Shown here in pieces: positions 1 to 64,000 of a stretch of 64,000 bases of DNA. The notes below the pieces were generated by a model. That model saw only the letters and a list, made by a program, of their open reading frames with translations, was not told the origin of the DNA and did not search any database. Both the position numbers and the translations under genes were made by a program. The stretch lies in contig NW_024466603.1 of assembly GCF_017591425.1 (NCBI RefSeq), forward strand, positions 48,955-112,954, read 5' to 3'. The DNA comes from Ochotona curzoniae. Lineage: Eukaryota > Chordata > Mammalia > Lagomorpha > Ochotonidae. Each line of letters starts with the position of its first letter. Position 1 is the first letter of the stretch.

Positions 1-2437
1 TCTTGTGAATTGGGTAAGTGTGTGACTGACTGACAGAGGAGATGGGACGGACCATGACTAACCCCCTTTTCTCTCTCCTGGTAAATAATTTGAAAAAAAA
101 AAAAAAAAAGGGTCTAACTTATCTAACAGGACTTGACCAGACCAGACTCCCCACCTCCGCTGAGAAAAGGTTCTTATAACATTTTCTTGTTGCTTAGTCT
201 TCAGCTTGCAGTGTTGTCCTGGCACTTATCAGGTCTAAAATACAGTATTCATTAACATGTTCAGTTAAATGTTAAATGTTAAATGTACTTTTTGTTTAAC
301 TAATTTACACCTCTAAATTCTTCAGTTTGAAACCAAGTCTCATGACTTTGAGGGTTCTAGTAGGATCCCTGGAACTCTCAAAGATTGAGACAAAAATTTG
401 GATAATATAATTGTCATTTAAAATAATTTGGATTATAATCTCACAATATTATAAAATTATGCTAAATTTATTGCATCATATATGCTATTAAATAGATGAG
501 TATTTATGCTCATTGGTTGAAATGTTTCCTACTCATAAAATTAATCCAGTTTGTAAACTATTTGTGTTCTTACTTACAAGGAAGTATGTGAGATTTTGCC
601 TTGCAGGAGAACAACGAATTCTTTAAAGATGTATAGTAAAATTGGTTATGATGTGTGTAATTTCTGAATTTTGCCTTTAAGACAATGAAGTTGGAGTCTG
701 ATCCCTTGTGAAGAACGACAGTGTTTTAACATCCTTATAATAACCTTTTAAGTTATTTTAACATTTAAGTTGTTTTAACATCTCCTTTTAAGTTATTTTC
801 ATCTTATTGATAACTAATAGATTCCTAAGTAGCCTCCCAAGACTACAGCCAAATTGAAGTTTTTTCAGCTCTCTTGACTTCAATAAAACAAACTATGGAG
901 AAGCTCCAGGCCTACCACCCATAGAAAAGGGCTTAGAAAGGCATGCTTGGAGTATGCCCTTTGTAAGGAATTTAGGACCTTGGCCTCCTTCAGGTCCTCA
1001 TTGTGATTCTTATCTGCCTTCTTTTGAGAAGGGGAAATTCCCAAATCAGCTAGAAGAAGGTTATTTGAAAAACTTCTCTTTCCAGGTTTTAAGGCAGGTT
1101 TGTGTTAAAATATGTTTCCATGAATTGGGAGAAATGGTTAAAATTGCTTAAAGCAGTTGTATTTAAAAGTTGGTATACTTTTATTTAAAAAATGTAGCAT
1201 TGCTTGTAGAATATTTTGTCCTACAGGGAAATGGCTATCATACAATGAAGAGGGCAAACTAGGACAAAATATTTTAAAGGTTTAAGCATGTTAAAACAGA
1301 GGAAGTCAGAAACGTTAAGAAATGAATCTTGTAAGCCTTATATATAATTGGCCATAATTTTAAAGATATTATTATAACATTGTTTAAGTTTTTAATGTTA
1401 ATACTTAATACATGCTGATGTTAGAATTGATATCTGTTCAAAAAGTTTTTTGAAGTGTGCATACATAGAAATGCTAGTAAATATCTAAAAATAAAAATAC
1501 CTGTATCTCTAATTTTGAAAGCTGTTAAAAAATTGAAGCATTGAATTTTAGATAATCTCTGCTTAATTGGTAACTTTGTCAATTGTCTATCCACCTTCAG
1601 TAAGCTCTATTTTTGTTCCAACCACTGAATTTGTTACAATTCTTAAAAAGTTATATGATTTTATCAAGAGCTATATTTTCAAGGGTATTTTCTGATATGT
1701 ATTTACTTTGAAATGTTTGGGTGATCATTTCTAAGTGATAAAAATTTCTTAACATGTTAGCATTCAAATCAGTCTGACTAAATGAATGGACATTATAATG
1801 ATGAATCTTCAATTAGATGCTTTAAGGCCTCTTGGCATATTAAATAGGTTTAATTCTTCTGGTTTTGGGATTTCTAGATGGGCCCCTAGCAGCCTCAAAG
1901 TCAGAAGAATGTGTTTCAAAGGTTGTATCTTTCAGTTGGTAAAGTTATTTAATTGTAGGACAGACAACTGATCTATTAAAAAAAAAAAAAAAGGGGGGGG
2001 CATTGCTAAAGTTTGATAGTAAACTATAGGTATGGTTTATTCATATTATTAAAAGCAAAATGTAATTCTAAACGATTGGTAATGTTAACACACTCAAGAG
2101 AATTGTCAAGTAGCTGTTACAAAAGTTGTTTTGTTTTATGTGTTACCTGATACACATGTACATGTTTATGTGGCAAGCTATGTAGTCTATCTTAATTGGC
2201 TTATAGATGAAAATATTCATAAATGTGAATTGCTAAGTTGAATCATTTCGAGAATAATGTATGGATATGCTATCAAGCTCTTGGAAAGGCATGTCTGTTT
2301 TAATTTCTTTAAGACCTACAAGGCCTGTTCAGCTGAATAATTCTGAATGTATTCAAATGGACTTACTATTATGAGTACAGTTTCAAAACTGGCCATAGGA
2401 CCCCAACTCCTCATGAACTAGATGGTAAAAGGAGCGA
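1..2437. other. AT-rich stretch without a recognised gene
   Basis: No open frame longer than 65 codons is present and no splice or family signal was recognised. The stretch is AT-rich and contains a 17-18-base A run near 95 and an A15-G8 run at 1978-2000. It lies directly upstream of retroviral env sequence in the same orientation. It may therefore be decayed retroviral interior or unrelated host DNA; I could not match it to either. Confidence 0.5.
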
Positions 2438-2753
2438 TGCTGTTTCTACGCCAATAAGTCCGGGATTGTTCGAGACCGAATCCAAAAACATTAAGAAGAG
2501 CTCGAAGCAGTGCAGAGAACTGTTTCAGAACCCTGTATGGACAGCCTGGGGTGGGATATTGCCATATTTACTTCCCTTGTTGGGACCCCTGATCAGCATT
2601 TTGTGGATTGTTTCCTGTGGTGCTTGTATTGTAAATCGTATCACTCAGTTTGTTCGGCAGCAGGTCCACTCCCTGTTGGCTAAACCCATCCAAATTCATT
2701 ATCATCAGCTCGATTTGGCAGATCAGGGCTACGATGAGCCCATAGCTGATTAA
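2438..2753 (+). pseudogene. Endogenous retrovirus env transmembrane-subunit remnant, frameshifted
   Basis: This is the tail end of a retroviral envelope gene, the part encoding the membrane-anchored fusion subunit. The cysteine-pair region and following helix are read in one frame from about 2438, which ends at a TAA at 2492-2494. The membrane-spanning segment and the cytoplasmic tail continue in a different frame and end at TAA 2751-2753. So at least one frameshift separates the two parts, and no surface subunit is recognisable upstream. The membrane segment is a long Leu/Ile/Pro-rich stretch followed by a basic tail with a tyrosine motif. This layout is typical of gamma-type envelopes, which are also carried by type D betaretroviruses. 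The copy is non-functional. Its class is inferred from this layout together with the adjacent LTR and the lysine-type primer site. Confidence 0.8.
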
Positions 2754-3113
2754 GCTCCAGCATGGAACTCAGACCCATGCATGCTTGCACAATGCAGTGT
2801 TGGGCACCGTAGCAGAGGTGCAGGCAGAGCACTGCAAGGGGAAGGCCGCAAGTCCTGCTTCTGAGTCCCCTGAGAGGTAAACCTGATTGCATAGGGGTTG
2901 GTGTCAGTGGTCCCAGGACCTTGCAACAAGACGGCTCTGCCCCTCCTCTCCAAAAGACACCAAGAGCCATTAGGTGGCGGGGTTGCTGACTCTTTATCCC
3001 CGCGAGAGGAATCAGGTCACTACCTCCCCTCTCCGGTCAAGGCCCACTGTCTCCTTTCTAGGAGCAGACCTGATACAATTTTGCCTGTTCAAAAAATATA
3101 GAAAGGGAGGAGA
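2754..3113 (+). other. Retroviral env-to-LTR spacer with polypurine tract
   Basis: About 360 bases of untranslated sequence separate the env stop from the LTR. It ends in a purine run (GAAAGGGAGGAGA, about 3101-3113) immediately before the TG of the LTR. This is where a plus-strand-priming polypurine tract is expected. No gene is present. Confidence 0.6.
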
Positions 3114-3490
3114 TGCCGGGGACCAGAGAACTGCCGAACAGCAGGAGTGACTCCATTTTGTTATTTCCTCATTTTGTAATGGTCTTGGAATGCTAGATCC
3201 AGTTATCTTTCACCCAGATTCCTCATAATCTTTCACCTGTAATTGTTCACCCAAGATAACGGTTGTCCTGGTGACCTCTGCCCTATCTGACCCACATCCT
3301 GCTGTAAAACTCCCCCCACCCAGCCTTTACCTGCGGCTTAAATACTGCCTGAGAAAATAAAGTTTTCGGAGCTTGATCAGACCTCCTGTCTTGCTCCCAT
3401 TCTTCGTGTCTCCTGTTCCCCCCCAATCGTCGGTTCTCTCCCCAGGTCTCCGTTGAAGACCCCGCGGGCCGGGGCAAGCTCCCACCTACA
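3114..3490 (+). mobile_element. Endogenous retrovirus long terminal repeat
   Basis: The element starts TGCCGG directly after a polypurine tract. It contains an AATAAA polyadenylation signal at 3356-3361 followed by a T-rich/TC-rich stretch, and it ends in CCTACA at 3490, giving about 377 bp. An alternative end is the CA at 3476, where GCCGGGGCA mirrors the 5' TGCCGGGG. I prefer 3490 because a tRNA-Lys-like primer site then begins four bases later. The short length and primer type suggest a beta/type D-like provirus; this is inferred. Confidence 0.75.
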
Positions 3491-3494
3491 GCTG

Positions 3495-3517
3495 TGGCCC
3501 TTGAACGGGACCTGAAG
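3495..3517 (+). other. Lysine-type retroviral primer-binding-site-like sequence
   Basis: The sequence TGGCCCTTGAACGGGACCTG (3495 onward, continuing AAG) resembles the tRNA-Lys primer-binding site used by type D retroviruses and lentiviruses, with a few mismatches and one deleted base. A primer site belongs downstream of a 5' LTR, yet the LTR here follows env. See the findings for what this implies. Confidence 0.5.
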
Positions 3518-6500
3518 CCAAGAATGCCATAAGGAGCACAGACAGTAACTCCACCATCACTGCCTCTCCTGCATTGCTCATTCTCCTGCTAAATGATGCA
3601 GTGGGACCCCCTCAGGGGTTCTGAGTCTGATCATGTTTTTCTTGCTATTTTTTCACTTCCATCTTCTCTTCACCAAAGCTTCTCAAACTGCTGAATTTTT
3701 CATGAAACAGGTAATATCACTGTACACAAGATAATGGCATTCAAATATATCCATCCATCTGCTTGTTAGCTATGACTACATTGATTATAATACCACTGAC
3801 AGAGTATTATAAAAATTATTTTTTCTGCTTTTACAGTATTAAAAATGCACATGTTCATAAGGTTACTACTCTATCCCTCTATAGAGGAACTTGTATGTAT
3901 ACATTAGCCAAGAGTGAAAAATGTACTGAAAAATTGAGCAGTTGTCTCCAGGGTTCATCCAAGAACAGCAGTTCACTTTTTTGCAAAGATGGATTTGAAA
4001 TCCAGGTGAGTTTTATTACTCAATAATCTTGCCCTTCCATCAACTGAAGAATGGGTGGTAGAAAACGGAGTTTCATTTTGATATGCTAGCAGGACCCAGA
4101 CTATTCCCCAAAGGATGGAAAATACAGAGTCGTGTCAGTCACCAAATGAGTATCTGAAGTAAAAGTGACTGAATGGAATGAATGGGAAAACAAGTTTTCT
4201 TCCCTGGGCTTCCCGTGGTCCTGGTGGATGTCAGAATGATACAAGAAGCAAGTGGAAGATCAGAATAGACACGAAAGGGAAAATCCTCCTGCTCTGAATT
4301 TTCATGCCTTTGCATTTGGTCTCTGACTCTGGGAGAGATAACTATTAATCTGATACAAACAAGTGGAGTTCACTGATGGCTTTCACATCTCATCTGGAAA
4401 GCAAAATTTGTCTCTACCATGAAAGATTACTCAACAACATCTCAACGCTACTGACCTCTATCTTCTTATTCATGAGAGATGTACTTATTCATTTATATGC
4501 TTTGCTATTCTAATTGCCATTCTTAAATTAAAAAGTCAAAAGAAAAATTAACTCAGGATGTTAGTATATGTGTAACCACTATGTCATAAGATGTTGTTTC
4601 ACCATACTTTTTATTTTGTAGTATTCAACCACAGTCATGTCACATTAACTGATTTGGATTCTTATTTGAATAATTGCTAAGACATTTTCTAACTGCCATG
4701 AGAGTTTTAATTGAATGTTCAATTAATTCAATTACCGCTAGCTTCCTTAAATTCTAGAAAATTACCCCTAGCATCCTTAGATTCCAGAGTTGTTTTATCT
4801 AGCATGTAATTGAGAGTTTATTATACTCCATAATATCTTCAACTTGCCAAATAAGCAAAAAGAAGATACACTGCTCTTAACCTAAACATTTTCCAACTGC
4901 AACTCAGAGAAATTAAGTTACTTCTCCAAAAACATTGAATATACAGTAGTATAGCTATGCTGAAAATTGTGGCAGAAAAATCAAATAGAATGCTAACTAA
5001 ACTATAAACATACACACGCACGATGATATGATAAAGAACCATGTCAACAAAGCTCACTTATTCCACAAATACTTACTTTGTTGACTAGGTGGGCCACATG
5101 GAATATGTGACCCTTTATCTGAACCTTTATGATTGAGCAAACATTTAAATAAATATAGTACATAAAAATGGGCAACATAAAAAATGGGAACATATGGAAG
5201 CAAAGCACAGTTACAGACTGTAACCCAAGACAAGATGTAATGCCATGAACGTATCTGGTACATTTGGGGAATTAAGACTGCTAAGGGTTACAAAAGTGTG
5301 GGGTCAATGAAGAGGATGTGTTCAATGACTGGAGGGTATGTTAGAGGATCTGTGGGTACCACGCAACAAATATGTGCTTAATGTCATGGCCTTCATCACA
5401 TCATTAAAGAACTTAGTTAGCAGATATGAATCTTGTATCATGTGACTGATAGTATTAGGATTTAACATTGTCAGAAAAAGGGTTTGAAAGCCGAAAGCTA
5501 GGCTGGTTGAGTTCTCAAAGCCACATGGAGCACATGTGAGGACCAGAGAGTGAGATTAAATGGCTGAAAACATAAAAACACATAGGAAGTAGAGATTGGA
5601 AAGGTAGACTGGATCAGCATGATGTAGAACTTTAATTGCTAATAACTGCATTTCCAATTATAGACAGTAACACTTAGGATCAAAATTTAGTTGCTCATTT
5701 TTATTACCATGAGCATCCCTAGTTTTGGATCATTTGGTGGCATACATGGTAGAAAAAAGTACACTAAAAAATCAATTCATAATACAGAACTAAATCTAAT
5801 CAAAATCAACAAAGACAAACATTACTATGGAAACATGATATATGTATTTCTGAACAAAAATAACTTATGTTCTATTTAGTTGTGAATCAGCAGATGGAAA
5901 ATCAATTGTTTTTCTCTGTTTGTCATGTAGATGAAAAAGTAACATAAACATTAAAAAATTAAAAATTAAAATTGACTTAATAGAGGATTTTAATGGAAAA
6001 TGTGTTATAGCACTAAAATTATAACCAATTAGAGTCCACAATAACAACAAAATAATTTTAATCTTAAGAAGACTTTCCTAGTTTAAACAGCATGGTAAAT
6101 GATAAAAAAAATTACTCTAGTAAATGTGGACCTTCCCCTTTAAAAAATAAGAATTTGTGTAGTTTGATGGAAGCAGATATTTGGCTGAAGGTTGAGGTTG
6201 CTGATTAAAAAAAAAAAAACGAAAAATACACACAGATAAAAGCTCAACTGACTCCTCCAATAGCGTACATCGTTTGACTCTATTGTCATGTCAACCAGAC
6301 ATGAACCTGAAACCAATAACTATTCCTTTTTCCCTTGTATGCTGGCCTATGTTGGATTTTTCTTGAGCCTCTATATTATTTATTATGCAAAAATATTAAT
6401 TACATAAGAATCATGTACGTCCATTCTAAATGGATATAATTCCCTTATTTTAAAACTATGCAAAAATTCGTGTTTCAGAAGTAGGTTTACAGCAAGATGG

Positions 6501-6689
6501 ATTGTAACTGAGTTATTCAAAGAAACTTGTAGTAGCAACTGTTTCTCCTTTTTAAAAATAAGCATACACTGAATAATACTTAATAATATGTGAATAACAG
6601 GTAAATGAAAAGTAACAATGAACAAACAATTCTATAGTCACCAACCAGCTTAAAAGTAGCATTGTCATTCTGCACGCCACATCCAGGGT
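3518..6689. other. AT-rich intergenic stretch
   Basis: I recognised no gene. Open frames are short and scattered on both strands. A MIR-like fragment may lie near 4880-4980 (a weak match to the MIR core, plus orientation). An A-run of 12 occurs near 6208. Confidence 0.5.
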
Positions 6690-7385
6690 CTACATCAGTA
6701 CACCACACACAGAGGTAAACACCATTCTGAACTTAGTCTATAGCATTTGCTGTTTATTATAAAAACTATATTGCTTGATTTTGCATACTATGCTTTGTTT
6801 TATGCATGAAAATATATTGAACAAAGTCTATGGCTTGTTTTTAGATTTGCTTTTTAGATTTCATTGTAATCAGGTATGTGGGTATAATATCCCCATTTGC
6901 ATTGCTGTATAATACTGCATTTCATGAATACATAAAAATTCACTTATCCATTCTACTGACAATGGACATCTGGGATATTTTACACTTTCTTGCCATTGTA
7001 AACAAGGTATTTATGCATGTTATTTTGCTTGTCTCCAAGTATAGTTGTACGGCATAGCTCTTGATACATGCTGCTGAATTACAGGGAATCTGTAACATAA
7101 TACTGATTAATTTCTAAAGTGGTCCCAATTAATTTCATTTCTAAATAAATTTTATGAAAGTTCCCATTCCTTCACCTTCCTAACAAATATAAACTTGTAA
7201 ATTCTACCAATTTGGTAACTATAAAGAGTAGCTCAGTAATTTGAATTCATGGTTTCATGAATCCTAATGAAATCAAACACCATTTTTCTAGTTTGCTAGC
7301 TGATCATACCTCCTTCCTTTAATGTGAACTTCAAGTCCATCTTTTCTCTGGAGGAAGTCTTTGCCCTTTACACATACGTTTATAT
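6690..7385 (-). mobile_element. Old L1 ORF2/3'UTR fragment, antisense
   Basis: The plus strand reads as the reverse complement of the end of an old mammalian L1. The order of motifs near 6890-7130 (an AATACTGCATTTCATGAAT-like block, a TTATCCATT block, then a CCATTGTAAACA block) matches the known antisense order. Weaker matches continue to about 7385. It is heavily diverged and has no intact frame. Confidence 0.6.
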
Positions 7386-7463
7386 ATTATCTTTGTATAT
7401 GATAGATTCTAATTATTCATCAATGTAAATATATGTTAACACATTCTTCCCCTTTATAGCCTA

Positions 7464-7750
7464 TTTTTTTTTTCCTTTCGAAAGACACAATGACAGCGAA
7501 TGAGTGAGATAAGATATAGAGGGGGAGAGAAAGAGAGACCTCCCATCCACCAGTTGACTCCCCAAATGCTCCCACCAGCCATGCCCACTTCAGGAGTTCA
7601 GGATCCCATCTGAGTCTTTCATATGCAAACAACAGAAACCCAAGCACCTGAGCCTTGATTCATGGCTGCCAGGCTTGCACCAGGAAGAAGCCAGAGCAAA
7701 CAGGAACAACTAGGACCTTCACCAGCACTCTGATGCAGGATGTGGGTCTA
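7464..7750 (-). mobile_element. CSINE, antisense, old
   Basis: A T-run leads into GAAAGACA, a purine-rich GAGAGAAAGAGAGA tract and a TCCCCAAATG block, the reverse complement of a CSINE tail. The head end (about 7660-7750) is strongly diverged. Confidence 0.5.
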
Positions 7751-8965
7751 GCCAACAGTGGTCTGATCTGATGTAGCACAATGTCTGAGCTTATGGTCTA
7801 CTTTAAGAAGACTAAGCAGGGCTACAACACCTGTGTACCTCATGTGGACGAGGTCAGGCAAAAGCCAGGCTGGGCTGATTATTCCTACTGCTGCAAACAA
7901 AATTAGAGTGGGTGAGGGTTGTTCAGGCTTAGCCACAGCATCAGCTGGCAGAAGCTGGCACTGGGGTCTAATTCTGTCAAGTCAAACCACAGAACTACCT
8001 GGAGAGTGCACAATCTGGGAGTGGGAGAGGCCTGGGAGGGAAATAGTGGGCTCATCCCTCTTGGGTTACCACTCCCACGGGAGGGCATGAAAACTAGGAC
8101 AGGGGCTGGGGTGGCTACACAGACACCCAACAGCATCTGTGTGGGTTGCATAGTGGTGCTGGTTAGAGGGAACAAAGCTTTAATACCCATAGACATGTAC
8201 GAGAGCCGAATGAGATGTGGGTAGACCAACTAGTCTGCTACACATACTGGCAAACCAGGGTAGGGGGCAGGCCTGGTGGGGTTATTGTGGGTCGTTCCAA
8301 CTAGGCTGCAGCTCCTACCGGTTTATGCAAGGGCCAAGTATGTGCTGGCAGAACCAGGCTGGACTGCAACACCCATTGTTTCCAGTGGAAGTCGGGGCTA
8401 AAAACATTACCAACCCAGCAATTGCAACCACCAGCTGATTGGGGTGATGGACTGTGCTGGGTCATGTGCTTGTTAGTACATACAAGAATCTGGTCTGAGA
8501 ACACCTCAGACAAAGTTTCTTTGGAGATCTCCCCAATCAAAATGCTGGACTCAGAACCTTAACCAAGAAAAGAGAGAAGACAGAACAGGTCAACCAACCA
8601 TCTCAGCTATATCTTGGCAGCAAAATACGGGGCAAACAGAGACTCTATGATGGACTATGTCAACCAGTGGTTCTTCAAAGACCTCGTAGTGCTTGGAGGG
8701 TCAAGATTGGCAGCGATTCATAACTGTTGAAATATCAAAACCACCTGAGCAAGAACCTCAGAGCATACCCTACATCCGGGACCTGGGGAGGGTGGGAAAT
8801 TGGGTGGGCCTTATTCCTTAAAACCCCCTTTACACATGAAGGAAAGTATATGGAAAAAATCATAGTCTTACCCATTTTCCTGTAGCCCTTGAACCTTTTT
8901 ACCCTAGTTAACTATGTAGAGATTGCCAATTTTAAAAAAATTTAAGAAAAACAAAGGAAAACTAC
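7751..8965 (+). mobile_element. GC-rich interspersed repeat, possibly lagomorph L1 3'UTR-like
   Basis: This 1.2-kb block is GC-richer than its flanks and contains degenerate internal units built around GGCAAA(A)CCAGGCTGG-like and GCTGCAAC-like motifs (near 7856, 8250 and 8345). It ends in an AT-rich, A-tailed segment near 8930-8965. It looks like repeat DNA. The assignment to an L1 3'UTR is a guess from the internal units and A-rich end. No coding frame is supported. Confidence 0.3.
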
Positions 8966-10984
8966 CCTAGCCCCACTCTACAAAACCTGCCTTCCAAATA
9001 AAAATAAATACACCTTTTTTTAAAAAAACAGGAGCCCCACATTTTGGGCTCCCTCCAAAGCTTCACATAGTTGGCTCTGTGTACAGCGTAAGTATTTGGC
9101 TCTGAGTAGAGGACTCAGTGTGTGTTCTAAGAGGAGCCCCTGGCTGTGGTACTGAGAGAGGGCACAGCACAGAGACAGGCAGGGCAGCTAGGAAGCCACT
9201 GCTCACTGAGATGGGGAGCAGGGCTGCAGGAAGACGCCAACACAAACTGCTCAGGGACTGAACTGTAGGAAGAGTGTAAACACAGAGCCAGGAGTGCCCA
9301 GACAGAGACCTCAGAGAGATGCAGCAGAAAGGCATGGAATGGCTGTGGGAAGAGCAGGTCTGCGGGAGCCGGCAGGCTTCCCACTTGGACAGGTGACATT
9401 TGAGATGTCTGTTACATACCCCATGGTGACTGGGCAGTGGTGGCACGCACACAGATAAGAGCTGTCAGATGGACTTACCTTGGATCACTGAGGAAAGAAT
9501 GAGGCCAGATAGACTGCGAGGCTACACTCAGAGTCCTTCAATAACTGGACACTGTGGAGAGGAGACAACCAACAAGGAGGACCAGAGCAGCAACAGGCCA
9601 GGCATGAGAAGACCAGCAGGAGGGCCTGGAGCCTATATGTCATCTCTGACTGAGACATGAGTGATCCCAGTGGCTGCTTAGGAGAGCAGATCTGCATGGA
9701 GAGAAGAGGAGCAGTAGAGGGGAATGGCAGAGTTGGGCAAGCTTGAGGACTCAGGGCCTGGAATGACCAGCAGGGTCATACAGACACAGCCTCCCTTCTC
9801 TGGACTCCAGAGTGCCCGGTGACCAGGTCCAGCCAGGAGACCAGTCTCTGCTGTGTAATGTCATCCACTAGCAGGTCCGGCCCTTAAAGGCCTCCTGGGC
9901 AGCTCCCTTGAACTCTCCCCACCTCTGTGGCTGCAGGAAGCTGCAGACAAATCTGATGGAATAAAAGAACCTTTCGTGACAGGAGGCTGGCTGCCAGAGT
10001 GACCACACACAGCAACATCCTCCCAGGACAGTTTTGGTGTTGTGTGACTGCTATTGTAATCATTGCAAAGGTTGGGAGGCTCTGAGAAGACGGCCAAGCC
10101 TTCCTCAAAGAGAAACCGGAAATGCACAGAGAAGCAGTAGTTACTGTGTGGGTGTCTGGCTGGCTGATCCTCCGGTTCCTGGCCCTGACAAGAGGTGGGC
10201 CCATGGGTGAATGTACCTGGTCCCAGGGGCTGGCTTTGTGCATGAATCTCAGATATTCCAGATGGCTCACAGGACATTCTGCATTCCCTGAGTGGAGGAC
10301 ATTACTGCAAGGAAAGACAGGAGAAAAGGGAAGTAAGAGGAAGGCATCGGGAGAAGCTGGACAAAGGGGAGAAGGGAGGAAAGCTGGCTGGAGGCCCAGG
10401 GATGAAACTCTGTCCTTGGGTTCCTTCCCCAAGACACCCCACTAGTGACAGCACATTTAAAATCATTTTCCACTGAAGCCATGTCCAATTTTTTTGTCTA
10501 TTATTTGGAACAAATGGGAACCTGATCAAAATATACTCTTAATTTCACTTCTGTGGTTTCTGTTCTAAGCAAAGCATGTGCAGCAGTGTTGGGTACTGTG
10601 CAGAGTGCTAGGGAGACATGGGCAGAGCCTCCCGCAACTCACTCTGAGACGGGTGGCACTCGTGCCAGGGCACTGATACCTCCCTCCTGATCAGGACCGC
10701 CAAAACGGGAGTGGAGGCTCCAAGAGCGATGGGACTTGGCCCGTGTTCAGTGTCAGAAAAACACGAGATGAATGATGAGATGAGGCGGGAGAGGCAGCAC
10801 TGGGCTCTGGCAGGCAAAGTGAGTGGGAACAGGTGTTCAACAGACCGAAGGCATGAGGCGGTTGAGATCAACATGGACACACGTGAGAACTGTGCACCTC
10901 ATCAGAGTAAGGGCAGCTACAGGAGAGGATTCCGTCCATCCTCCCCACCCTGCTGGCTCTAACTGTCTGCTGTGTTCCTGCAGT
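8966..10984. other. Moderately GC-rich stretch, no gene recognised
   Basis: Overlapping frames of up to 182 codons occur on the minus strand near 9884-10432. They lack a family signature and overlap each other in several frames, as expected for GC-rich non-coding DNA. If the minus-strand MRNIP exon is real, this is probably intron 1 of that gene. Confidence 0.4.
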
Positions 10985-11145
10985 CCCCCGTGCTTGGTCC
11001 AGCTTTTGGTTACACCTGTGCGTGTGCCTGTGTGCCCGTGAATTACTTTCTCTTCCCCTTCCCTATGAATCATGAAGGTCTCACTGCCCACTGTTTCTAG
11101 GCGTCTGGCACACAGAAGGCACACAAGATACTTGTACTGAATGAA
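10985..11145 (+). mobile_element. L2/MIR 3'-end fragment, sense
   Basis: The end of the block (GTCTGGCACACAGAAGGC followed by ACTGAATGAA) matches the shared L2/MIR 3' end in sense orientation, with a diverged upstream portion. Confidence 0.5.
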
Positions 11146-11404
11146 GAAAACCAAGGACGGCACCTCCCAGGCACTGCTCTGTCCCCCCATGGCCGGAGGG
11201 GACAGGAGCCCAGGGGCAGCAGCACGCCGCCTGGCCAACCATGAGAGAGAGATCCAGGCCGTGGAACACTGGGACTCCACCTTGTCTCTGCTCCTAAGGA
11301 CTTACCCGCAAAATGACTGTTTCTTGCCGCAGGCTTTGCACGTCCATTTGGGACTCTTTTTCAGCTGGAAGGAAATTGCAGAGATATAGCTAAATATTTA
11401 GTTA

Positions 11405-11540
11405 TTTTTTAAAAAGAACTTTTTATTTATTTGAAAGGTAGACTCAGAGGAAATCTTCCACCTGCCGGTTCACTCTCTATATGGCCACACCAACTGTGTT
11501 GGGCCAGGCCAGAGCCAGGAGGCCAGACTCCACCTGGTAC
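11405..11540 (-). mobile_element. CSINE fragment, antisense
   Basis: TTTTTATTTATTTGAAAGGTAG, then a TTCCACCTGCCGGTTCACTC block, is the reverse complement of a CSINE tail. The copy stops after about 135 bp, so the head is missing. Confidence 0.6.
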
Positions 11541-11873
11541 TCGGCCATTACCTACTGCCTTCCCAGAGGTATTCATAAATATTTTTTAAACTAAAAATAG
11601 GAAAGCAAATGAGAAATAACTAAAAACAGTAAGGAAATCTGGTATAGTGTGTGCAAACAAAACGAATACAAGCTCCAAAATTTAACATAGCTTTTATATA
11701 ACAAATAATTAGTTACACGGAAGACCCTGAAGAAGCTCATGGCTTCAGCCAGCCTGCCCGGCCCAGCCACTGCAGCCCCTGTCACTCTGCCTGGCCAAAG
11801 CCAGAGGCCAGGAGCTTTGAGCTCTGTCTCACTCAGCCTTTCCAAGAAATTATCTTTTCTGAAAATCTGCAGA

Positions 11874-12178
11874 TGCAGCTCTGGCCTAATGGCTCAACTG
11901 GCTAATCCTTCATGTCTAAGTGTAGCATCCCATATGGGTGCTTGTTCATGTCCCAGATGCTCCACTTGCTACTCAGCTTCCTGCTTATGGCCTGGGAACA
12001 CAATAGAGGATGGCTCAAAGCCTGGGGACCTGTACCCACGTGGGAGACCTGCAGGAGGCTCCTGGCTCTAGACTGGCTCAGTTCTAGCCATCGCAGCCAT
12101 TTGGGGAGTAAGCAATGGATGGAAGAGCTTTGTCTCTTCTCTCTGGAAATCTGATTTTCCAATTAAAAAAAAAAAAAA
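11874..12178 (+). mobile_element. CSINE, sense, near full length
   Basis: The copy runs from a tRNA-like head through CATCCCATATGGG, GGCCTGGGAACAC and CACGTGGGAGACC to a TTTGGGGAGTAAGC block, and ends in a 14-base A tail at 12165-12178. Confidence 0.85.
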
Positions 12179-12565
12179 CCCTGCAGACATACAACTACTG
12201 GAAACGAACTCACTGGGGAGCAAGTGAGAGATGGTATGGCGTGTAAGATCTCTACAACTGTATGCTTCTGTCTGCCGTCTATTAAATGATGAAACAGTTT
12301 GATCCTTCCAGAGCTCAGCATTCTAGGCTCTGTAAGAGGGAAATGCTCCTTAAATCAGGGGCTCTTGCAAAGAAAAGAGATGTGGGAGAATGCCCATGAT
12401 GCAGATCTACGGCTGGGGTAGCGTTCTCTGGGTTCGAATCCTTTTTCAGAGTTGAAAATGACCATGAGAACCGCACTACATTATCCACGTGCAACAACTT
12501 AAAGATGCAAATAATTTCCATTCCATCAACTCTCAGAATACACTGAAATAGGGAAGTAATAATAC

Positions 12566-12657
12566 ATGGGCTCAGCTCAGGCCGTTGCTATTTGGGGATT
12601 GCACCAGTGGACTTTTCTGTCCTCTAGGAAACTCTGCCTTTCAAATAAAAATAAAAC
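12566..12657 (+). mobile_element. CSINE 3' fragment, sense
   Basis: Only the last 90 bases of a CSINE remain: a TTTGGGGATT block, then CTGCCTTTCAAATAAAAATAAA. It abuts an oppositely oriented CSINE. Confidence 0.6.
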
Positions 12658-12659
12658 GG

Positions 12660-12952
12660 CTTTTAAAAGATGTATTCATTTTGATTTTAAAGGCAGTCTA
12701 CACAGAGAGAGAAAGAAAGATCTTTCATCTGCTGGTTCATTCCCCAAGTGGCCACAACCAAACCAGGAGCTTCTTCCGGGTCTCCCACGTGTGTACAGGG
12801 TCCCAAGGCTTTGGCCGTCCTCGACTACTTTCCCAGGCCACAAGCAGGGAGCTGGACGGAAAGTGGAGCAGCCAGGACTAGAACCAGTGCCCATAAGGGA
12901 TCCTGGTGAGTGTAAGACCAGGACTTTCATCAACAGGCTACTGTGCCAGGTG
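12660..12952 (-). mobile_element. CSINE, antisense, near full length
   Basis: It begins TTTTAAAAGATGTATTCATTT, passes GGGTCTCCCACGTGTG and CTTTCCCAGGCC, and reaches a GCCCATAAGGGATCC block, all reverse complement of the CSINE consensus. Confidence 0.85.
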
Positions 12953-13480
12953 CATAAATAAAACTTTAAGAAGAAGAAAATTAAAAATCTCTTGAGGCCC
13001 TAAAGTAGTTCTTATCTAAAATGCCTAGCTTGTAATACTACCAGATACCCACTCAATAGCTGCATCTGGGGGGCAGGGTAAGAGCTGTTTCTCTCAAGAG
13101 ACTGGCATCATGGGGAGAGCATTTGATACAAAACGTGCTTTCGCCCCTAAAAGTCTATTGCCTTTTATCACACATCTTACAGAAGTCGGATGTCAGGACA
13201 CAGCCAACCAACACAGGACCAAGAGAGGGGTGTCCCTTAGAAGGGGACAGGGACATCCAACCAGCAGGAGAGGACAAGCTGTGAGACAGGGTTAGGGCAC
13301 AGATGGAAGCAGAGCCCCAGGATGTGGTGACAGGGTGCCAGCAGCACCGAGGGGTGCTTCTCCCATGAGAAGCCTGAGGGGCACTGCGGGGGGGCTCGGG
13401 ATGCCACCCCCACCCCGCCTGGGTCCCACAAGGTTCCCCAAATGTCACTAGACTTCACCAGAGCCCGCCTCTGCAGAAGC
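12953..13480. other. Spacer before the CpG island, no gene recognised
   Basis: GC content rises toward the right. I see no convincing exon. It would be the 5' end of intron 1 of the minus-strand MRNIP gene. Confidence 0.4.
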
Positions 13481-13489
13481 CACTACTCC

Positions 13490-13930
13490 CCCAAACCTAC
13501 AACAGAGAGGCCGGGACGACGCCGGAGGGACGCGACCCCACACCACACCTGCCACCCGCGGGAGGCCGGCGCCCAGCCCACCTGGTGCGCTTGGAAGAGG
13601 CCGCAGCTGCAGCACCTGAGGACGCGGCAGCGCTGAGGCGGCGCCATGGGGCCTCCCACCCAGAGCCTCCCGCTCCCGCGCTCCCCTGCGCCCTCTTCCG
13701 GCCGTGCGCCTGCGCGCTCTGCCGGCCCGCCCCGCCCCCACAGGCCTCTGCTGGCCCAGGGGCGCCATCCCCACTTGAGGGGATCCGGAGGTTGTGGCTG
13801 CCCCAGCTGCACTTAGGGCCTTGGGTCGCAGTCAGCCGTTCACGGACTTGGCGGCTCTCCCAGGGCATTTCCTCCGGGTCGCGGTTGCCCATTGCTGTCC
13901 TCTGCGCAGGATCGCCAGGGAACAGAAGAG
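13490..13930. promoter_or_regulatory. CpG island, probable MRNIP promoter
   Basis: CpG dinucleotides are dense from about 13505 to 13745 (for example GACGACGCCGGAGGGACGCG and GGCCGTGCGCCTGCGCGC) and thin out by 13930, against a CpG-poor background. The minus-strand first coding exon lies inside it, so transcription probably starts on the minus strand between about 13650 and 13800. GC-box-like CCGCCC/CCCCGCCCC motifs occur at 13727-13740. There is no clear TATA box. Such islands are often bidirectional, so a plus-strand transcript is possible but unproven. Confidence 0.7.
13582..13647 (-). CDS. MRNIP: First coding exon of MRNIP (MRN complex interacting protein)
   Basis: Reading the minus strand from ATG (13647-13645), 22 codons end in CAG followed by a GTGGGC splice donor at 13581-13576. 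The peptide begins MAPPQR and ends RVLRCCSCGLFQAHQ. I recognise this as exon 1 of MRNIP (human C5orf45), which starts almost identically and continues in exon 2 with the second half of a zinc ribbon. The CCSC here supplies the first zinc-binding cysteine pair. MRNIP is a nuclear protein that binds the MRE11-RAD50-NBS1 complex and supports ATM signalling after double-strand breaks. The ATG has a G at -3 region context, a CpG island surrounds it, and the splice position fits the family. Exon 2 should lie to the left (lower coordinates). I searched 1-13500 by eye for its cysteine-rich segment without success, so either intron 1 runs past the window or the exon is an isolated copy. Confidence 0.75.
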
Positions 13931-14167
13931 CCGGGAAGGCTCCCCACACTGCGTCCAGAGACCCCTGAGGATGGAAACCCACACCGGGCACCTTGGAAAG
14001 GATGGGGCAACTTAGATAGGACTGTGGAGAATTTCCCAACGCCTAGCCCTTTCAAGAGTCTCCTCAGAGTCCCCTCAGCGCATGCTGCTGCCAGAACAAA
14101 ACAAAAATGGGGACAAAACCAAAAACATCAGAAAGCAGCCTGGACATCCACTGATTCCTAGGGCGGG
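13931..14167. other. Island shoulder, no gene recognised
   Basis: Short frames exist on both strands, but none carries a family signal. This would be the 5' flank of the minus-strand gene. Confidence 0.35.
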
Positions 14168-14214
14168 AACCCTAAACCTAAACCCAAGCCCAGCCCCAAC
14201 CCCAAACCTAACCT
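14168..14214 (+). repeat. Degenerate telomere-like C-rich repeat
   Basis: AACCCTAAACCTAAACCC followed by AAGCCC, AGCCCC, AACCCC and AAACCTAACC units gives about seven degenerate copies of a CCCTAA-like hexamer. It could be an interstitial telomeric remnant or simply a C-rich low-complexity run. Confidence 0.5.
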
Positions 14215-14299
14215 TTGTCATTTGTGAGCTTGGAGCTCAGCCCCTGGGCCACAGCACTGAATTAGGCCACATTCTTGCAGAACCCTCCTCAAGGTGTAG

Positions 14300-14770
14300 G
14301 TTTCTTTGAGAAAAGACCCTGAATTGTTACTTAGAACTACACGGAAACAAAAGCTTGATTTGGGCCAGGAGGATGGTCATTAATTAGAAGGTCTCCTAAA
14401 ATAGCTTAGTTCTCCGAACTTGCCAGGTAGGGGCCATCACTCCTACTCCATCTTTCTCATCCCTGTTGTTAGACAAAGGAAATGTGGCCTGGGGGAGGGT
14501 GGACTGCAATATTCCTGTGCTGGGAAACTTTGTAACAAGCAGGTGAGCCTCAGCCAATGACATCAGCCCAGATTCTCTTCCTGGCAGACAGCTAAAAGTT
14601 TCCAGGAAGACAGGCAACTTTGTAACAAGCAGGTGAAGCTGTTTTTGTTCCTCCCTTCTCTTTGCTTTCCACAAAGAGTGTGCTGAGGTCTTAGAGCTGG
14701 TGCTTCTTCCTTCTTAAAAAACTGCCTCATTCAACTTGTCTGCTGTTTTTTTTTCCTTTTCACACCAACT
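14300..14770. other. LTR-like block with a 21-bp direct repeat
   Basis: The 21-mer AACTTTGTAACAAGCAGGTGA occurs at 14526-14546 and again at 14616-14636, 90 bases apart. A CCAAT sequence lies between them near 14552. Duplicated enhancer units near a CCAAT box are common in retroviral U3 regions, so a solo LTR is possible. I did not find matching TG...CA ends, flanking duplications or a poly(A) signal, so this stays unassigned. Confidence 0.3.
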
Positions 14771-14927
14771 TAATATTAAAAATGTGTTTTCATTTTGTGT
14801 AGAATTGATTTATATCTTAAAGAATCTAATACAGGTTAGTTGAAATGGCAATTCTTATATACACTGGCAAATCATATCATGTTTTAGGATATTGCCCTTA
14901 AGTCACTATCAAGCAAAGGTTTGTTTT

Positions 14928-15212
14928 GGTGCAGCAAGTGAAGCCACCATTGAGATGCCTGCATCCCATCTCGAGAGTCCCATTGGAGTCCCCGCTACTC
15001 CTCTTTTGATTCAGCTTCTTACCAAGGCATCCTGGGAGGCAATGGATGATGGTTCAGGTGCTTGGACAGCTGCAACCCCTGTGGGAAATTCAGAGGGACT
15101 TCCAGGTTCCTGGCTTTGGCTACACCCACTCTGGGGAATTAATCAGCAAGCAGGAGATATCTTTGTCTCTCTCTGCCCTTCAAGTCAATGAAAATAATAA
15201 GCAATATAAAAC
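14928..15212 (+). mobile_element. CSINE, sense, old
   Basis: Recognisable but diverged. It contains CCTGCATCCCATCTCGAG, a GGCAATGGATGATGG variant of the central block, CTGGGGAATTAATCAGC and TTTGTCTCTCTCTGCCC before the A-rich end. Confidence 0.65.
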
Positions 15213-15336
15213 AGTTCATTCTGAATTTGAATAAAGAAGAAAGTATAGGTTTAAAGACTCACACAAACACATAAATATCAGTGATACGAGTTTTGTGTAA
15301 GGACTTACTGCATCAGTTTTAAAAGGTTGTTCTTTT

Positions 15337-15655
15337 GGGGGCCTGGTGTGGCAGTCTAACAGGTAAAGTCCTTGTCTTGCATGTGCCAGGATCACATACC
15401 GGTGACAATTCACATCCCAGCAGCCCCGCTTCCAATCCAGCTCCCTGCTTGCAGCCTGGGAAGGCAGTTGGATACTGCTCAAAGCCTTGGCACCCTGCAT
15501 CTGCCTGGGAGACCCCGAGGAGGCTCTTGGCTCCTGGCTTTGGATCTGCTCAGCTCTGGCTGTTGCAGCTGCTTGAGGAATGAATCAATGGATGGGAGAT
15601 CTTTCTGCGTGTCTCTGTTCTTCTCTGTATTATCTGACTCCCCCACCCCAAAAAA
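15337..15655 (+). mobile_element. CSINE, sense, near full length
   Basis: The copy runs from GGGGCCTGGTGTGGCAGTC through AGGTAAAGTCCTTGTC and TCCAGCTCCCTGCTTGC, to a CCCCAAAAAAAG end. Confidence 0.85.
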
Positions 15656-15910
15656 AGTTGTTTTTTCAGTTTTCTGTTTTATGCACCCTTGGTCGTTTCT
15701 GAGAAATCTATGGAAATTTTCAGTAAAGCAAACTCCCCATGGCAGGCTGCTTAGGCTAACACTGTGTCCTTGCTGTGGGTGGAGTTTGTGTCCACTCTAG
15801 GTGGAAGCTCACTTTGTCTTGATCAATAGGGGGAGGCTGCAGTTAACACCCCTAGGTCTGTGTTTTTTTGATCATTTGTTTGTTTGTTTTTGGTATGGAA
15901 ATAAAAAGTG

Positions 15911-16182
15911 AGACTGGCATGGCAGTTCAAGAAGGTAGTCAGGTCCAGGCTGTGCCACTTCCCATCCAGCTCCCTGCTGGTGACCTGGGAAAGCAGTAGA
16001 AGATGGCCCAAGGCCTTGGGACCCTGCCCCCATGTGGGAGACCCAGAAGAAGCTCCTGACTCCAGGCTTGGAATCAGCTTAGCTCTGGCTATTGCAGACA
16101 TTTGGGAAGAGAACCAGCAAATGGAAGATCTTTTTCGGTCTCTCCCTTGCTCTGTAAATCTGCCTTTCAAATAAATGAACAA
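15911..16182 (+). mobile_element. CSINE, sense, 5'-shortened
   Basis: ACTGGCATGGCAGTTCAAG, CTTCCCATCCAGCTCCCTGC, TGGGAAAGCAGTAGAAGATG and CTGCCTTTCAAATAAATG are all diagnostic. Part of the head between the A and B boxes is missing. Confidence 0.85.
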
Positions 16183-16682
16183 ACCTTGAAAATCAAAAGG
16201 AAGGAAATAAATGTGACAAAGTAGACCTACTCTTTCAAACCTTGGGACTTATAAATTTTAAAATTTCCCTTTTGATTCCTTAACGAACTCTCATTCATTC
16301 AATTCCATGTTATTGGTCTCCATGTATCTGTTTATAGTTTCTAGTCTCTTACTGATTTATACTTTATTTCCACTGTATTGCTTAATTTGCTGAGCCTTCT
16401 CTTGTTGACTGGATCCCTTTATCACTGTGTAGTGGTCTTCTATGTCCTTTGTTACAGTGTTGGTCTGATAAATGTGCACCTTCTTCTGCCTGCTTTTGGT
16501 TCCCATTTGCATGGACTCTTTGTAGAGAACTGTGTTTCTTGAAAGAAACCCGCATTGTTGGGTCTGTTTGGGCTTTTCTTCCCCATCAAGCCAATCATTT
16601 CTTTCACTTGGTGAACCTAGAACATGAAATTGAAGATATTATTGCTAGGCAATAACTGATCACATCATCAAAAATGCTGCTT

Positions 16683-17016
16683 CAGGCCTGGCGGCGTGGC
16701 CTACCTGCTAAAGTCCTCACCTTGAACGCCCCAGGATCCCATATGGGCGCCAGTTCTAATCCCAGCAGCTCCACTTCCCACCCAGCTCCCTGCTTGTCGA
16801 CTGGGAAAGCAGTCGAGGACAGCCCAAAGCTTTGGGACTCTGCACCTGTGTGGGAGACCCGGAAGAAGTTCCTGGATCCTGGTTTCAGATCGGCATAGCA
16901 TCGGCCATTGCGCTCACTTGGGGAGTGAATCATGGGACAGAATATCTTCCTCTCTGTCTCTCCTCCTCTCTGTATATCTGACTTTCCAAAAAATAAATAA
17001 ATCTTTAAAAAAGAAA
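16683..17016 (+). mobile_element. CSINE, sense, full length, young
   Basis: All blocks are present and close to consensus, including AGGATCCCATATGGGCGCC, GGTTTCAGATCGGCATAGC and TGACTTTCC, followed by AATAAATAAATCTTT. Confidence 0.9.
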
Positions 17017-17142
17017 TGCTGCTTCTACTCAATGCATTTTATTGTTCTGCCAGCGCATGTGGTAATTGTACATTTTTTTTCTCTCTCTCTCTTTTTTTTT
17101 TTTTAGACCTCGTGAAATATTTTTATAAAATTGGGCTGGTGG

Positions 17143-17468
17143 GGCCCGGCTCGGTGGCGCAGTGGTTAAGGTCCTTGCCTTGCACGACCCAGGATCACAT
17201 ATGGGCACCGGTTCTATCCCGGCAGCCCTGGTTCCCTTCCAGCTCCCTGCCTGTGGCCCGGGAAAGCAGTCGAGGATGGCCCAAAGCTTTGGGACCCTGC
17301 ACCCGTGTGGGAGACCCTGAAGAGGCTCCTGGCTTCGGATTGGCATCGGCCATTGCGCTCACTTGGGGAGTGAATCATCGGACGGAAGATCTTCCTCTCT
17401 GTCTCTCCTCTCTGTGCATCTGACTTTCCAATAAAAAAATAATAAAAATAAATCTTTAAAAAAAAAAC
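17143..17468 (+). mobile_element. CSINE, sense, full length, young
   Basis: It begins GGGGCCCGGCTCGGTGGCGC with a tRNA-like box A (TGGCGCAGTGG) and a box B-like GGTTCTATCCC. It ends AATAAATCTTTAAAAAAAAA. It is among the copies closest to consensus in the window. Confidence 0.9.
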
Positions 17469-18259
17469 ATTACAACAGTAACATCACAATTGAGTGTGTA
17501 AGTGTGTGTGAATAGGAGTGTTCAATCAGCTATCCCACAGCAAGCTTCTGGCACTTCTTTGTTGTTCTACAAGTGAAATGCTTCTCAGTCCCAAGTGGGA
17601 AAGAGCCACAGAGAAGGACTTTACTTGGTGGTCCTCTTGCTGTGGCCCAAGGAGCTGCCTTCCCTTCCCTCAGCCTGAAGGCCTGCTTGGTCCACCCTGT
17701 CCCAGGCAGAATACCCAGCTCCTCTGCTTGCAGCCAGAATTCCAGGAGCAGAAGAGCAGACATGGGCTGGCCACACCACTGCTGCTTCTCTAGCCGGTCC
17801 TGGGACTCCTAGCAGCTACCCGGGAAGCACATTGCCCAGTGCCCAAGGCAGTGTGGAAAGCGCTGAGCTGAATGAGGAAGCTAGGCTCACTGCTCTCTTG
17901 CCTGCATCCCATGCCTGCACGCAAGAAACCTGGCCTGAGGATGCCCTCCCTGGTTTCCACAGCTCTGGGAGGCCTCCCCGCGGGAAAGCACACAATGGAC
18001 CCAGTGGACAGGAAGCAGAGAATGAAGCCGAAGCCGGAAGCGGGTAGAAAGCATGAGGTCTGCCTTGGTCCTCCAAAGGCCTTTGAATCCCCAGGAGTGG
18101 GGCTGCATGGGCAGGTGCCAGGGCAGGAGACAGGGTGAAGCCCAGCTCGCTGCAGGCCAGGAGGGCTGGAGCAAGGTCCCCATGTCACTTGGCGAAATGC
18201 AGGGTGCAGTCAAGGGCCAAGGCACAGAGAGAAGCAGTTCTGTGCTCTGGATCTCAGTG
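17469..18259. other. Upstream flank of the giant ORF, no gene recognised
   Basis: This is single-copy-looking sequence that becomes GC-rich from about 17600. Overlapping frames on both strands lack any family signal. It may contain upstream non-coding exon sequence of the giant gene, but I see no evidence for that. Confidence 0.4.
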
Positions 18260-18530
18260 GGGAACCCTGGCCTGAGGGGAAGGCGCGGCCGCCCCTGTCC
18301 ACCACGTCAAGCCGCCAGCGCCCCACAGCAGCCAGGGCCCTTCGCTGTCACGACCACGGGCGGCAGCGGGTTCCCCACGCGCCCCAGGCGCGCCAGCTCT
18401 GCCCCGCGGCCCACCCGCCTCGCTCCGTGCTCGCGCCGCCCTCAACACTCCAACGGAAACGTCTCGGAGCTCCCAAGAGCGTCGAACGCACCCCCCACAC
18501 TGAGCGCCGCCGTGCACCTTCAGGACCAAG
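18260..18530 (+). promoter_or_regulatory. CpG-rich block, probable promoter of the giant ORF
   Basis: CpG sites cluster from about 18283 (GGCGCGGCCGCCCC, a NotI site) to 18515 (TGAGCGCCGCCGTGC), then vanish. The block ends about 375 bases before the ATG of the giant ORF, and a CCAAT box lies at 18587-18591. The rest of the 15-64 kb region is CpG-poor. I infer that it is the start region of the plus-strand gene. Confidence 0.55.
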
Positions 18531-18594
18531 GAAGGAACCCCGGCATTCAGTGCAGCTTGACCCCGGTAGGGGCCCAGCCCCTCGGACCAATCAA

Positions 18595-18664
18595 CCCCAC
18601 ACCCAGTACCCTACTCCCCACACCCGGTACCCTACTCCCCACACCCAGTACCCTGCTCCCCAGA
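18595..18664 (+). repeat. 21-bp tandem repeat, three copies
   Basis: The unit CCCCACACCCAGTACCCTACT is repeated three times with two substitutions, followed by a partial copy. It lies between the CpG-rich block and the ATG of the giant ORF. Confidence 0.9.
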
Positions 18665-18904
18665 CCTATCTGCTCTCTGAACTGAGTCTACAGGCGGGCG
18701 GGGGAAGCTCTCAGAGGCTTCCCCCGCCGCCAGCGGCAGGGGCTCCCACCCCACAAGGCCGGGAGCCTCTTGCTTTCTGAGGGCTCAGCCCTCAATGGGC
18801 TCATTTCCAACCTTCTCCTCTGAGGTGGTCCTCAGAGGAAGCAGCTGCTGCCGCCCCAGGCCACACCCGCTGGACCTGGAGAGGCAGGCCTTGCGTTGCT
18901 CAGG

Positions 18905-21900
18905 ATGGCTGCTGCCAGGGGTTGCCTGGCACTCCTTGCAGCAGTGCCCCAAGCGCTGCAGCAGGGTCTGCAGCAGGCCCTGTGGAAGTTGCTGCATTAT
19001 CTATGGGCCCCGCTGGCCCGGCCCCTGGCTTGGGTTCAGCAGAGGGCAGTATCAGGCCGCGCCCCAGAGGAGAGGGGCCCTACAAGCAGCAATGAGAGGG
19101 CATTTAAGCCCAGGGGCAGCCCCATAGGCTCAAATGAGCAGGACACACAGGACAGTAGCTCCCAGGCCAGTGGCAGGGCCCCTTCTGCTGTCAGTCACCT
19201 GAGCGTCAATAGGGGCCTGGATTCCTTTGTTCCCAAGCCAGGGCCTCTGAGGAAGACTACAAATCCTGAGAGATGGAGGAGGGAACCCGAATGCCCCTTC
19301 AGGGTGACATACACCCAGCACAACACCCTCACCAGCTCCTACAGCTCCAACGTGGAGACCTGGCTACTCAGGGCAATCGGGTCCCGAGCTCCAGTCAGGG
19401 CATCACAGGGCAAGATCCTCAAGAAACGCCCTCAGGTGGGCATCGCTGCCACCAGGTTTGCCCACAGGAACATCCTACAAAAGAAGGCTGTTGGTTGGGC
19501 CAAACCTGCATGGAAGCAACAGAACAAGACCCCCAAGGAAGGCCAAATCAACAGAGTCCACTCTTACATGGATCATAGGAACATCTCACAGAAGCCTGCC
19601 AGACAAAATACCAATGAGCCACGGACCAAGACATGCAAGAAAGGTCGGCTGCTCAGGGCCTCAGTCTACAGAGCGCTTCACAGGAACATCCCCAGTGGCA
19701 GAACCTCATCAGGCTTTAGGCACCTGCATGTAAAAGATGGCATGGCTTCCTTTGTGCCCAGGTCTGGGCCTCTGAGAAGAACCCCAAAACCTGAGAGACA
19801 GAAGAGGGAACCCAAGTTCCCCTTCAGGGTGACCTGCACCAAGTCCAACCCCAGCACCAGCTCCTACAGCTCCACCAAGGGGCCCTGGAGGCTCTCAGCA
19901 ATCAGGGTCCGAGCTCCTGTCAGGGCATCACAGGCCAAGACCACTAAGGAACGCACTCAGGGGGTCACTGTAGCCTCCAGGGTGCCCCACAGGGATATCC
20001 CAGAGGCCAAGGCTGAGGGCAAACCTCTCCAAACACCACATGCCAACACCTCTGGAGATGGGCAGGAGGACAGGGTCCCCTCCTCTACTGAGCCCTGCAA
20101 CAACCAACAGAAGGCTGAGGGCGAACATGGTGGTAGACTACATGACAAGACCTGCAAAAAAGGTCAGGTGGCTGGCACCAGCGGCTTCAGAGCAACCAAC
20201 AGCAGCATACTGCTGGAGAGCTCTGCAGCTAAACCCACCAGTGGACAACATGACAAGAACCCTGACAAAGGCCTGCCAGCAAGCACACGCACCGAGGAAG
20301 CAACCCACGGGTTGATTGATGAGAAGAGGAATGCTATAGCAGCCCCTGCCACAGCACCACAAGTGAAGACCAGAAATGAAGATGTGCAGGGAGTAATAAC
20401 CCTCCTGAAAGAATATGAAGAAAAAGCATTCCACTCCAAGATGCTCAGAAAAAAATCCCAGAAAAGTGTGGGAACTCCAGCCCAGAAAACATATCCACTA
20501 ACCACTGAGACAAGGCCACAGGATGGTCTCCCAGCCAAGAAGGAATACATCTCTTCAAGATACAAAACAATCTCACAGGGGAAGTCTGTGGCAACCCCGG
20601 CTCTGGAGCCACAGGCCAAGACAACCGGCAAAGACTTCCAGGCTGGAGTTCGAGACTCCAGGGCATCACGAAGGGACTGCAGACGGAAGAAAAAGGCTGC
20701 GACTGAATATGCATGTATGGCACAACATGCAGAACTGTCTGAGGGAGGCCAAGACAAATCTCCCACCAAAAGCAACAGTGTGGGCATCTCTGCCTCGGCA
20801 CCTCTCATGAAGACTCCTGAGGAAGGCTCGCAGGCAGAAAGCAAAAACCTGGAAGGCCTGCCAGCAAGGCTCCCCACATGCCCCGGGCACAGCTCTATTG
20901 CCCATGCTGAGACTACAGGTGCCTCTGGCCTGGCACCACAGGCCGAGCATCCCCAGGAGAAACTGCAGCCTGGCACCACAGCCTCCACTGCCCTGCACAA
21001 GAACAAGAACACTCAGTCTAAGAAGCAGGCAACTGGTAAACTCACCTGTGGACCCCAGAACAAGAAAACCGGCAAAGTCTCAGAGGCCAGTGTCATGGTC
21101 TCTGCTGAAAAAAGCCACGTGCCACAGGACACAATTGTGGACGACGGGTCCTTGGCACCGTTTGCTGACATCACTGAGGAAGCCCCACAGTCTGCAACTC
21201 CAGCCTCCAATACACCACAGTGCAATATCCAGGTCACGACAAATGATATTTTCGAACCTGCCAGGACACATGTCTCGTTCCCCAATGCTGGCACACAGTC
21301 CAGATCCCCTCCCTCAATTACACACGGCAACATCCCACATGAAAAGTCTGTGGGCCAATTGATCTCTGCACCACTTGATAACCCTCCTGAGCAATTCCTG
21401 CTCACTGGTGCTGCAGCCTCTTTGGTGCCCCAGGAGGAGAATAAAACTGCTGGTGTTTCTGTCTCAACACCACTTGCACAGACCTGTGAAGAAAGGTCTC
21501 AGGAAACAACGACCCCTGTGGAAGGCTGGCATGACAGAATCTCCAGCTCTGCAGTACACAGCAACAACGTGCAGAAGGCTGCTGGCACACCCACCCGGGC
21601 GTCACAGGCTGAGACCCCTGGGGAAGGCCTGCTAGTTGGCTCCACCACCTCTGAGGGGCCGCACAGCGACATTCGCAGGAGGAAGGCTGCAGACAAATAT
21701 GCCTGGGAGTCACTTGCAAACATCCCCAAGAAAGTCTCTCGGGGAGCAAAGATTTCCATGGAAGCCACACAAGAGAGAGTACCTGACTCCACAGAACATA
21801 GGGACACCACACAGGAGAAAGCTGCTGCCAAACCCACCCAGGAGCCAGATGCCAAAACCCATGAGACAGGCTGGCTGGTTGGTGCCCAAGCCTCCAGGGC

Positions 21901-24900
21901 ACCACACAGCGATATCCCCAGTGGCAGCACCTCGTCAGGCTTTGGGCGCCTCCATGCCAAAGAGGTCCTGGCTTCCTTTGTGCCCGGGTCTGAGCCTCTG
22001 AGAAGAACCCCAAAACCTGAGAGACAGAAGAGGGAACCCGAGTTCCCCTTCAGGATGACCTGCACCAAGTCCAACCCCAGCACCAGCTCCTACAGCTCCA
22101 CCAAGGGGCCCTGGAGGCTCTCAGCAATCAGGACCCAAGCTCCTGTCAGGGCATCACAGGCCAAGACCACTAAGGAACGCACTCAGGGGGTCACTGTAGC
22201 CTCCAGGGTGCCCCACAGGGATATCCCAGAGGCCAAGGCTGAGGGCAAACCTCTCCAAACACCACATGCCAACACCTCTGGAGATGGGCAGGAGGACAGG
22301 GTCCCCTCCTCTACTGAGCCCTGCAACAACCAACAGAAGGCTGAGGGCGAACATGGTGGTAGACTACATGACAAGACCTGCAAAAGAGTTCAGGTTTCTC
22401 GCACCAGGATCTTCACAGCAGCACTAATTAGAATACTGCTGGAGAGCTCTGCAGCCAAACCCACCAGTGGACAACATGACAAGAACCCTGACAAAGGCCT
22501 GCCAGCAAGCACACACACCAAGGAAGCAACCCGCAGCTGGATCCATCAGAAGAGGAATGATATTGGCGTTCCTGCCACAGCACCACATATCAGGATCACT
22601 AATAAAGACATGCAGGGAATAACAACCCCCCTGAAAGACAAGGTAGAAAAAGCATTCCACTCCAAGATGATCAAGAAAAACTCCCAGAAAAGTGTGGGAA
22701 TTCCTGCCAGGAAAACACAAGCAATGACAGCTGACATAGCACCACAGGATGGCCTCGTAGAAACCAGGGAAGACAACTCTTCAAGATACAAAACAATCTC
22801 ACAGGGGAAGTCTGTGGCAACTCCTTTTATGATTCCACAGGCCAAAACACCCAGCAAAAACCTGCAGGCTGATGTCCCAGACTCCAAGGTATTCCACAGA
22901 GAAGGCAGGCAGAAAAGAAAGGCTGCGGCTGAATATGCATGTATGGCACAACATGCAGAACTGTCTGAGGGAGGCCAAGACAAATCTCCCACTTCTCAAG
23001 GCCCGTATTGGGCCATGCCCAAGAGGAAGGTCATGGGCTCACCTTCCTCGGCACAACACGTGCACAACTCAGCCACACAGGTCGGAGCCCCCAAATCCAG
23101 CAAGCTCAGCAACACTGTGTACCAGCAGATGGTGGACAAACTCGCCAAGCTGTCTATTGCCAAATCACCCAAGAAACACCCGAGGACCAGTGCCCCTGCA
23201 TCCAGGGAGTGGCACAGAGACACCAACAGAAACAGGAGCAGTGTGGTCATCTCTGCCTCGGCACCTCTCATGAAGACTCCTGAGGAAGGCTCGCAGGCAG
23301 AAAGCAACACCCGGGAAGGCCTGCCAGCAAGGCTCCACACATGCCCCGGGCACAGCTCTATTGCCCATGCTGAGACTACAGGTGCCTCTGGCCTGGCACC
23401 ACAGGCTGAGCATCCCCAGGAGAAACTGCAGCCTGGCACCACAGCCTCCACTGCCCTGCACAAGAACAAGAACACTCAGTCTAAGAAGCAGGCAACTGGT
23501 AAACTCACCTGTGGACCCCAGAACAAGAAAACCGGCAAAGTCCCAGAGGCCAGTGTCGTGGTCTCTGCTGAAAAAAGCCACGTGCCACAGGACACAATTG
23601 TGGACGACGGGTCCTTGGCACCGTTTGCTGACATCTCAGAGGGAGGTCCTGAAGAAGCAGTGACCACCGCACAAGGCCAGGATGAAAGCGGCAATGCCTC
23701 TTCAGATAAGAGCAACATCCCACAGGAGAAGGCTGAGGGAGCTCCTGGCGTAGTGCCACAGGCCATGACACCTGACGTAGGCCCACGGGCTGGGACCCCA
23801 GCCACCACTGTGCTGCACAGCAACATTGACCTTGAGAAGGCAGTGGTGGGTGACCTCGCCCATGCACCTCACGGACAGGAATTCCAGAAACTCTCCAAGG
23901 CCAGTTCCACGGTCTCCGTGGAAAACAACCACGCACCACAAAAGACAGTTGCAGATGACTGGTCCTTGGCACCATTTTCAGACAACCTCGACCAAGGCCT
24001 GCAGGAAAGAAAGAACTCCCTGCAAGGCCGGGAAGAAAGGGCTTACACCTCTCCACAAGAGAGCAAAATCCTGCAGGGAAAGTCTGTGCCAACTCGAGCT
24101 CTGGAGCCACAGGCCAAGACACCTGGCAAACACCTGCAAGCTGGTGTCCCAGACTCCAAGGTATTCCACAGAGAAGGCAGGCAAAAGAGAAAGGCTGCGG
24201 CTGAATATGCATGTATGGCACAACATGCAGAACTGTCTGAGGGAGGCCAAGACAAATCTCCCACTTCTCAAGGCCCGTATTGGGCCATGCCCAAGAGGAA
24301 GGTCATGGGCTCACCTTCCTCGGCACAACACGTGCACAACTCAGTCACACAGGTTGGAGTCCCCAAATCCAGCAAGCTCAGCAACACTGTGTACCAGCAG
24401 ATGGTGGACAAACTCGCCAAGCTGTCTATTGCCAAATCACCCAAGAAACACCCGAGGACCAGTGCCCCTGCATCCCGGAAGTGGCACAGAGACACCAACA
24501 GAAACAGGAGCAGTGTGGTCATCTCTGCCTCGGCACCTCTCATGAAGACTCCTGAGGAAGGCTCGCAGGCAGAAAGCAACACCCTGGAAGGCCTGCCAGC
24601 AAGGCTCCCCACATGCCCCGGGCACAGCTCTATTGCCCATGCTGAGACTACAGGTACCTCTGGCCTGGCACCACAGGCTGAGCATCCCCAGGAGAAACTG
24701 CAGCCTGGCACCACAGCCTCCACTGCCCTGCACAAGAACAAGAACACTCAGTCTAAGAAGCAGGCAACTGGTAAACTCACCTGTGGACCCCAGAACAAGA
24801 AAACCGGCAAAGTCTCAGAGGCCAGTGTCGTGGTCTCTGCTGAAAAAAGCCACGTGCCGCAGGACACAATTGTGGATGATGGGTCCTTGGCACCGTTTGC

Positions 24901-27900
24901 TGACATCTCAGAGGGAGGTCCCGAAGAAGCAGTGACCACCGCACAAGGCCAGGATGAAAGCGGCAACGCCTCTTCAGATAAGAGCAACATCCCACAGGAG
25001 AAGGCTGAGGGAGCTCCTGGCGTAGTGCCACAGGCCATGACACCTGACGTAGGCCCACGGGCTGGGACCCCAGCCACCACTGTGCTGCACAGCAACACTG
25101 AGCTTGACAAGGCAGTGGTGGGTGATCTCGCCCATGCACCTCATGGACAGGAATTCCAGAAACTCTCAGAGGCCAGTGCCACAGTCTCTGGTGAAAAAAG
25201 CCACGTGCCGCAGGACACAATTGTGGATGACTGGTCCTGGGCACCGTTTGTCGACATTCCTGAGGAAGCCCCACAGTCTGCAACTCCAGCATCCAATACA
25301 CCACAGTGCAATATCCAGGTCACGACAAACGATGCTTTCGAACCTGCCAGGACACATGTCTCGTTCCCCAATGCTGGCACACAGTCCAGCTCCTCTCCCT
25401 CAATTACACATGGCAACATCCCACATGAAAAGTCTGTGGGCCAACAATTGATCTCTGCACCACTTGATAACACTCCTGAGCAATTCCTGCTCACTGGTGC
25501 TGCAGCCTCTTTGGTGCCCCAGGAGGAGAATAAAACTGCTGGTGTTTCTGTCTCAACACCACTTACACAGACCTGTGAAGAAAGCCCTAATGAAACAACG
25601 ACCCCTGTGGAAGGCTGGCATGACAGAATCTCCAGCTCTGCAGTACACAGCAACAACGTGCAGAAGGCTGCTGGCACACCCACCCGGGCGTCACAGTCTG
25701 AGACCCCTGGGGAAGGCCTGCTAGTTGGCTCCACCACCTCTGAGGGGCCACACAGCAACATTCGCAGGAGGAGGAAGGCTGCAGACAAATATGCCTGGGA
25801 GTCACTTGCAAACATCCCCAAGAAAGTCTCTCGGGGAGCAAAGATTTCCATGGAAGCCACACAAGAGAGAGTACCTGACTCCACAGAACATAGGGACACC
25901 ACACAGGAGAAAGCTGCTGCCAAACCCACCCAGGAGCCAGATGCCAAAACCCATGAGACAGGCTGGCTGGTTGGTGCCCAAGCCTCCAGGGCACCACACA
26001 GCGATATCCCCAGTGGCAGCACCTCGTCAGGCTTTGGGCGCCTCCATGCCAAAGAGGTCCTGGCTTCCTTTGTGCCCGGGTCTGAGCCTCTGAGAAGAAC
26101 CCCAAAACCTGAGAGACAGAAGAGGGAACCCGAGTTCCCCTTCAGGATGACCTGCACCAAGTCCAACCCCAGCACCAGCTCCTACAGCTCCACCAAGGGG
26201 CCCTGGAGGCTCTCAGCAATCAGGACCCAAGCTCCAGTCAGGGCATCACAGGCCATGACCACTAAGGAATACCCTCAATGGCGCATCCCAGCCTCCAGTA
26301 TGCCTCACTGGGACATCCCACAAGGAAAGAATGCGGGCAAATGTCTCCAAACAGCATACACCATGATCCCCGGATATGGCCTAAGAAAAGCAAAGAGCCC
26401 TGAGCTAGGCTGGGAGGACAGGTTCCTTTCCTCATTGGAATGTAGGTACATCACACAGCAGGGTTTATGGTCACCCACCCAGGTGCCACAGGCCAAGTCC
26501 CGCAAGGAACATCAACTGCTTGGATACCCTGCTTCCAGATTGCTTCACGGCTGTACCCCCCGGTCCTTGGGCCTCAAGCTGCCCAAGATGGCTGGTGACA
26601 ATGGTCACCTGGCACTCCTCGCACAACTGCCACAGATGCTGCAGCAAGGTCTGCAACAGACTCTGGGGAAGGTGCTGCATTCCTTATGGGTTCCACTGGC
26701 CCGCCGCCTATCTTGGGGTCACCAGAGGGCAGCAGTAGGCTGCACCTCTGAGCAGAACTTCCATACAGACAGCAATGAGGCAGCACCAAAGCCTGGGGGC
26801 AACCCCACAGTCCAAGATGGACAGGATACACAGGATTACCACACCCAGGACAGTGGCAGTGCCCGTTCTGCCTTTAGGCGCCTTCGTGTCAATGGGGTCC
26901 TGGCTTCCTTTGTGCCCAAGCCTGGGCCTCTGAGAAGAACCCCAGATCCTGAAAGACAGAGCAGGGAACCCAAGTTCCCCCTCAGGGTGACTTTCATCAA
27001 GTGCAACCCCAGCACCAGCTCCCACAGCTCCACCAAGGTGCCCTGGGTGATCAGAGCAATCAGGGCCCAAGCTCCAGACAATGAATCACAAGATGGACAA
27101 GATACACAGGATTACCACACCCAGGACAGTGGCAGTGCCCGTTCTGCCTTTAGGCGCCTTCGTGTCAATGGGGTCCTGGCTTCCTTTGTGCCCAAGCCTG
27201 GGCCTCTGAGAAGAACCCCAAATCCTGAAAGACAGAGCAGGGAACCCGAGTTCCCCCTCAGGGTGACTTTCACCAAGTGCAACCCCAGCACCAGCTCCCA
27301 CAGCTCCACCAAGGTGCCCTGGATGATCAGAGCAATCAGGGCCCAAGCTCCAGACAATGAATCACAGGATGGACAAGATACACAGGATTACCACACCCAG
27401 GACAGTGGCAGTGCCCGTTCTGCCTTTAGGCGCCTTCGTGTCAATGGGGTCCTGGCTTCCTTTGTGCCCAAGCCTGGGCCTCTGAGAAGAACCCCAAATC
27501 CTGAAAGACAGAGCAGGGAACCCGAGTTCCCCCTCAGGGTGACTTTCACCAAGTGCAACCCCAGCACCAGCTCCCACAGCTCCACCAAGGTGCCCTGGGT
27601 GATCAGAGCAATCAGGGCCCAAGCTCCAGTCAATGAATCACAGGGCAAGACCCCCAGGGAACACCCTCAGGGGGTCACCCCTGCCACCAGAGTGGCCCAC
27701 AGGGACATCCCACAAGGGAAGTCTGAGAGCAAACCTCTCCAGACACCACAGGCCAAGACCCCTGATGCAGGTTGGGTGGACAGGGTCCCCTCCTGTATGA
27801 AACGCACCATCAGCCCTCAGAAAGCTTCAGGTCAAGCTGGTGGTGCACCACATGCCAAGTCCTGTGAGGAAGGCCAGTTGGTCAGCGCCCAGGCAGCCAG

Positions 27901-28141
27901 GGTGCTCCACAGCCACATCCCACAGGAGAAGGCTGCAAGCACTGCTGTGGGGAAGACTGAATTCCTGAAACCTCCTGCACTGGAGCGGGATCCATCCAGA
28001 CCCCAGAAGCGGAAGGTCCCTCTGCCGCTGCCGCGGCCCTGCAAGAGACGAAAGCTACTCATCCTGCCCGAGGCACCCGACCTTGGATGCAGAGTCACTG
28101 CCAAGGAAGTAGACGATGAACGGCATGTTGTGAGTTACTGA
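18905..28141 (+). CDS. Giant POM121-like protein, 3078 residues, single open frame
   Basis: ATG 18905 sits in a strong context (A at -3, G at +4); the frame extends only three codons further upstream, to a TTG. Visible parts: a hydrophobic/amphipathic N-terminal helix (residues 6-47) and seven modules centred on SFVP at residues 107, 282, 1024, 2388, 2668, 2760 and 2852. A second N-terminal unit begins at residue 2562. The last 49 residues are basic, with KRK and KRRK and a LPEAPDLGCRVTAKE motif. POM121, a nuclear pore membrane protein, has DSSGSGHSAF, NGVPASFVPKPG, TSSYSST and LGYSITAED in the same order, so family membership is well supported. The FG-repeat half of POM121 is absent and no clear transmembrane segment is seen. 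The remainder is Ser/Thr/Pro/Lys-rich, probably disordered, with degenerate repeats of about 34-36 residues. The basic tail suggests a nuclear location. Function is unknown. An open frame this long, with all internal offsets divisible by three, argues strongly for coding. Confidence 0.85.
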   Translation: MAAARGCLALLAAVPQALQQGLQQALWKLLHYLWAPLARPLAWVQQRAVSGRAPEERGPTSSNERAFKPRGSPIGSNEQDTQDSSSQASGRAPSAVSHLSVNRGLDSFVPKPGPLRKTTNPERWRREPECPFRVTYTQHNTLTSSYSSNVETWLLRAIGSRAPVRASQGKILKKRPQVGIAATRFAHRNILQKKAVGWAKPAWKQQNKTPKEGQINRVHSYMDHRNISQKPARQNTNEPRTKTCKKGRLLRASVYRALHRNIPSGRTSSGFRHLHVKDGMASFVPRSGPLRRTPKPERQKREPKFPFRVTCTKSNPSTSSYSSTKGPWRLSAIRVRAPVRASQAKTTKERTQGVTVASRVPHRDIPEAKAEGKPLQTPHANTSGDGQEDRVPSSTEPCNNQQKAEGEHGGRLHDKTCKKGQVAGTSGFRATNSSILLESSAAKPTSGQHDKNPDKGLPASTRTEEATHGLIDEKRNAIAAPATAPQVKTRNEDVQGVITLLKEYEEKAFHSKMLRKKSQKSVGTPAQKTYPLTTETRPQDGLPAKKEYISSRYKTISQGKSVATPALEPQAKTTGKDFQAGVRDSRASRRDCRRKKKAATEYACMAQHAELSEGGQDKSPTKSNSVGISASAPLMKTPEEGSQAESKNLEGLPARLPTCPGHSSIAHAETTGASGLAPQAEHPQEKLQPGTTASTALHKNKNTQSKKQATGKLTCGPQNKKTGKVSEASVMVSAEKSHVPQDTIVDDGSLAPFADITEEAPQSATPASNTPQCNIQVTTNDIFEPARTHVSFPNAGTQSRSPPSITHGNIPHEKSVGQLISAPLDNPPEQFLLTGAAASLVPQEENKTAGVSVSTPLAQTCEERSQETTTPVEGWHDRISSSAVHSNNVQKAAGTPTRASQAETPGEGLLVGSTTSEGPHSDIRRRKAADKYAWESLANIPKKVSRGAKISMEATQERVPDSTEHRDTTQEKAAAKPTQEPDAKTHETGWLVGAQASRAPHSDIPSGSTSSGFGRLHAKEVLASFVPGSEPLRRTPKPERQKREPEFPFRMTCTKSNPSTSSYSSTKGPWRLSAIRTQAPVRASQAKTTKERTQGVTVASRVPHRDIPEAKAEGKPLQTPHANTSGDGQEDRVPSSTEPCNNQQKAEGEHGGRLHDKTCKRVQVSRTRIFTAALIRILLESSAAKPTSGQHDKNPDKGLPASTHTKEATRSWIHQKRNDIGVPATAPHIRITNKDMQGITTPLKDKVEKAFHSKMIKKNSQKSVGIPARKTQAMTADIAPQDGLVETREDNSSRYKTISQGKSVATPFMIPQAKTPSKNLQADVPDSKVFHREGRQKRKAAAEYACMAQHAELSEGGQDKSPTSQGPYWAMPKRKVMGSPSSAQHVHNSATQVGAPKSSKLSNTVYQQMVDKLAKLSIAKSPKKHPRTSAPASREWHRDTNRNRSSVVISASAPLMKTPEEGSQAESNTREGLPARLHTCPGHSSIAHAETTGASGLAPQAEHPQEKLQPGTTASTALHKNKNTQSKKQATGKLTCGPQNKKTGKVPEASVVVSAEKSHVPQDTIVDDGSLAPFADISEGGPEEAVTTAQGQDESGNASSDKSNIPQEKAEGAPGVVPQAMTPDVGPRAGTPATTVLHSNIDLEKAVVGDLAHAPHGQEFQKLSKASSTVSVENNHAPQKTVADDWSLAPFSDNLDQGLQERKNSLQGREERAYTSPQESKILQGKSVPTRALEPQAKTPGKHLQAGVPDSKVFHREGRQKRKAAAEYACMAQHAELSEGGQDKSPTSQGPYWAMPKRKVMGSPSSAQHVHNSVTQVGVPKSSKLSNTVYQQMVDKLAKLSIAKSPKKHPRTSAPASRKWHRDTNRNRSSVVISASAPLMKTPEEGSQAESNTLEGLPARLPTCPGHSSIAHAETTGTSGLAPQAEHPQEKLQPGTTASTALHKNKNTQSKKQATGKLTCGPQNKKTGKVSEASVVVSAEKSHVPQDTIVDDGSLAPFADISEGGPEEAVTTAQGQDESGNASSDKSNIPQEKAEGAPGVVPQAMTPDVGPRAGTPATTVLHSNTELDKAVVGDLAHAPHGQEFQKLSEASATVSGEKSHVPQDTIVDDWSWAPFVDIPEEAPQSATPASNTPQCNIQVTTNDAFEPARTHVSFPNAGTQSSSSPSITHGNIPHEKSVGQQLISAPLDNTPEQFLLTGAAASLVPQEENKTAGVSVSTPLTQTCEESPNETTTPVEGWHDRISSSAVHSNNVQKAAGTPTRASQSETPGEGLLVGSTTSEGPHSNIRRRRKAADKYAWESLANIPKKVSRGAKISMEATQERVPDSTEHRDTTQEKAAAKPTQEPDAKTHETGWLVGAQASRAPHSDIPSGSTSSGFGRLHAKEVLASFVPGSEPLRRTPKPERQKREPEFPFRMTCTKSNPSTSSYSSTKGPWRLSAIRTQAPVRASQAMTTKEYPQWRIPASSMPHWDIPQGKNAGKCLQTAYTMIPGYGLRKAKSPELGWEDRFLSSLECRYITQQGLWSPTQVPQAKSRKEHQLLGYPASRLLHGCTPRSLGLKLPKMAGDNGHLALLAQLPQMLQQGLQQTLGKVLHSLWVPLARRLSWGHQRAAVGCTSEQNFHTDSNEAAPKPGGNPTVQDGQDTQDYHTQDSGSARSAFRRLRVNGVLASFVPKPGPLRRTPDPERQSREPKFPLRVTFIKCNPSTSSHSSTKVPWVIRAIRAQAPDNESQDGQDTQDYHTQDSGSARSAFRRLRVNGVLASFVPKPGPLRRTPNPERQSREPEFPLRVTFTKCNPSTSSHSSTKVPWMIRAIRAQAPDNESQDGQDTQDYHTQDSGSARSAFRRLRVNGVLASFVPKPGPLRRTPNPERQSREPEFPLRVTFTKCNPSTSSHSSTKVPWVIRAIRAQAPVNESQGKTPREHPQGVTPATRVAHRDIPQGKSESKPLQTPQAKTPDAGWVDRVPSCMKRTISPQKASGQAGGAPHAKSCEEGQLVSAQAARVLHSHIPQEKAASTAVGKTEFLKPPALERDPSRPQKRKVPLPLPRPCKRRKLLILPEAPDLGCRVTAKEVDDERHVVSY
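19199..19411 (+). repeat. POM121-like module 1
   Basis: This contains SFVPKPGPLRK, an NPERWRREPE variant of the basic stretch and LTSSYSS. It lies 106 residues after the initiator, the same spacing as module 5 after the internal methionine at 26588. It is the most diverged of the seven. Confidence 0.85.
19690..20768 (+). repeat. Internal block A, copy 1
   Basis: This 1.08-kb block contains SFVP module 2 and is repeated at 21916-22994, exactly 2226 bp (742 codons) later. Similarity is patchy. About 19930-20160 is nearly identical to its partner, while the next 40 bases are strongly diverged, then identity returns. That mosaic looks like partial gene conversion. Confidence 0.9.
20769..21165 (+). 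repeat. Internal block B, short copy 0
   Basis: From ISASAPLMKTPEEG to SLAPFAD this matches the later block B copies (offset 2463 bp to copy 1). Just before it a 237-bp (79-codon) segment present in the other copies is missing, an in-frame indel. Confidence 0.9.
21102..22155 (+). repeat. Internal block C, copy 1
   Basis: This about 1.05-kb block includes SFVP module 3 (SFVP at residue 1024) and returns at 25188-26247. The offset grows from 4086 to 4092 bp because copy 2 gained two single codons (one Gln, one Arg). Both length changes keep the frame. Confidence 0.9.
21916..22994 (+). repeat. Internal block A, copy 2
   Basis: Partner of 19690-20768 at +2226 bp. It overlaps the end of block C copy 1, showing that the duplications are nested rather than a simple tandem array. 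Confidence 0.9.
22795..23970 (+). repeat. Internal block B, copy 1
   Basis: Repeated at exactly +1272 bp (424 codons) with only scattered substitutions over most of its length, so this tandem duplication is recent. It contains the 79-residue segment that copy 0 lacks, with the helix-like TVYQQMVDKLAKLSIAK. Confidence 0.9.
24067..25242 (+). repeat. Internal block B, copy 2
   Basis: Partner of 22795-23970. The two differ by single-base changes that include both synonymous and amino-acid-changing ones (for example Ala to Val twice, and Glu to Lys, within 130 codons). Confidence 0.9.
25188..26247 (+). repeat. Internal block C, copy 2
   Basis: Partner of 21102-22155, with two extra codons. It carries SFVP module 4 (SFVP at residue 2388). 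After it the sequence departs into a unique stretch (about 26260-26580) leading to the second N-terminal unit. Confidence 0.9.
26588..26815 (+). repeat. Second N-terminal-like unit inside the giant ORF
   Basis: The peptide starting at ATG 26588 (residue 2562) mirrors the protein's own start: hydrophobic LALLA, then QLPQMLQQGLQQTLGK, LHSLW and PLARRLSW, against LALLA, VPQALQQGLQQALWK, LHYLW and PLARPLAW at the N-terminus. Distance to the following SFVP is 106 residues in both. The bases before the two ATGs also resemble each other (GCTGCCCAAG against GTTGCTCAGG). I infer that a second gene copy was fused in frame and its 5' leader became coding. Confidence 0.85.
26816..27643 (+). repeat. 276-bp tandem array, three copies, SFVP modules 5-7
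   Basis: Three head-to-tail units start at 26816, 27092 and 27368, each exactly 276 bp (92 codons). They encode DGQDTQDYHTQDSGSARSAF, then a VNGVLASFVPKPGPLRR core and SSHSSTK. They are nearly identical, so the array is young. It is the part of the protein that most closely resembles POM121. Confidence 0.95.
27974..28138 (+). other. POM121-like basic C-terminal tail of the giant ORF
   Basis: The last residues hold PSRPQKRKVPLPLP and PCKRRKLLILPEAPDLG, then VTAKEVDDE. POM121 has the same arrangement (RKRKV, basic cluster, LPPPPQLGYSITAEDLD). The two basic clusters about a dozen residues apart form a plausible bipartite nuclear localisation signal. After DDER the match to POM121 stops, just before a possible splice donor. 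Confidence 0.8.
28130..28135 (+). other. Possible splice donor overlapping the last codons
   Basis: GTGAGT at 28130-28135 is a consensus donor falling exactly between codons, four codons before the stop. A second donor-like GTAAGC lies at 28161 after the stop. If the first is used, the protein would not end in VVSY but continue in a downstream exon. The preceding TT is not the usual AG, so this is uncertain. Confidence 0.3.
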
Positions 28142-28987
28142 ATCAACACAGTCCTGAGTGGTAAGCATGGTCCCTGTCCGGCATGCCCCTGCTCCCTGGC
28201 CCTTTCCCATTCCCTGTCAGGTACCTGCCCTCCTCCTTGTGCAGGGGTCGGAAGGAAGAGGGCTCTGGCCTGCTCTTCTTGCCTCTGTCCATTGGGGGTG
28301 GCCACTCTGGGGCTCCTCCAGGAAGCCTGCGTTGTTGGGCCAGGCCATAGGACCTGGGTGTCCTTTCCTGGGGCCCAGGGCTCCTTACTGTGCCGTGAGA
28401 CCCCAGCTAGTGTCTGGGATGAGGGTTGTGCAAGGTCATCCTGAGTCTGCATTTGAGGGGGAGCCCAGGATACCCCCTACTCCCAGCCAGCAGCCTGGCC
28501 CCAAAGATAGTCAGCTCCCACAAGGGGCTTCATGGTACCACTTGGTTGCTTGAGGCAGCAGGGCTGGGCCCCAAGTGGTAGCAGAGGGACAGGTTTCCTG
28601 GGTAGCCCCTCCAAGCCTGAGCCCACAGGATGCCTCTTCCTGCTTCTCTGACCCATGCATGGCAGCTTTGGCTTCCCAAAGGAAGCCAGCACACATGTGC
28701 ACAGGGACATGCAGCCTGAGAAATGGATCACTCCACAGTGTAATGATCACCTGAGAGTTCCAGAAGGACTCACAGCCATGGGCTGTAGGGGGTCTGCCTC
28801 TTGTTTGGGTTCTAGGTGTGGCAGATACAGGCACAGAGGAGCCTGAGCTTTGCTCAGGTGTGGTGTCGCTCTGCAAGGGAGGCAGAAAGTGTTGGAGGAA
28901 CAGGCTCCTTGGGGTCACAGAAAAGGCACAGTGTCCTGAGATCAAAGGTCAGCTGATGCTCCAATGGTTTTCCAGATAATGTCACTT
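28142..28987. other. GC-rich 3' flank of the giant ORF
   Basis: No AATAAA signal is seen in this stretch and no second gene is recognised. It could be 3'UTR or, if the donor at 28130 or 28161 is used, intron. Confidence 0.4.
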
Positions 28988-29225
28988 GTGAAGAAGGATT
29001 GATTCATTTGAAAGGCAGAGTTAACAAGACAGAAACTCAGATCTTTCACCTGCTAGCTCACTCTGCACAGTGGCCACAGTGGCCTGGGCTGGACCAGGCT
29101 CCAGCCAGGGACCAGGAGCTCTCCTTGGTCTCCCATGTGGGTGTCAGGGGGACCCTCAGGGTCCTGGACTGTCTTCCCAGGCTTTCCCAGGTGCACCAGC
29201 AGGGAGCTCAGTGGGCAGTGCTGTG
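28988..29225 (-). mobile_element. CSINE, antisense, old
   Basis: GATTGATTCATTTGAAAGGCAG, then TTTCACCTGCTAGCTCACTC and a GGTCTCCCATGTGGGTG block, mark the reverse complement of a CSINE. The head end is lost. Confidence 0.75.
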
Positions 29226-29544
29226 AGCTCATCCCTGTAGCTGGCCTAGGCTGCATTATCCTCACTCCAGCCTATCTTCTGGCCTCTCTCATGATTTTTC
29301 TCTGCTCTGCTTACAAAGACACCATTTAATTGTCATACACTAGGGATTTCCCTGATTTTCTGGAGGTTTTGATTGTCAATTTATTCTGCTGAGTTCTCAA
29401 ATCCACATTTTATGACTTCCAATCTCTTAACATCTCAGGACACATTTGGGGCCATTTTGTTTGCTATGGCTACTCTGTGTGATGACTCTTCTTATTCCCA
29501 TTTCTTAAAATGTTAGCACATTTGCTTTTGAAAGAGAAAAGATG
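29226..29544. other. Short AT-rich spacer
   Basis: I see nothing recognisable here apart from T-rich runs. Confidence 0.4.
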
Positions 29545-29825
29545 GATTCATTTCTTTCTTTCTTTGAAGGTCAGTTAGAGAGTGGAGGGTGAGCCTGAAT
29601 CTTCCATCTGCTGATTTCCTTTTCACATGACCACAATGGTGAGGACAGAGCCAGGATAAAGCCAGGAGGCAGAAGTTCCATGTGGATCTCCCCCGTGGGT
29701 GCAAAGGGCCCAAGCACTTGGCTTTTCCCAGGCTGTTAGTGTGGCGCTGGCACAGAAGTGGAGCAGTCAGGACAGGAACCAGTGCACTTACAGGGTGACA
29801 GCACTGCAAGTGGCGACTTGACCTG
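29545..29825 (-). mobile_element. CSINE, antisense, old
   Basis: It starts with a TTTCTTTCTTTCTTTGAAGG tail, then CTTCCATCTGCTGATTTCC, GCCCAAGCACTTGG and a GAACCAGTGC head block. It is diverged but complete in order. Confidence 0.7.
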
Positions 29826-30093
29826 CTGTGTCAAATGTTGGATTCTAGCTGCTTTACGGCATATGATTGTGTTACAAAAGAAGTGTAATCACTGCCTTTC
29901 TCTTGGACTTGTTCATGCCTTCACAAACAGTATATTAGTGCCATTGTTGGATTTCACTTTTCTCTTTTGCAAATTATTTTCTATTGATTTGTCTCTGTGT
30001 TTTTATTTTTTTTGCTTCCTTTTTGTCTTTTGCCCTTCAGTCCCTCTGTGCTTAGTAGATATGTTCTGTGGATGAGTGTAGGCCATTTTCTTT
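29826..30093. other. T-rich spacer
   Basis: No gene or clear repeat was recognised. T-rich plus strand. Confidence 0.35.
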
Positions 30094-30185
30094 AAGGGAG
30101 CCGGCAGTGTGCTTCAGCACATTACACCCCACGGAGGCACCGGTTTGAGTCCCAGTGGCTCCACTCTGATGCAGCTCTTGACTGC
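30094..30185 (+). mobile_element. CSINE 5' fragment, sense
   Basis: AGGGAGCCGGCAGTGTGC begins a CSINE head with a box B-like GGTTTGAGTCCCAG. It stops where an antisense L1 fragment begins at about 30186, so it was cut off by or joined to that element. Confidence 0.65.
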
Positions 30186-30490
30186 TGATAATTTCCTTTG
30201 CCGTGTAGAAACTTCTTAGCCTGATGGAATCCCCGTTTGCTTGAATTGCCTGTGCTTCAGAGTCTTACCCCGGAAGTGTTTGTCTATGTCCATGTCTTGA
30301 AATATTTCCATTTAGTCATTTGAGGGAATTTAAGATCCTTGAGCAGTTTAGAGTTGCTTTTTGATTTGAATGAGGTGTCTAGTAGGGTTCTTCTTGCATA
30401 CTTCTGTACAGTTAGGTCCTATTTTCCCAAATCCCTTTGCTAAAGACACTGTCCTTTCTCTCCGGATTGACTTCAGTTGGCTTGTCATCA
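30186..30490 (-). mobile_element. L1 ORF2 fragment, antisense
   Basis: TTTCCTTTGCCGTGTAGAAA, then a GCCTGTGCTTCAGAGTCTTA block, GTCCATGTCTTGAAATATTT and CACTGTCCTTTCTC follow the familiar reverse-complement order of the L1 ORF2 C-terminal region. It is diverged and short. Confidence 0.8.
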
Positions 30491-30767
30491 GTGAGTGGGT
30501 TTTGCTTTCCTTGTCTGTTCTCGGGGCCCACATTCCCTCTTGCTGACCTCATGCTGTCAGTCATTTCCTGTCTCCAGGGACTTTGCCTGGGTTTGAGAGC
30601 TCCTGTGGGTGAGTGGGTGGGCATTAGTGCTCCCTCCGAGTAGAGATGTCCTTCTGTCCAGACAGGCATGCAGAGTTGGCTGCAGACACTGCAGGTCTGG
30701 GGGTTCTTGTCTCAGTGCTGCTTCCCTGAGGGTGAGATCCTGGGCTCCTCATTGGGGAGCTGCTCAC

Positions 30768-31328
30768 GCAGACATCAGTCCTGCGCATGCGGGCACTTGG
30801 TGGGCATGTTCTCCTCCACAGGGACTGCCCTGGTGGGCACTGGAGGCCTTGCCTGTGGCCCTGGTGCAGCCCCGGCTTTGTGTTCACAACCGCTCTGATA
30901 CCTTCTTGTGCACTCAGTGTTGTCTCTCTCCCTTTCAGACAACTACGTTGACAGCCAGACGAGATACGCAAATCGAGGAGGCCTCTTCAGGACATGGCTG
31001 CTGTGAGCTGGCCCTGGCCAGCAGCACCTGGCTTCGCTCTGGACATCTGCAGTGACCCCATTTCATGCCGGCGCATGCTGACGTGTTCTGATGCCTGAAC
31101 AAGATACCACATAAATTCTCAGCACTGGCTGATTTCTCCCACTGTGTTTAGTGTGCCCATGATGCCATGTCATGACTTGAACCCCTCTAGGTCCCAATTG
31201 TGTCCCCTTATCCTAGATACCTGCACCCCTTCTGTTTAGCCACTGTGCCCTCTGAGTCAGGTCTGCTGTCCTACTGTCTGTGACAGCCACTATGTCCTCT
31301 CCCAGCTGTCTCCTGTCCACCAGCTTCA
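30768..31328 (+). repeat. 561-bp tandem duplication, copy 1, with exon-like acceptor
   Basis: Repeated at +561 bp. It contains a good 3' splice site, TCTCTCTCCCTTTCAG ending at 30938. From 30939 a frame in phase 0 runs 38 codons to TGA 31053-31055. If joined to the donor at 28130 it would replace the last four residues of the giant protein. This is only a possibility from sequence. No similarity to a known protein was recognised in the 38 codons. Confidence 0.55.
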
Positions 31329-31860
31329 TGGACAGCATTAGTCTTGCACATGCGTGCACATGGCGGGCGTGATCTCCTCAACAGGGACTACCCTGGTGGG
31401 GGTTGGATGCCTTGGTCGTGGCCCTGGTACGGCCCCAACTTTGTGCTCACAACCTCTCTGATATCTTCTTGTGCACTCAGTACAGTCTCTCCCTTTCAGA
31501 TGACTACGCTGACAGCCGGAGGAGATACGTGAAGTGAGGAGGCCTCTTCAGGACACAGCTGCCATGAGCTGGCACTTGGCTTCGCTCCGGACATCTGCTG
31601 CAGCGACCCCATTCCACACCACTGCCTGCGTGTTCTGATGCCTGAATAAGATGGTCCTACAAGTGCTCACGCCCAGCTGATTCCTCGCACAGTGCTTGGT
31701 CTCCACCACATCTTGAATGACTTTGGACACTTACCTCACTCACCCGCTCCCCCCCCCCTTTTTTTTGCTATGGGCCGCCACCCCTATGCCCTCGATTCAC
31801 CAGTTTGCTTCCCCACTGTCTGTGACAGCCTCATGTCCTCACCCAGCCATCTCCCCTTCT
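31329..31860 (+). repeat. 561-bp tandem duplication, copy 2
   Basis: The acceptor-like CTCTCCCTTTCAG recurs, ending at 31499. The frame after it matches copy 1 (TTLTA..GDT against TTLTA..RDT) but meets TGA after ten codons (31530-31532). A T-run after a C-run (31751-31767) interrupts its 3' part. Confidence 0.6.
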
Positions 31861-31940
31861 CTCCAGCTTCATGGAAGGCGGCCTCCTGTCCTTCTCCTGC
31901 ACTGGGACTGCCCCAGTGCAGGGCAGGCTGCGGGGCCTCA
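31861..31940 (+). repeat. Partial third copy of the 561-bp unit
   Basis: CAGCTTCATGG at 31865, then CACTGGGACTGCCC, align with the start of copies 1 and 2 before similarity fades. The acceptor part is absent. Confidence 0.4.
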
Positions 31941-32484
31941 GAACAAAATCCTGTCCCAGGGAGATGCAGCCCCAGGAGGCGAGGAACTGCCCAGTAGGAC
32001 GGGTGCTGCCAACCACAGTGTGCAGAGTCTTCAGTGACAGTGGCACAAGAGGTGCAGGTTGTTTGTGTCTGTGCCTGGGATGCTGGCCTGGGCTCTGTGG
32101 TCTGGTGGTAGTGTCCTCACCTCCGGGGGCAGGAAGGGCGGTGGGGAAAGATGTCCAAGAATCAGGGTCCAGTGCAGCCAGCAACCTGGCACTTGGGCAC
32201 CAAATCTGTACTCTCTGGGATCATGGGTGGATAGAGGGGGAGGGGTGCCCCTCCTTTAAAGTAGGGCTTCTAAGAGACTCTCTTCTTCCCCTCCAGCCCC
32301 TGCTTTGTACCCCATATTCAAATGGTTCCATGTAGATGTAGAGGCTTCTCTTTCTTAAACTTCTAGAAAAAGATTAAAATGTTTTCCAAACCTTTTCCAA
32401 AACTTTTGAAATTGATGCATGTCCTTGTATGTGTAGCATAAGTGAGGGACAGAGGAAGTTCAACACCATTGTACTTTTGACAAG
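31941..32484. other. GC-rich spacer, no gene recognised
   Basis: Only short overlapping frames and no family signal. Confidence 0.4.
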
Positions 32485-32795
32485 AATGTGTTTATTCATT
32501 CGAAAGACAGAGTTACAGTGAGAGCACGAAGGAGAGACAGAGCTTCCATCCACTGGCTCACTCTCCAAATGGCTGCAAGTGTGGGAACAGGCCAGCCCAG
32601 AGCCAGGAGCCAGAAGCTTCTTCCAGGTCTCTGTCATGGGTTCAGGGGTCCGAGGCCTTGAGCCATCTTCCTCTGCCTTCCCAGGCACATTAGCAGAGAG
32701 GTAGCCTGGAAATGAATTAACTGGGCCTGGAACTGGAGCCCCTATGGAATGTCAGCCTCCCAGGTGGTGCTTCACCAGCTACAGCACACCACAAG
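32485..32795 (-). mobile_element. CSINE, antisense, near full length
   Basis: GTGTTTATTCATTCGAAAGAC, GAGAGACAGAGCTTCCATCC and CTCCAAATGGCTGCAA, through a CCCTATGGAATG head and TGGTGCTTCACCAGC. Confidence 0.8.
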
Positions 32796-33814
32796 AGCCT
32801 GCCAGGATGATTCTATAGGGGAGGAGTTCTAGTGGATGCCTTTCTCTGCCCTGCCCTCTCCTGCACTGACAACACAGCTGAGAGCCTGGTGCAGTGCCTA
32901 GAGATGCAGCACAGTGGCTTGCAAGCAGGAATCCTGGGTCAGGTGCCTGAGACTCACTCATCCAAAGTCTAACAGTGGGGCTGGGCAAGGGATTCTTGGC
33001 AGAAGCAGATACCAGGCCCTTCACTTCTCCGCCCTAACCCCCAAGCCCTCACTGGACCCCATTCTCCATGTGCTCAGATGCCCAAACCCAAGGGCCTGAG
33101 GCACCTGGCAGTGGCTCTCAGGACCCAAGCCCGAGAGAAGCAGATGGATGAGGAGCGAGGCATGGCCTCTCCACATCCATGTCCAGGTTCCCAGAGGGTG
33201 CCTGGATGCAGTCCCCAGGAAAGGAAACCCCAGGCTTCTGGGATGCCTCCTCCACACAGCGGGACCAGTCCTCAGGGACACTCCTCACCTACAAGGAAAC
33301 CTTCTCTGATGAGCCCAGTGCTTGAAGGAATAAAGCTGTTGGAAAGGGGCAGGCAATGGGCTTTCCTGGACTGAAGTGTGCAGGTCTCAGCTCGTGGTCG
33401 CCCAGCACTTGAGGCTGGGGTCTGTGGTGGCTGCGTCAGGCCAGGCACGTGGGTGCATACATCAGCAGAGCTTGTTCTGTGCTCAGCCGCCAGTACCCCA
33501 AGGACCATAGCACAGGCACCATGTTCCATATGACACCCAAACCCTGAGAAACCCTGAGCCAGGAGCACCCTCTGTCCTCTTGTGTGCCAGGCACTTGTCT
33601 GCCCTGTGGGGTACAGACAGGTGAGCTTGTGTGTGGGCCTGCGTTCCAGGAAGAAGCCACCAAGGACACTGGGGCTGCAGGGGCCTGTGCAGCCAAGCTG
33701 CCTCCTGGGGTGGGCACACGGGGCAGTGGGCCTCACCCCACCCTATGCAGCCATTGGGGCCCCTGAGACCTGGAGTGTGGCACCTGGTGGCCACTAGCAG
33801 TCATGTGGCTGAGA
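32796..33814. other. GC-rich stretch with an isolated poly(A)-signal-like AATAAA
   Basis: A frame of 98 codons at 33078-33374 follows an acceptor-like TGTGCTCAG, and GGAATAAAGC supplies an AATAAA at 33329-33334. It might be a distant terminal exon of the giant gene, but there is no recognised protein similarity. Otherwise I see no gene. Confidence 0.25.
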
Positions 33815-33870
33815 GGTCAGCACCCACGTGGGAGACCCAGAGGCCTCTGACTCCTAGCTTTGGATCAGCA
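33815..33870 (+). mobile_element. CSINE internal fragment, sense
   Basis: Only the CACGTGGGAGACCCAGAGG to TTTGGATCAGC part of a CSINE is recognisable. Confidence 0.5.
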
Positions 33871-34669
33871 TGAGGAGGACAGCCAGTTTCAGAAAGAGTC
33901 AAATCTTCCCGAATCATTGCACAGTGCCCTTGCCTCAGCTGCTGCCTACTTCAGGGGTTGGGAGTGGATGGATGGGACAGAACAGGAGAGTCTTACGGGG
34001 GCAGGGCCAAGCCTGCAGGTTCTTACTCTCTTGGAGCCATTCCTCCCAGCAGATGCCAAAGTTTCTTCTGAGATGTGGCAAAGCACTGGCCACTTCTGGG
34101 TGCCATTGCCACAGGTCACAGGCAGAATCCCTGTTCAGGGCTTATCTCTCAGGCAGGGTCCTCAGCTTGGAGAGAAGAGGCCGTGACAGCCCTGTCTCAC
34201 CTCCTCTGAATGTGACACAAAAGAGACTGGGTGGGCTCCAGGGGCAGAGTGCAGGTCAGAGCTTGCCCACTCTTGGTGGCCACCCCAACCTCCTGGGCTC
34301 CAAAGACAGAACACACGTGTCCACCTCTGAGCCGATGACTGTTAAGCACAGGTGTGTGATGCCTGCCTGTGGCCTGGTGCTTGTGGGAGCCACAGGCAGG
34401 ACACTTGGTCTTCAGTGTGGTGATAACGGAGGCATCTCTCAAGGCTGGTTGCTCTTGGGAGGTTGCTGCTGTTCCCTCCCCATCTCTCTCTCAGCTTCCT
34501 TCTCTGTTGGTAAACGCTGGGGCTGTGATGCCACCTGCCCTGAGACCCTCCCCAGAGTCAGGTTGATGTCTGCAGCAGGCCCTTGCGCCTCCAGAATTGT
34601 GAACTGAATGTATTTCTTTTCTGAGTTTGACACTGTCCCAAAGCAGGTTAAGTTGATGCTGCCTATTCT
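33871..34669. other. GC-rich spacer, no gene recognised
   Basis: Frames of up to 245 codons occur (33870-34607), but they overlap in all three phases and carry no family signal, so I treat them as chance frames in GC-rich DNA. Confidence 0.35.
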
Positions 34670-34905
34670 TGAAGCCCATATGGGTGCCAGCTCCACTGCT
34701 GGCTTCCCCATATCCATCTCAGCTCCCTAAAGTGCCCAGGAGAACAGCCCAAGGTGGCCCAAGGACTTGGGCCCCTGCACCCACAGGAGACACCTGGCTG
34801 AAGCTCCTGGCTCCCAGCTTCAGCCTGACTCAGCCCTGGCCATTGTGACCCTCTTCCTTTCTCTAACTCTACCTTATAAAAACTAAAATCTAAAGAAACA
34901 AACAA
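34670..34905 (+). mobile_element. CSINE, sense, head truncated
   Basis: GAAGCCCATATGGGTGCCAG, GGACTTGGGCCCCTGCACCC and GAAGCTCCTGGCTCCCAGC are diagnostic. It is shortened at both ends. Confidence 0.75.
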
Positions 34906-36630
34906 AAAACCCCACCCGTTTTCTTTATAATGTGCACAGCCTCAAATATTTCAGTATAGCAACGGAAAAACAGGCTAAAACAAGAGCACTTCAAAAGTGT
35001 TAACCTAGCATGTGTGAATACAGCCATGCATAACGCATACCTACATAAACAACACAACTTGTAAATGTGAAGTAGGAGAAAAGTACTGAAATAAAGCATT
35101 TCCTAAAAAGAAGGAAAGAAAAAAACAACCAAAAATCTTTGTGGAAAATTGAAGTGCATATAAACTTGCTTTTGTGTAAAAAATTTCTGAAATTCCTGCA
35201 CAGGTTTTGCATAATTGGTATCTTCCAGGGACTTTGTGAGGCCCCTTGTACACATCTGCTGGAGGGGCCACATGCCAGGGGGAGTTGCCCTGTGTGTGTG
35301 GGGGGGTGGGCTGCGGGAGATCACCAACCCACGCCAGGAGCCTTGGGCTGGAAAGGGAACCCCACCTTTCAAGTCTGGCCCTTCAGCACTCCCACACCCT
35401 CAGCCTCCCTAGGATGGAGACGGGCCATAAGTATGGGATGAGTGGACTCAGCAGGCCTGGGGGGCTCCCATCTGGCATAGTCCCAGAAAGGGGCTGTTTT
35501 CAGGACTGGCCCGAGGTGGTTCCCCGGCATGAAGGCTTTCTGCTTTTGCAGTTGTCCTGTGGTTTCAGCCAGCAAGACCATCCATGGTAAAGTTGTGATT
35601 CTCCTAGTGCAGACCTGGACTCCCAGGCTCTGCAGAGCAGCACTCCACAAGTGTTGCCACTTCAAGAATGCCACATTTCAGAAAGCTCATGGAAAGTGGA
35701 ATTTAAAAGACAAGTTATTTGGCCCCCTAAGATGTTGAAACCAGAGCATGTATTCTCATTATAGGCAGTTTTCATGTAAGATGAATAAAATCCCCCCTTT
35801 TGCACAGCATTCCACATTCCAGGAACTATTTGTGGTGGCCCTGTGTAAGTCTCTCCCTGTGGGAGGGAACACCTGCAAGCTGGGTCCACTTCCCACTCGC
35901 CTCACTCCACCTGCTTTTCCCTTTGCTGATCCATGGTCTTTCCGTATCAAACACCTGACTGGGAGGAGGATGCCAGAGAGTCCCAGTGGAGATCAAGGAG
36001 CCTGAGACTGGTCTTGGGGCCCCTGCACATCAGCTGTCAGCTTGGCCTATGCCTCCTGGAGCATCTCTGTAGTCCACCGCCACCTGCCCACCTTCATTAC
36101 TCCCTTGCAGCACAAGGCCATGCCCCTTCGCCTTCCATGCTCTGAGCTCTTTGCAGGCTTATCTTGTGTTCTGAAATGAGCTCAGGGCCTTCCTCATTCA
36201 CAGTGGCCCTGCCCATCTGATGCCCCCTCAACCTCCTGCAATTCCAGACCCCAATAGCGCTAACCAAGGAGGGGGTCTCTCTCAGGGCAGGGATCTCATA
36301 CGTGCTACCATGTACACCTGTGTAGCACCAACTGTGCATGTGAATGGCTGCTGCGCCATGGGTGACCAATGACTTCATGGGCCATGGCCAGGTGGGAACC
36401 CCCTGCCAGAGCCTGGGGCTGGGGACTTACCTGAAACCACGGGTCAGCACACCAGTGGTTAGGGCACAGTTCCCAGTTGCAGCCCCAACAGCTCTTGGGC
36501 TGGTTGTGGTTGTGGTTGTATTGCATTGTTGTTGTGTGGTGTTATAGAGAGGCTGGTGCAGTGCATGGGGAACACCTGCATGTTTGTGCAGCTGCAGCTG
36601 TAGTTGCACAGCTCCCATTTGGCAGTAACC
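34906..36630. other. Mixed spacer, no gene recognised
   Basis: The first 300 bases are AT-rich and the remainder is GC-rich. Frames up to 114 codons are short and overlapping, and none is supported. Confidence 0.4.
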
Positions 36631-36770
36631 CACCTGCCTGTGCAAAGCAGCCCAGTTCAGCGCTCCTCTGCCCATGCTCCACCTGCCAGGGCACAGCAGC
36701 CCAGCTCAGCACCCCTCTTCTGCCTGTGACCCACCTGCCAGGGCAGAGCAGTATAGTTCAGACCCCCTTG
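36631..36770 (+). repeat. Minisatellite, about 50-bp unit, three copies
   Basis: Units start CACCTGCC at 36631, 36680 and 36732 and share a GGGCA(C/G)AGCAGCCCAG(T/C)TCAG-like core. The spacing is 49 and 52 bp. Confidence 0.75.
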
Positions 36771-37519
36771 GCCACAACAGGCTGGGGTGCCACACCCTGT
36801 AGCCTAGATGAACATAGAACGAAGAGATGGAGGACACTCCACTGCCAAAGCACAGTTGTCTTCTTGCGGCAAGGTGCCAAGATCCCAGACACTCCCGGGG
36901 GGGGGGGGTGGTGATTCCCGAGCACATCCATGACCAGAAGATGTGGACTGGGGCAGTGGCGAGGGGACATTTGGGGGCTGGGGAGGGGTCATAGTTCCAC
37001 ATGCACCTGCTCCATGGATCTCTCCATCTGGGCTGGATACCAGCCCAGGCCCTTGTAGGCAGCTAGCCACCTGCTCAAACCATGTTCAGGTAAGTCAGAC
37101 ACGAGTCCCTCAACCTCACTTCTGCTTTCAGAAGTGCCTCCCTGTTCATGTGCATAACTGGCCCCGGTGGCAGGCACAGAGTCCCGACTATCCTTTGGTT
37201 CCCACTGCTGCCCATTCTAGCAGGGTACACCAAGCCACCTGACAACCTGCAAAACCAGACCTGATGTGATGTCCTGGCTTGCTACGGGACCGCTGGCCCC
37301 TTGTGGAGATGAGATTATTTGGGGAGGGGTCTCCTATTTTTCTGGGGAAGGATTCAGGAAGGTGTGAGGGAGTCCCACTCCCTGGGGTGGGGCTTAGGGA
37401 GATCACGATGTGCACAGGGAGCTAAGGAAACCTTGAAGCCCCAGCTAATGCTGTTCCTGGGGCTCAGCAAGAAGGGGCAGAACAGGGGTTGGGGGTCATG
37501 GCGTTTTAAGGTATGGCCT
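36771..37519. other. GC-rich spacer with a G-run
   Basis: It contains an unbroken run of about 12 G near 36897-36908. No gene is recognised. Confidence 0.4.
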
Positions 37520-37745
37520 GTGACATTAAGATGCCAAATGGGCACCAATGCATGCCCTGGCTGTCCACTTTCAATTCAGCTTCCCGTTTATGGCCTGGGA
37601 AAGCAACAAGGGTGGGCCATGTGTTTGGGCTCCTGAGCCACATGAGCGACCAGGAAGAAGTCTCTGACTCCTGGCCCAGCCCGGGCTGTTACAGGCATCT
37701 GGGAAGTTAACCAGCACATGAAAGATTTCTCTCTCTGTAACTTTT
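37520..37745 (+). mobile_element. CSINE, sense, old
   Basis: AGATGCCAAATGGGCACC, CAGCTTCCCGTTTATGGCCT, GGGAAAGCAAC and CATCTGGGAAGTTAACC identify a diverged CSINE, ending in CTCTCTCTGTAAC. Confidence 0.7.
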
Positions 37746-37749
37746 TTTC

Positions 37750-37925
37750 TTTTTAGATTTATTTATTTTTAATGAAAATGTGGATTTATGGAGAAAAGGA
37801 AAGACAGATACAGAGATCAAAGACAAGACGTTAAGACAGAGGCAAAGATGTTCCATCTGCTGGTTCACAATGGCCAGAGCTGAGCAGATCTGAAGTCAGA
37901 AGCCTGGCACCTCATCTACCAATTG
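37750..37925 (-). mobile_element. CSINE fragment, antisense
   Basis: TTTTAGATTTATTTATTTTTA, then GTTCCATCTGCTGGTTCAC, is a reverse-complement CSINE tail. It lies tail to tail with the preceding copy. Confidence 0.7.
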
Positions 37926-39469
37926 GTGTGGGAGAAGGGGCAAAGGTGGTGCCACAGAGCATGCTTATGGGATGGGGCAATTGTGTCAGCCTGGTCCGGG
38001 CCACTTGAGTCGACTCCCTAGTTATGCAGTCAGGAGCTAGGCAGTCAGCAGACAGTGTGCGGAGGAGAGCAGGGCCAGGGGAAGAGCAGTGATGCAGATA
38101 ATTAGTGGATGAACGTGGTGGGGGCACGGGTATGTCCATTTCACTCACATACCATACACAGGTGTGTCCATCACACACACACACACCATCCTCCCCTCCC
38201 CTCCACCCCCGTACCTTTACAGAGGCCCTTGGGGGACAGACTGGAGATGAACCATTACATCATGGTCCATAGTCCATGATCAAATGGCTTTCTGGACACT
38301 TCTCTGAATATCCTCACACATTTATAGACAACTTTAAAGTGCTTTTTTTTTAAAAAAATAAGATATCCACATATTTTTTTTTTAATACACAAATTATCAG
38401 GATACAACAGTGAAACCTCACCAAAGGACCATGCTGGACAAGAATCAGCACCTCCTGCTCCAGGTCTAACAACTGCTGCCTTTCCTTTCCACTCTTCTTA
38501 CCTCACACACTGTCCCCAGGCACTGTGTGCACAGGCTTGGACCAGGGGGTGATGCTAAGGTGACCTGGGGGAGCCCTTAGAGGGTGGGGCCTAGTGGGAG
38601 GGCTGAAGGCCCTCTGTAGTGCTTGTTGCAGAGTGGGTTCCAGGCACTGGCTTGGCTGCCTGGCTCCCCCTGCAGTCTTCCCTGGGCCATCTACTACCCT
38701 TGTGGGAGGCCAAACCATGGGACTGCCTGATCTTGGACTTGAGTTCCCTACAGCCACAAGCCAAGTAAAGCTCTTACTGCACCTGTCAAGTTGCTGCTGG
38801 GGAATGTCAACATCTGGTCAGCTCCCCTCCTTGACTGCAGGTGTCAGGAAGCATTCCAGGTGCATGCAAAAGGCTACCGGACTTCTACTTAATGGGCCTT
38901 ATTATATCTATTTCCTAGACACACTGTATATATATATATTTATTCATCTGTTGTTTTCTTACCCTGACCGTGCAGCCCATTTGACAGCATGCAGAAATTT
39001 CCTTTGATGGAGTGTTTCCTCCTTTGTAGTAAACTAGAGCTGCTCACTTACACAAGGGCCCACGCCCCCTGGCTCCTTTGGAAACTCACTTGGAGCTGTC
39101 GGCACCTGTGCCGCCTGATATGAAATTCCTCAGATCCCAGAATGCAGCTCTTCTACCTTACCACCTCAGAGTACCAAGTGATCGACAGATTAGTCTTGCT
39201 CAGTTAAAAAAAAATCATCAATATGAATGGCTTCTTGACCTCATCGTTAAATAAAGACATGACATCTTTAAACAGGAGTCAGCCTCTCCACGCCTGTGTG
39301 GATACACTACAATTCACCTCTTCCCCTGTTGATGGAGTTACGTTTTCCCCTCATGTGGAGGAATTACTGCAATGCACAGCCCCGTGGTCTCTGGCACACA
39401 CACGCTCTCACTTCTGGCAGGTGCATGTCTAGTTGCTGGAGGGAAGCTTGCCCTTCCTATGGTCAACCA
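37926..39469. other. Transition from GC-rich to AT-rich DNA
   Basis: There are simple repeats: a (CA)n run at about 38171-38186, T/A runs near 38342-38385 and a (TA)n run near 38926-38940. No gene is recognised. Confidence 0.45.
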
Positions 39470-39630
39470 GGCACTATGTTAAGCTTATGATTTGCTTTGC
39501 TAATCAAGATTATATACGTACAACACAGATTAATGGAGGAGATGACAATTATCTCTGATAGGGGAGAAAACAAAGGTCTAGAAAATTAAGTCATTCAATA
39601 AATATAGGAACTGGGATTGGATGTTTTTTG
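39470..39630 (+). mobile_element. MIR-like fragment
   Basis: AAACAAAGGTCTAGAAAATTA to AATATAGGAACTGGGATTGG resembles the conserved MIR core in sense orientation. The rest is too diverged to place. Confidence 0.4.
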
Positions 39631-40497
39631 GCTCAAAACCTGAGATGTTCCTGTCATGCTCATTTCACTATGAGAGAAATGATGGAAATCTTTCCCTTAA
39701 AATTTACCTAAGAAGGAACTTGTTCACTCATATTCTCTCCCTGTCTCTCAATCTTTTTCTGTTTAATCACCTGTTTTAATTAGAAGTTAAGGGATAGAAA
39801 ATAATTCTATATCACAGGAAAGAAAGTAAGCTTGGAGCCTCACCGTTGTTTCTAATTCAGGTTAAAGTGTTGACTTCCAGTTAAATAGAATTGCTGCTAC
39901 ATCACGGTGGAAGAATTCCTTCTTTTTGTGATGAAAACCTCTAGAAAAGCATTGTTCAGTAGCAGTGATGAGAAGCAAAACTTGTGCCAGCGGATGTGAC
40001 ATCTCATATAGCAAGTGAAGTCACTCTCATTCTACCTCATGATTCCTGCACGCATCAACCCTGGCTATGATAGAAACAACACTATAAATGGGAGGTTCAT
40101 CACCTATACACCTCCTGGAGGACATCATTGCAGACTCACCAGGCAATGTCATTTAACTGATGCTACTACATCTTCAAAAACTCACCCCAGCTTCAAAAGG
40201 TCCAACTGCTTCAGAACAGTAAGGAACAAATTCCATTAACACACAAACCCCAGTGCCACCTTTTGGCTGCTATGAACATATTCCCTGATAACATTCATCA
40301 AGTGTGTAATATCTCAACAGTGGATAAACTTTTGTAAGCTCACAAATGATGGTTTTTGCACAGTCCTACATGTAAGGAAAGGAAGTCTGTAGGAATTATA
40401 GGAATCTATAGGAGTAGGATGAAGCTCCTCCCATGTTGGAAAATGTCCATGTAATCAGACCCAAAAGAAGGACCTGGTTCCTAGTTCCTGCCTCCTA
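39631..40497. other. AT-rich spacer
   Basis: No gene and no clear repeat. Confidence 0.4.
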
Positions 40498-40790
40498 GCA
40501 GATTTATTTCTATTTGAAAGGCAGAGTTACAGAGAAGGGAGACAGACAAAGATTTTCCATTTCTGTCCCATCCCCAATGACAACAGCCAAAGTTGGGGTG
40601 ATCTAAAGTCAGAAGCCAGGAGTTTCCTCAAGGTCTTTGACACAAGTACAGGTGCCCCAAAGCCTCCATTGCTTTCCCAGGCCATAAGGATGGAGCTAGA
40701 TGGAAAATGGAGCAGCCAGGACATGAGCTGATGTCCATATGGGCTATCAGCACTGCAAACAAAGGTTTAGCTTATGGTCAGCATCCCTGA
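40498..40790 (-). mobile_element. CSINE, antisense, near full length
   Basis: GCAGATTTATTTCTATTTG with AAAGGCAGAGTTACAGAG, AAGTCAGAAGCCAGGAG, TTGCTTTCCCAGGCCAT and GTCCATATGGGC. Confidence 0.8.
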
Positions 40791-43011
40791 TTTTGTATCT
40801 TAAGCCAGGAGGAAACACAAATGTGCTATAGCAACAATGAGTCATTAGTAGACAAAAATCTAGTCACTGGCCAAGTGCCAGCATCTTCTCTGGTGGAGGC
40901 ACACTTTCTGAAGGGTCACTGGGATGCTAGCAACAGCATTCCTTCTGCCAGGTTGTTTGTAACGTGCAGTGAACGGTGTCATTTATTTTTATTCCCTCAC
41001 ACTTAATTGCATGCTTCTTGCTTCCAACATTAAGCCAGAGGCAGGTGGCAGAAGCAATGAACTAAACTGAGACTGTGGTGTTATAAGCTGCACTCGCTCC
41101 CTTAAATACAAGCTGTTTACAAACCAGCAGAAGCCACTGGGTTGGAAAAAACCCTTTCTTCCCTCCCAAAAACTGATGCTGCAGGCACTCTTGGGAAGAC
41201 CAACACCCAACAATGAAAGGTACCCAATTGACTACTTATCCTTAGTGTGATAGACCTGAAAGGGCTGAGGACACTAATCCAGTAATGGATAGCAAAATTA
41301 CCTATTCTGAATAGTAAATTAGTAAATACCTATTTACTAATATACGGAGAGGAGCATAACAGAACTTGAACAAACTAAACGCCTCATTTCTAAACACTCT
41401 CCATAAATTTAAGCAAACTTGTTCAAAAGTGATCATTCAAAAAACCAAGGTAATAGAACAGCTGAAGTATCAAAGAAATGTCTAATTATCATATAATTAC
41501 AGGCCATTTAATGACATGTTCAAAGATAAATGATAGTTTTCGCACAGAGTTACCTCAGTATACTGCAATTTTGTGACACAAGAATAAAATTGTTTAGTGT
41601 TAAGACAAGATAAACCAGTAAAAGTTTATTGCAATAAAGGGATCTCAGAACTGGTTGAGATTTGTTGACTTCAACCCTTTTCCTGTGACTGTCTTTAAAC
41701 AACATTTCAGGGCACATGCATTAAATGTTTTCTGTGTTGTCATGCATGTATTGCTAATCAAACATTGTTTGGAATCTGAATGAACACTGCACTGCATCAG
41801 TGTAACAAATGTCACAAAAATCTAATTTCCTAAGGCATTTGGCTCTTTTGTTAAGAAAAATGTAGCAATCATATTTTATAAAATGCTCCTTTTGCTAACT
41901 GTATAATTTCAATACAAATATAGCTTGAAAACAATGAGAGTGAGGAATTGAAGAGAAGCCTCTGCATTTGTGTTTCCGCACAGCGTACACTCTGAAGCTT
42001 CCCAAAGTCTTCTTCTTTTGCTACCTATCTGGATTCTAGCTACCTATCAGAAACTGAATGCATTAACTACGTCTTTTCTCAATCTTCTATCCATCCCTTC
42101 TGCAACCTCTCTTCTGTCTCTGCTTATTTTTCCTTCAAATTTCACCCATTATTATGCCCCTAGCCCTCCGTATAAGAGTAAGGCAAATGCTTATATTTAA
42201 TCTATCTCTTTTATGTTTCTTATGCAAGCACCTTCCAGCTCATGCATCCAAAGTCATACACAGTAAGTAATATGTGAAAAAATAAGTGATACAATCACAT
42301 CATGACCACAAATATAATACTGAACAATATTTGTATGGGTGCTTAGCATTATTTCCCCCAAATTTAAGATGGCTCTTGATTAAAAGATTCTGTGATCAAT
42401 GAGATCTGGGAATTGCAGCCCATCAAATTTCTTTCATGAAAATTAAAACCTGTATAACTTTGTGTTTTCCAAACATACCTAAACTTGGATTCTAGTTTTT
42501 CATGAAACGCTTGTTAACAGTTCTTGGAAATCATTTTGAAAACCTTTGCCTTAGAAGCTAAAAGGATAAGTAATTTTGAGATAATAATTTAAAAGCAATC
42601 AATACTTGCATTTATGAAACCTCAAGGATAAAAGCAAATCAAGAATACATTCCAAGTATGATTTATGATGCTAATATGAATAATGTATTTTAATAACCAT
42701 TGAAAAGAGTCACAAAGGCTTGATTTGTTCATATTCTGCTTTGTAAAATCTAATTAGGCTAGCGTGTTGGCTTCCATTTATGCTTCCACATCCAAGGTCT
42801 TCTGCTGTTCATAGAGTTACTCTGGTGAAACTGGGGGGAAGTGCTGAATGTTTACAAGTTTATCAGCCCACCTACTTTTCCATTTTTATGAAACTTCCCA
42901 TAATCTCTATGATTTTTTTAGATAAATAAATCGAAGTGATTAACTTGTAACAATTAGGAGTGGTCATTTCTGGTGTGCTTGGTGATGAGTTTGACTTTTT
43001 CAGGTGAAAGG
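40791..43011. other. AT-rich intergenic stretch
   Basis: About 2.2 kb with no gene, no long frame and no repeat that I can name. Confidence 0.45.
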
Positions 43012-43195
43012 TTAATTTATTCACTCATTCAGTAAATACATTCATACATTTTGAGCATGTTTCATGCAGCATACATTATCCTTGGGTCTTGGATTCATCA
43101 GTGAGCAAAAAGATTATTTCTTTGTGGAACTTATTTCTAATAAGAGTAGGAGTGGTGAATGTTAATTAATGAGCACAATAAATAAATGGATGTTT
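43012..43195 (-). mobile_element. L2-like fragment, antisense
   Basis: TTATTCACTCATTCAGTAAATAC and the following GAGCATGTTTCATGC, CAGTGAGCAAAAAG and TGGAACTTATTTCTA blocks follow the order of an antisense L2 3' end. Confidence 0.5.
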
Positions 43196-43311
43196 TTAAA
43201 TGTTTTACAAATTACAAATGCAGTGCAAAAAAAATAGAGCAAATTAAGGAGTTGAGATTTCTAGAACAGGGATGCATGGTTGTGATTGTTAATAGGATAG
43301 TTATTGGTACT

Positions 43312-43405
43312 GGTTCTGTGGCTGACAAGCCTAAGCCTCCACCTGCAGCACCAACGTCCCTGGTGGGTTCCAGCTGCTCCACTTCTTGGCCATCTCCTTG
43401 TGGGA
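43312..43405 (+). mobile_element. Possible CSINE head fragment, sense
   Basis: GGTGGGTTCCAGCTGCTCCACTTC resembles a box B region with its following block. The fragment is short and diverged. Confidence 0.35.
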
Positions 43406-44961
43406 ACATGGAGTGACTTAGAAGGAAAGCTAAAGAGAGTATTCCCACAAAACCATAAGAAAGATGAAGTCAAAGGAGAAAAAAAAAACAAGTTTAGTTA
43501 CATGTAGGTCTTTAGTAACCTTGACAAAGGTCGCTAAGTAGAATGATGTGGTGCATCAGACTTGCTAACAGATTCATAACATTTTGGTTTTCAGGCATCT
43601 TTTTCAGGTGTCCAAAGACCCCAAATAATCAACACAATATCGAAAGAAAACAGCCAAGTTAGAAAACTGACACTACCCAATGATAAGATTGATGACAGGT
43701 TATAGCAGTGAAGACTACGTGATATTAGCTAAAGAATATATAAACAGGGTAGAGGGCTACCAAATTTCATAAATTAAATAAACTCAGTTACACGGAATGA
43801 ACTGGGTTTTTATCAAAGGAGAAGCAAATATTGCTAGCACAACTGGACATCTAAATGCAAATGAATAGTCACAGACCTTACCTTCTTCACACAAATTTAA
43901 GATAACAGATCAATATAAACAAAAAGGACAAAGCTGTAAGATTTCTGAAAGACAATTTAAGAAGATCCAGAAGATCTAGGGTAGTCACTGACTGCTTACA
44001 TTTGAAAAACCAACTGTAGTGTTTGTATGTGAGATTATGAAGGGAGGAAAGCAGCTCATCCAGTGTGATATACCTGGTGTCGTGTTGTTTCTTCATCATC
44101 TTTAGCATACAGTCGAAAGTTGCAGACATAGTCAGCTGCAAGGCAGCTAGGAGATGGGAGGTGCAGGAGAGGACAGGGTATAAGGATAAGGCACCCATGT
44201 TATTGTCTGCCATACTCTAGAAGTGACACATATTGTGCTAATATCCCATCAGTCAGAACTATCAACCTAGGAGACTAAAAAGATATATGTACTCAAAAAG
44301 AAATAATACATAATGTTTTGTCTTCAAATAAACCACTAAACCTAGATTTCTGCATTTGGTCCATACATTAAATATCAGAAAACTGAACACTGAAAACCGT
44401 ATCAATATTTGATAGATTACTGTAGCAATCACTCAAATATTACTTCACAACGTAATATCTGAATTTTAATTAAATTAATGGCTCAGATGCTTAAATCTCA
44501 TGCTCAAAAAAAAAATAAAAGGATTCTCTGGAGGCTTTCTAAATTTTAATAGTGTGCATTAGTTGCTAAGGAACTTAAAATAAACAAGTTATGTTCAGAG
44601 ACCAAACAAACATGTGAGGAGAGGCACTTTGGAGAAATCAAATACATGTAAGGAAAATTTAGACTAAAAATGAGTGTGGGTAATATAAAACAACTGCTGA
44701 AACTAGAAACATTCTTAAGAGGTACGCTCAGGCATATCTAATATTACCAGGTCTTTGTCTACTATCTTAGAGAATAAATATTTTATCTTGCACTGGTATA
44801 TCACTTTTCAAAACAAAATACAAAACCAATGTAGCAATAAAGGCCTATTCCAAAAACAGTGCCATTCTGCAGATAACACAACATAACTTCTTAAGTATAG
44901 AACATTCCCCATCGACATTTTTGGTCAAATTCATATACAAAGAATAGTCACCAACATTATG
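43406..44961. other. AT-rich intergenic stretch
   Basis: No gene recognised. A minus-strand frame of 108 codons (43887-44213) has no family signal. Confidence 0.4.
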
Positions 44962-44977
44962 ATATTTGTGCATTTTA

Positions 44978-45312
44978 TTTTATTTTTTTAAAGATTTATT
45001 TTTATTATTTTTTATTGGAAAGGCAGATATACAGAGAGGAGAGACAGAGAGGAAGATCCTCCGTCCGATGATTCACTCCCCAAGTGAGCGCAACGGCCGA
45101 TGCTATGCTGATCCGAAGCCAGGAACCTCTTCCGGGTCTCCCACGCGGGTGCAGGGTCCCAAAGCTTTGGGCTGTCCTCGACTGCTTTCCCAGGCCACAG
45201 GCAGGGAGCTGGAAGGGAAGCGGGGCTGCTGGGATTAGAACCGGCGCCCATATGGGATCCCGGGTGTGCAAGGCGAGGACCTTTAACCACTTGCGCCACC
45301 GCGCCGGGCCCA
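44978..45312 (-). mobile_element. CSINE, antisense, full length with target-site duplication
   Basis: This is an almost intact reverse-complement CSINE, from AAAGATTTATTTTTATTATT to the tRNA-like head CACTTGCGCCACCGCGCCGG. The 16-bp sequence ATATTTGTGCATTTTA stands on both sides (44962-44977 and 45313-45328). This is the target-site duplication expected from L1-assisted insertion, so this copy is young. Confidence 0.95.
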
Positions 45313-45714
45313 ATATTTGTGCATTTTAAATGGAGAAATCTGCGTGGTATTTTCAGCTCTCCTGAATTCCCTTTCTTAAATCAATGCACTGATTAAGAAC
45401 ATGTGACACATAAGCATGTGTTACAGCAAAATCTAAGAGTCCTAGTGGATGGAAACTACTAACGCTTATTTTGCAATACTCATCACTGTGTTCCATTTCC
45501 CAGCCTCCCGAAAAGGCACCAGTGACATATTCCTCTATAAAAGAAATAGATCTGGATTTTAATGTATAGATGAGGTATACTTGAAAATGCCTCACTATCT
45601 CCATTCATAACCTGAGATAAAGACCATCAAGCATAAAGTAAATAGGATAGACTGTGTCCCAAGAAATGCATCCAAGAGAGAAACCCAGTGGAAGAATGAA
45701 AATACAGGGAACCT

Positions 45715-46010
45715 GTGTTGTACCACAGTAGGTTAAACCATCACTTACAACTCATTTCAGAGTGCAGATTCAACTCCTGGCAGCTCCACTTCCTATTCAG
45801 CTTCCCATTAATGCATCCTGGAAGGCACCAAATGCTAGCCTCTTATATTCATATGGTAGATGCAGATGGAATTCTGGGTTCTTAGATTTGACCTGGCCTA
45901 ACCCTGCTGTTACAGGCATTTGGGATGGAAAATCCCTCCCACTGTGCCGCTGTGTGTGTCTTTCTCTTTCTGTTGCTCTACTTTTCACATAGATTAAAAT
46001 AAACGTTTCA
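45715..46010 (+). mobile_element. CSINE, sense, old
   Basis: It contains GGCAGCTCCACTTCCTATTC, GCATCCTGGAAGGCACC, CAGGCATTTGGGATGG and ATAGATTAAAATAAA. Confidence 0.7.
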
Positions 46011-46224
46011 TATAGCCTTGGCACCCTGTGCCCATGTAGGAGACAATGTAATGAATGCTGTCATTTTTTTCCTACCTGCAATTATTATTCATTTTCTTGA
46101 CATAATTGTGAATCTTCTGGATGTGGTTTGAATAGAAGCATTATAACAGGTATTGGGACCTTAGTAGTATTAGAAAAGTTCTAAAATGTTTGAAAGGATA
46201 TTTCAATTATTTCATTATTTGTTT

Positions 46225-46545
46225 GTTTATTTACTCATTTATGAAAGGTAGATTTTTATAGAGAACAGGAGAGATGAACAAGAAATCTTCCATCCGCTGG
46301 TTCGCTCCCCAAATGGCTGCAATAGTCACGGTTGGATTGATCTGAAGCCAGGAGCCAGGAGAGTCTTCCAGGTCTGCCACATGGGTACAGGGAACGAGGA
46401 ACTTGAGCTATCCTCTGCTATTTTCCTATGCCCCAAGCACAGAGCGGGATTGGAAGTTGAGCAGCTGGGATAGCAACTGATTCCTATATAGGAATGCCAG
46501 CACTGCAGGTGGGGGATTAGTCTATACCATGCTGGCACCAAACTA
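46225..46545 (-). mobile_element. CSINE, antisense, old
   Basis: TTGTTTATTTACTCATTTATG, CTTCCATCCGCTGGTTCGCT, CCAGGAGCCAGGAGAGTC and CCTATATAGGAATGCC, then TACCATGCTGGCACC. Confidence 0.8.
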
Positions 46546-48734
46546 TTTCACTTCTATATAAATTTTAGCACATAACCTAATTTTAAAATGTCTGTTTTTA
46601 TTAATTTTGTAGGTTCAAAAATGCTTTTTGCACGTTGGTCCTCATTTTATTTCTTGACAATTCATATAATAATGCTGGCCTTACAGTCATTAAATTATTT
46701 CTCATATGTAAAAACTCATTTTGTTTAATTTTGCTGTTACCATTTTCCAAGATTTATTTCGTGTTCTTCTATAAGTCAGACACAGTAACCTCTCTATATA
46801 AAAAGAAGAAATGGAAATGACTTGAAAGGTATCAGAAATACATGATTTTCTGAGCAGATTTACAGTTAATGTTAGTTGTGCTGAAACTAACACTCTAAGC
46901 CTTTCAAGTGACAGTCATTAAAAAAACTTTCTGCTTTTGACAGCATGTGATTTTGTAAGTGATCTGGCTAAAGGCAGAAGTGCTAAAAATCTACACGTGT
47001 GATCTTGCTGAACAATACTCTAAGCGTTTCTTAGTGACTGGGACATTAACCCTCTGGCATTTAGATCAAAAGATGAGATATGACTTATGCTCGTCTGGCT
47101 TCCTTCTGTGTCGCATGCAGGCATATATGATGACAACAGACAGTGGAGTATTCATAGCTGAGCTTAAAAATGATCATCTCCTACCCCTGCTAAGAGTAGC
47201 AGAAATCGGATGACACACACTTGTTCATGCATCATGAATTCTGTCAGTTCCAGTGCTTTCGTCCATGAAAATAGAAAATGACGGCTCCGGGGTGTGCAAC
47301 CAAGCCAAAAGCTTAATAAACTACTAAATGACATTCTTACTATGTTTTAAGCACTTTCCTTACATTTGCTAATTCAATCAGTCTTAACCAGGGAAAAATT
47401 ACTTTCCCAGTTGGAAGTTTCAATTAATGATTAGATTGAAGCAAAACATAGACTTTCTTACGTTTAAACTCGCTTCAAAAAGGTCTTGAGGTTGACAGAA
47501 TTCTCATTTTCAGATGTTCTCTGTCACAAAAAGAAATTTCTGTTCAAAAATATCTCAACAATGAGGCTTTGTGTTCAACTGACACTGATAAGATATGACT
47601 GGATAGAAAGAAACATTTGGCTGTGTTTGATACACATACTGGCAATCTGGAACCATGTAGTTAAATTAAAAAAGGAACTCCATCTCAGAAAGGATGCTAA
47701 CTCTTACATTCCCAGTACACTATAGTAGTAGAAAAATATATCAGAGATCCTGGCTATAATTATTTTATTTCCTGCTTTGATTCAGAGGTACTAATGTTTA
47801 TTTATACAAACATTATTTCAGATACTATTTTAGACATTCAGCTACAAATAAAGCATCTGTTCCAGAGTGTAAAATTCTAGAATGAGAAGTCTGTATATCT
47901 GTGTGAATAATTGTGTTAGTTGCGTAACTCGTGGAGGCCTTTGGTGCCCAGGCTCCACAGATATCTGCTGGGAATCCTTCTCTCCTAGCAGATCCAGTTG
48001 GGAAGGTAAGAGATAGTGGAGGACAGGATGGAAGGTGGTTGATGAGAAGTGGCTGCTTCCCCCTCGAGTCAGCTGCTATAGCAACTGCCCTGCAAAGCTA
48101 CCCTCACTCCCACTTGCCTGCCTGTATCAGTCAGATGTCTGCTCCACTCCCAGATGCTGCTGCTGTGCACAGATCTCTTCCTTGTCCAAGAGCGACAAGT
48201 CCCTAAGTTCCATTCCCCTCCTGCCTAATCTAGCACATTTCCCAAAATGACCCCAAGGGGACAGTACATGTCTGAAACTGAGCAATACATAAAGTGGGCA
48301 TGTCAAAATATTAGAAGCAACAATTAAAATAGAACAGTTACAGTGGAAGTTACGTAAGTGTGGTCTCTCATTCTTGCTACAGACAAGCAGTGTATGCACT
48401 CTCAGTACATGAAACAAAGGGATATTTCCTACCCTGGGCAGACAGAACAAGACTTTTGAAGGTTTCATTATGCTACTCCGAATGGAGTAAGCTTAAAAAT
48501 TAAGAATTTCTGAAATTGCTCTTTACTATCTCAACTGTAGTGGATTCCTACTGGCACCTTCGAAAATGAAACCACGGAAAGTGAAACCCCAGGCAAAGGG
48601 GAACTCCCAGACAGGCCCACCCACCCAAACAATCAGTTCCAAAGCACAACTTCCTTACTTTTCCTCTTGCTTTTTTAGCCTGAGAGATTGTCCTTCTTTT
48701 AGATCCTCACTACTTTATGTAGCCCCATCTTAGC
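46546..48734. other. AT-rich intergenic stretch
   Basis: No gene recognised. A diverged L2-like antisense piece may lie near 47790-47880. The 47930-48300 part is GC-richer but has no supported frame. Confidence 0.4.
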
Positions 48735-49010
48735 TCAAATATCTCCTCACAGAATATCTCCTTGAACAGTTCATCAAAATGCACATCCCGTCTTATATTA
48801 CATCACTAGGTTGTGTTTTATTGACTTACTGTGATCTGAATTGACTGTACGTCCTGATTACCCACTACAGTGTGCTTCTCTAGACAGAATGGAAATTTTG
48901 TTCAGAGGGAGCTTTGTATGGCTTCCTCACTGTTGTGTCCCTGGCATCTGGAACCCAGTCTGGGACATGAGAAGCCATTGAAATATATTTGCTTAATGAG
49001 TGAGCTGAGT
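48735..49010 (+). mobile_element. L2 3'-end fragment, sense
   Basis: CTCAAATATCTCCTCAC, TGTGTTTTATTGACTTACTG, CACTGTTGTGTCCCTGGCAT and GAAATATATTTGCTTAATG follow the well-known order of the L2 3' end. Confidence 0.7.
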
Positions 49011-49117
49011 CCAACATATCCTATTCATTCTCTTTCTTGTCCTTTAAGAATACACATTTTCATTTGCACTGAGTGCAAGTCATTTAGCATTGATAAGATA
49101 CTTGTGAGAAAAAGTTT

Positions 49118-49425
49118 ATGGGGCAGTACTGTGACATAGCAGATAAGGCTACCGTACTATATAGGTGCCAATTTGAGTCCTGGCTGCTCTACTTTTAATC
49201 TAACTCCATGCTAATATGCCTAAAAAAGAAACAGAAAACAATCCAAGTCCATGGGTCCCTGTACACCCATGTAAGACCCAGAAAAAACCCGGGCTCCTGG
49301 CCTTGGCCTGGCAAACCCCTGTACATTGCAGCCCCTACAAGAATAAATCATCGGATGGACTATCTCTGTGTCATTCCTTTTCCTGTCTCTGTAACTCTGC
49401 CTTTTAAATAAATTAATTAATTTTA
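49118..49425 (+). mobile_element. CSINE, sense, old
   Basis: GGGGCAGTACTGTGACATAG to TAGGTGCCAATTTGAGTCC, then GGATGGACTATCTCTGTG and CTGCCTTTTAAATAAATTAATT. Confidence 0.75.
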
Positions 49426-49766
49426 TTATAGTGAAAAAATATTAAATCCATGTTAGTTTTTTTAATAATACACATTTCACTTGTGCTTTTAGAAAATTCC
49501 TTTTGTATACGTATTTAAAATTTTTTCACCAAAATAAACATACTTTAATTTCATTTTGCCACAAGTTTTTGAAGGACGTTCATACACCATAGAGGAAGAA
49601 TTTCATTCTCTGGGTCAAGTCTACACTCAATAAGATGGAGCAAAGAATCAGTTAACAGCTTAAGTAGCAAAGGGCTTTATTCTGGAGGAATGGGCATGCC
49701 TTAGAAACAGGTAGAGGCAGTGGCTGCACAACAATGTAAATACACTAAATGCACAGTCTTGGTCAA

Positions 49767-50025
49767 TTCAGGAGTGGACATGTGACCTGTTGGTTAAGAC
49801 ATTAGTGTCCTATATCAATGTGTCTGCATTCATCATTTGCCCCTACTCCCAACTTTAGCTTCCTGCTAATGTAACACTTGGAAGGCAGTAGTGATAGCTC
49901 AAGTACTTGGTTCTTTGCCAATCATGTGAGAGACCTAAATTAAATTTCAGGATCTAGTTTTCACCCCTTGTCATCTCTCGCCATTATGATTATTTGGGGA
50001 GTAAATCAGCAGGTAAGAGTATGTT
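49767..50025 (+). mobile_element. CSINE, sense, old
   Basis: GACCTGTTGGTTAAGACATT, CTTAGCTTCCTGCTAATG-like and CACTTGGAAGGCAGTAG blocks, then TATTTGGGGAGTAAATCAGC. It lacks a clear tail. Confidence 0.6.
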
Positions 50026-51179
50026 CTTGCTAGATTATTCTTTAATTCATCATAATAAATGTGTTTTTAGATAATTTAACCTTTCAATATGGCAGAATAC
50101 CAGCAGTTAGCAAGATATATTGAGACAAAGGAATAAATTGTGATCAAGTTCATTATTGAAGAATAATGTCAGGAAATGGTTCCCTTTTGGCTGTCACAGA
50201 AACGAATGTCCAAAACAAATACCAAGTTTGTAAACAGAATATTGTTTTTCATTGCTTCCAATAGAATCTCCATCACCTCAGATTTGTGATTCATTGAGGA
50301 GGAAACATGAACAGGAAATATTTCACGATCATAGAGACAGAAAGGATCAGACTGACCTAACATGCTGCAAGTCCCCACAGGGAGCCCTCGTTCAACAGAA
50401 AGACAGAGGAGCGGAAAGGCGCCTAAGAAATGAGCATTTCAAACTGTTGTGAATAGGGGAAAGAGTCAGGCTGGGGGAGCAGAAGGAAATGGACAGACAC
50501 AGAGAAATATCATTTACAATGTGCGTAAACAGTATAAAGAGAACTTTCCTATATTGAATGCATCTTTGAATGAGGCAAGAAGCAGTTCACACCATCCAAG
50601 TAAATACGAGTCACGGCTGCCTCCATCTGTGTGCACATATAAAATGTTGGTTTTTCAAAATCCAGCCTGGTGGAGGTAGAAGAGCAAACAACAGGACACA
50701 ATAACAAAAATACATGACATGAAAATGGAAATGCGAAATAGATGCAACTGCAGCTTAAAAGGCAAATTAAAGTATTGAAACAAAAAAATATAACATAGGT
50801 ATGGAACCTATAGTGAATAGTTGAACTGAAGAAAATTTTAGCCAACCATATGGAGGCTACAATGTCAAGTTTTTGAGCAAATGTTAAAATCTTTGTTGAA
50901 TAACTCCAGTCAGATTATGTATTTAAGTCCAAGAATTTAAAACACCATTTAGCAGTCACTTTGATAGCAAAATCAAGATTTTCGAAAGAGGATCCAATCA
51001 TCTTTGTGTCTGTCACTGCATGCTATGAGAGGAATAATATCTGTAGAATTTTCATCAACTGACAGGTTAGGAACTAGCATTTTAAAATAAACAACTACTT
51101 GCTCATAGACATCAGGGAAAATAATCTCAGAAGAAGAAATGATCAAAAATAAATGTCTTATACATGACAATTTTTGAAA
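50026..51179. other. AT-rich intergenic stretch
   Basis: No gene and no named repeat. Confidence 0.4.
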
Positions 51180-51455
51180 ATGTATTTTATTTATAGTAAA
51201 GGCACAGGGAAAGTAAGAGATCTTTCACCTTCTGGTTAACCACCCAAATGGTTGATTGCCATGGTCACAGTGGAAGTCAAGAGCCATGAATTCTATCCAG
51301 GCTCTCACATGGATGGCAGGGGCCCAAGTATTGCACCATTTTTCACAGCTTTCCCAGGCAAGATATTAGGAATCTGGCTCAGACGCAGAATAATCATGAC
51401 TTAAACTGGTACTCAAGTTGCTAGCCCTGCGAAGTCATACTGCCAGCTCTTACAT
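51180..51455 (-). mobile_element. CSINE, antisense, old
   Basis: TGTATTTTATTTATAGTAAAGG, GATCTTTCACCTTCTGGTTA, GGCAGGGGCCCAAGTATTG and CAGCTTTCCCAGGCAAG. Confidence 0.65.
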
Positions 51456-51514
51456 GAAAATTTTTTAAAATAGATTTTTAAAACTTCAATGTATATACCA
51501 TGTAATATTCAAAA

Positions 51515-54500
51515 TGAAAACCTCAGGGGACAATGAACATGGCGGAATAGGGTAAGGACGCATTTAATCAGATGGAGAATCATTAGCCAGGGTGGAACAG
51601 AGAGGTCACATTCCAGGAAATATGAGAGGACAGGACAACAGCAGAAGGGGCACCTGGAGACTAACAGACACAGAAAAGCAGTAGACACAACAGTATGGTG
51701 TTGCAGTGATCAGATACCCAGCATGCAATGAGCAGCTTAAGATCCACTGGTAGCAAAGCTCCAGCAGCAGCCAGTGGGAAGGGAAGTTCATTGGGACCTC
51801 AGCAGGTGAGCCCGGGAAATAAGAACAGCCCATCTTGCTGATTTGTTTCATTTGACCAGAAGCAGTTAGAGCAGCAAACCCCAACTCAGTGGCATGGCAA
51901 CACAGTAGATTTCACAGCCCAGACACCCACTAGAGCCACATTGGGCACCATTTTGTGTAGTAAGGCAAAAGCAATGGGACAGAACTGTGCATGCACTAAT
52001 CTGGAAGAAAACTGATTTCTGGCTCAGTGCATTGCACCAACATAGCATCCTACAGGTTCCACCCACAATAGGTCTGGGAAGCACCCAGACCTAATAGCCA
52101 ACAGATCCAGAACTCCGTAAGTGGCACATCAGATGCCATTCTGTACAATGTGGCAAAGGCTATGAGACTAGAGAGAAAACAGTGAGTGAGCTGTGCATGT
52201 GCTTGTGCTGGGAGAAAAACTCACTTCCAGCTCAGTGCATTGCACTAGTCCCACAGGGAAAAATAATACCAAATTTGGCATGTTACATGTCAAAATGGTT
52301 TGAGGTAGCCCTCAGACAAAATGGCTAGCAGGTTCTAGTAAAATCAGTATCTCCAACAACCTAGTTACTTGAAGCACCTGGTGTCTCCCTAAACCTGGGC
52401 ACTGCTCGAACAGAAAGTGGGAGAGCAATTGTACAGACAATGGTACAGACCCAGCAAAGGTTACAAGAGGTGGAGAGTGGTAAGCAGGAGCTGTGATGGA
52501 AGTCAAATGCAAGAGCCCAGACCTGAAACTTGCTGGAGGGAGTTGCACAAGTGACTACAAACAAAGAGTCATGTGACAACTGCAAAAAATAAAATCAAAC
52601 TGCAGACCTGTGGGTGACAGAACTTAGAAACCTGCCCCAAGGAGAAGAATCTGCTAACCAGAAATGCAATGACCAAGAGGAAAAAAAGAGACAAAGGCAC
52701 AGTGAGTATTACTGAGGACTCCCCTGCCAAGGAATCTTTGCCAACCTCAGTGTTAACTGAGGAATACATGGAGAAAAATGGGGATATGGAATTCAGAAAA
52801 CTCATTGTAAAGTTTCTTATCAATAATGAGAAGCAAGTAGTACAGCAGTTCAAGGAATTTAAGGAATATGTCACACAGGTAATTGCAACATTGAAAAAAA
52901 TCAAGCCAAATTATGCAAAAGAAAGACATAATAGAGCAAATTAAAAATCAGTGGAAAATCTCAATAATAAAATGAATAAATTAGAGGAAAGAATCTCAGG
53001 GTTTAAAGATACTTCTTACCACAATGGGGAAACAATCAAAAAGCTGGAAGCAGAGCTGGGTCAAGTTAAATAAAAAGTATTCAGGAAGTAAAAGCACAAT
53101 TAAAATGACAAATATAAGAGATATGGGAGTTTCACAAAACGCAGAAAGAGAAGTTGGGTTTAAAAATGTATTTAATGAAATAATCAAGGAAATTTCCTCT
53201 AATCTGGAGAAAGAGTTGGGAAACAAGATCCAGGAAGGGCACAAAACTCCCAAAAGGATTGACCAAAAGCAATGATAATGAAAACACATGATAATCAAAC
53301 TCTCTTCAATTGAACATAAGAAAAAGATCTTTAAACGTGCATGCGAAAAAAAGATCAATTGACATATAGAGGAATTCCAATTCGACACATAAGCTGATCT
53401 CTCAGAGGAAACTGTACAGGCCAGAAGAGAATAGAGTGACATGTTCCAAACTCCAAAAGCAGAAAAGTACTGGCCCAGAATAATATATCCAGCAAAGCTT
53501 TCCTTTATCTTTGAAAATTAAATACAATTTGTTCATAGTACAGAAGGGCTCAAAGAATATACCTCTTCCAGACCTGCCCTACAAATGATACTTAAGAATG
53601 TTCTCTTGACAGAGAAAAGGAGCAGCACCCACCAAAACTAAAGGCAAATGTGCAGAAAAGCCCAGTAGAATAACAACAGAAGACCAAGTCAATGAAAAAT
53701 CCATCGCTAAAATGACAGGACCAGATTAACACCTAGTCATATTAGCCCAGAATGAAAATGACTTAAGCTCATAAATGAAATGTTGTAGATTAGTGGACTG
53801 GATCAAAAACCAAAACCCATATATCTGCTGCCTACAGGAGATGCATTTCACCAGAAATTATATCTCAGGGATTTTGATATTTTTGCTTTTATTTTCATTT
53901 ATTCAAAATAGTATTTTCTCATTAAATTATTCACTGATTCATAGGTCATACAGTAGCATCATTTTCTTCAAGAACTTTCTTGATTTTCTTTTTCATTTCT
54001 TCAGCAACACATTAGTCATTCTGCAGCATGTTATTTAACTTCATGGTGTGGTTAATTGCTTTTTTCTTCCTGTTGTTGATTTTGTTTTGTGGATTTTCAT
54101 TTAAAAGGATGTATAGTAGCTGTATAATGGAGATTCTCAGATCTAGTAATATGTTAGTTAACTTTATGATATTGTGAGTTTCTATTTTTCCTCCTATTGT
54201 TGATTTTCTATTGTGGCTTTTCATTTAAGGGGGTGTACAGTAACTGTGAAATGGAGACTAACATATCCAAATGTGAGGATACAATGCAATATGCATTTCT
54301 ACTTCTAGACTAAAAATACACTCCCAATGAAACTGTCTTTCTTCCCGCTGTTGATGTTGTTTTGTGGCTTTTCACTTAAATGGATGTATAGTAACTGTGT
54401 AATGGAGGCTATCATATCCAGATGTGACAATACAATGCAGTATACATCTCTACTCCCAGATCAAAGATGGACTCCCAACAAAACTGTTGAATATATCTTA

Positions 54501-54705
54501 ACAATAGGATGCTGGATTATTTGCCATTGTCCATGCCCACAATGATTGACTTACGTCTGTTTGTGAGGAACTATACTTCAGTGATAATATGTGAGAAATC
54601 AGTGGGGGGAGGAGAGGATTTGGGGAAGGAGTAAGAGAAATCCCAGAGCCTATGGAAGTGCGCCATAAAATAACAATAAAAAAGAATGCAAAAAAATTGG
54701 AGGGG
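51515..54705 (+). mobile_element. L1/HAL1-like element: 5'UTR, ORF1, ORF2 start, 3'UTR, internally rearranged
   Basis: The 5' end carries GAACATGGCGGAATAGGG, typical of L1/HAL1 starts, followed by a 5'UTR with two diverged units of about 215 bp (about 51890-52110 and 52125-52330). An ORF1-like frame runs from ATG 52669 for 91 codons, then breaks up through about 53560. The 53790-53870 part reads as the ORF2 endonuclease start (CCLQEMHF). At about 53880 it turns into antisense ORF2-like sequence to about 54045. Three diverged units follow (starting near 54072, 54196 and 54349) and then a G-rich 3'UTR (GGGGGGAGGAGAGGATTTGG) with an A-rich tail near 54675-54705. No frame is intact, so it cannot move on its own. 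The lagomorph-specific subfamily is not assigned. Confidence 0.75.
52669..52944 (+). pseudogene. L1 ORF1 remnant
   Basis: This is a lysine/glutamate-rich 91-codon frame starting MTKRKKRDKG and continuing into EEYMEKNGDMEFRKLIVKFL. It lies downstream of the L1 5'UTR where the RNA-binding ORF1 protein belongs. The stop at 52942-52944 truncates it before the coiled-coil and RNA-recognition parts. Pieces continue in other frames to about 53275. Confidence 0.65.
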
Positions 54706-54946
54706 GATGAAAACTTCCAGACATAGGTTAAATGTGACCATTGTAGTAGGTTAGACATTGAATTAATTCTAAATAATTTCCTATAAATAGAAATAATTAT
54801 CAGAAAACAATGATCATCAGAAAAAAATCGGTGTATTATAGAATAGCCTAAGCTGCATAACAATTATATAATGCAAAGTGCTCTCAAGTAACATACTGCA
54901 ATATCTGACACTAATGCGAATATTATAATTAAATGACAAATTAGGG

Positions 54947-55195
54947 TTGGCATTACAAATTAAGCCTCAGTCTGTGATGCTGAAATAACATACGGCCACT
55001 TGTTCAAGAATTATATACTCCACTTCTGATTTAGTTCCCTGCTAATGGCCTGGGGAAACATCTTTCCAAGTGTTTGAGTCCCTGCCACCCAAACAAAACC
55101 TCTGACTTTTGGCTTTGAACTGGCCTCACACTGGTCATTGTAGCCATCTGGGGAGTAAAACAGCAGATGGAACAGCTCTTTGTAGATTATCTGTG
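54947..55195 (+). mobile_element. CSINE, sense, old
   Basis: GGGTTGGCATTACAAATTAAG, CTCCACTTCTGATTTAGTTCC, CCTGCTAATGGCCTGGGG and CATCTGGGGAGTAAAACAGC. Confidence 0.7.
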
Positions 55196-55667
55196 TTTTT
55201 TTTTTTTTCCTGTGGCTCTTTCACGTGGTCTTTTCGCTGTTTTGCCATTTTTTTGAGGCTATGCTTGAACATCCTGAGCTTCTCTTCAAAACCCAGGATC
55301 TTAAAAAGATTAAAAATCATGGATGCAAGAGCCAGAGAGCTTATATAATTTCCTCACCATCAAAATGTGGATATATTGCTCCAGGTTTCCATGCTTCAAT
55401 TAATCTTGCACTTACAGATTCAAAGGATTAATACATGAAATTTTCTCTTATCTCTACTTAACTTTGCAGATAAAACTCTTCAGTAAGGATGCAGTTCCTA
55501 CAGGTGAGCACAAGAACCAAGACTTGGTGCAGCCCAGACCATGCCAAGGTTACAGTACCCGATGACACTTGTGGGTCAGGTTTGGGAGTGGGCCAGGCTG
55601 AGCCAGTTCATAACATCCACCAGCATATGTAAAGGTACTGGACAGGGTCTCCTGGCCAAGCTTTTTT
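55196..55667. other. Spacer, no gene recognised
   Basis: A T-run opens it. No frame is supported. Confidence 0.4.
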
Positions 55668-56012
55668 CTTTTTTTTTAAGATAGATAGATTTGTTTGTTT
55701 GTTTATTTGAAAGTCAGATACATGGAGAGGAGGAGAGACAGACAGAAAGATCGTTCATCCACTGATTCACTCCCCAAGTTGCCGCAACAGCTAGAACTGA
55801 ACCAATCTGAAGCCAGGAGCCTGGAGCGCCTTCCAGGTCTCCTATGTGAGTACAGGGTTCCAAGGCTTTGGGCCGTCCTCTGCTGCTTTCCCAAGCCAGA
55901 GACAGGGAGCTGGAAGGAAAGTGGGGCATACGAGATACAAACTAGCGCCCATTGAAATCCTGGTCCTTGCAAGGCGAGGACTGTAGCAGCTATGCTACCA
56001 TGCCAGGCCACT
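55668..56012 (-). mobile_element. CSINE, antisense, full length
   Basis: TTTTTTTTAAGATAGATAG to GCTATGCTACCATGCCAGGCC. A short imperfect flanking duplication is visible: TGGCCAAGCT before and TAGCCAAGCT after the element. Confidence 0.9.
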
Positions 56013-56548
56013 AGCCAAGCTATGACAGCAAGTATCTGGCTTAGTGGAGACTAACCAGTGGACCTTGGAATGATTTCCTCAACACTGAAGCAACAAAATC
56101 AACAGCATGTCAGAACTTCCAAAACTCTTACGTGATACCCTCGGAACATCCTCCACATCAAGGATGACATTGTGTGGCCGTTCCCCATTACCAGGTACTG
56201 ATGCCGTTGGGCTGATAGAAATAACCCCTTCTCATGTCCCTACTTTCCCCAGATACAAGAAAGAAAAAGGAGATTGGAAACAGTTGTTTCATCCATTTTC
56301 CCCATTCCTCAACCCTCTTAATTGATGTTCCACATGGGCATTCATACGTTTTAACTATCTAAATTTAAAAATAAATTATTTATTAAAAAATAATAAAATG
56401 CAAGAACACAAAATAATTTTTTAATCTCTCACATTTTTTCTGATTGCTCTTTCAGTTTGCTAATTATTTTTTAAATTGTCTCTAAATTATTGCTTAACCA
56501 TTCTCATATTTTTTTCCAAAGAAACTACTCTTAAAAATAAAATCTTTC
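56013..56548. other. Spacer, no gene recognised
   Basis: A frame of 72 codons (56107-56325) is unsupported. The right half is AT-rich. Confidence 0.4.
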
Positions 56549-56896
56549 GGGCCCGGTGCGGTGGCACAAGTGGTTAAAGGCCTCGTCTTGCACGCCCGGG
56601 ATCCCATATGGGCGCCGGTTCTATTCCCGGCAGCCTCGCTTCCCATCCAGCTCCCTGCCTGTGGCCTGGGAAAGCAGTCGAGGACGGCCCAAGGCTTTGG
56701 GACCCTGCACCCATGTGGGAGACCCAGAAGAGGCTCCTGGCTTCGGATCAGCATAGCATCGGTGGTTGCGCTCACTTGGGGAGTGAATCCTTGGACGGAA
56801 GATCTTCCTCTTTGTCTCTCCTCTCTGTATATCTGCCTTTCCAATAAAAAAGTAATAAAAATAAATCTTTTTAAAAAAATAAATAAATAAAATCTT
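56549..56896 (+). mobile_element. CSINE, sense, full length, young
   Basis: GGGCCCGGTGCGGTGGCAC opens the tRNA-like head, with box B-like GGTTCTATTCCC, and all internal blocks are near consensus. An AATAAAATCTT sequence is found on both sides, likely the target-site duplication. Confidence 0.95.
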
Positions 56897-57151
56897 CGAT
56901 TATTTTTGGTCTCTTTTGTTGTCATATTATTAATGTTATCTTCTTTTGAAGAAAAAGTTTAACACATTGTTTCATATTTGTGTCTGATAATTATAGAATA
57001 TTAAGTGATTAAAGACCTAATTCTATAGTTTTTCTTTTCTGAGTAAGAGTCATTCAGATCATTTGAGTAAGACTCACTCAGACCATTTGGCTTCTCACAT
57101 TTACAGATGCTTCTTGGAATTACTGTGGTAATTCCTTTAGGGTAGGATTAT

Positions 57152-57405
57152 TATTTCACTTATTTTAAAGGCAAGGGGATACATACATATAGAGAGACAG
57201 AGAGAGATCTTGCAGCTCTGGTTGCCTCCTGAAATTTCCAGAATACTCACAGTGCTCAAGCCAAATGCAAATGGAAGTGACCCAAGTGAACCATAGCCTG
57301 CTACAAAAAAACTAGGATTAAGAGTAGAATCAGGATTCAAACCCAGGCATTCCAGCAGGGACTGTGGGCATCCCAAGCAGTGTGTCAACCCCTATGCCAA
57401 ATGTT
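57152..57405 (-). mobile_element. CSINE, antisense, old
   Basis: TTTCACTTATTTTAAAGGC, AGAGAGACAGAGAGAGATC and a GCATCCCAAGCAGTGTGTCAA head block. Confidence 0.6.
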
Positions 57406-58600
57406 TGCTCCAAGGCTGGTTTTAGAAATCGTGTCTCCGGAGGCATTTCATTTTACAATTCTGTCTTACGTGCTTTCTTGACATCTGAGAGCAAGAAGGC
57501 CTCAAAGGGTCAAATTCTAACCTCTCTTCTCTACTCCCTTGATCAAAGTTCCCCAACCAAAACACTCTACTGATGCTGGGGACCAAGTGCAATCATGCTT
57601 ACCCTGGATAGTGAACTCCAGCTTCCTGAGTCTACAAAATCAGTGGAAAAAGCCAATCACAACCTCACAGGAAAGCCAGGGGTCATATTCCTCTCTTTCT
57701 AATGAAAAAGACTGCCTCCTGCCTTCTTGTCTGCTCACTCTGCTGGCAATGACAAATCCTGTGCTGCAAAGGGTACCAAACTGATCTGCCTATGAACCTC
57801 TTTTCTTCTCACTCACTTAGTGTTGAGTGTCCACCAAACCCCGTTCCCTGAAGTGGGAAACCCTGCCTAAGCACTAGGGTGAGGAAGAGACGAACAGAGC
57901 ATTGGGCTTTCAAAAATCTACCAGCCTTTGTTGTTTCATCTGTTTCTCTCCAGTGAGGTCGGAAGCACATTTGCAGGCCATATAACTTCAGACTTCAGTT
58001 CCAGCAAAGTCCAAGCAAAGCTTACACCTATTCACAATGCATGAAAAATTTTTCATCCCCTCCCCGCCCCTTGGTTTTTTTCATTCTTGACGAAGCAGAA
58101 ACACATCCCCATCATCTCTCAGGATTGTTTTCCTACTTGCTTCTGACAATGGATGCAGCTTTGTAGTAGTAACCCTCTTTCTGCGAGATTCTCTGATTTA
58201 ACCTCCAGCCCTGCCATTCAATTACTGTCCCTGATATGTGGGATGCATTAAACCCATTCACAGGAATCCGTGAAAAAACTACCAAGTTGTTTTACTTATT
58301 TGCTCTGCAATTTCTTCTTTTCTTGCCTATTTTAATTTCTAGGGAATTCTTGTTCATTGAAAGAAGTTCCATCATGCATTAAAGATAGTCTGGGTTATAT
58401 ATTTTATGCAACTAAAAAGCTTTGTTTTAATTATGTAACTTTTCTTACACATTTCTCTTCCTTGTTCCCCGCCCCCACTTCTCTTTGTTTTAGCCACAGC
58501 ACATAATTCAGCTTTAATCTTTGTGCATTGGATTAAGTACTCATCAAGTATGTGCTCATTTATAGGTTTCACAGATGTAAATCTTGAAATGCAACACGAT
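57406..58600. other. Intergenic stretch, no gene recognised
   Basis: No frame above 81 codons and no named repeat. Confidence 0.4.
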
Positions 58601-59010
58601 TTAACCAACAATTCTATTTTCAGGAACTACTTCGAAACTCTTAACATTTTTGCAATTGTAAATAGTACCTTAGGAAGATGTAGAGATACCTTTATACCTC
58701 TGAGTATTTCTTTAGAATAGATCCTCAAATGTGGTATTATCCTGACAGAGGGCATGAACTCTGTTGAGCTCTTGATACATTATGCCAAATTGCTTTCTAG
58801 AAAAGTTGCAGCAATTTACAATTCACTGTGTGGTAGGTGTAGGTGAAAAGTGATGTATCATCGATGATTTAATGTGCACTTCCTGATTACTTATGAGATT
58901 GAACATTAACTGAGTGCGCTTTATGTTTAACCAGCTCCCTTGTGAAAATATCAAGTGATTGTATGGATCCACTTGGAGCACTGCTCATTGCTTCATTAAA
59001 ATACTTGTGA
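58601..59010 (-). mobile_element. Old L1 3'-end fragment, antisense
   Basis: TGCAATTGTAAATAGTACC, then TAGAATAGATCCTCAAATG, AGCTCTTGATACATTATGCC, AAATTGCTTTCTAGAAAAG and CAATTTACAATTCAC follow the antisense order of an old L1M 3' region. Confidence 0.75.
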
Positions 59011-59484
59011 ATTTCACTCTAAGCGTGGCTCTGTACTAAAATGGAGGATGAGTTCACCAGCCCAGCATACTTCAGTAACCGTAGAATAACTGATACACAG
59101 GGAACAATTATGTAATGATGCAAGGAAATGTAGCGGCAAATGAAAGTCGCTGCTCAGCGAACGCACTGCCTTGCAAAAGCAAAGATACTTATTTCATTGT
59201 TTTGGATAATCACAATGAACCTTAATGTAATTCCATGCTTTTTATTGAAAATGAAAATGCCACATTGAAATCTGGCTGTAAGTGATTCCTAATTTGGTGA
59301 TTTTACGGGTAATGCTATTCTCCCATCATAGACCTATTTTTGAAAGCATGCAGCGCTTAGTATTTTTGTACTAACTTCATGCTCAACGATATTGCTTGCT
59401 CCCCTTGTAATTGAGAGAGCATCTGCTAATTATCACCTAAAGAGATTATGAAATATTATTTTTCCTCATATTTATTGACATGAG
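59011..59484. other. AT-rich spacer
   Basis: Nothing recognised. Confidence 0.4.
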
Positions 59485-59665
59485 GGATGGATTCAATCCC
59501 CAGCTTTCCACAAAAGCCATAGTTGGGCCAGGCTAAAGCCAGGATTTCGGAATTCAATCTGGGTCTCCCTAATAGGAGACAGGGACCCAAGTGCCTGACC
59601 CATCATCATGTTTCCTGGTTTTGCACATTAGCAGAAGCCAGAACTGAAAACACCCCTGGAAGAAA
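59485..59665 (-). mobile_element. CSINE fragment, antisense, old
   Basis: GGGCCAGGCTAAAGCCAGGA, TCTGGGTCTCCCTAATAGG and GGGACCCAAGTGCCTGACCC remain from the central part. Confidence 0.55.
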
Positions 59666-60459
59666 ACACATGGCAGCTTATCCCCCCGTGCCACCAATTG
59701 CAACCCTATTTTGCTACTCTTTGCAGTACACCAGCTTTATGAAGGCATATATTTTGTAGGTTGTGAGACTAAGAAATGCTTTTTTTTTCAATGTCAATTA
59801 TTTATTAAATTCTGATAGATGCAATGGGCTTCTCAAGTACCCCACAACATTTATAGTAACTTTTACTAAAATCTTACATTGCTAAAAATATGACAGACCG
59901 GGAGAATGAAGAGAGGGGGAGGAGTGGGCAGAGAAAGAGAGAGAGCAAGAGAAGAAATAAAGTCAGACCTGAAGGTGACAGGTCAGTTCTCTGAGCCCAG
60001 GTGAGTTTGCCTGTGTATCTTCAGGAAGCTGTGCTGATCTAGATAGTATCTTCCAGAACATTAGTGGGTTTAAAGTTCCCAACTGAAGCCCTGTTGGCCC
60101 TCTGGGGCCACTAGTGCCGTGAAAGCTTCTCTGGACAGCACAGGCCATGAGTTCCTCCAGCCACTGTATCGTCTGCTTGCTGAGGCCTGAGGAAGTCTGA
60201 GGCAGTGGGCAAGGCTGAGTCCCCTTTGTGGACTTGGAATAGTGAAGTGATCTCACAGAATCACTTTAATTGCAAAGGCAGGAAACAATTACATGTAACT
60301 TTATGTGAAATAAATCACACTGTAGCTATTTGTCTGTGCCTGGCCTAGTAGTAAGCAGCCATTTGTGACTCTGGATCCTGTACTAGAAGCTTCTTTAAGT
60401 CACAGATGCTCTGCTTCTGATACAGGTCTTTAGAAATATACCCTGGTAATATGCCCTGT
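59666..60459. other. Spacer with a purine-rich run
   Basis: GAGGGGGAGGAGTGGGCAGAG and GAGAAAGAGAGAGAGC occur near 59912-59945. No gene recognised. Confidence 0.4.
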
Positions 60460-61075
60460 ATTAGTATCATCGCATAGTCCTTCAGCAATAGTCACAAATC
60501 CACCATCCTGTTACTTAAGTATATCATGGCATTGTAGATATAGGCAAAGAAAGAAGATTCATATTTTCAGGGTATATTTAACTGATTCTCTGAGAGGCCT
60601 TCTTTTTTCCAAGAGTAGAAATGTGTATTACAATGTGTCTTTTACTTCTCTGTATGCTAGTCTTGAATATACAGTTTATCTAAGAGGATGAGTGTATATA
60701 CTTTCTCATATATATATATATGTTCTGTATATGAACGTATGGTATTTGTTGGGATTGGCTTATTTCACTGTGCATAATGTTTTAGTTGGGAACAATTTGT
60801 TGCAAGTAGTAGAATTCAGTTATTTTTAATGTCTGTGTTCCACTGAATAGATGTACCATTTTCTTTATTCATTCTTCTTTCAACAGGCATCTAGCTTAAT
60901 ATCTACATCTTTGCTATTGTGGATTGTGCTGCTGTCAATTTAGGTTTACAGGTCACTTTCTCATATGCAGATTTCACTTCCGTTGGATATATACCAAGGT
61001 ACAGGATAACTGGGCCATACGACAGATGAATGTTCAGTTGTTTCAGCACTCTCCATACTGACTTTCTAGCCTAGA
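60460..61075 (-). mobile_element. L1 3'-end fragment, antisense
   Basis: The GGCTTATTTCACTGTGCATAATG, TTTTCTTTATTCATTC, TTGCTATTGTGGATTGTGCTGC and ATATACCAAGGTACAGGATAACTGG blocks are the reverse complement of the L1 ORF2 end and 3'UTR, in order. A (TA)n run lies at about 60708-60723. Confidence 0.8.
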
Positions 61076-61079
61076 GTCC

Positions 61080-61480
61080 AAACAACAGCAGTCAGTGAGA
61101 TCCCAACCCAAATCTCAACAACAGCCTTCTCAGAAATAGAAAGGATGATACTAAATAATCACCTGAAAACGCAAGATACCTGGGATAGCCAAAGTTATCT
61201 TGACAAATAAACATAAAGCCTGAGGAATCACATTTCCAAACTTCAAGACACACTACAGTGCAATAGTAATCAAATTCATCTGGCATTGCTACAAAAGTAG
61301 AAAAGCTCAACAGAACAAAATTAAAAAAAAAAAAACCCTAGAAGTGAGCCCACATGGGGCATAACCAACTAATCCTAGACAAGAAAACTGAAAATAAGTC
61401 ATGGGGAAAAGTGTGGATCTTCAACAAATGCTGTGGGGATAACTGGAAGCAGCCCGTAGAAGTTAGAAGCAAGTCCTTCC
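61080..61480 (+). mobile_element. L1 ORF2 fragment, sense
   Basis: CTCAGAAATAGAAAGGATG, TGGGATAGCCAAAGTTATC, CAAACTTCAAGACACACTAC, CATGGGGAAAAGTGTGG and CTTCAACAAATGCTG match the 3' part of L1 ORF2 in sense orientation, directly beside an antisense piece of the same element. Confidence 0.8.
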
Positions 61481-61494
61481 CACCATTCCTCCCC

Positions 61495-61740
61495 GCCTCC
61501 GCCATATTATCACAGTAGTGTAGTCCTTTAGTAAGAGTTACAGGTTTACCATTCTGCTGTTTATGTGTATCATGCCATTGTAAGTATAGACAAAGATAGA
61601 AAAACCAGCATTATGTTAATAGGTACATTTAACCCTTCAGTGGGAGTGCTCTTTTTATTTGGGAGTAGAGATGCATACTGCAAGCCATTTTCGTGCCCCA
61701 ATATCATAGTGGCCATTATACGATTCAGCTATGAGAATAT
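61495..61740 (-). mobile_element. Second copy of the 60.46-kb L1 3'UTR-like segment
   Basis: TAGTCCTTTAGTAAGAGTTAC, then ATCATGCCATTGTAAGTATAG and GGGAGTAGAGATGCATACTGC, align with 60473-60655. Both are read in the same direction, about 1.03 kb apart. Confidence 0.6.
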
Positions 61741-61774
61741 ATGCTTTTATTTGTTCATTTATTATCCATTTGTT

Positions 61775-62095
61775 TTATAGATTATTTATTTACATTTCAG
61801 AACTATACATACAGAGAGGGAGAAATATTTCTTCCATCCATTGGTTTACATCTGCAATGGCTGCAATGGCCACAGCTGAGCCAGGCCGAAGCCAGGAGCC
61901 AGGAATTTCATCTAAATGTTTCACATGTGTGGCAGGGTTCCAAATACTCAGGTCATCTTCCACTGCTTTTTCCAGGCCATTGGCAGGAAACTGGGTCAGA
62001 AGCAGAGAAGCTGGGACACAAACCACTGCCCATATGGCATATCATTGTTATAGGAAGCAGATTTACCTGCCACGCCACAATGCTGGCCCTCGTTT
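61775..62095 (-). mobile_element. CSINE, antisense, near full length
   Basis: GATTATTTATTTACATTTCAG, CTTCCATCCATTGGTTTAC, GCCGAAGCCAGGAGCCAGGA and GCCCATATGGCAT, ending CCACGCCACAATGCTGGCCC. Confidence 0.85.
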
Positions 62096-62164
62096 CTTTC
62101 TTTTTTTTTTTTTTTATTTGAAAGACAGTGGGAAAGAGGGCAGAAAGAGGGTTTTAAAACATGT

Positions 62165-62490
62165 TTAGATTTATTTATATGGACTTTGTTTTATCTGAAA
62201 GGCAAAAAGAGATAGAGAAAGAGAGACAGAGAGAAGCAGAGCTTGCTCATTCCACAAATACCAGGGCTGGGCCAGGATAAAGCCAGGAATACAAACTCAG
62301 TCCATGTCTCCTGCGTGGGTAGTGGGGAACCAAGGTCCTGAACCATCCCTGCTGCCTCCCAGGGTGCATATTATCAGAATAATGGAATAGAAACAAGCTG
62401 AGTAGTTGGACTTCAGCCAGCCACTCCAATATGGGAGGTGAGAATCCCAAGAGACAATTTAACTAAAGACTCAAGCACCTGTCTACATAT
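62165..62490 (-). mobile_element. CSINE, antisense, near full length
   Basis: GTTTAGATTTATTTATATGG, GAAAGAGAGACAGAGAGAAGC, GGGCTGGGCCAGGATAAAGCC and CCAATATGGGAGG. Confidence 0.8.
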
Positions 62491-64000
62491 GGATATCTTA
62501 ATTCCCCCATCACCCTCTCCACATAGAAAATACACCCAATAGCCAAAGCACAGAAGCAGTTTTTCTACTCCCTTCACAGAAATAGTTGCTTGCATTGGAT
62601 AAACAGTGCCATTTAAAAAAACAAGATGGGGGGAGCGTGAAGGAAAAAAATTGTCAACATCTCTCACATGTTATTGCCCAGATAAATGAAATTTTAATTG
62701 TTATGTGCAAAGTATGGGCATGTTTGCTGAAATGGTTTGGTGTGTCAGATTCGGGGAGTTCGATCAGCCTTGAGCAGAGCCACGGCCAACGTCCCTTGAG
62801 CTGGTGTAGAGCCCATGGCCTCTAGCCTTGACCCAGGGCAGCCCAGAGAGAAGCCTACAAAACATCATGGAGCTGTGGCGAATATGGCTAATATTTTTTT
62901 CATTTCTGTAAAATTCTTTTTCTGTCTGACCACTTGGCATTGTATATTATTTAATCTGATTTGTATTCTTTGTACCCTGCCAGAACCTCAAATTCTCAAA
63001 ATATTTTATAAAGGAAATTGTTCACTAGTTGGTAAAATAAAATACCCACTGCTTAAGAAACTCTTACCAGCAGGCTGCACACTAAGAGAATTCTCCCCAG
63101 AAAACGTCGGCAATGATACATGCACTTGAAATATCACTTGACAAAATAAAGTCACCTCCATTACAAATGAGTGAAAATAACAGAGCGTTCAGAACCCTTT
63201 TACTAAGACATTGAATGAGACTTTCTCCTATCCCCAAGAAACAGCCTAGTCACTAGAGAAAAGTAGGTTCAGATGTACCCCCAATGTAGCAGAAACATTC
63301 AGGGGACCACATTGCTTTAGTCAGTTCATTCTCATATTCTGAAAAAGAACAAAAATCCTTTCAGTTAAAAGAAGTGAAGACTTAGAGACAGATAATATCA
63401 ATGTTTCTTAGCCCTTCTTATTTCATTTTTAAGTCCAAAGATTGAAAGTAACATGGTTGGAAGTTGCCATACATATTCTTGCTTGTCAAAGCCCAAAGAC
63501 ACAAAGAGCTTGAGCACACAAAGTCAGGTTTGTTCCAAATCCCACGTTCTTGGAGCCAAGTACACATTATCCACCTCCTGGGCACAGAGTGGTTTTCAGT
63601 AGTCCAAGTCTTCCAATTGCGGCCACTCATCAGTAGATAGCAAGTGTGATCAGATCTATATGTCTATAAATCTATATTTGTAGATCCTGAAAGATAAGTA
63701 ACAATAGGTAACAAGGTCATAATAAATGTCACAGGAATTTTCTTTTATGAAGACTCATCAAAAAAATGTCTTACAACATGCAAAGTTTATAGAAGCAGTG
63801 AATGAACTTCAAAATTGGCAGACCAAAATATAATTATCTTTTTAATTCCATTTTTTCATGAACTTTTAAAGTATCTCCACATATTCCTGCTGCTTGAAAC
63901 TAATGTCACAGCATAAAAAAATGTCTTACCTGATGTAAGGGTAAGATATTTAATTGTTTCAGGGAAGTTGTTGTATTTGTTTTTTGGTTTATTTTTGCAA
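62491..64000. other. AT-rich intergenic stretch to the window end
   Basis: No gene recognised. The 62730-62880 part is GC-richer and the frames there (up to 104 codons) have no family signal. A minus-strand frame at 63418-63630 is also unsupported. Confidence 0.4.

What the first reader, a model, noticed from the sequence alone, without database searches (positions are those of the whole stretch)
18905..28141. A 3078-residue single-frame protein derived from the nuclear pore protein POM121
The sequence shows an uninterrupted 9.2-kb frame. From knowledge of POM121, its DSGS..SAF, VNGV.ASFVPKPG, TSS.SST and KRK...LG..VTA motifs appear in the same order. It lacks the FG-repeat half of POM121 and is far longer than POM121 (about 1200 residues) or the POM121-like genes I know (about 300-1050). 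I infer a lineage-specific giant derivative, perhaps a germline or chromatin protein. No stop codon in 3078 codons is very unlikely without selection, even allowing for recent internal duplication.
Basis: partly seen in the sequence, partly recalled or inferred. Interest (0 to 1): 0.92.

Follow-up and report, generated by a model that had tools for sequence, protein, structure and literature searches.

The report
Giant repeat-swollen POM121-like nuclear pore relative
This mammalian genome holds an unbroken 3,078-codon frame for a greatly lengthened relative of a short nuclear-pore-like protein; the frame appears to have been kept open by selection although its amino acids change almost freely.

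Summary
The 3078-codon frame at 18905-28141 is real; the five other frames there hold 39-136 stops. It belongs to Pfam family POM121 (E 4.4e-45). The relatives found are 11 short mammalian proteins, mostly called POM 121-like, of 325-621 aa. No giant relative appeared among 7983 scored candidates. The protein has seven copies of the family's SAF..NGV..SFVPKPG..TSSYSST module, two copies of a helical head, a probably disordered linker built by in-frame duplications, and one KRK/VTA tail. Stops present in only one of two duplicated blocks: 0 in this frame, 23-52 in each control frame. Yet dN/dS between blocks is about 1. So openness looks selected while residues are almost free. Similarity to relatives continues seven residues past the stop, and the family's first ~120 residues were not found in the window. 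Best reading: a real, expanded POM121-like gene making a soluble, multivalent nuclear protein that works like sPom121, perhaps in testis. Expression, lagomorph orthologues and function are untested. A striking new variant of a known kind.

The parts
18905..28141 (+). 3078-codon open reading frame, giant POM121-like protein (stop TGA included)
18824..18904 (+). 27 further open codons upstream in the same frame, after in-frame stops at 18683-18685 and 18821-18823; start context CAGGATGG at 18905
18905..19054 (+). head 1: hydrophobic N-terminus, residues 1-50; its Met lines up with an internal Met in 9 of 10 aligned relatives (..LK-MASAKGKL)
26588..26737 (+). head 2: second copy of the head, residues 2562-2611; modelled as a helix over residues 16-50 of the piece (10-residue block pLDDT up to 90)
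19166..19411 (+). POM121 module 1 (SFVP at residue 107); module ends were set by me as SFVP -19 to +62
19691..19936 (+). POM121 module 2 (SFVP at residue 282)
21917..22162 (+). POM121 module 3 (SFVP at residue 1024)
26009..26254 (+). POM121 module 4 (SFVP at residue 2388)
26849..27094 (+). POM121 module 5 (SFVP at residue 2668), first of three 276-bp near-identical units
27125..27370 (+). POM121 module 6 (SFVP at residue 2760)
27401..27646 (+). POM121 module 7 (SFVP at residue 2852), part of the best-scoring family match together with the tail
22760..23983 (+). linker block (residues 1286-1693), 90% aa identical to residues 1710-2117
24032..25255 (+). linker block (residues 1710-2117), copy of residues 1286-1693
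21002..22288 (+). block 700-1128, duplicated as residues 2062-2492
25088..26380 (+). block 2062-2492, copy of residues 700-1128
28004..28138 (+). tail QKRKV..KRRK..VTAKEVDDER, residues 3034-3078, matching the family's KRKIPLLL..VTAEDLDLEK
28139..28162 (+). stop TGA at the place of the W in the relatives' ..IQWINKVLEG; similarity goes on for seven residues beyond it
18001..18500 (.). CpG-rich stretch (GC 0.67, CpG o/e 0.61), possible promoter; function inferred only

Best explanation
A real protein-coding gene of the POM121-like branch. An ancestral short protein (helical head, SFVPKPG/TSSYSST module, disordered linker, KRK-VTA tail) grew in this lineage through repeated in-frame tandem duplications, one of which copied head and module. 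It became a 3078-residue soluble protein with two heads, seven modules and one tail. Proposed mechanism: like soluble sPom121, it is imported through its basic stretches. Its modules, taken to correspond to POM121's NLS domain, then bind importins, Nup98 or the Nup107/160 complex off the pore. With seven modules on a flexible chain it would act as a multivalent tether or sink for these partners, most likely in male germ cells. Shown: family, architecture, duplications, retention of an open frame beyond neutral expectation. Inferred: expression, nuclear location, partners, tissue. I put gene and family at about 0.9 and the sPom121-like multivalent mechanism at about 0.35; the stated confidence covers both.
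For: Pfam POM121 E 4.4e-45. Seven significant matches to a profile of 10 relatives built without this sequence, each containing SFVP and TSS.SS. Across 11 block pairs, stops present in only one copy number 0 in the real frame against 28, 52, 28, 23 and 40 in the other five. Simulated neutral stop gains sum to 20.8 over the 11 pairs, minimum 10 in 300 runs, observed 0. The 9 distinct repeat spacings are all multiples of three. The head is predicted helical and the rest has low confidence, as disorder would give. Three relatives show repeats in or beside the same linker: sea lion 36 identical residues at period 41, Myotis 24 at period 14, hamster 17 at period 24 within an Ala/Gly/Asp array. sPom121 precedent: its residues 1-204 are necessary and sufficient for joining Nup98, and TM-less forms arose at least three times in mammals, with signal only in testis among the tissues examined in two monkeys (PMC4888837 sections 7, 10, 14). 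[quoted passage not shown]).
Against: dN/dS between blocks is close to 1: 14 of 15 pairs lie inside the neutral simulation range (one at its very edge), one just below it; over the seven modules it is 1.26-1.35. So most residues show no purifying selection. In one search a one-copy stop in a control frame can be the loss of an older stop as well as a gain, so that contrast overstates gains; the simulation does not have this flaw, but some of its 11 pairs overlap. No transcript or lagomorph orthologue was seen. The family's first ~120 residues are not found in the window and a stop cuts off the last ancestral residues. Knockouts of two mouse POM121-like genes are fertile (PMC13253961). The FG domain that plays a secondary part in sPom121-Nup98 contact is absent.
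Confidence: 0.5

Rival explanations
1. A coding gene whose product has no specific partner-binding role: selection only removes truncated (toxic or unstable) forms, and the linker grows by replication slippage and unequal exchange without adaptive value.
For: dN/dS about 1 nearly everywhere and 1.26-1.35 over the modules; other repeats arose in or beside the same linker in sea lion, Myotis and hamster; two mouse family members are dispensable for fertility (PMC13253961).
Against: SFVP and TSS.SS are kept in all seven modules and the tail still matches the family. Some 12-codon windows of the modules have dN/dS 0.43-0.82, others up to 2.48; no significance test was made on them.
Confidence: 0.35
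2. A recently dead gene: an expanded coding gene that lost its start and end not long ago and now drifts, the open frame being a leftover.
For: Family N-terminus not found; stop before the ancestral end; dN/dS about 1; no relative of this length among the scored candidates.
Against: Zero stops in 3078 codons, the youngest blocks included. The missing N-terminus can be explained by use of the conserved internal Met, context CAGGATGG. Losing the last eight residues is a mild change.
Confidence: 0.12
3. An assembly artefact: repeats expanded or stitched wrongly by the assembler.
For: Three 276-bp units at 96-97% aa identity and kilobase blocks at about 90% are hard for short-read assembly.
Against: Many block pairs differ by 10-50% or more in protein sequence, far beyond read error, and an artefact would not keep the frame at each joint; the window has no N. 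Only the number of the youngest units is in real doubt.
Confidence: 0.04
4. An open frame by chance in T-poor repeats.
For: Low T at codon position 1 and long antisense runs.
Against: Markov-generated sequences of this composition reach at most 495 codons in 900 trials; control frames of the same duplicated blocks hold many one-copy stops; the family similarity lies in this frame.
Confidence: 0.01

Closest known systems
POM 121-like proteins of mammals (colugo, Geoffroy's cat, camel, galago, hyena, bat, armadillo, sea lion, dog, hamster; P0002-P0012, 325-621 aa)
   Same: Same head, module, linker and KRK/VTA tail in the same order; Pfam PF15229 given for all 11 and checked here for four; repeats in or beside the linker in three
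   Different: One module (SSYSST doubled in sea lion) and 325-621 aa; family N-terminus MGSY/MGGY.. present in 10 of 11; here seven modules, two heads, 3078 aa, no such N-terminus
POM121 / POM121C transmembrane nucleoporin
   Same: POM121 family domain
   Different: No FG repeats; highest 19-residue mean hydrophobicity only 0.41. The human protein was not retrieved: comparison with it rests on recall and on PMC8712647 and PMC4888837
sPom121, the soluble off-pore isoform
   Same: No transmembrane part seen; keeps a POM121-family region that I take to correspond to the NLS domain which recruits Nup98 (PMC4888837; correspondence not aligned here)
   Different: sPom121 is an isoform of POM121 with an FG domain and one NLS domain; this is a separate open frame with seven modules and no FG repeats
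POM121L12 and POM121L2 (mouse genes of one or two exons, male-enriched)
   Same: Long uninterrupted coding sequence; same family by name
   Different: Orthology not tested: none of their sequences was retrieved; mouse deletions span 671 and 3331 bp (PMC13253961) against 9.2 kb here

Membership tests
POM121 family (Pfam PF15229) | Profile match above the curated cut-off | tested here: met
   154.7 bits against a cut-off of 27; residues 1-2560 alone 36.9 bits
Mammalian POM 121-like proteins | SAF..NGV..SFVPKPG module followed by TSSYSST | tested here: met
   Seven significant matches; three of them depart from NGV
Mammalian POM 121-like proteins | KRKIPLLL..VTAEDLDLEK tail, ending ..WINKVLEG | tested here: met
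   Tail matched to profile position 394 of 406; the end (W and seven residues) is at and beyond the stop
Mammalian POM 121-like proteins | N-terminal ~120 residues MGSYLSR..FLGVFSS | tested here: not met
   No significant profile match in six frames of the window, with or without reading through stops; 2 of 10 pairwise scores upstream were above nearly all shuffles
POM121 transmembrane nucleoporin | C-terminal FG repeats | tested here: not met
   2 FG dipeptides, no GLFG or FxFG in 3078 aa
POM121 transmembrane nucleoporin | N-terminal transmembrane segment | tested here: inconclusive
   Highest 19-residue mean hydrophobicity 0.41, in the head; no dedicated predictor was run
sPom121-like soluble factor | Nuclear import and Nup98 / Nup107-160 binding | not testable with these tools
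   Needs cell experiments; basic clusters at residues 245, 589, 924, 2287 and 3047 are only suggestive
POM121L12 or POM121L2 orthologue | Shared synteny or reciprocal best match | not tested
   No such sequence was retrieved; no cellular gene family was seen in the 11 other frames scanned, of 130 others listed

The most novel reading that the evidence does not exclude
A lineage-specific multivalent off-pore nucleoporin: seven POM121 NLS-domain-like modules on one disordered chain act as a scaffold that gathers importin, Nup98 or Nup107/160 in germ-cell nuclei. Selection keeps its length and valency (an open frame) while its residues turn over neutrally, so the protein is selected for being long and many-headed rather than for its sequence.
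Probability: 0.25. Interest if true: 0.78.

Novelty: new variant of a known kind. Interest (0 to 1): 0.56.

Why it matters
If expressed, it would be about 2.5 times the length that I recall for POM121 and five times the longest relative found here. It would also be a clean natural case of a coding frame protected from stops while amino-acid change is almost neutral, and would let one test whether valency or length of a disordered chain is the selected trait. It would add internal duplication in a POM121-like gene to the ways in which pore-free POM121 proteins arise in mammals; PMC4888837 describes alternative start sites and upstream exons.

Tried and rejected
Chance frame: rejected. A decayed ancestral N-terminus directly upstream: early tblastn alignments hinted at it, but a profile of the family N-termini found nothing significant in six frames of read-through tiles (best independent E-value 8.2), and only 2 of 10 pairwise scores beat nearly all shuffles (P0004 1/200, P0007 2/200; the other eight 53-118 of 200). 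I dropped the claim.

A neighbouring gene: 11 of the 130 other stop-to-stop frames of 100 aa or more were scanned with Pfam and gave only one retroviral env remnant; the other 119 were not scanned. Rfam gave no match over the window at its gathering thresholds. Solved structures: no match to the family profile at E 0.1. A fold search was not run because the model is mostly low-confidence (mean pLDDT 58). Viral contigs: no match to the peptide patterns used.

Indels between blocks aligned without codon knowledge: 9 of 12 gap runs are multiples of three; the other three (4, 1 and 1 bases) lie in an alignment that runs past the ungapped homology and in one of 56% identity. This measure is weak. 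Blastp of the protein against itself showed no internal repeats because the full-length match hides them; it was replaced by a diagonal scan.

Dropped rows: P0005 (fragment of the camel protein) was left out of alignments and profiles. The protein searches scored only the ~8000 candidates sharing most words, within set length ranges, so distant relatives can be missed.

Full report
Observation. The frame starts with ATG at 18905 (context CAGGATGG), ends with TGA at 28139-28141 and holds 3078 codons with no stop. The other five frames of the same DNA hold 62, 136, 63, 39 and 101 stops. In 900 Markov-generated sequences (orders 1-3, 300 each) no run exceeded 495 codons. The frame is open for 27 codons more upstream, to the stop at 18821-18823; another in-frame stop lies at 18683-18685.

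Family. Pfam PF15229 (POM121) matches at E 4.4e-45 with 8 stretches. A search with residues 2562-3078 found 8 proteins and one with the last 960 residues found 3. All 11 are mammalian, carry PF15229 and have 325-621 aa; 9 are named nuclear envelope pore membrane protein POM 121, 121-like or 121C-like, two are unnamed. These two searches admit proteins of about 284-1680 aa, so full-length POM121 (about 1200 aa, recalled) could have been a candidate but is not listed. A search with the whole protein, which admits about 1690-5390 aa, found none among 7983 scored candidates. No lagomorph protein appeared in any of the three. Against a profile of 10 relatives (this sequence and P0005 left out), seven stretches are significant, the best being residues 2818-3074 with 104.8 bits.

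Architecture. (i) A head at residues 1-50 and again at 2562-2611. The Met of both lines up with an internal Met in 9 of 10 aligned relatives (..LK-MASAKGKL; hamster has V), and the two copies are 55% identical over 168 residues. AlphaFold2 on head 2 plus module 5 gives a helix at residues 16-50 with 10-residue block pLDDT up to 90 and low confidence elsewhere, mean 58. (ii) Seven modules, with SFVP at residues 107, 282, 1024, 2388, 2668, 2760 and 2852. (iii) An S/A/P/T/K-rich linker made of copied blocks: 229-646 = 971-1388 (70%), 624-764 = 1445-1585 = 1869-2009 (91-92%), 700-1128 = 2062-2492 (76-92%), 1286-1693 = 1710-2117 (90%), 2637-2821 = 2729-2913 (97%). (iv) One tail, QKRKV..VTAKEVDDER. 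Similarity to relatives goes on for seven residues past the stop, which stands where they have W in ..IQWINKVLEG. The first ~120 residues of the relatives were not found in the window.

Is the frame selected? For: all 9 distinct spacings between repeat copies are multiples of three. In 11 pairs of duplicated blocks (6078 bases compared), stops found in one copy only number 0 in the real frame and 28, 52, 28, 23 and 40 in the other five. This control uses the very same substitutions, but in a control frame a one-copy stop may also be a lost old stop. Simulating neutral change with the observed substitution spectrum gives 20.8 expected new stops over the 11 pairs, minimum 10 in 300 runs, observed 0; some pairs overlap, so they are not all independent. 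Against: dN/dS. The 15 pairs tested gave 1.01, 1.09, 1.13, 0.92, 0.99, 0.54, 0.93, 1.24, 3.20 (9 substitutions), 0.99, 0.59, 0.70, 0.71, 1.25 and 1.77. Fourteen lie within the neutral simulation range (0.71, from 3 substitutions, at its edge) and one (0.59, pair 1286-1693/1710-2117) just below it. Over the seven aligned modules dN/dS is 1.35 for all pairs and 1.26 for four distinct lineages; by 12-codon window it runs from 0.43 to 2.48, undefined in two windows without silent differences. So truncation seems to have been removed while most replacements were tolerated. That is what one expects of a disordered chain in which length, composition or number of modules counts. It is equally what a protein of no specific binding role would show (first rival).

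Mechanism. No FG repeats (2 FG dipeptides; no GLFG or FxFG), K+R 423 against D+E 297, highest 19-residue hydrophobicity 0.41. It is thus unlikely to be a pore-membrane or FG nucleoporin. The closest working model in print that I saw is sPom121: Franks et al. 2016 (PMC4888837; outline and sections 7, 10 and 14 read) report that amino acids 1-204 of sPom121, the NLS part, are necessary and sufficient to join Nup98 in the nucleoplasm, that sPom121 with Nup98 draws Nup133 to sites off the pore, and that TM-less forms arose at least three times in mammals, with signal only in testis among the tissues examined in marmoset and macaque. A review (PMC8712647; passages) gives the contacts of POM121 with importins, Nup155 and Nup160. 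Equating the present module with that NLS part rests on family membership and on recall of the human protein, not on an alignment to it. I infer a soluble, multivalent sPom121-like tether. [quoted passage not shown] passages); this favours a germline setting but warns that the function may be dispensable.

A wider pattern. Repeats also arose in or beside the same linker in sea lion (36 identical residues at period 41, which doubles SSYSST), Myotis (24 residues at period 14) and hamster (17 at period 24 in an Ala/Gly/Asp array); in the other eight of the 11 relatives the longest exact self-match at periods 6-79 is 3-4 residues. The giant form may be the extreme of a tendency of this gene.

Limits. 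No RNA, no second lagomorph and no genome-wide search could be used (the own-genome search did not complete eight times). On print: no paper of the open-licence library holds both 'POM121-like' and 'Ochotona'. A looser search listed 8 of 1238 papers, none of those 8 with POM121, and searches listed nothing on this gene in pikas by title or abstract start; papers further down those lists, and subscription journals, were not seen.

Noticed in passing
window 2337-2753 (+): Remnant of a retroviral envelope transmembrane part (Pfam TLV_coat, E 2.9e-8); described only.
   Followed up: partly
window 12884, 16735, 17193, 45241, 56600: Five matches (0-3 mismatches) to a 19-base core recalled from the lagomorph C short interspersed repeat, 0.01 expected by chance; fits a lagomorph origin.
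   Followed up: partly
window 13501-14000: A second CpG-rich stretch (GC 0.71, CpG o/e 0.68) about 5 kb upstream of the frame, a possible promoter or first exon.
   Followed up: no
window 33858-34607 (+): A 249-codon open run without a Pfam match at E 0.01; unexplained.
   Followed up: partly
P0010, P0008, P0012 (relatives): Internal repeats in or beside the same linker in sea lion, Myotis and hamster: this gene seems prone to linker growth in several mammals.
   Followed up: partly
window 18605-18670: Short tandem repeat (units like CACACCCAGTACCCTACTCCC) just upstream of the frame.
   Followed up: no
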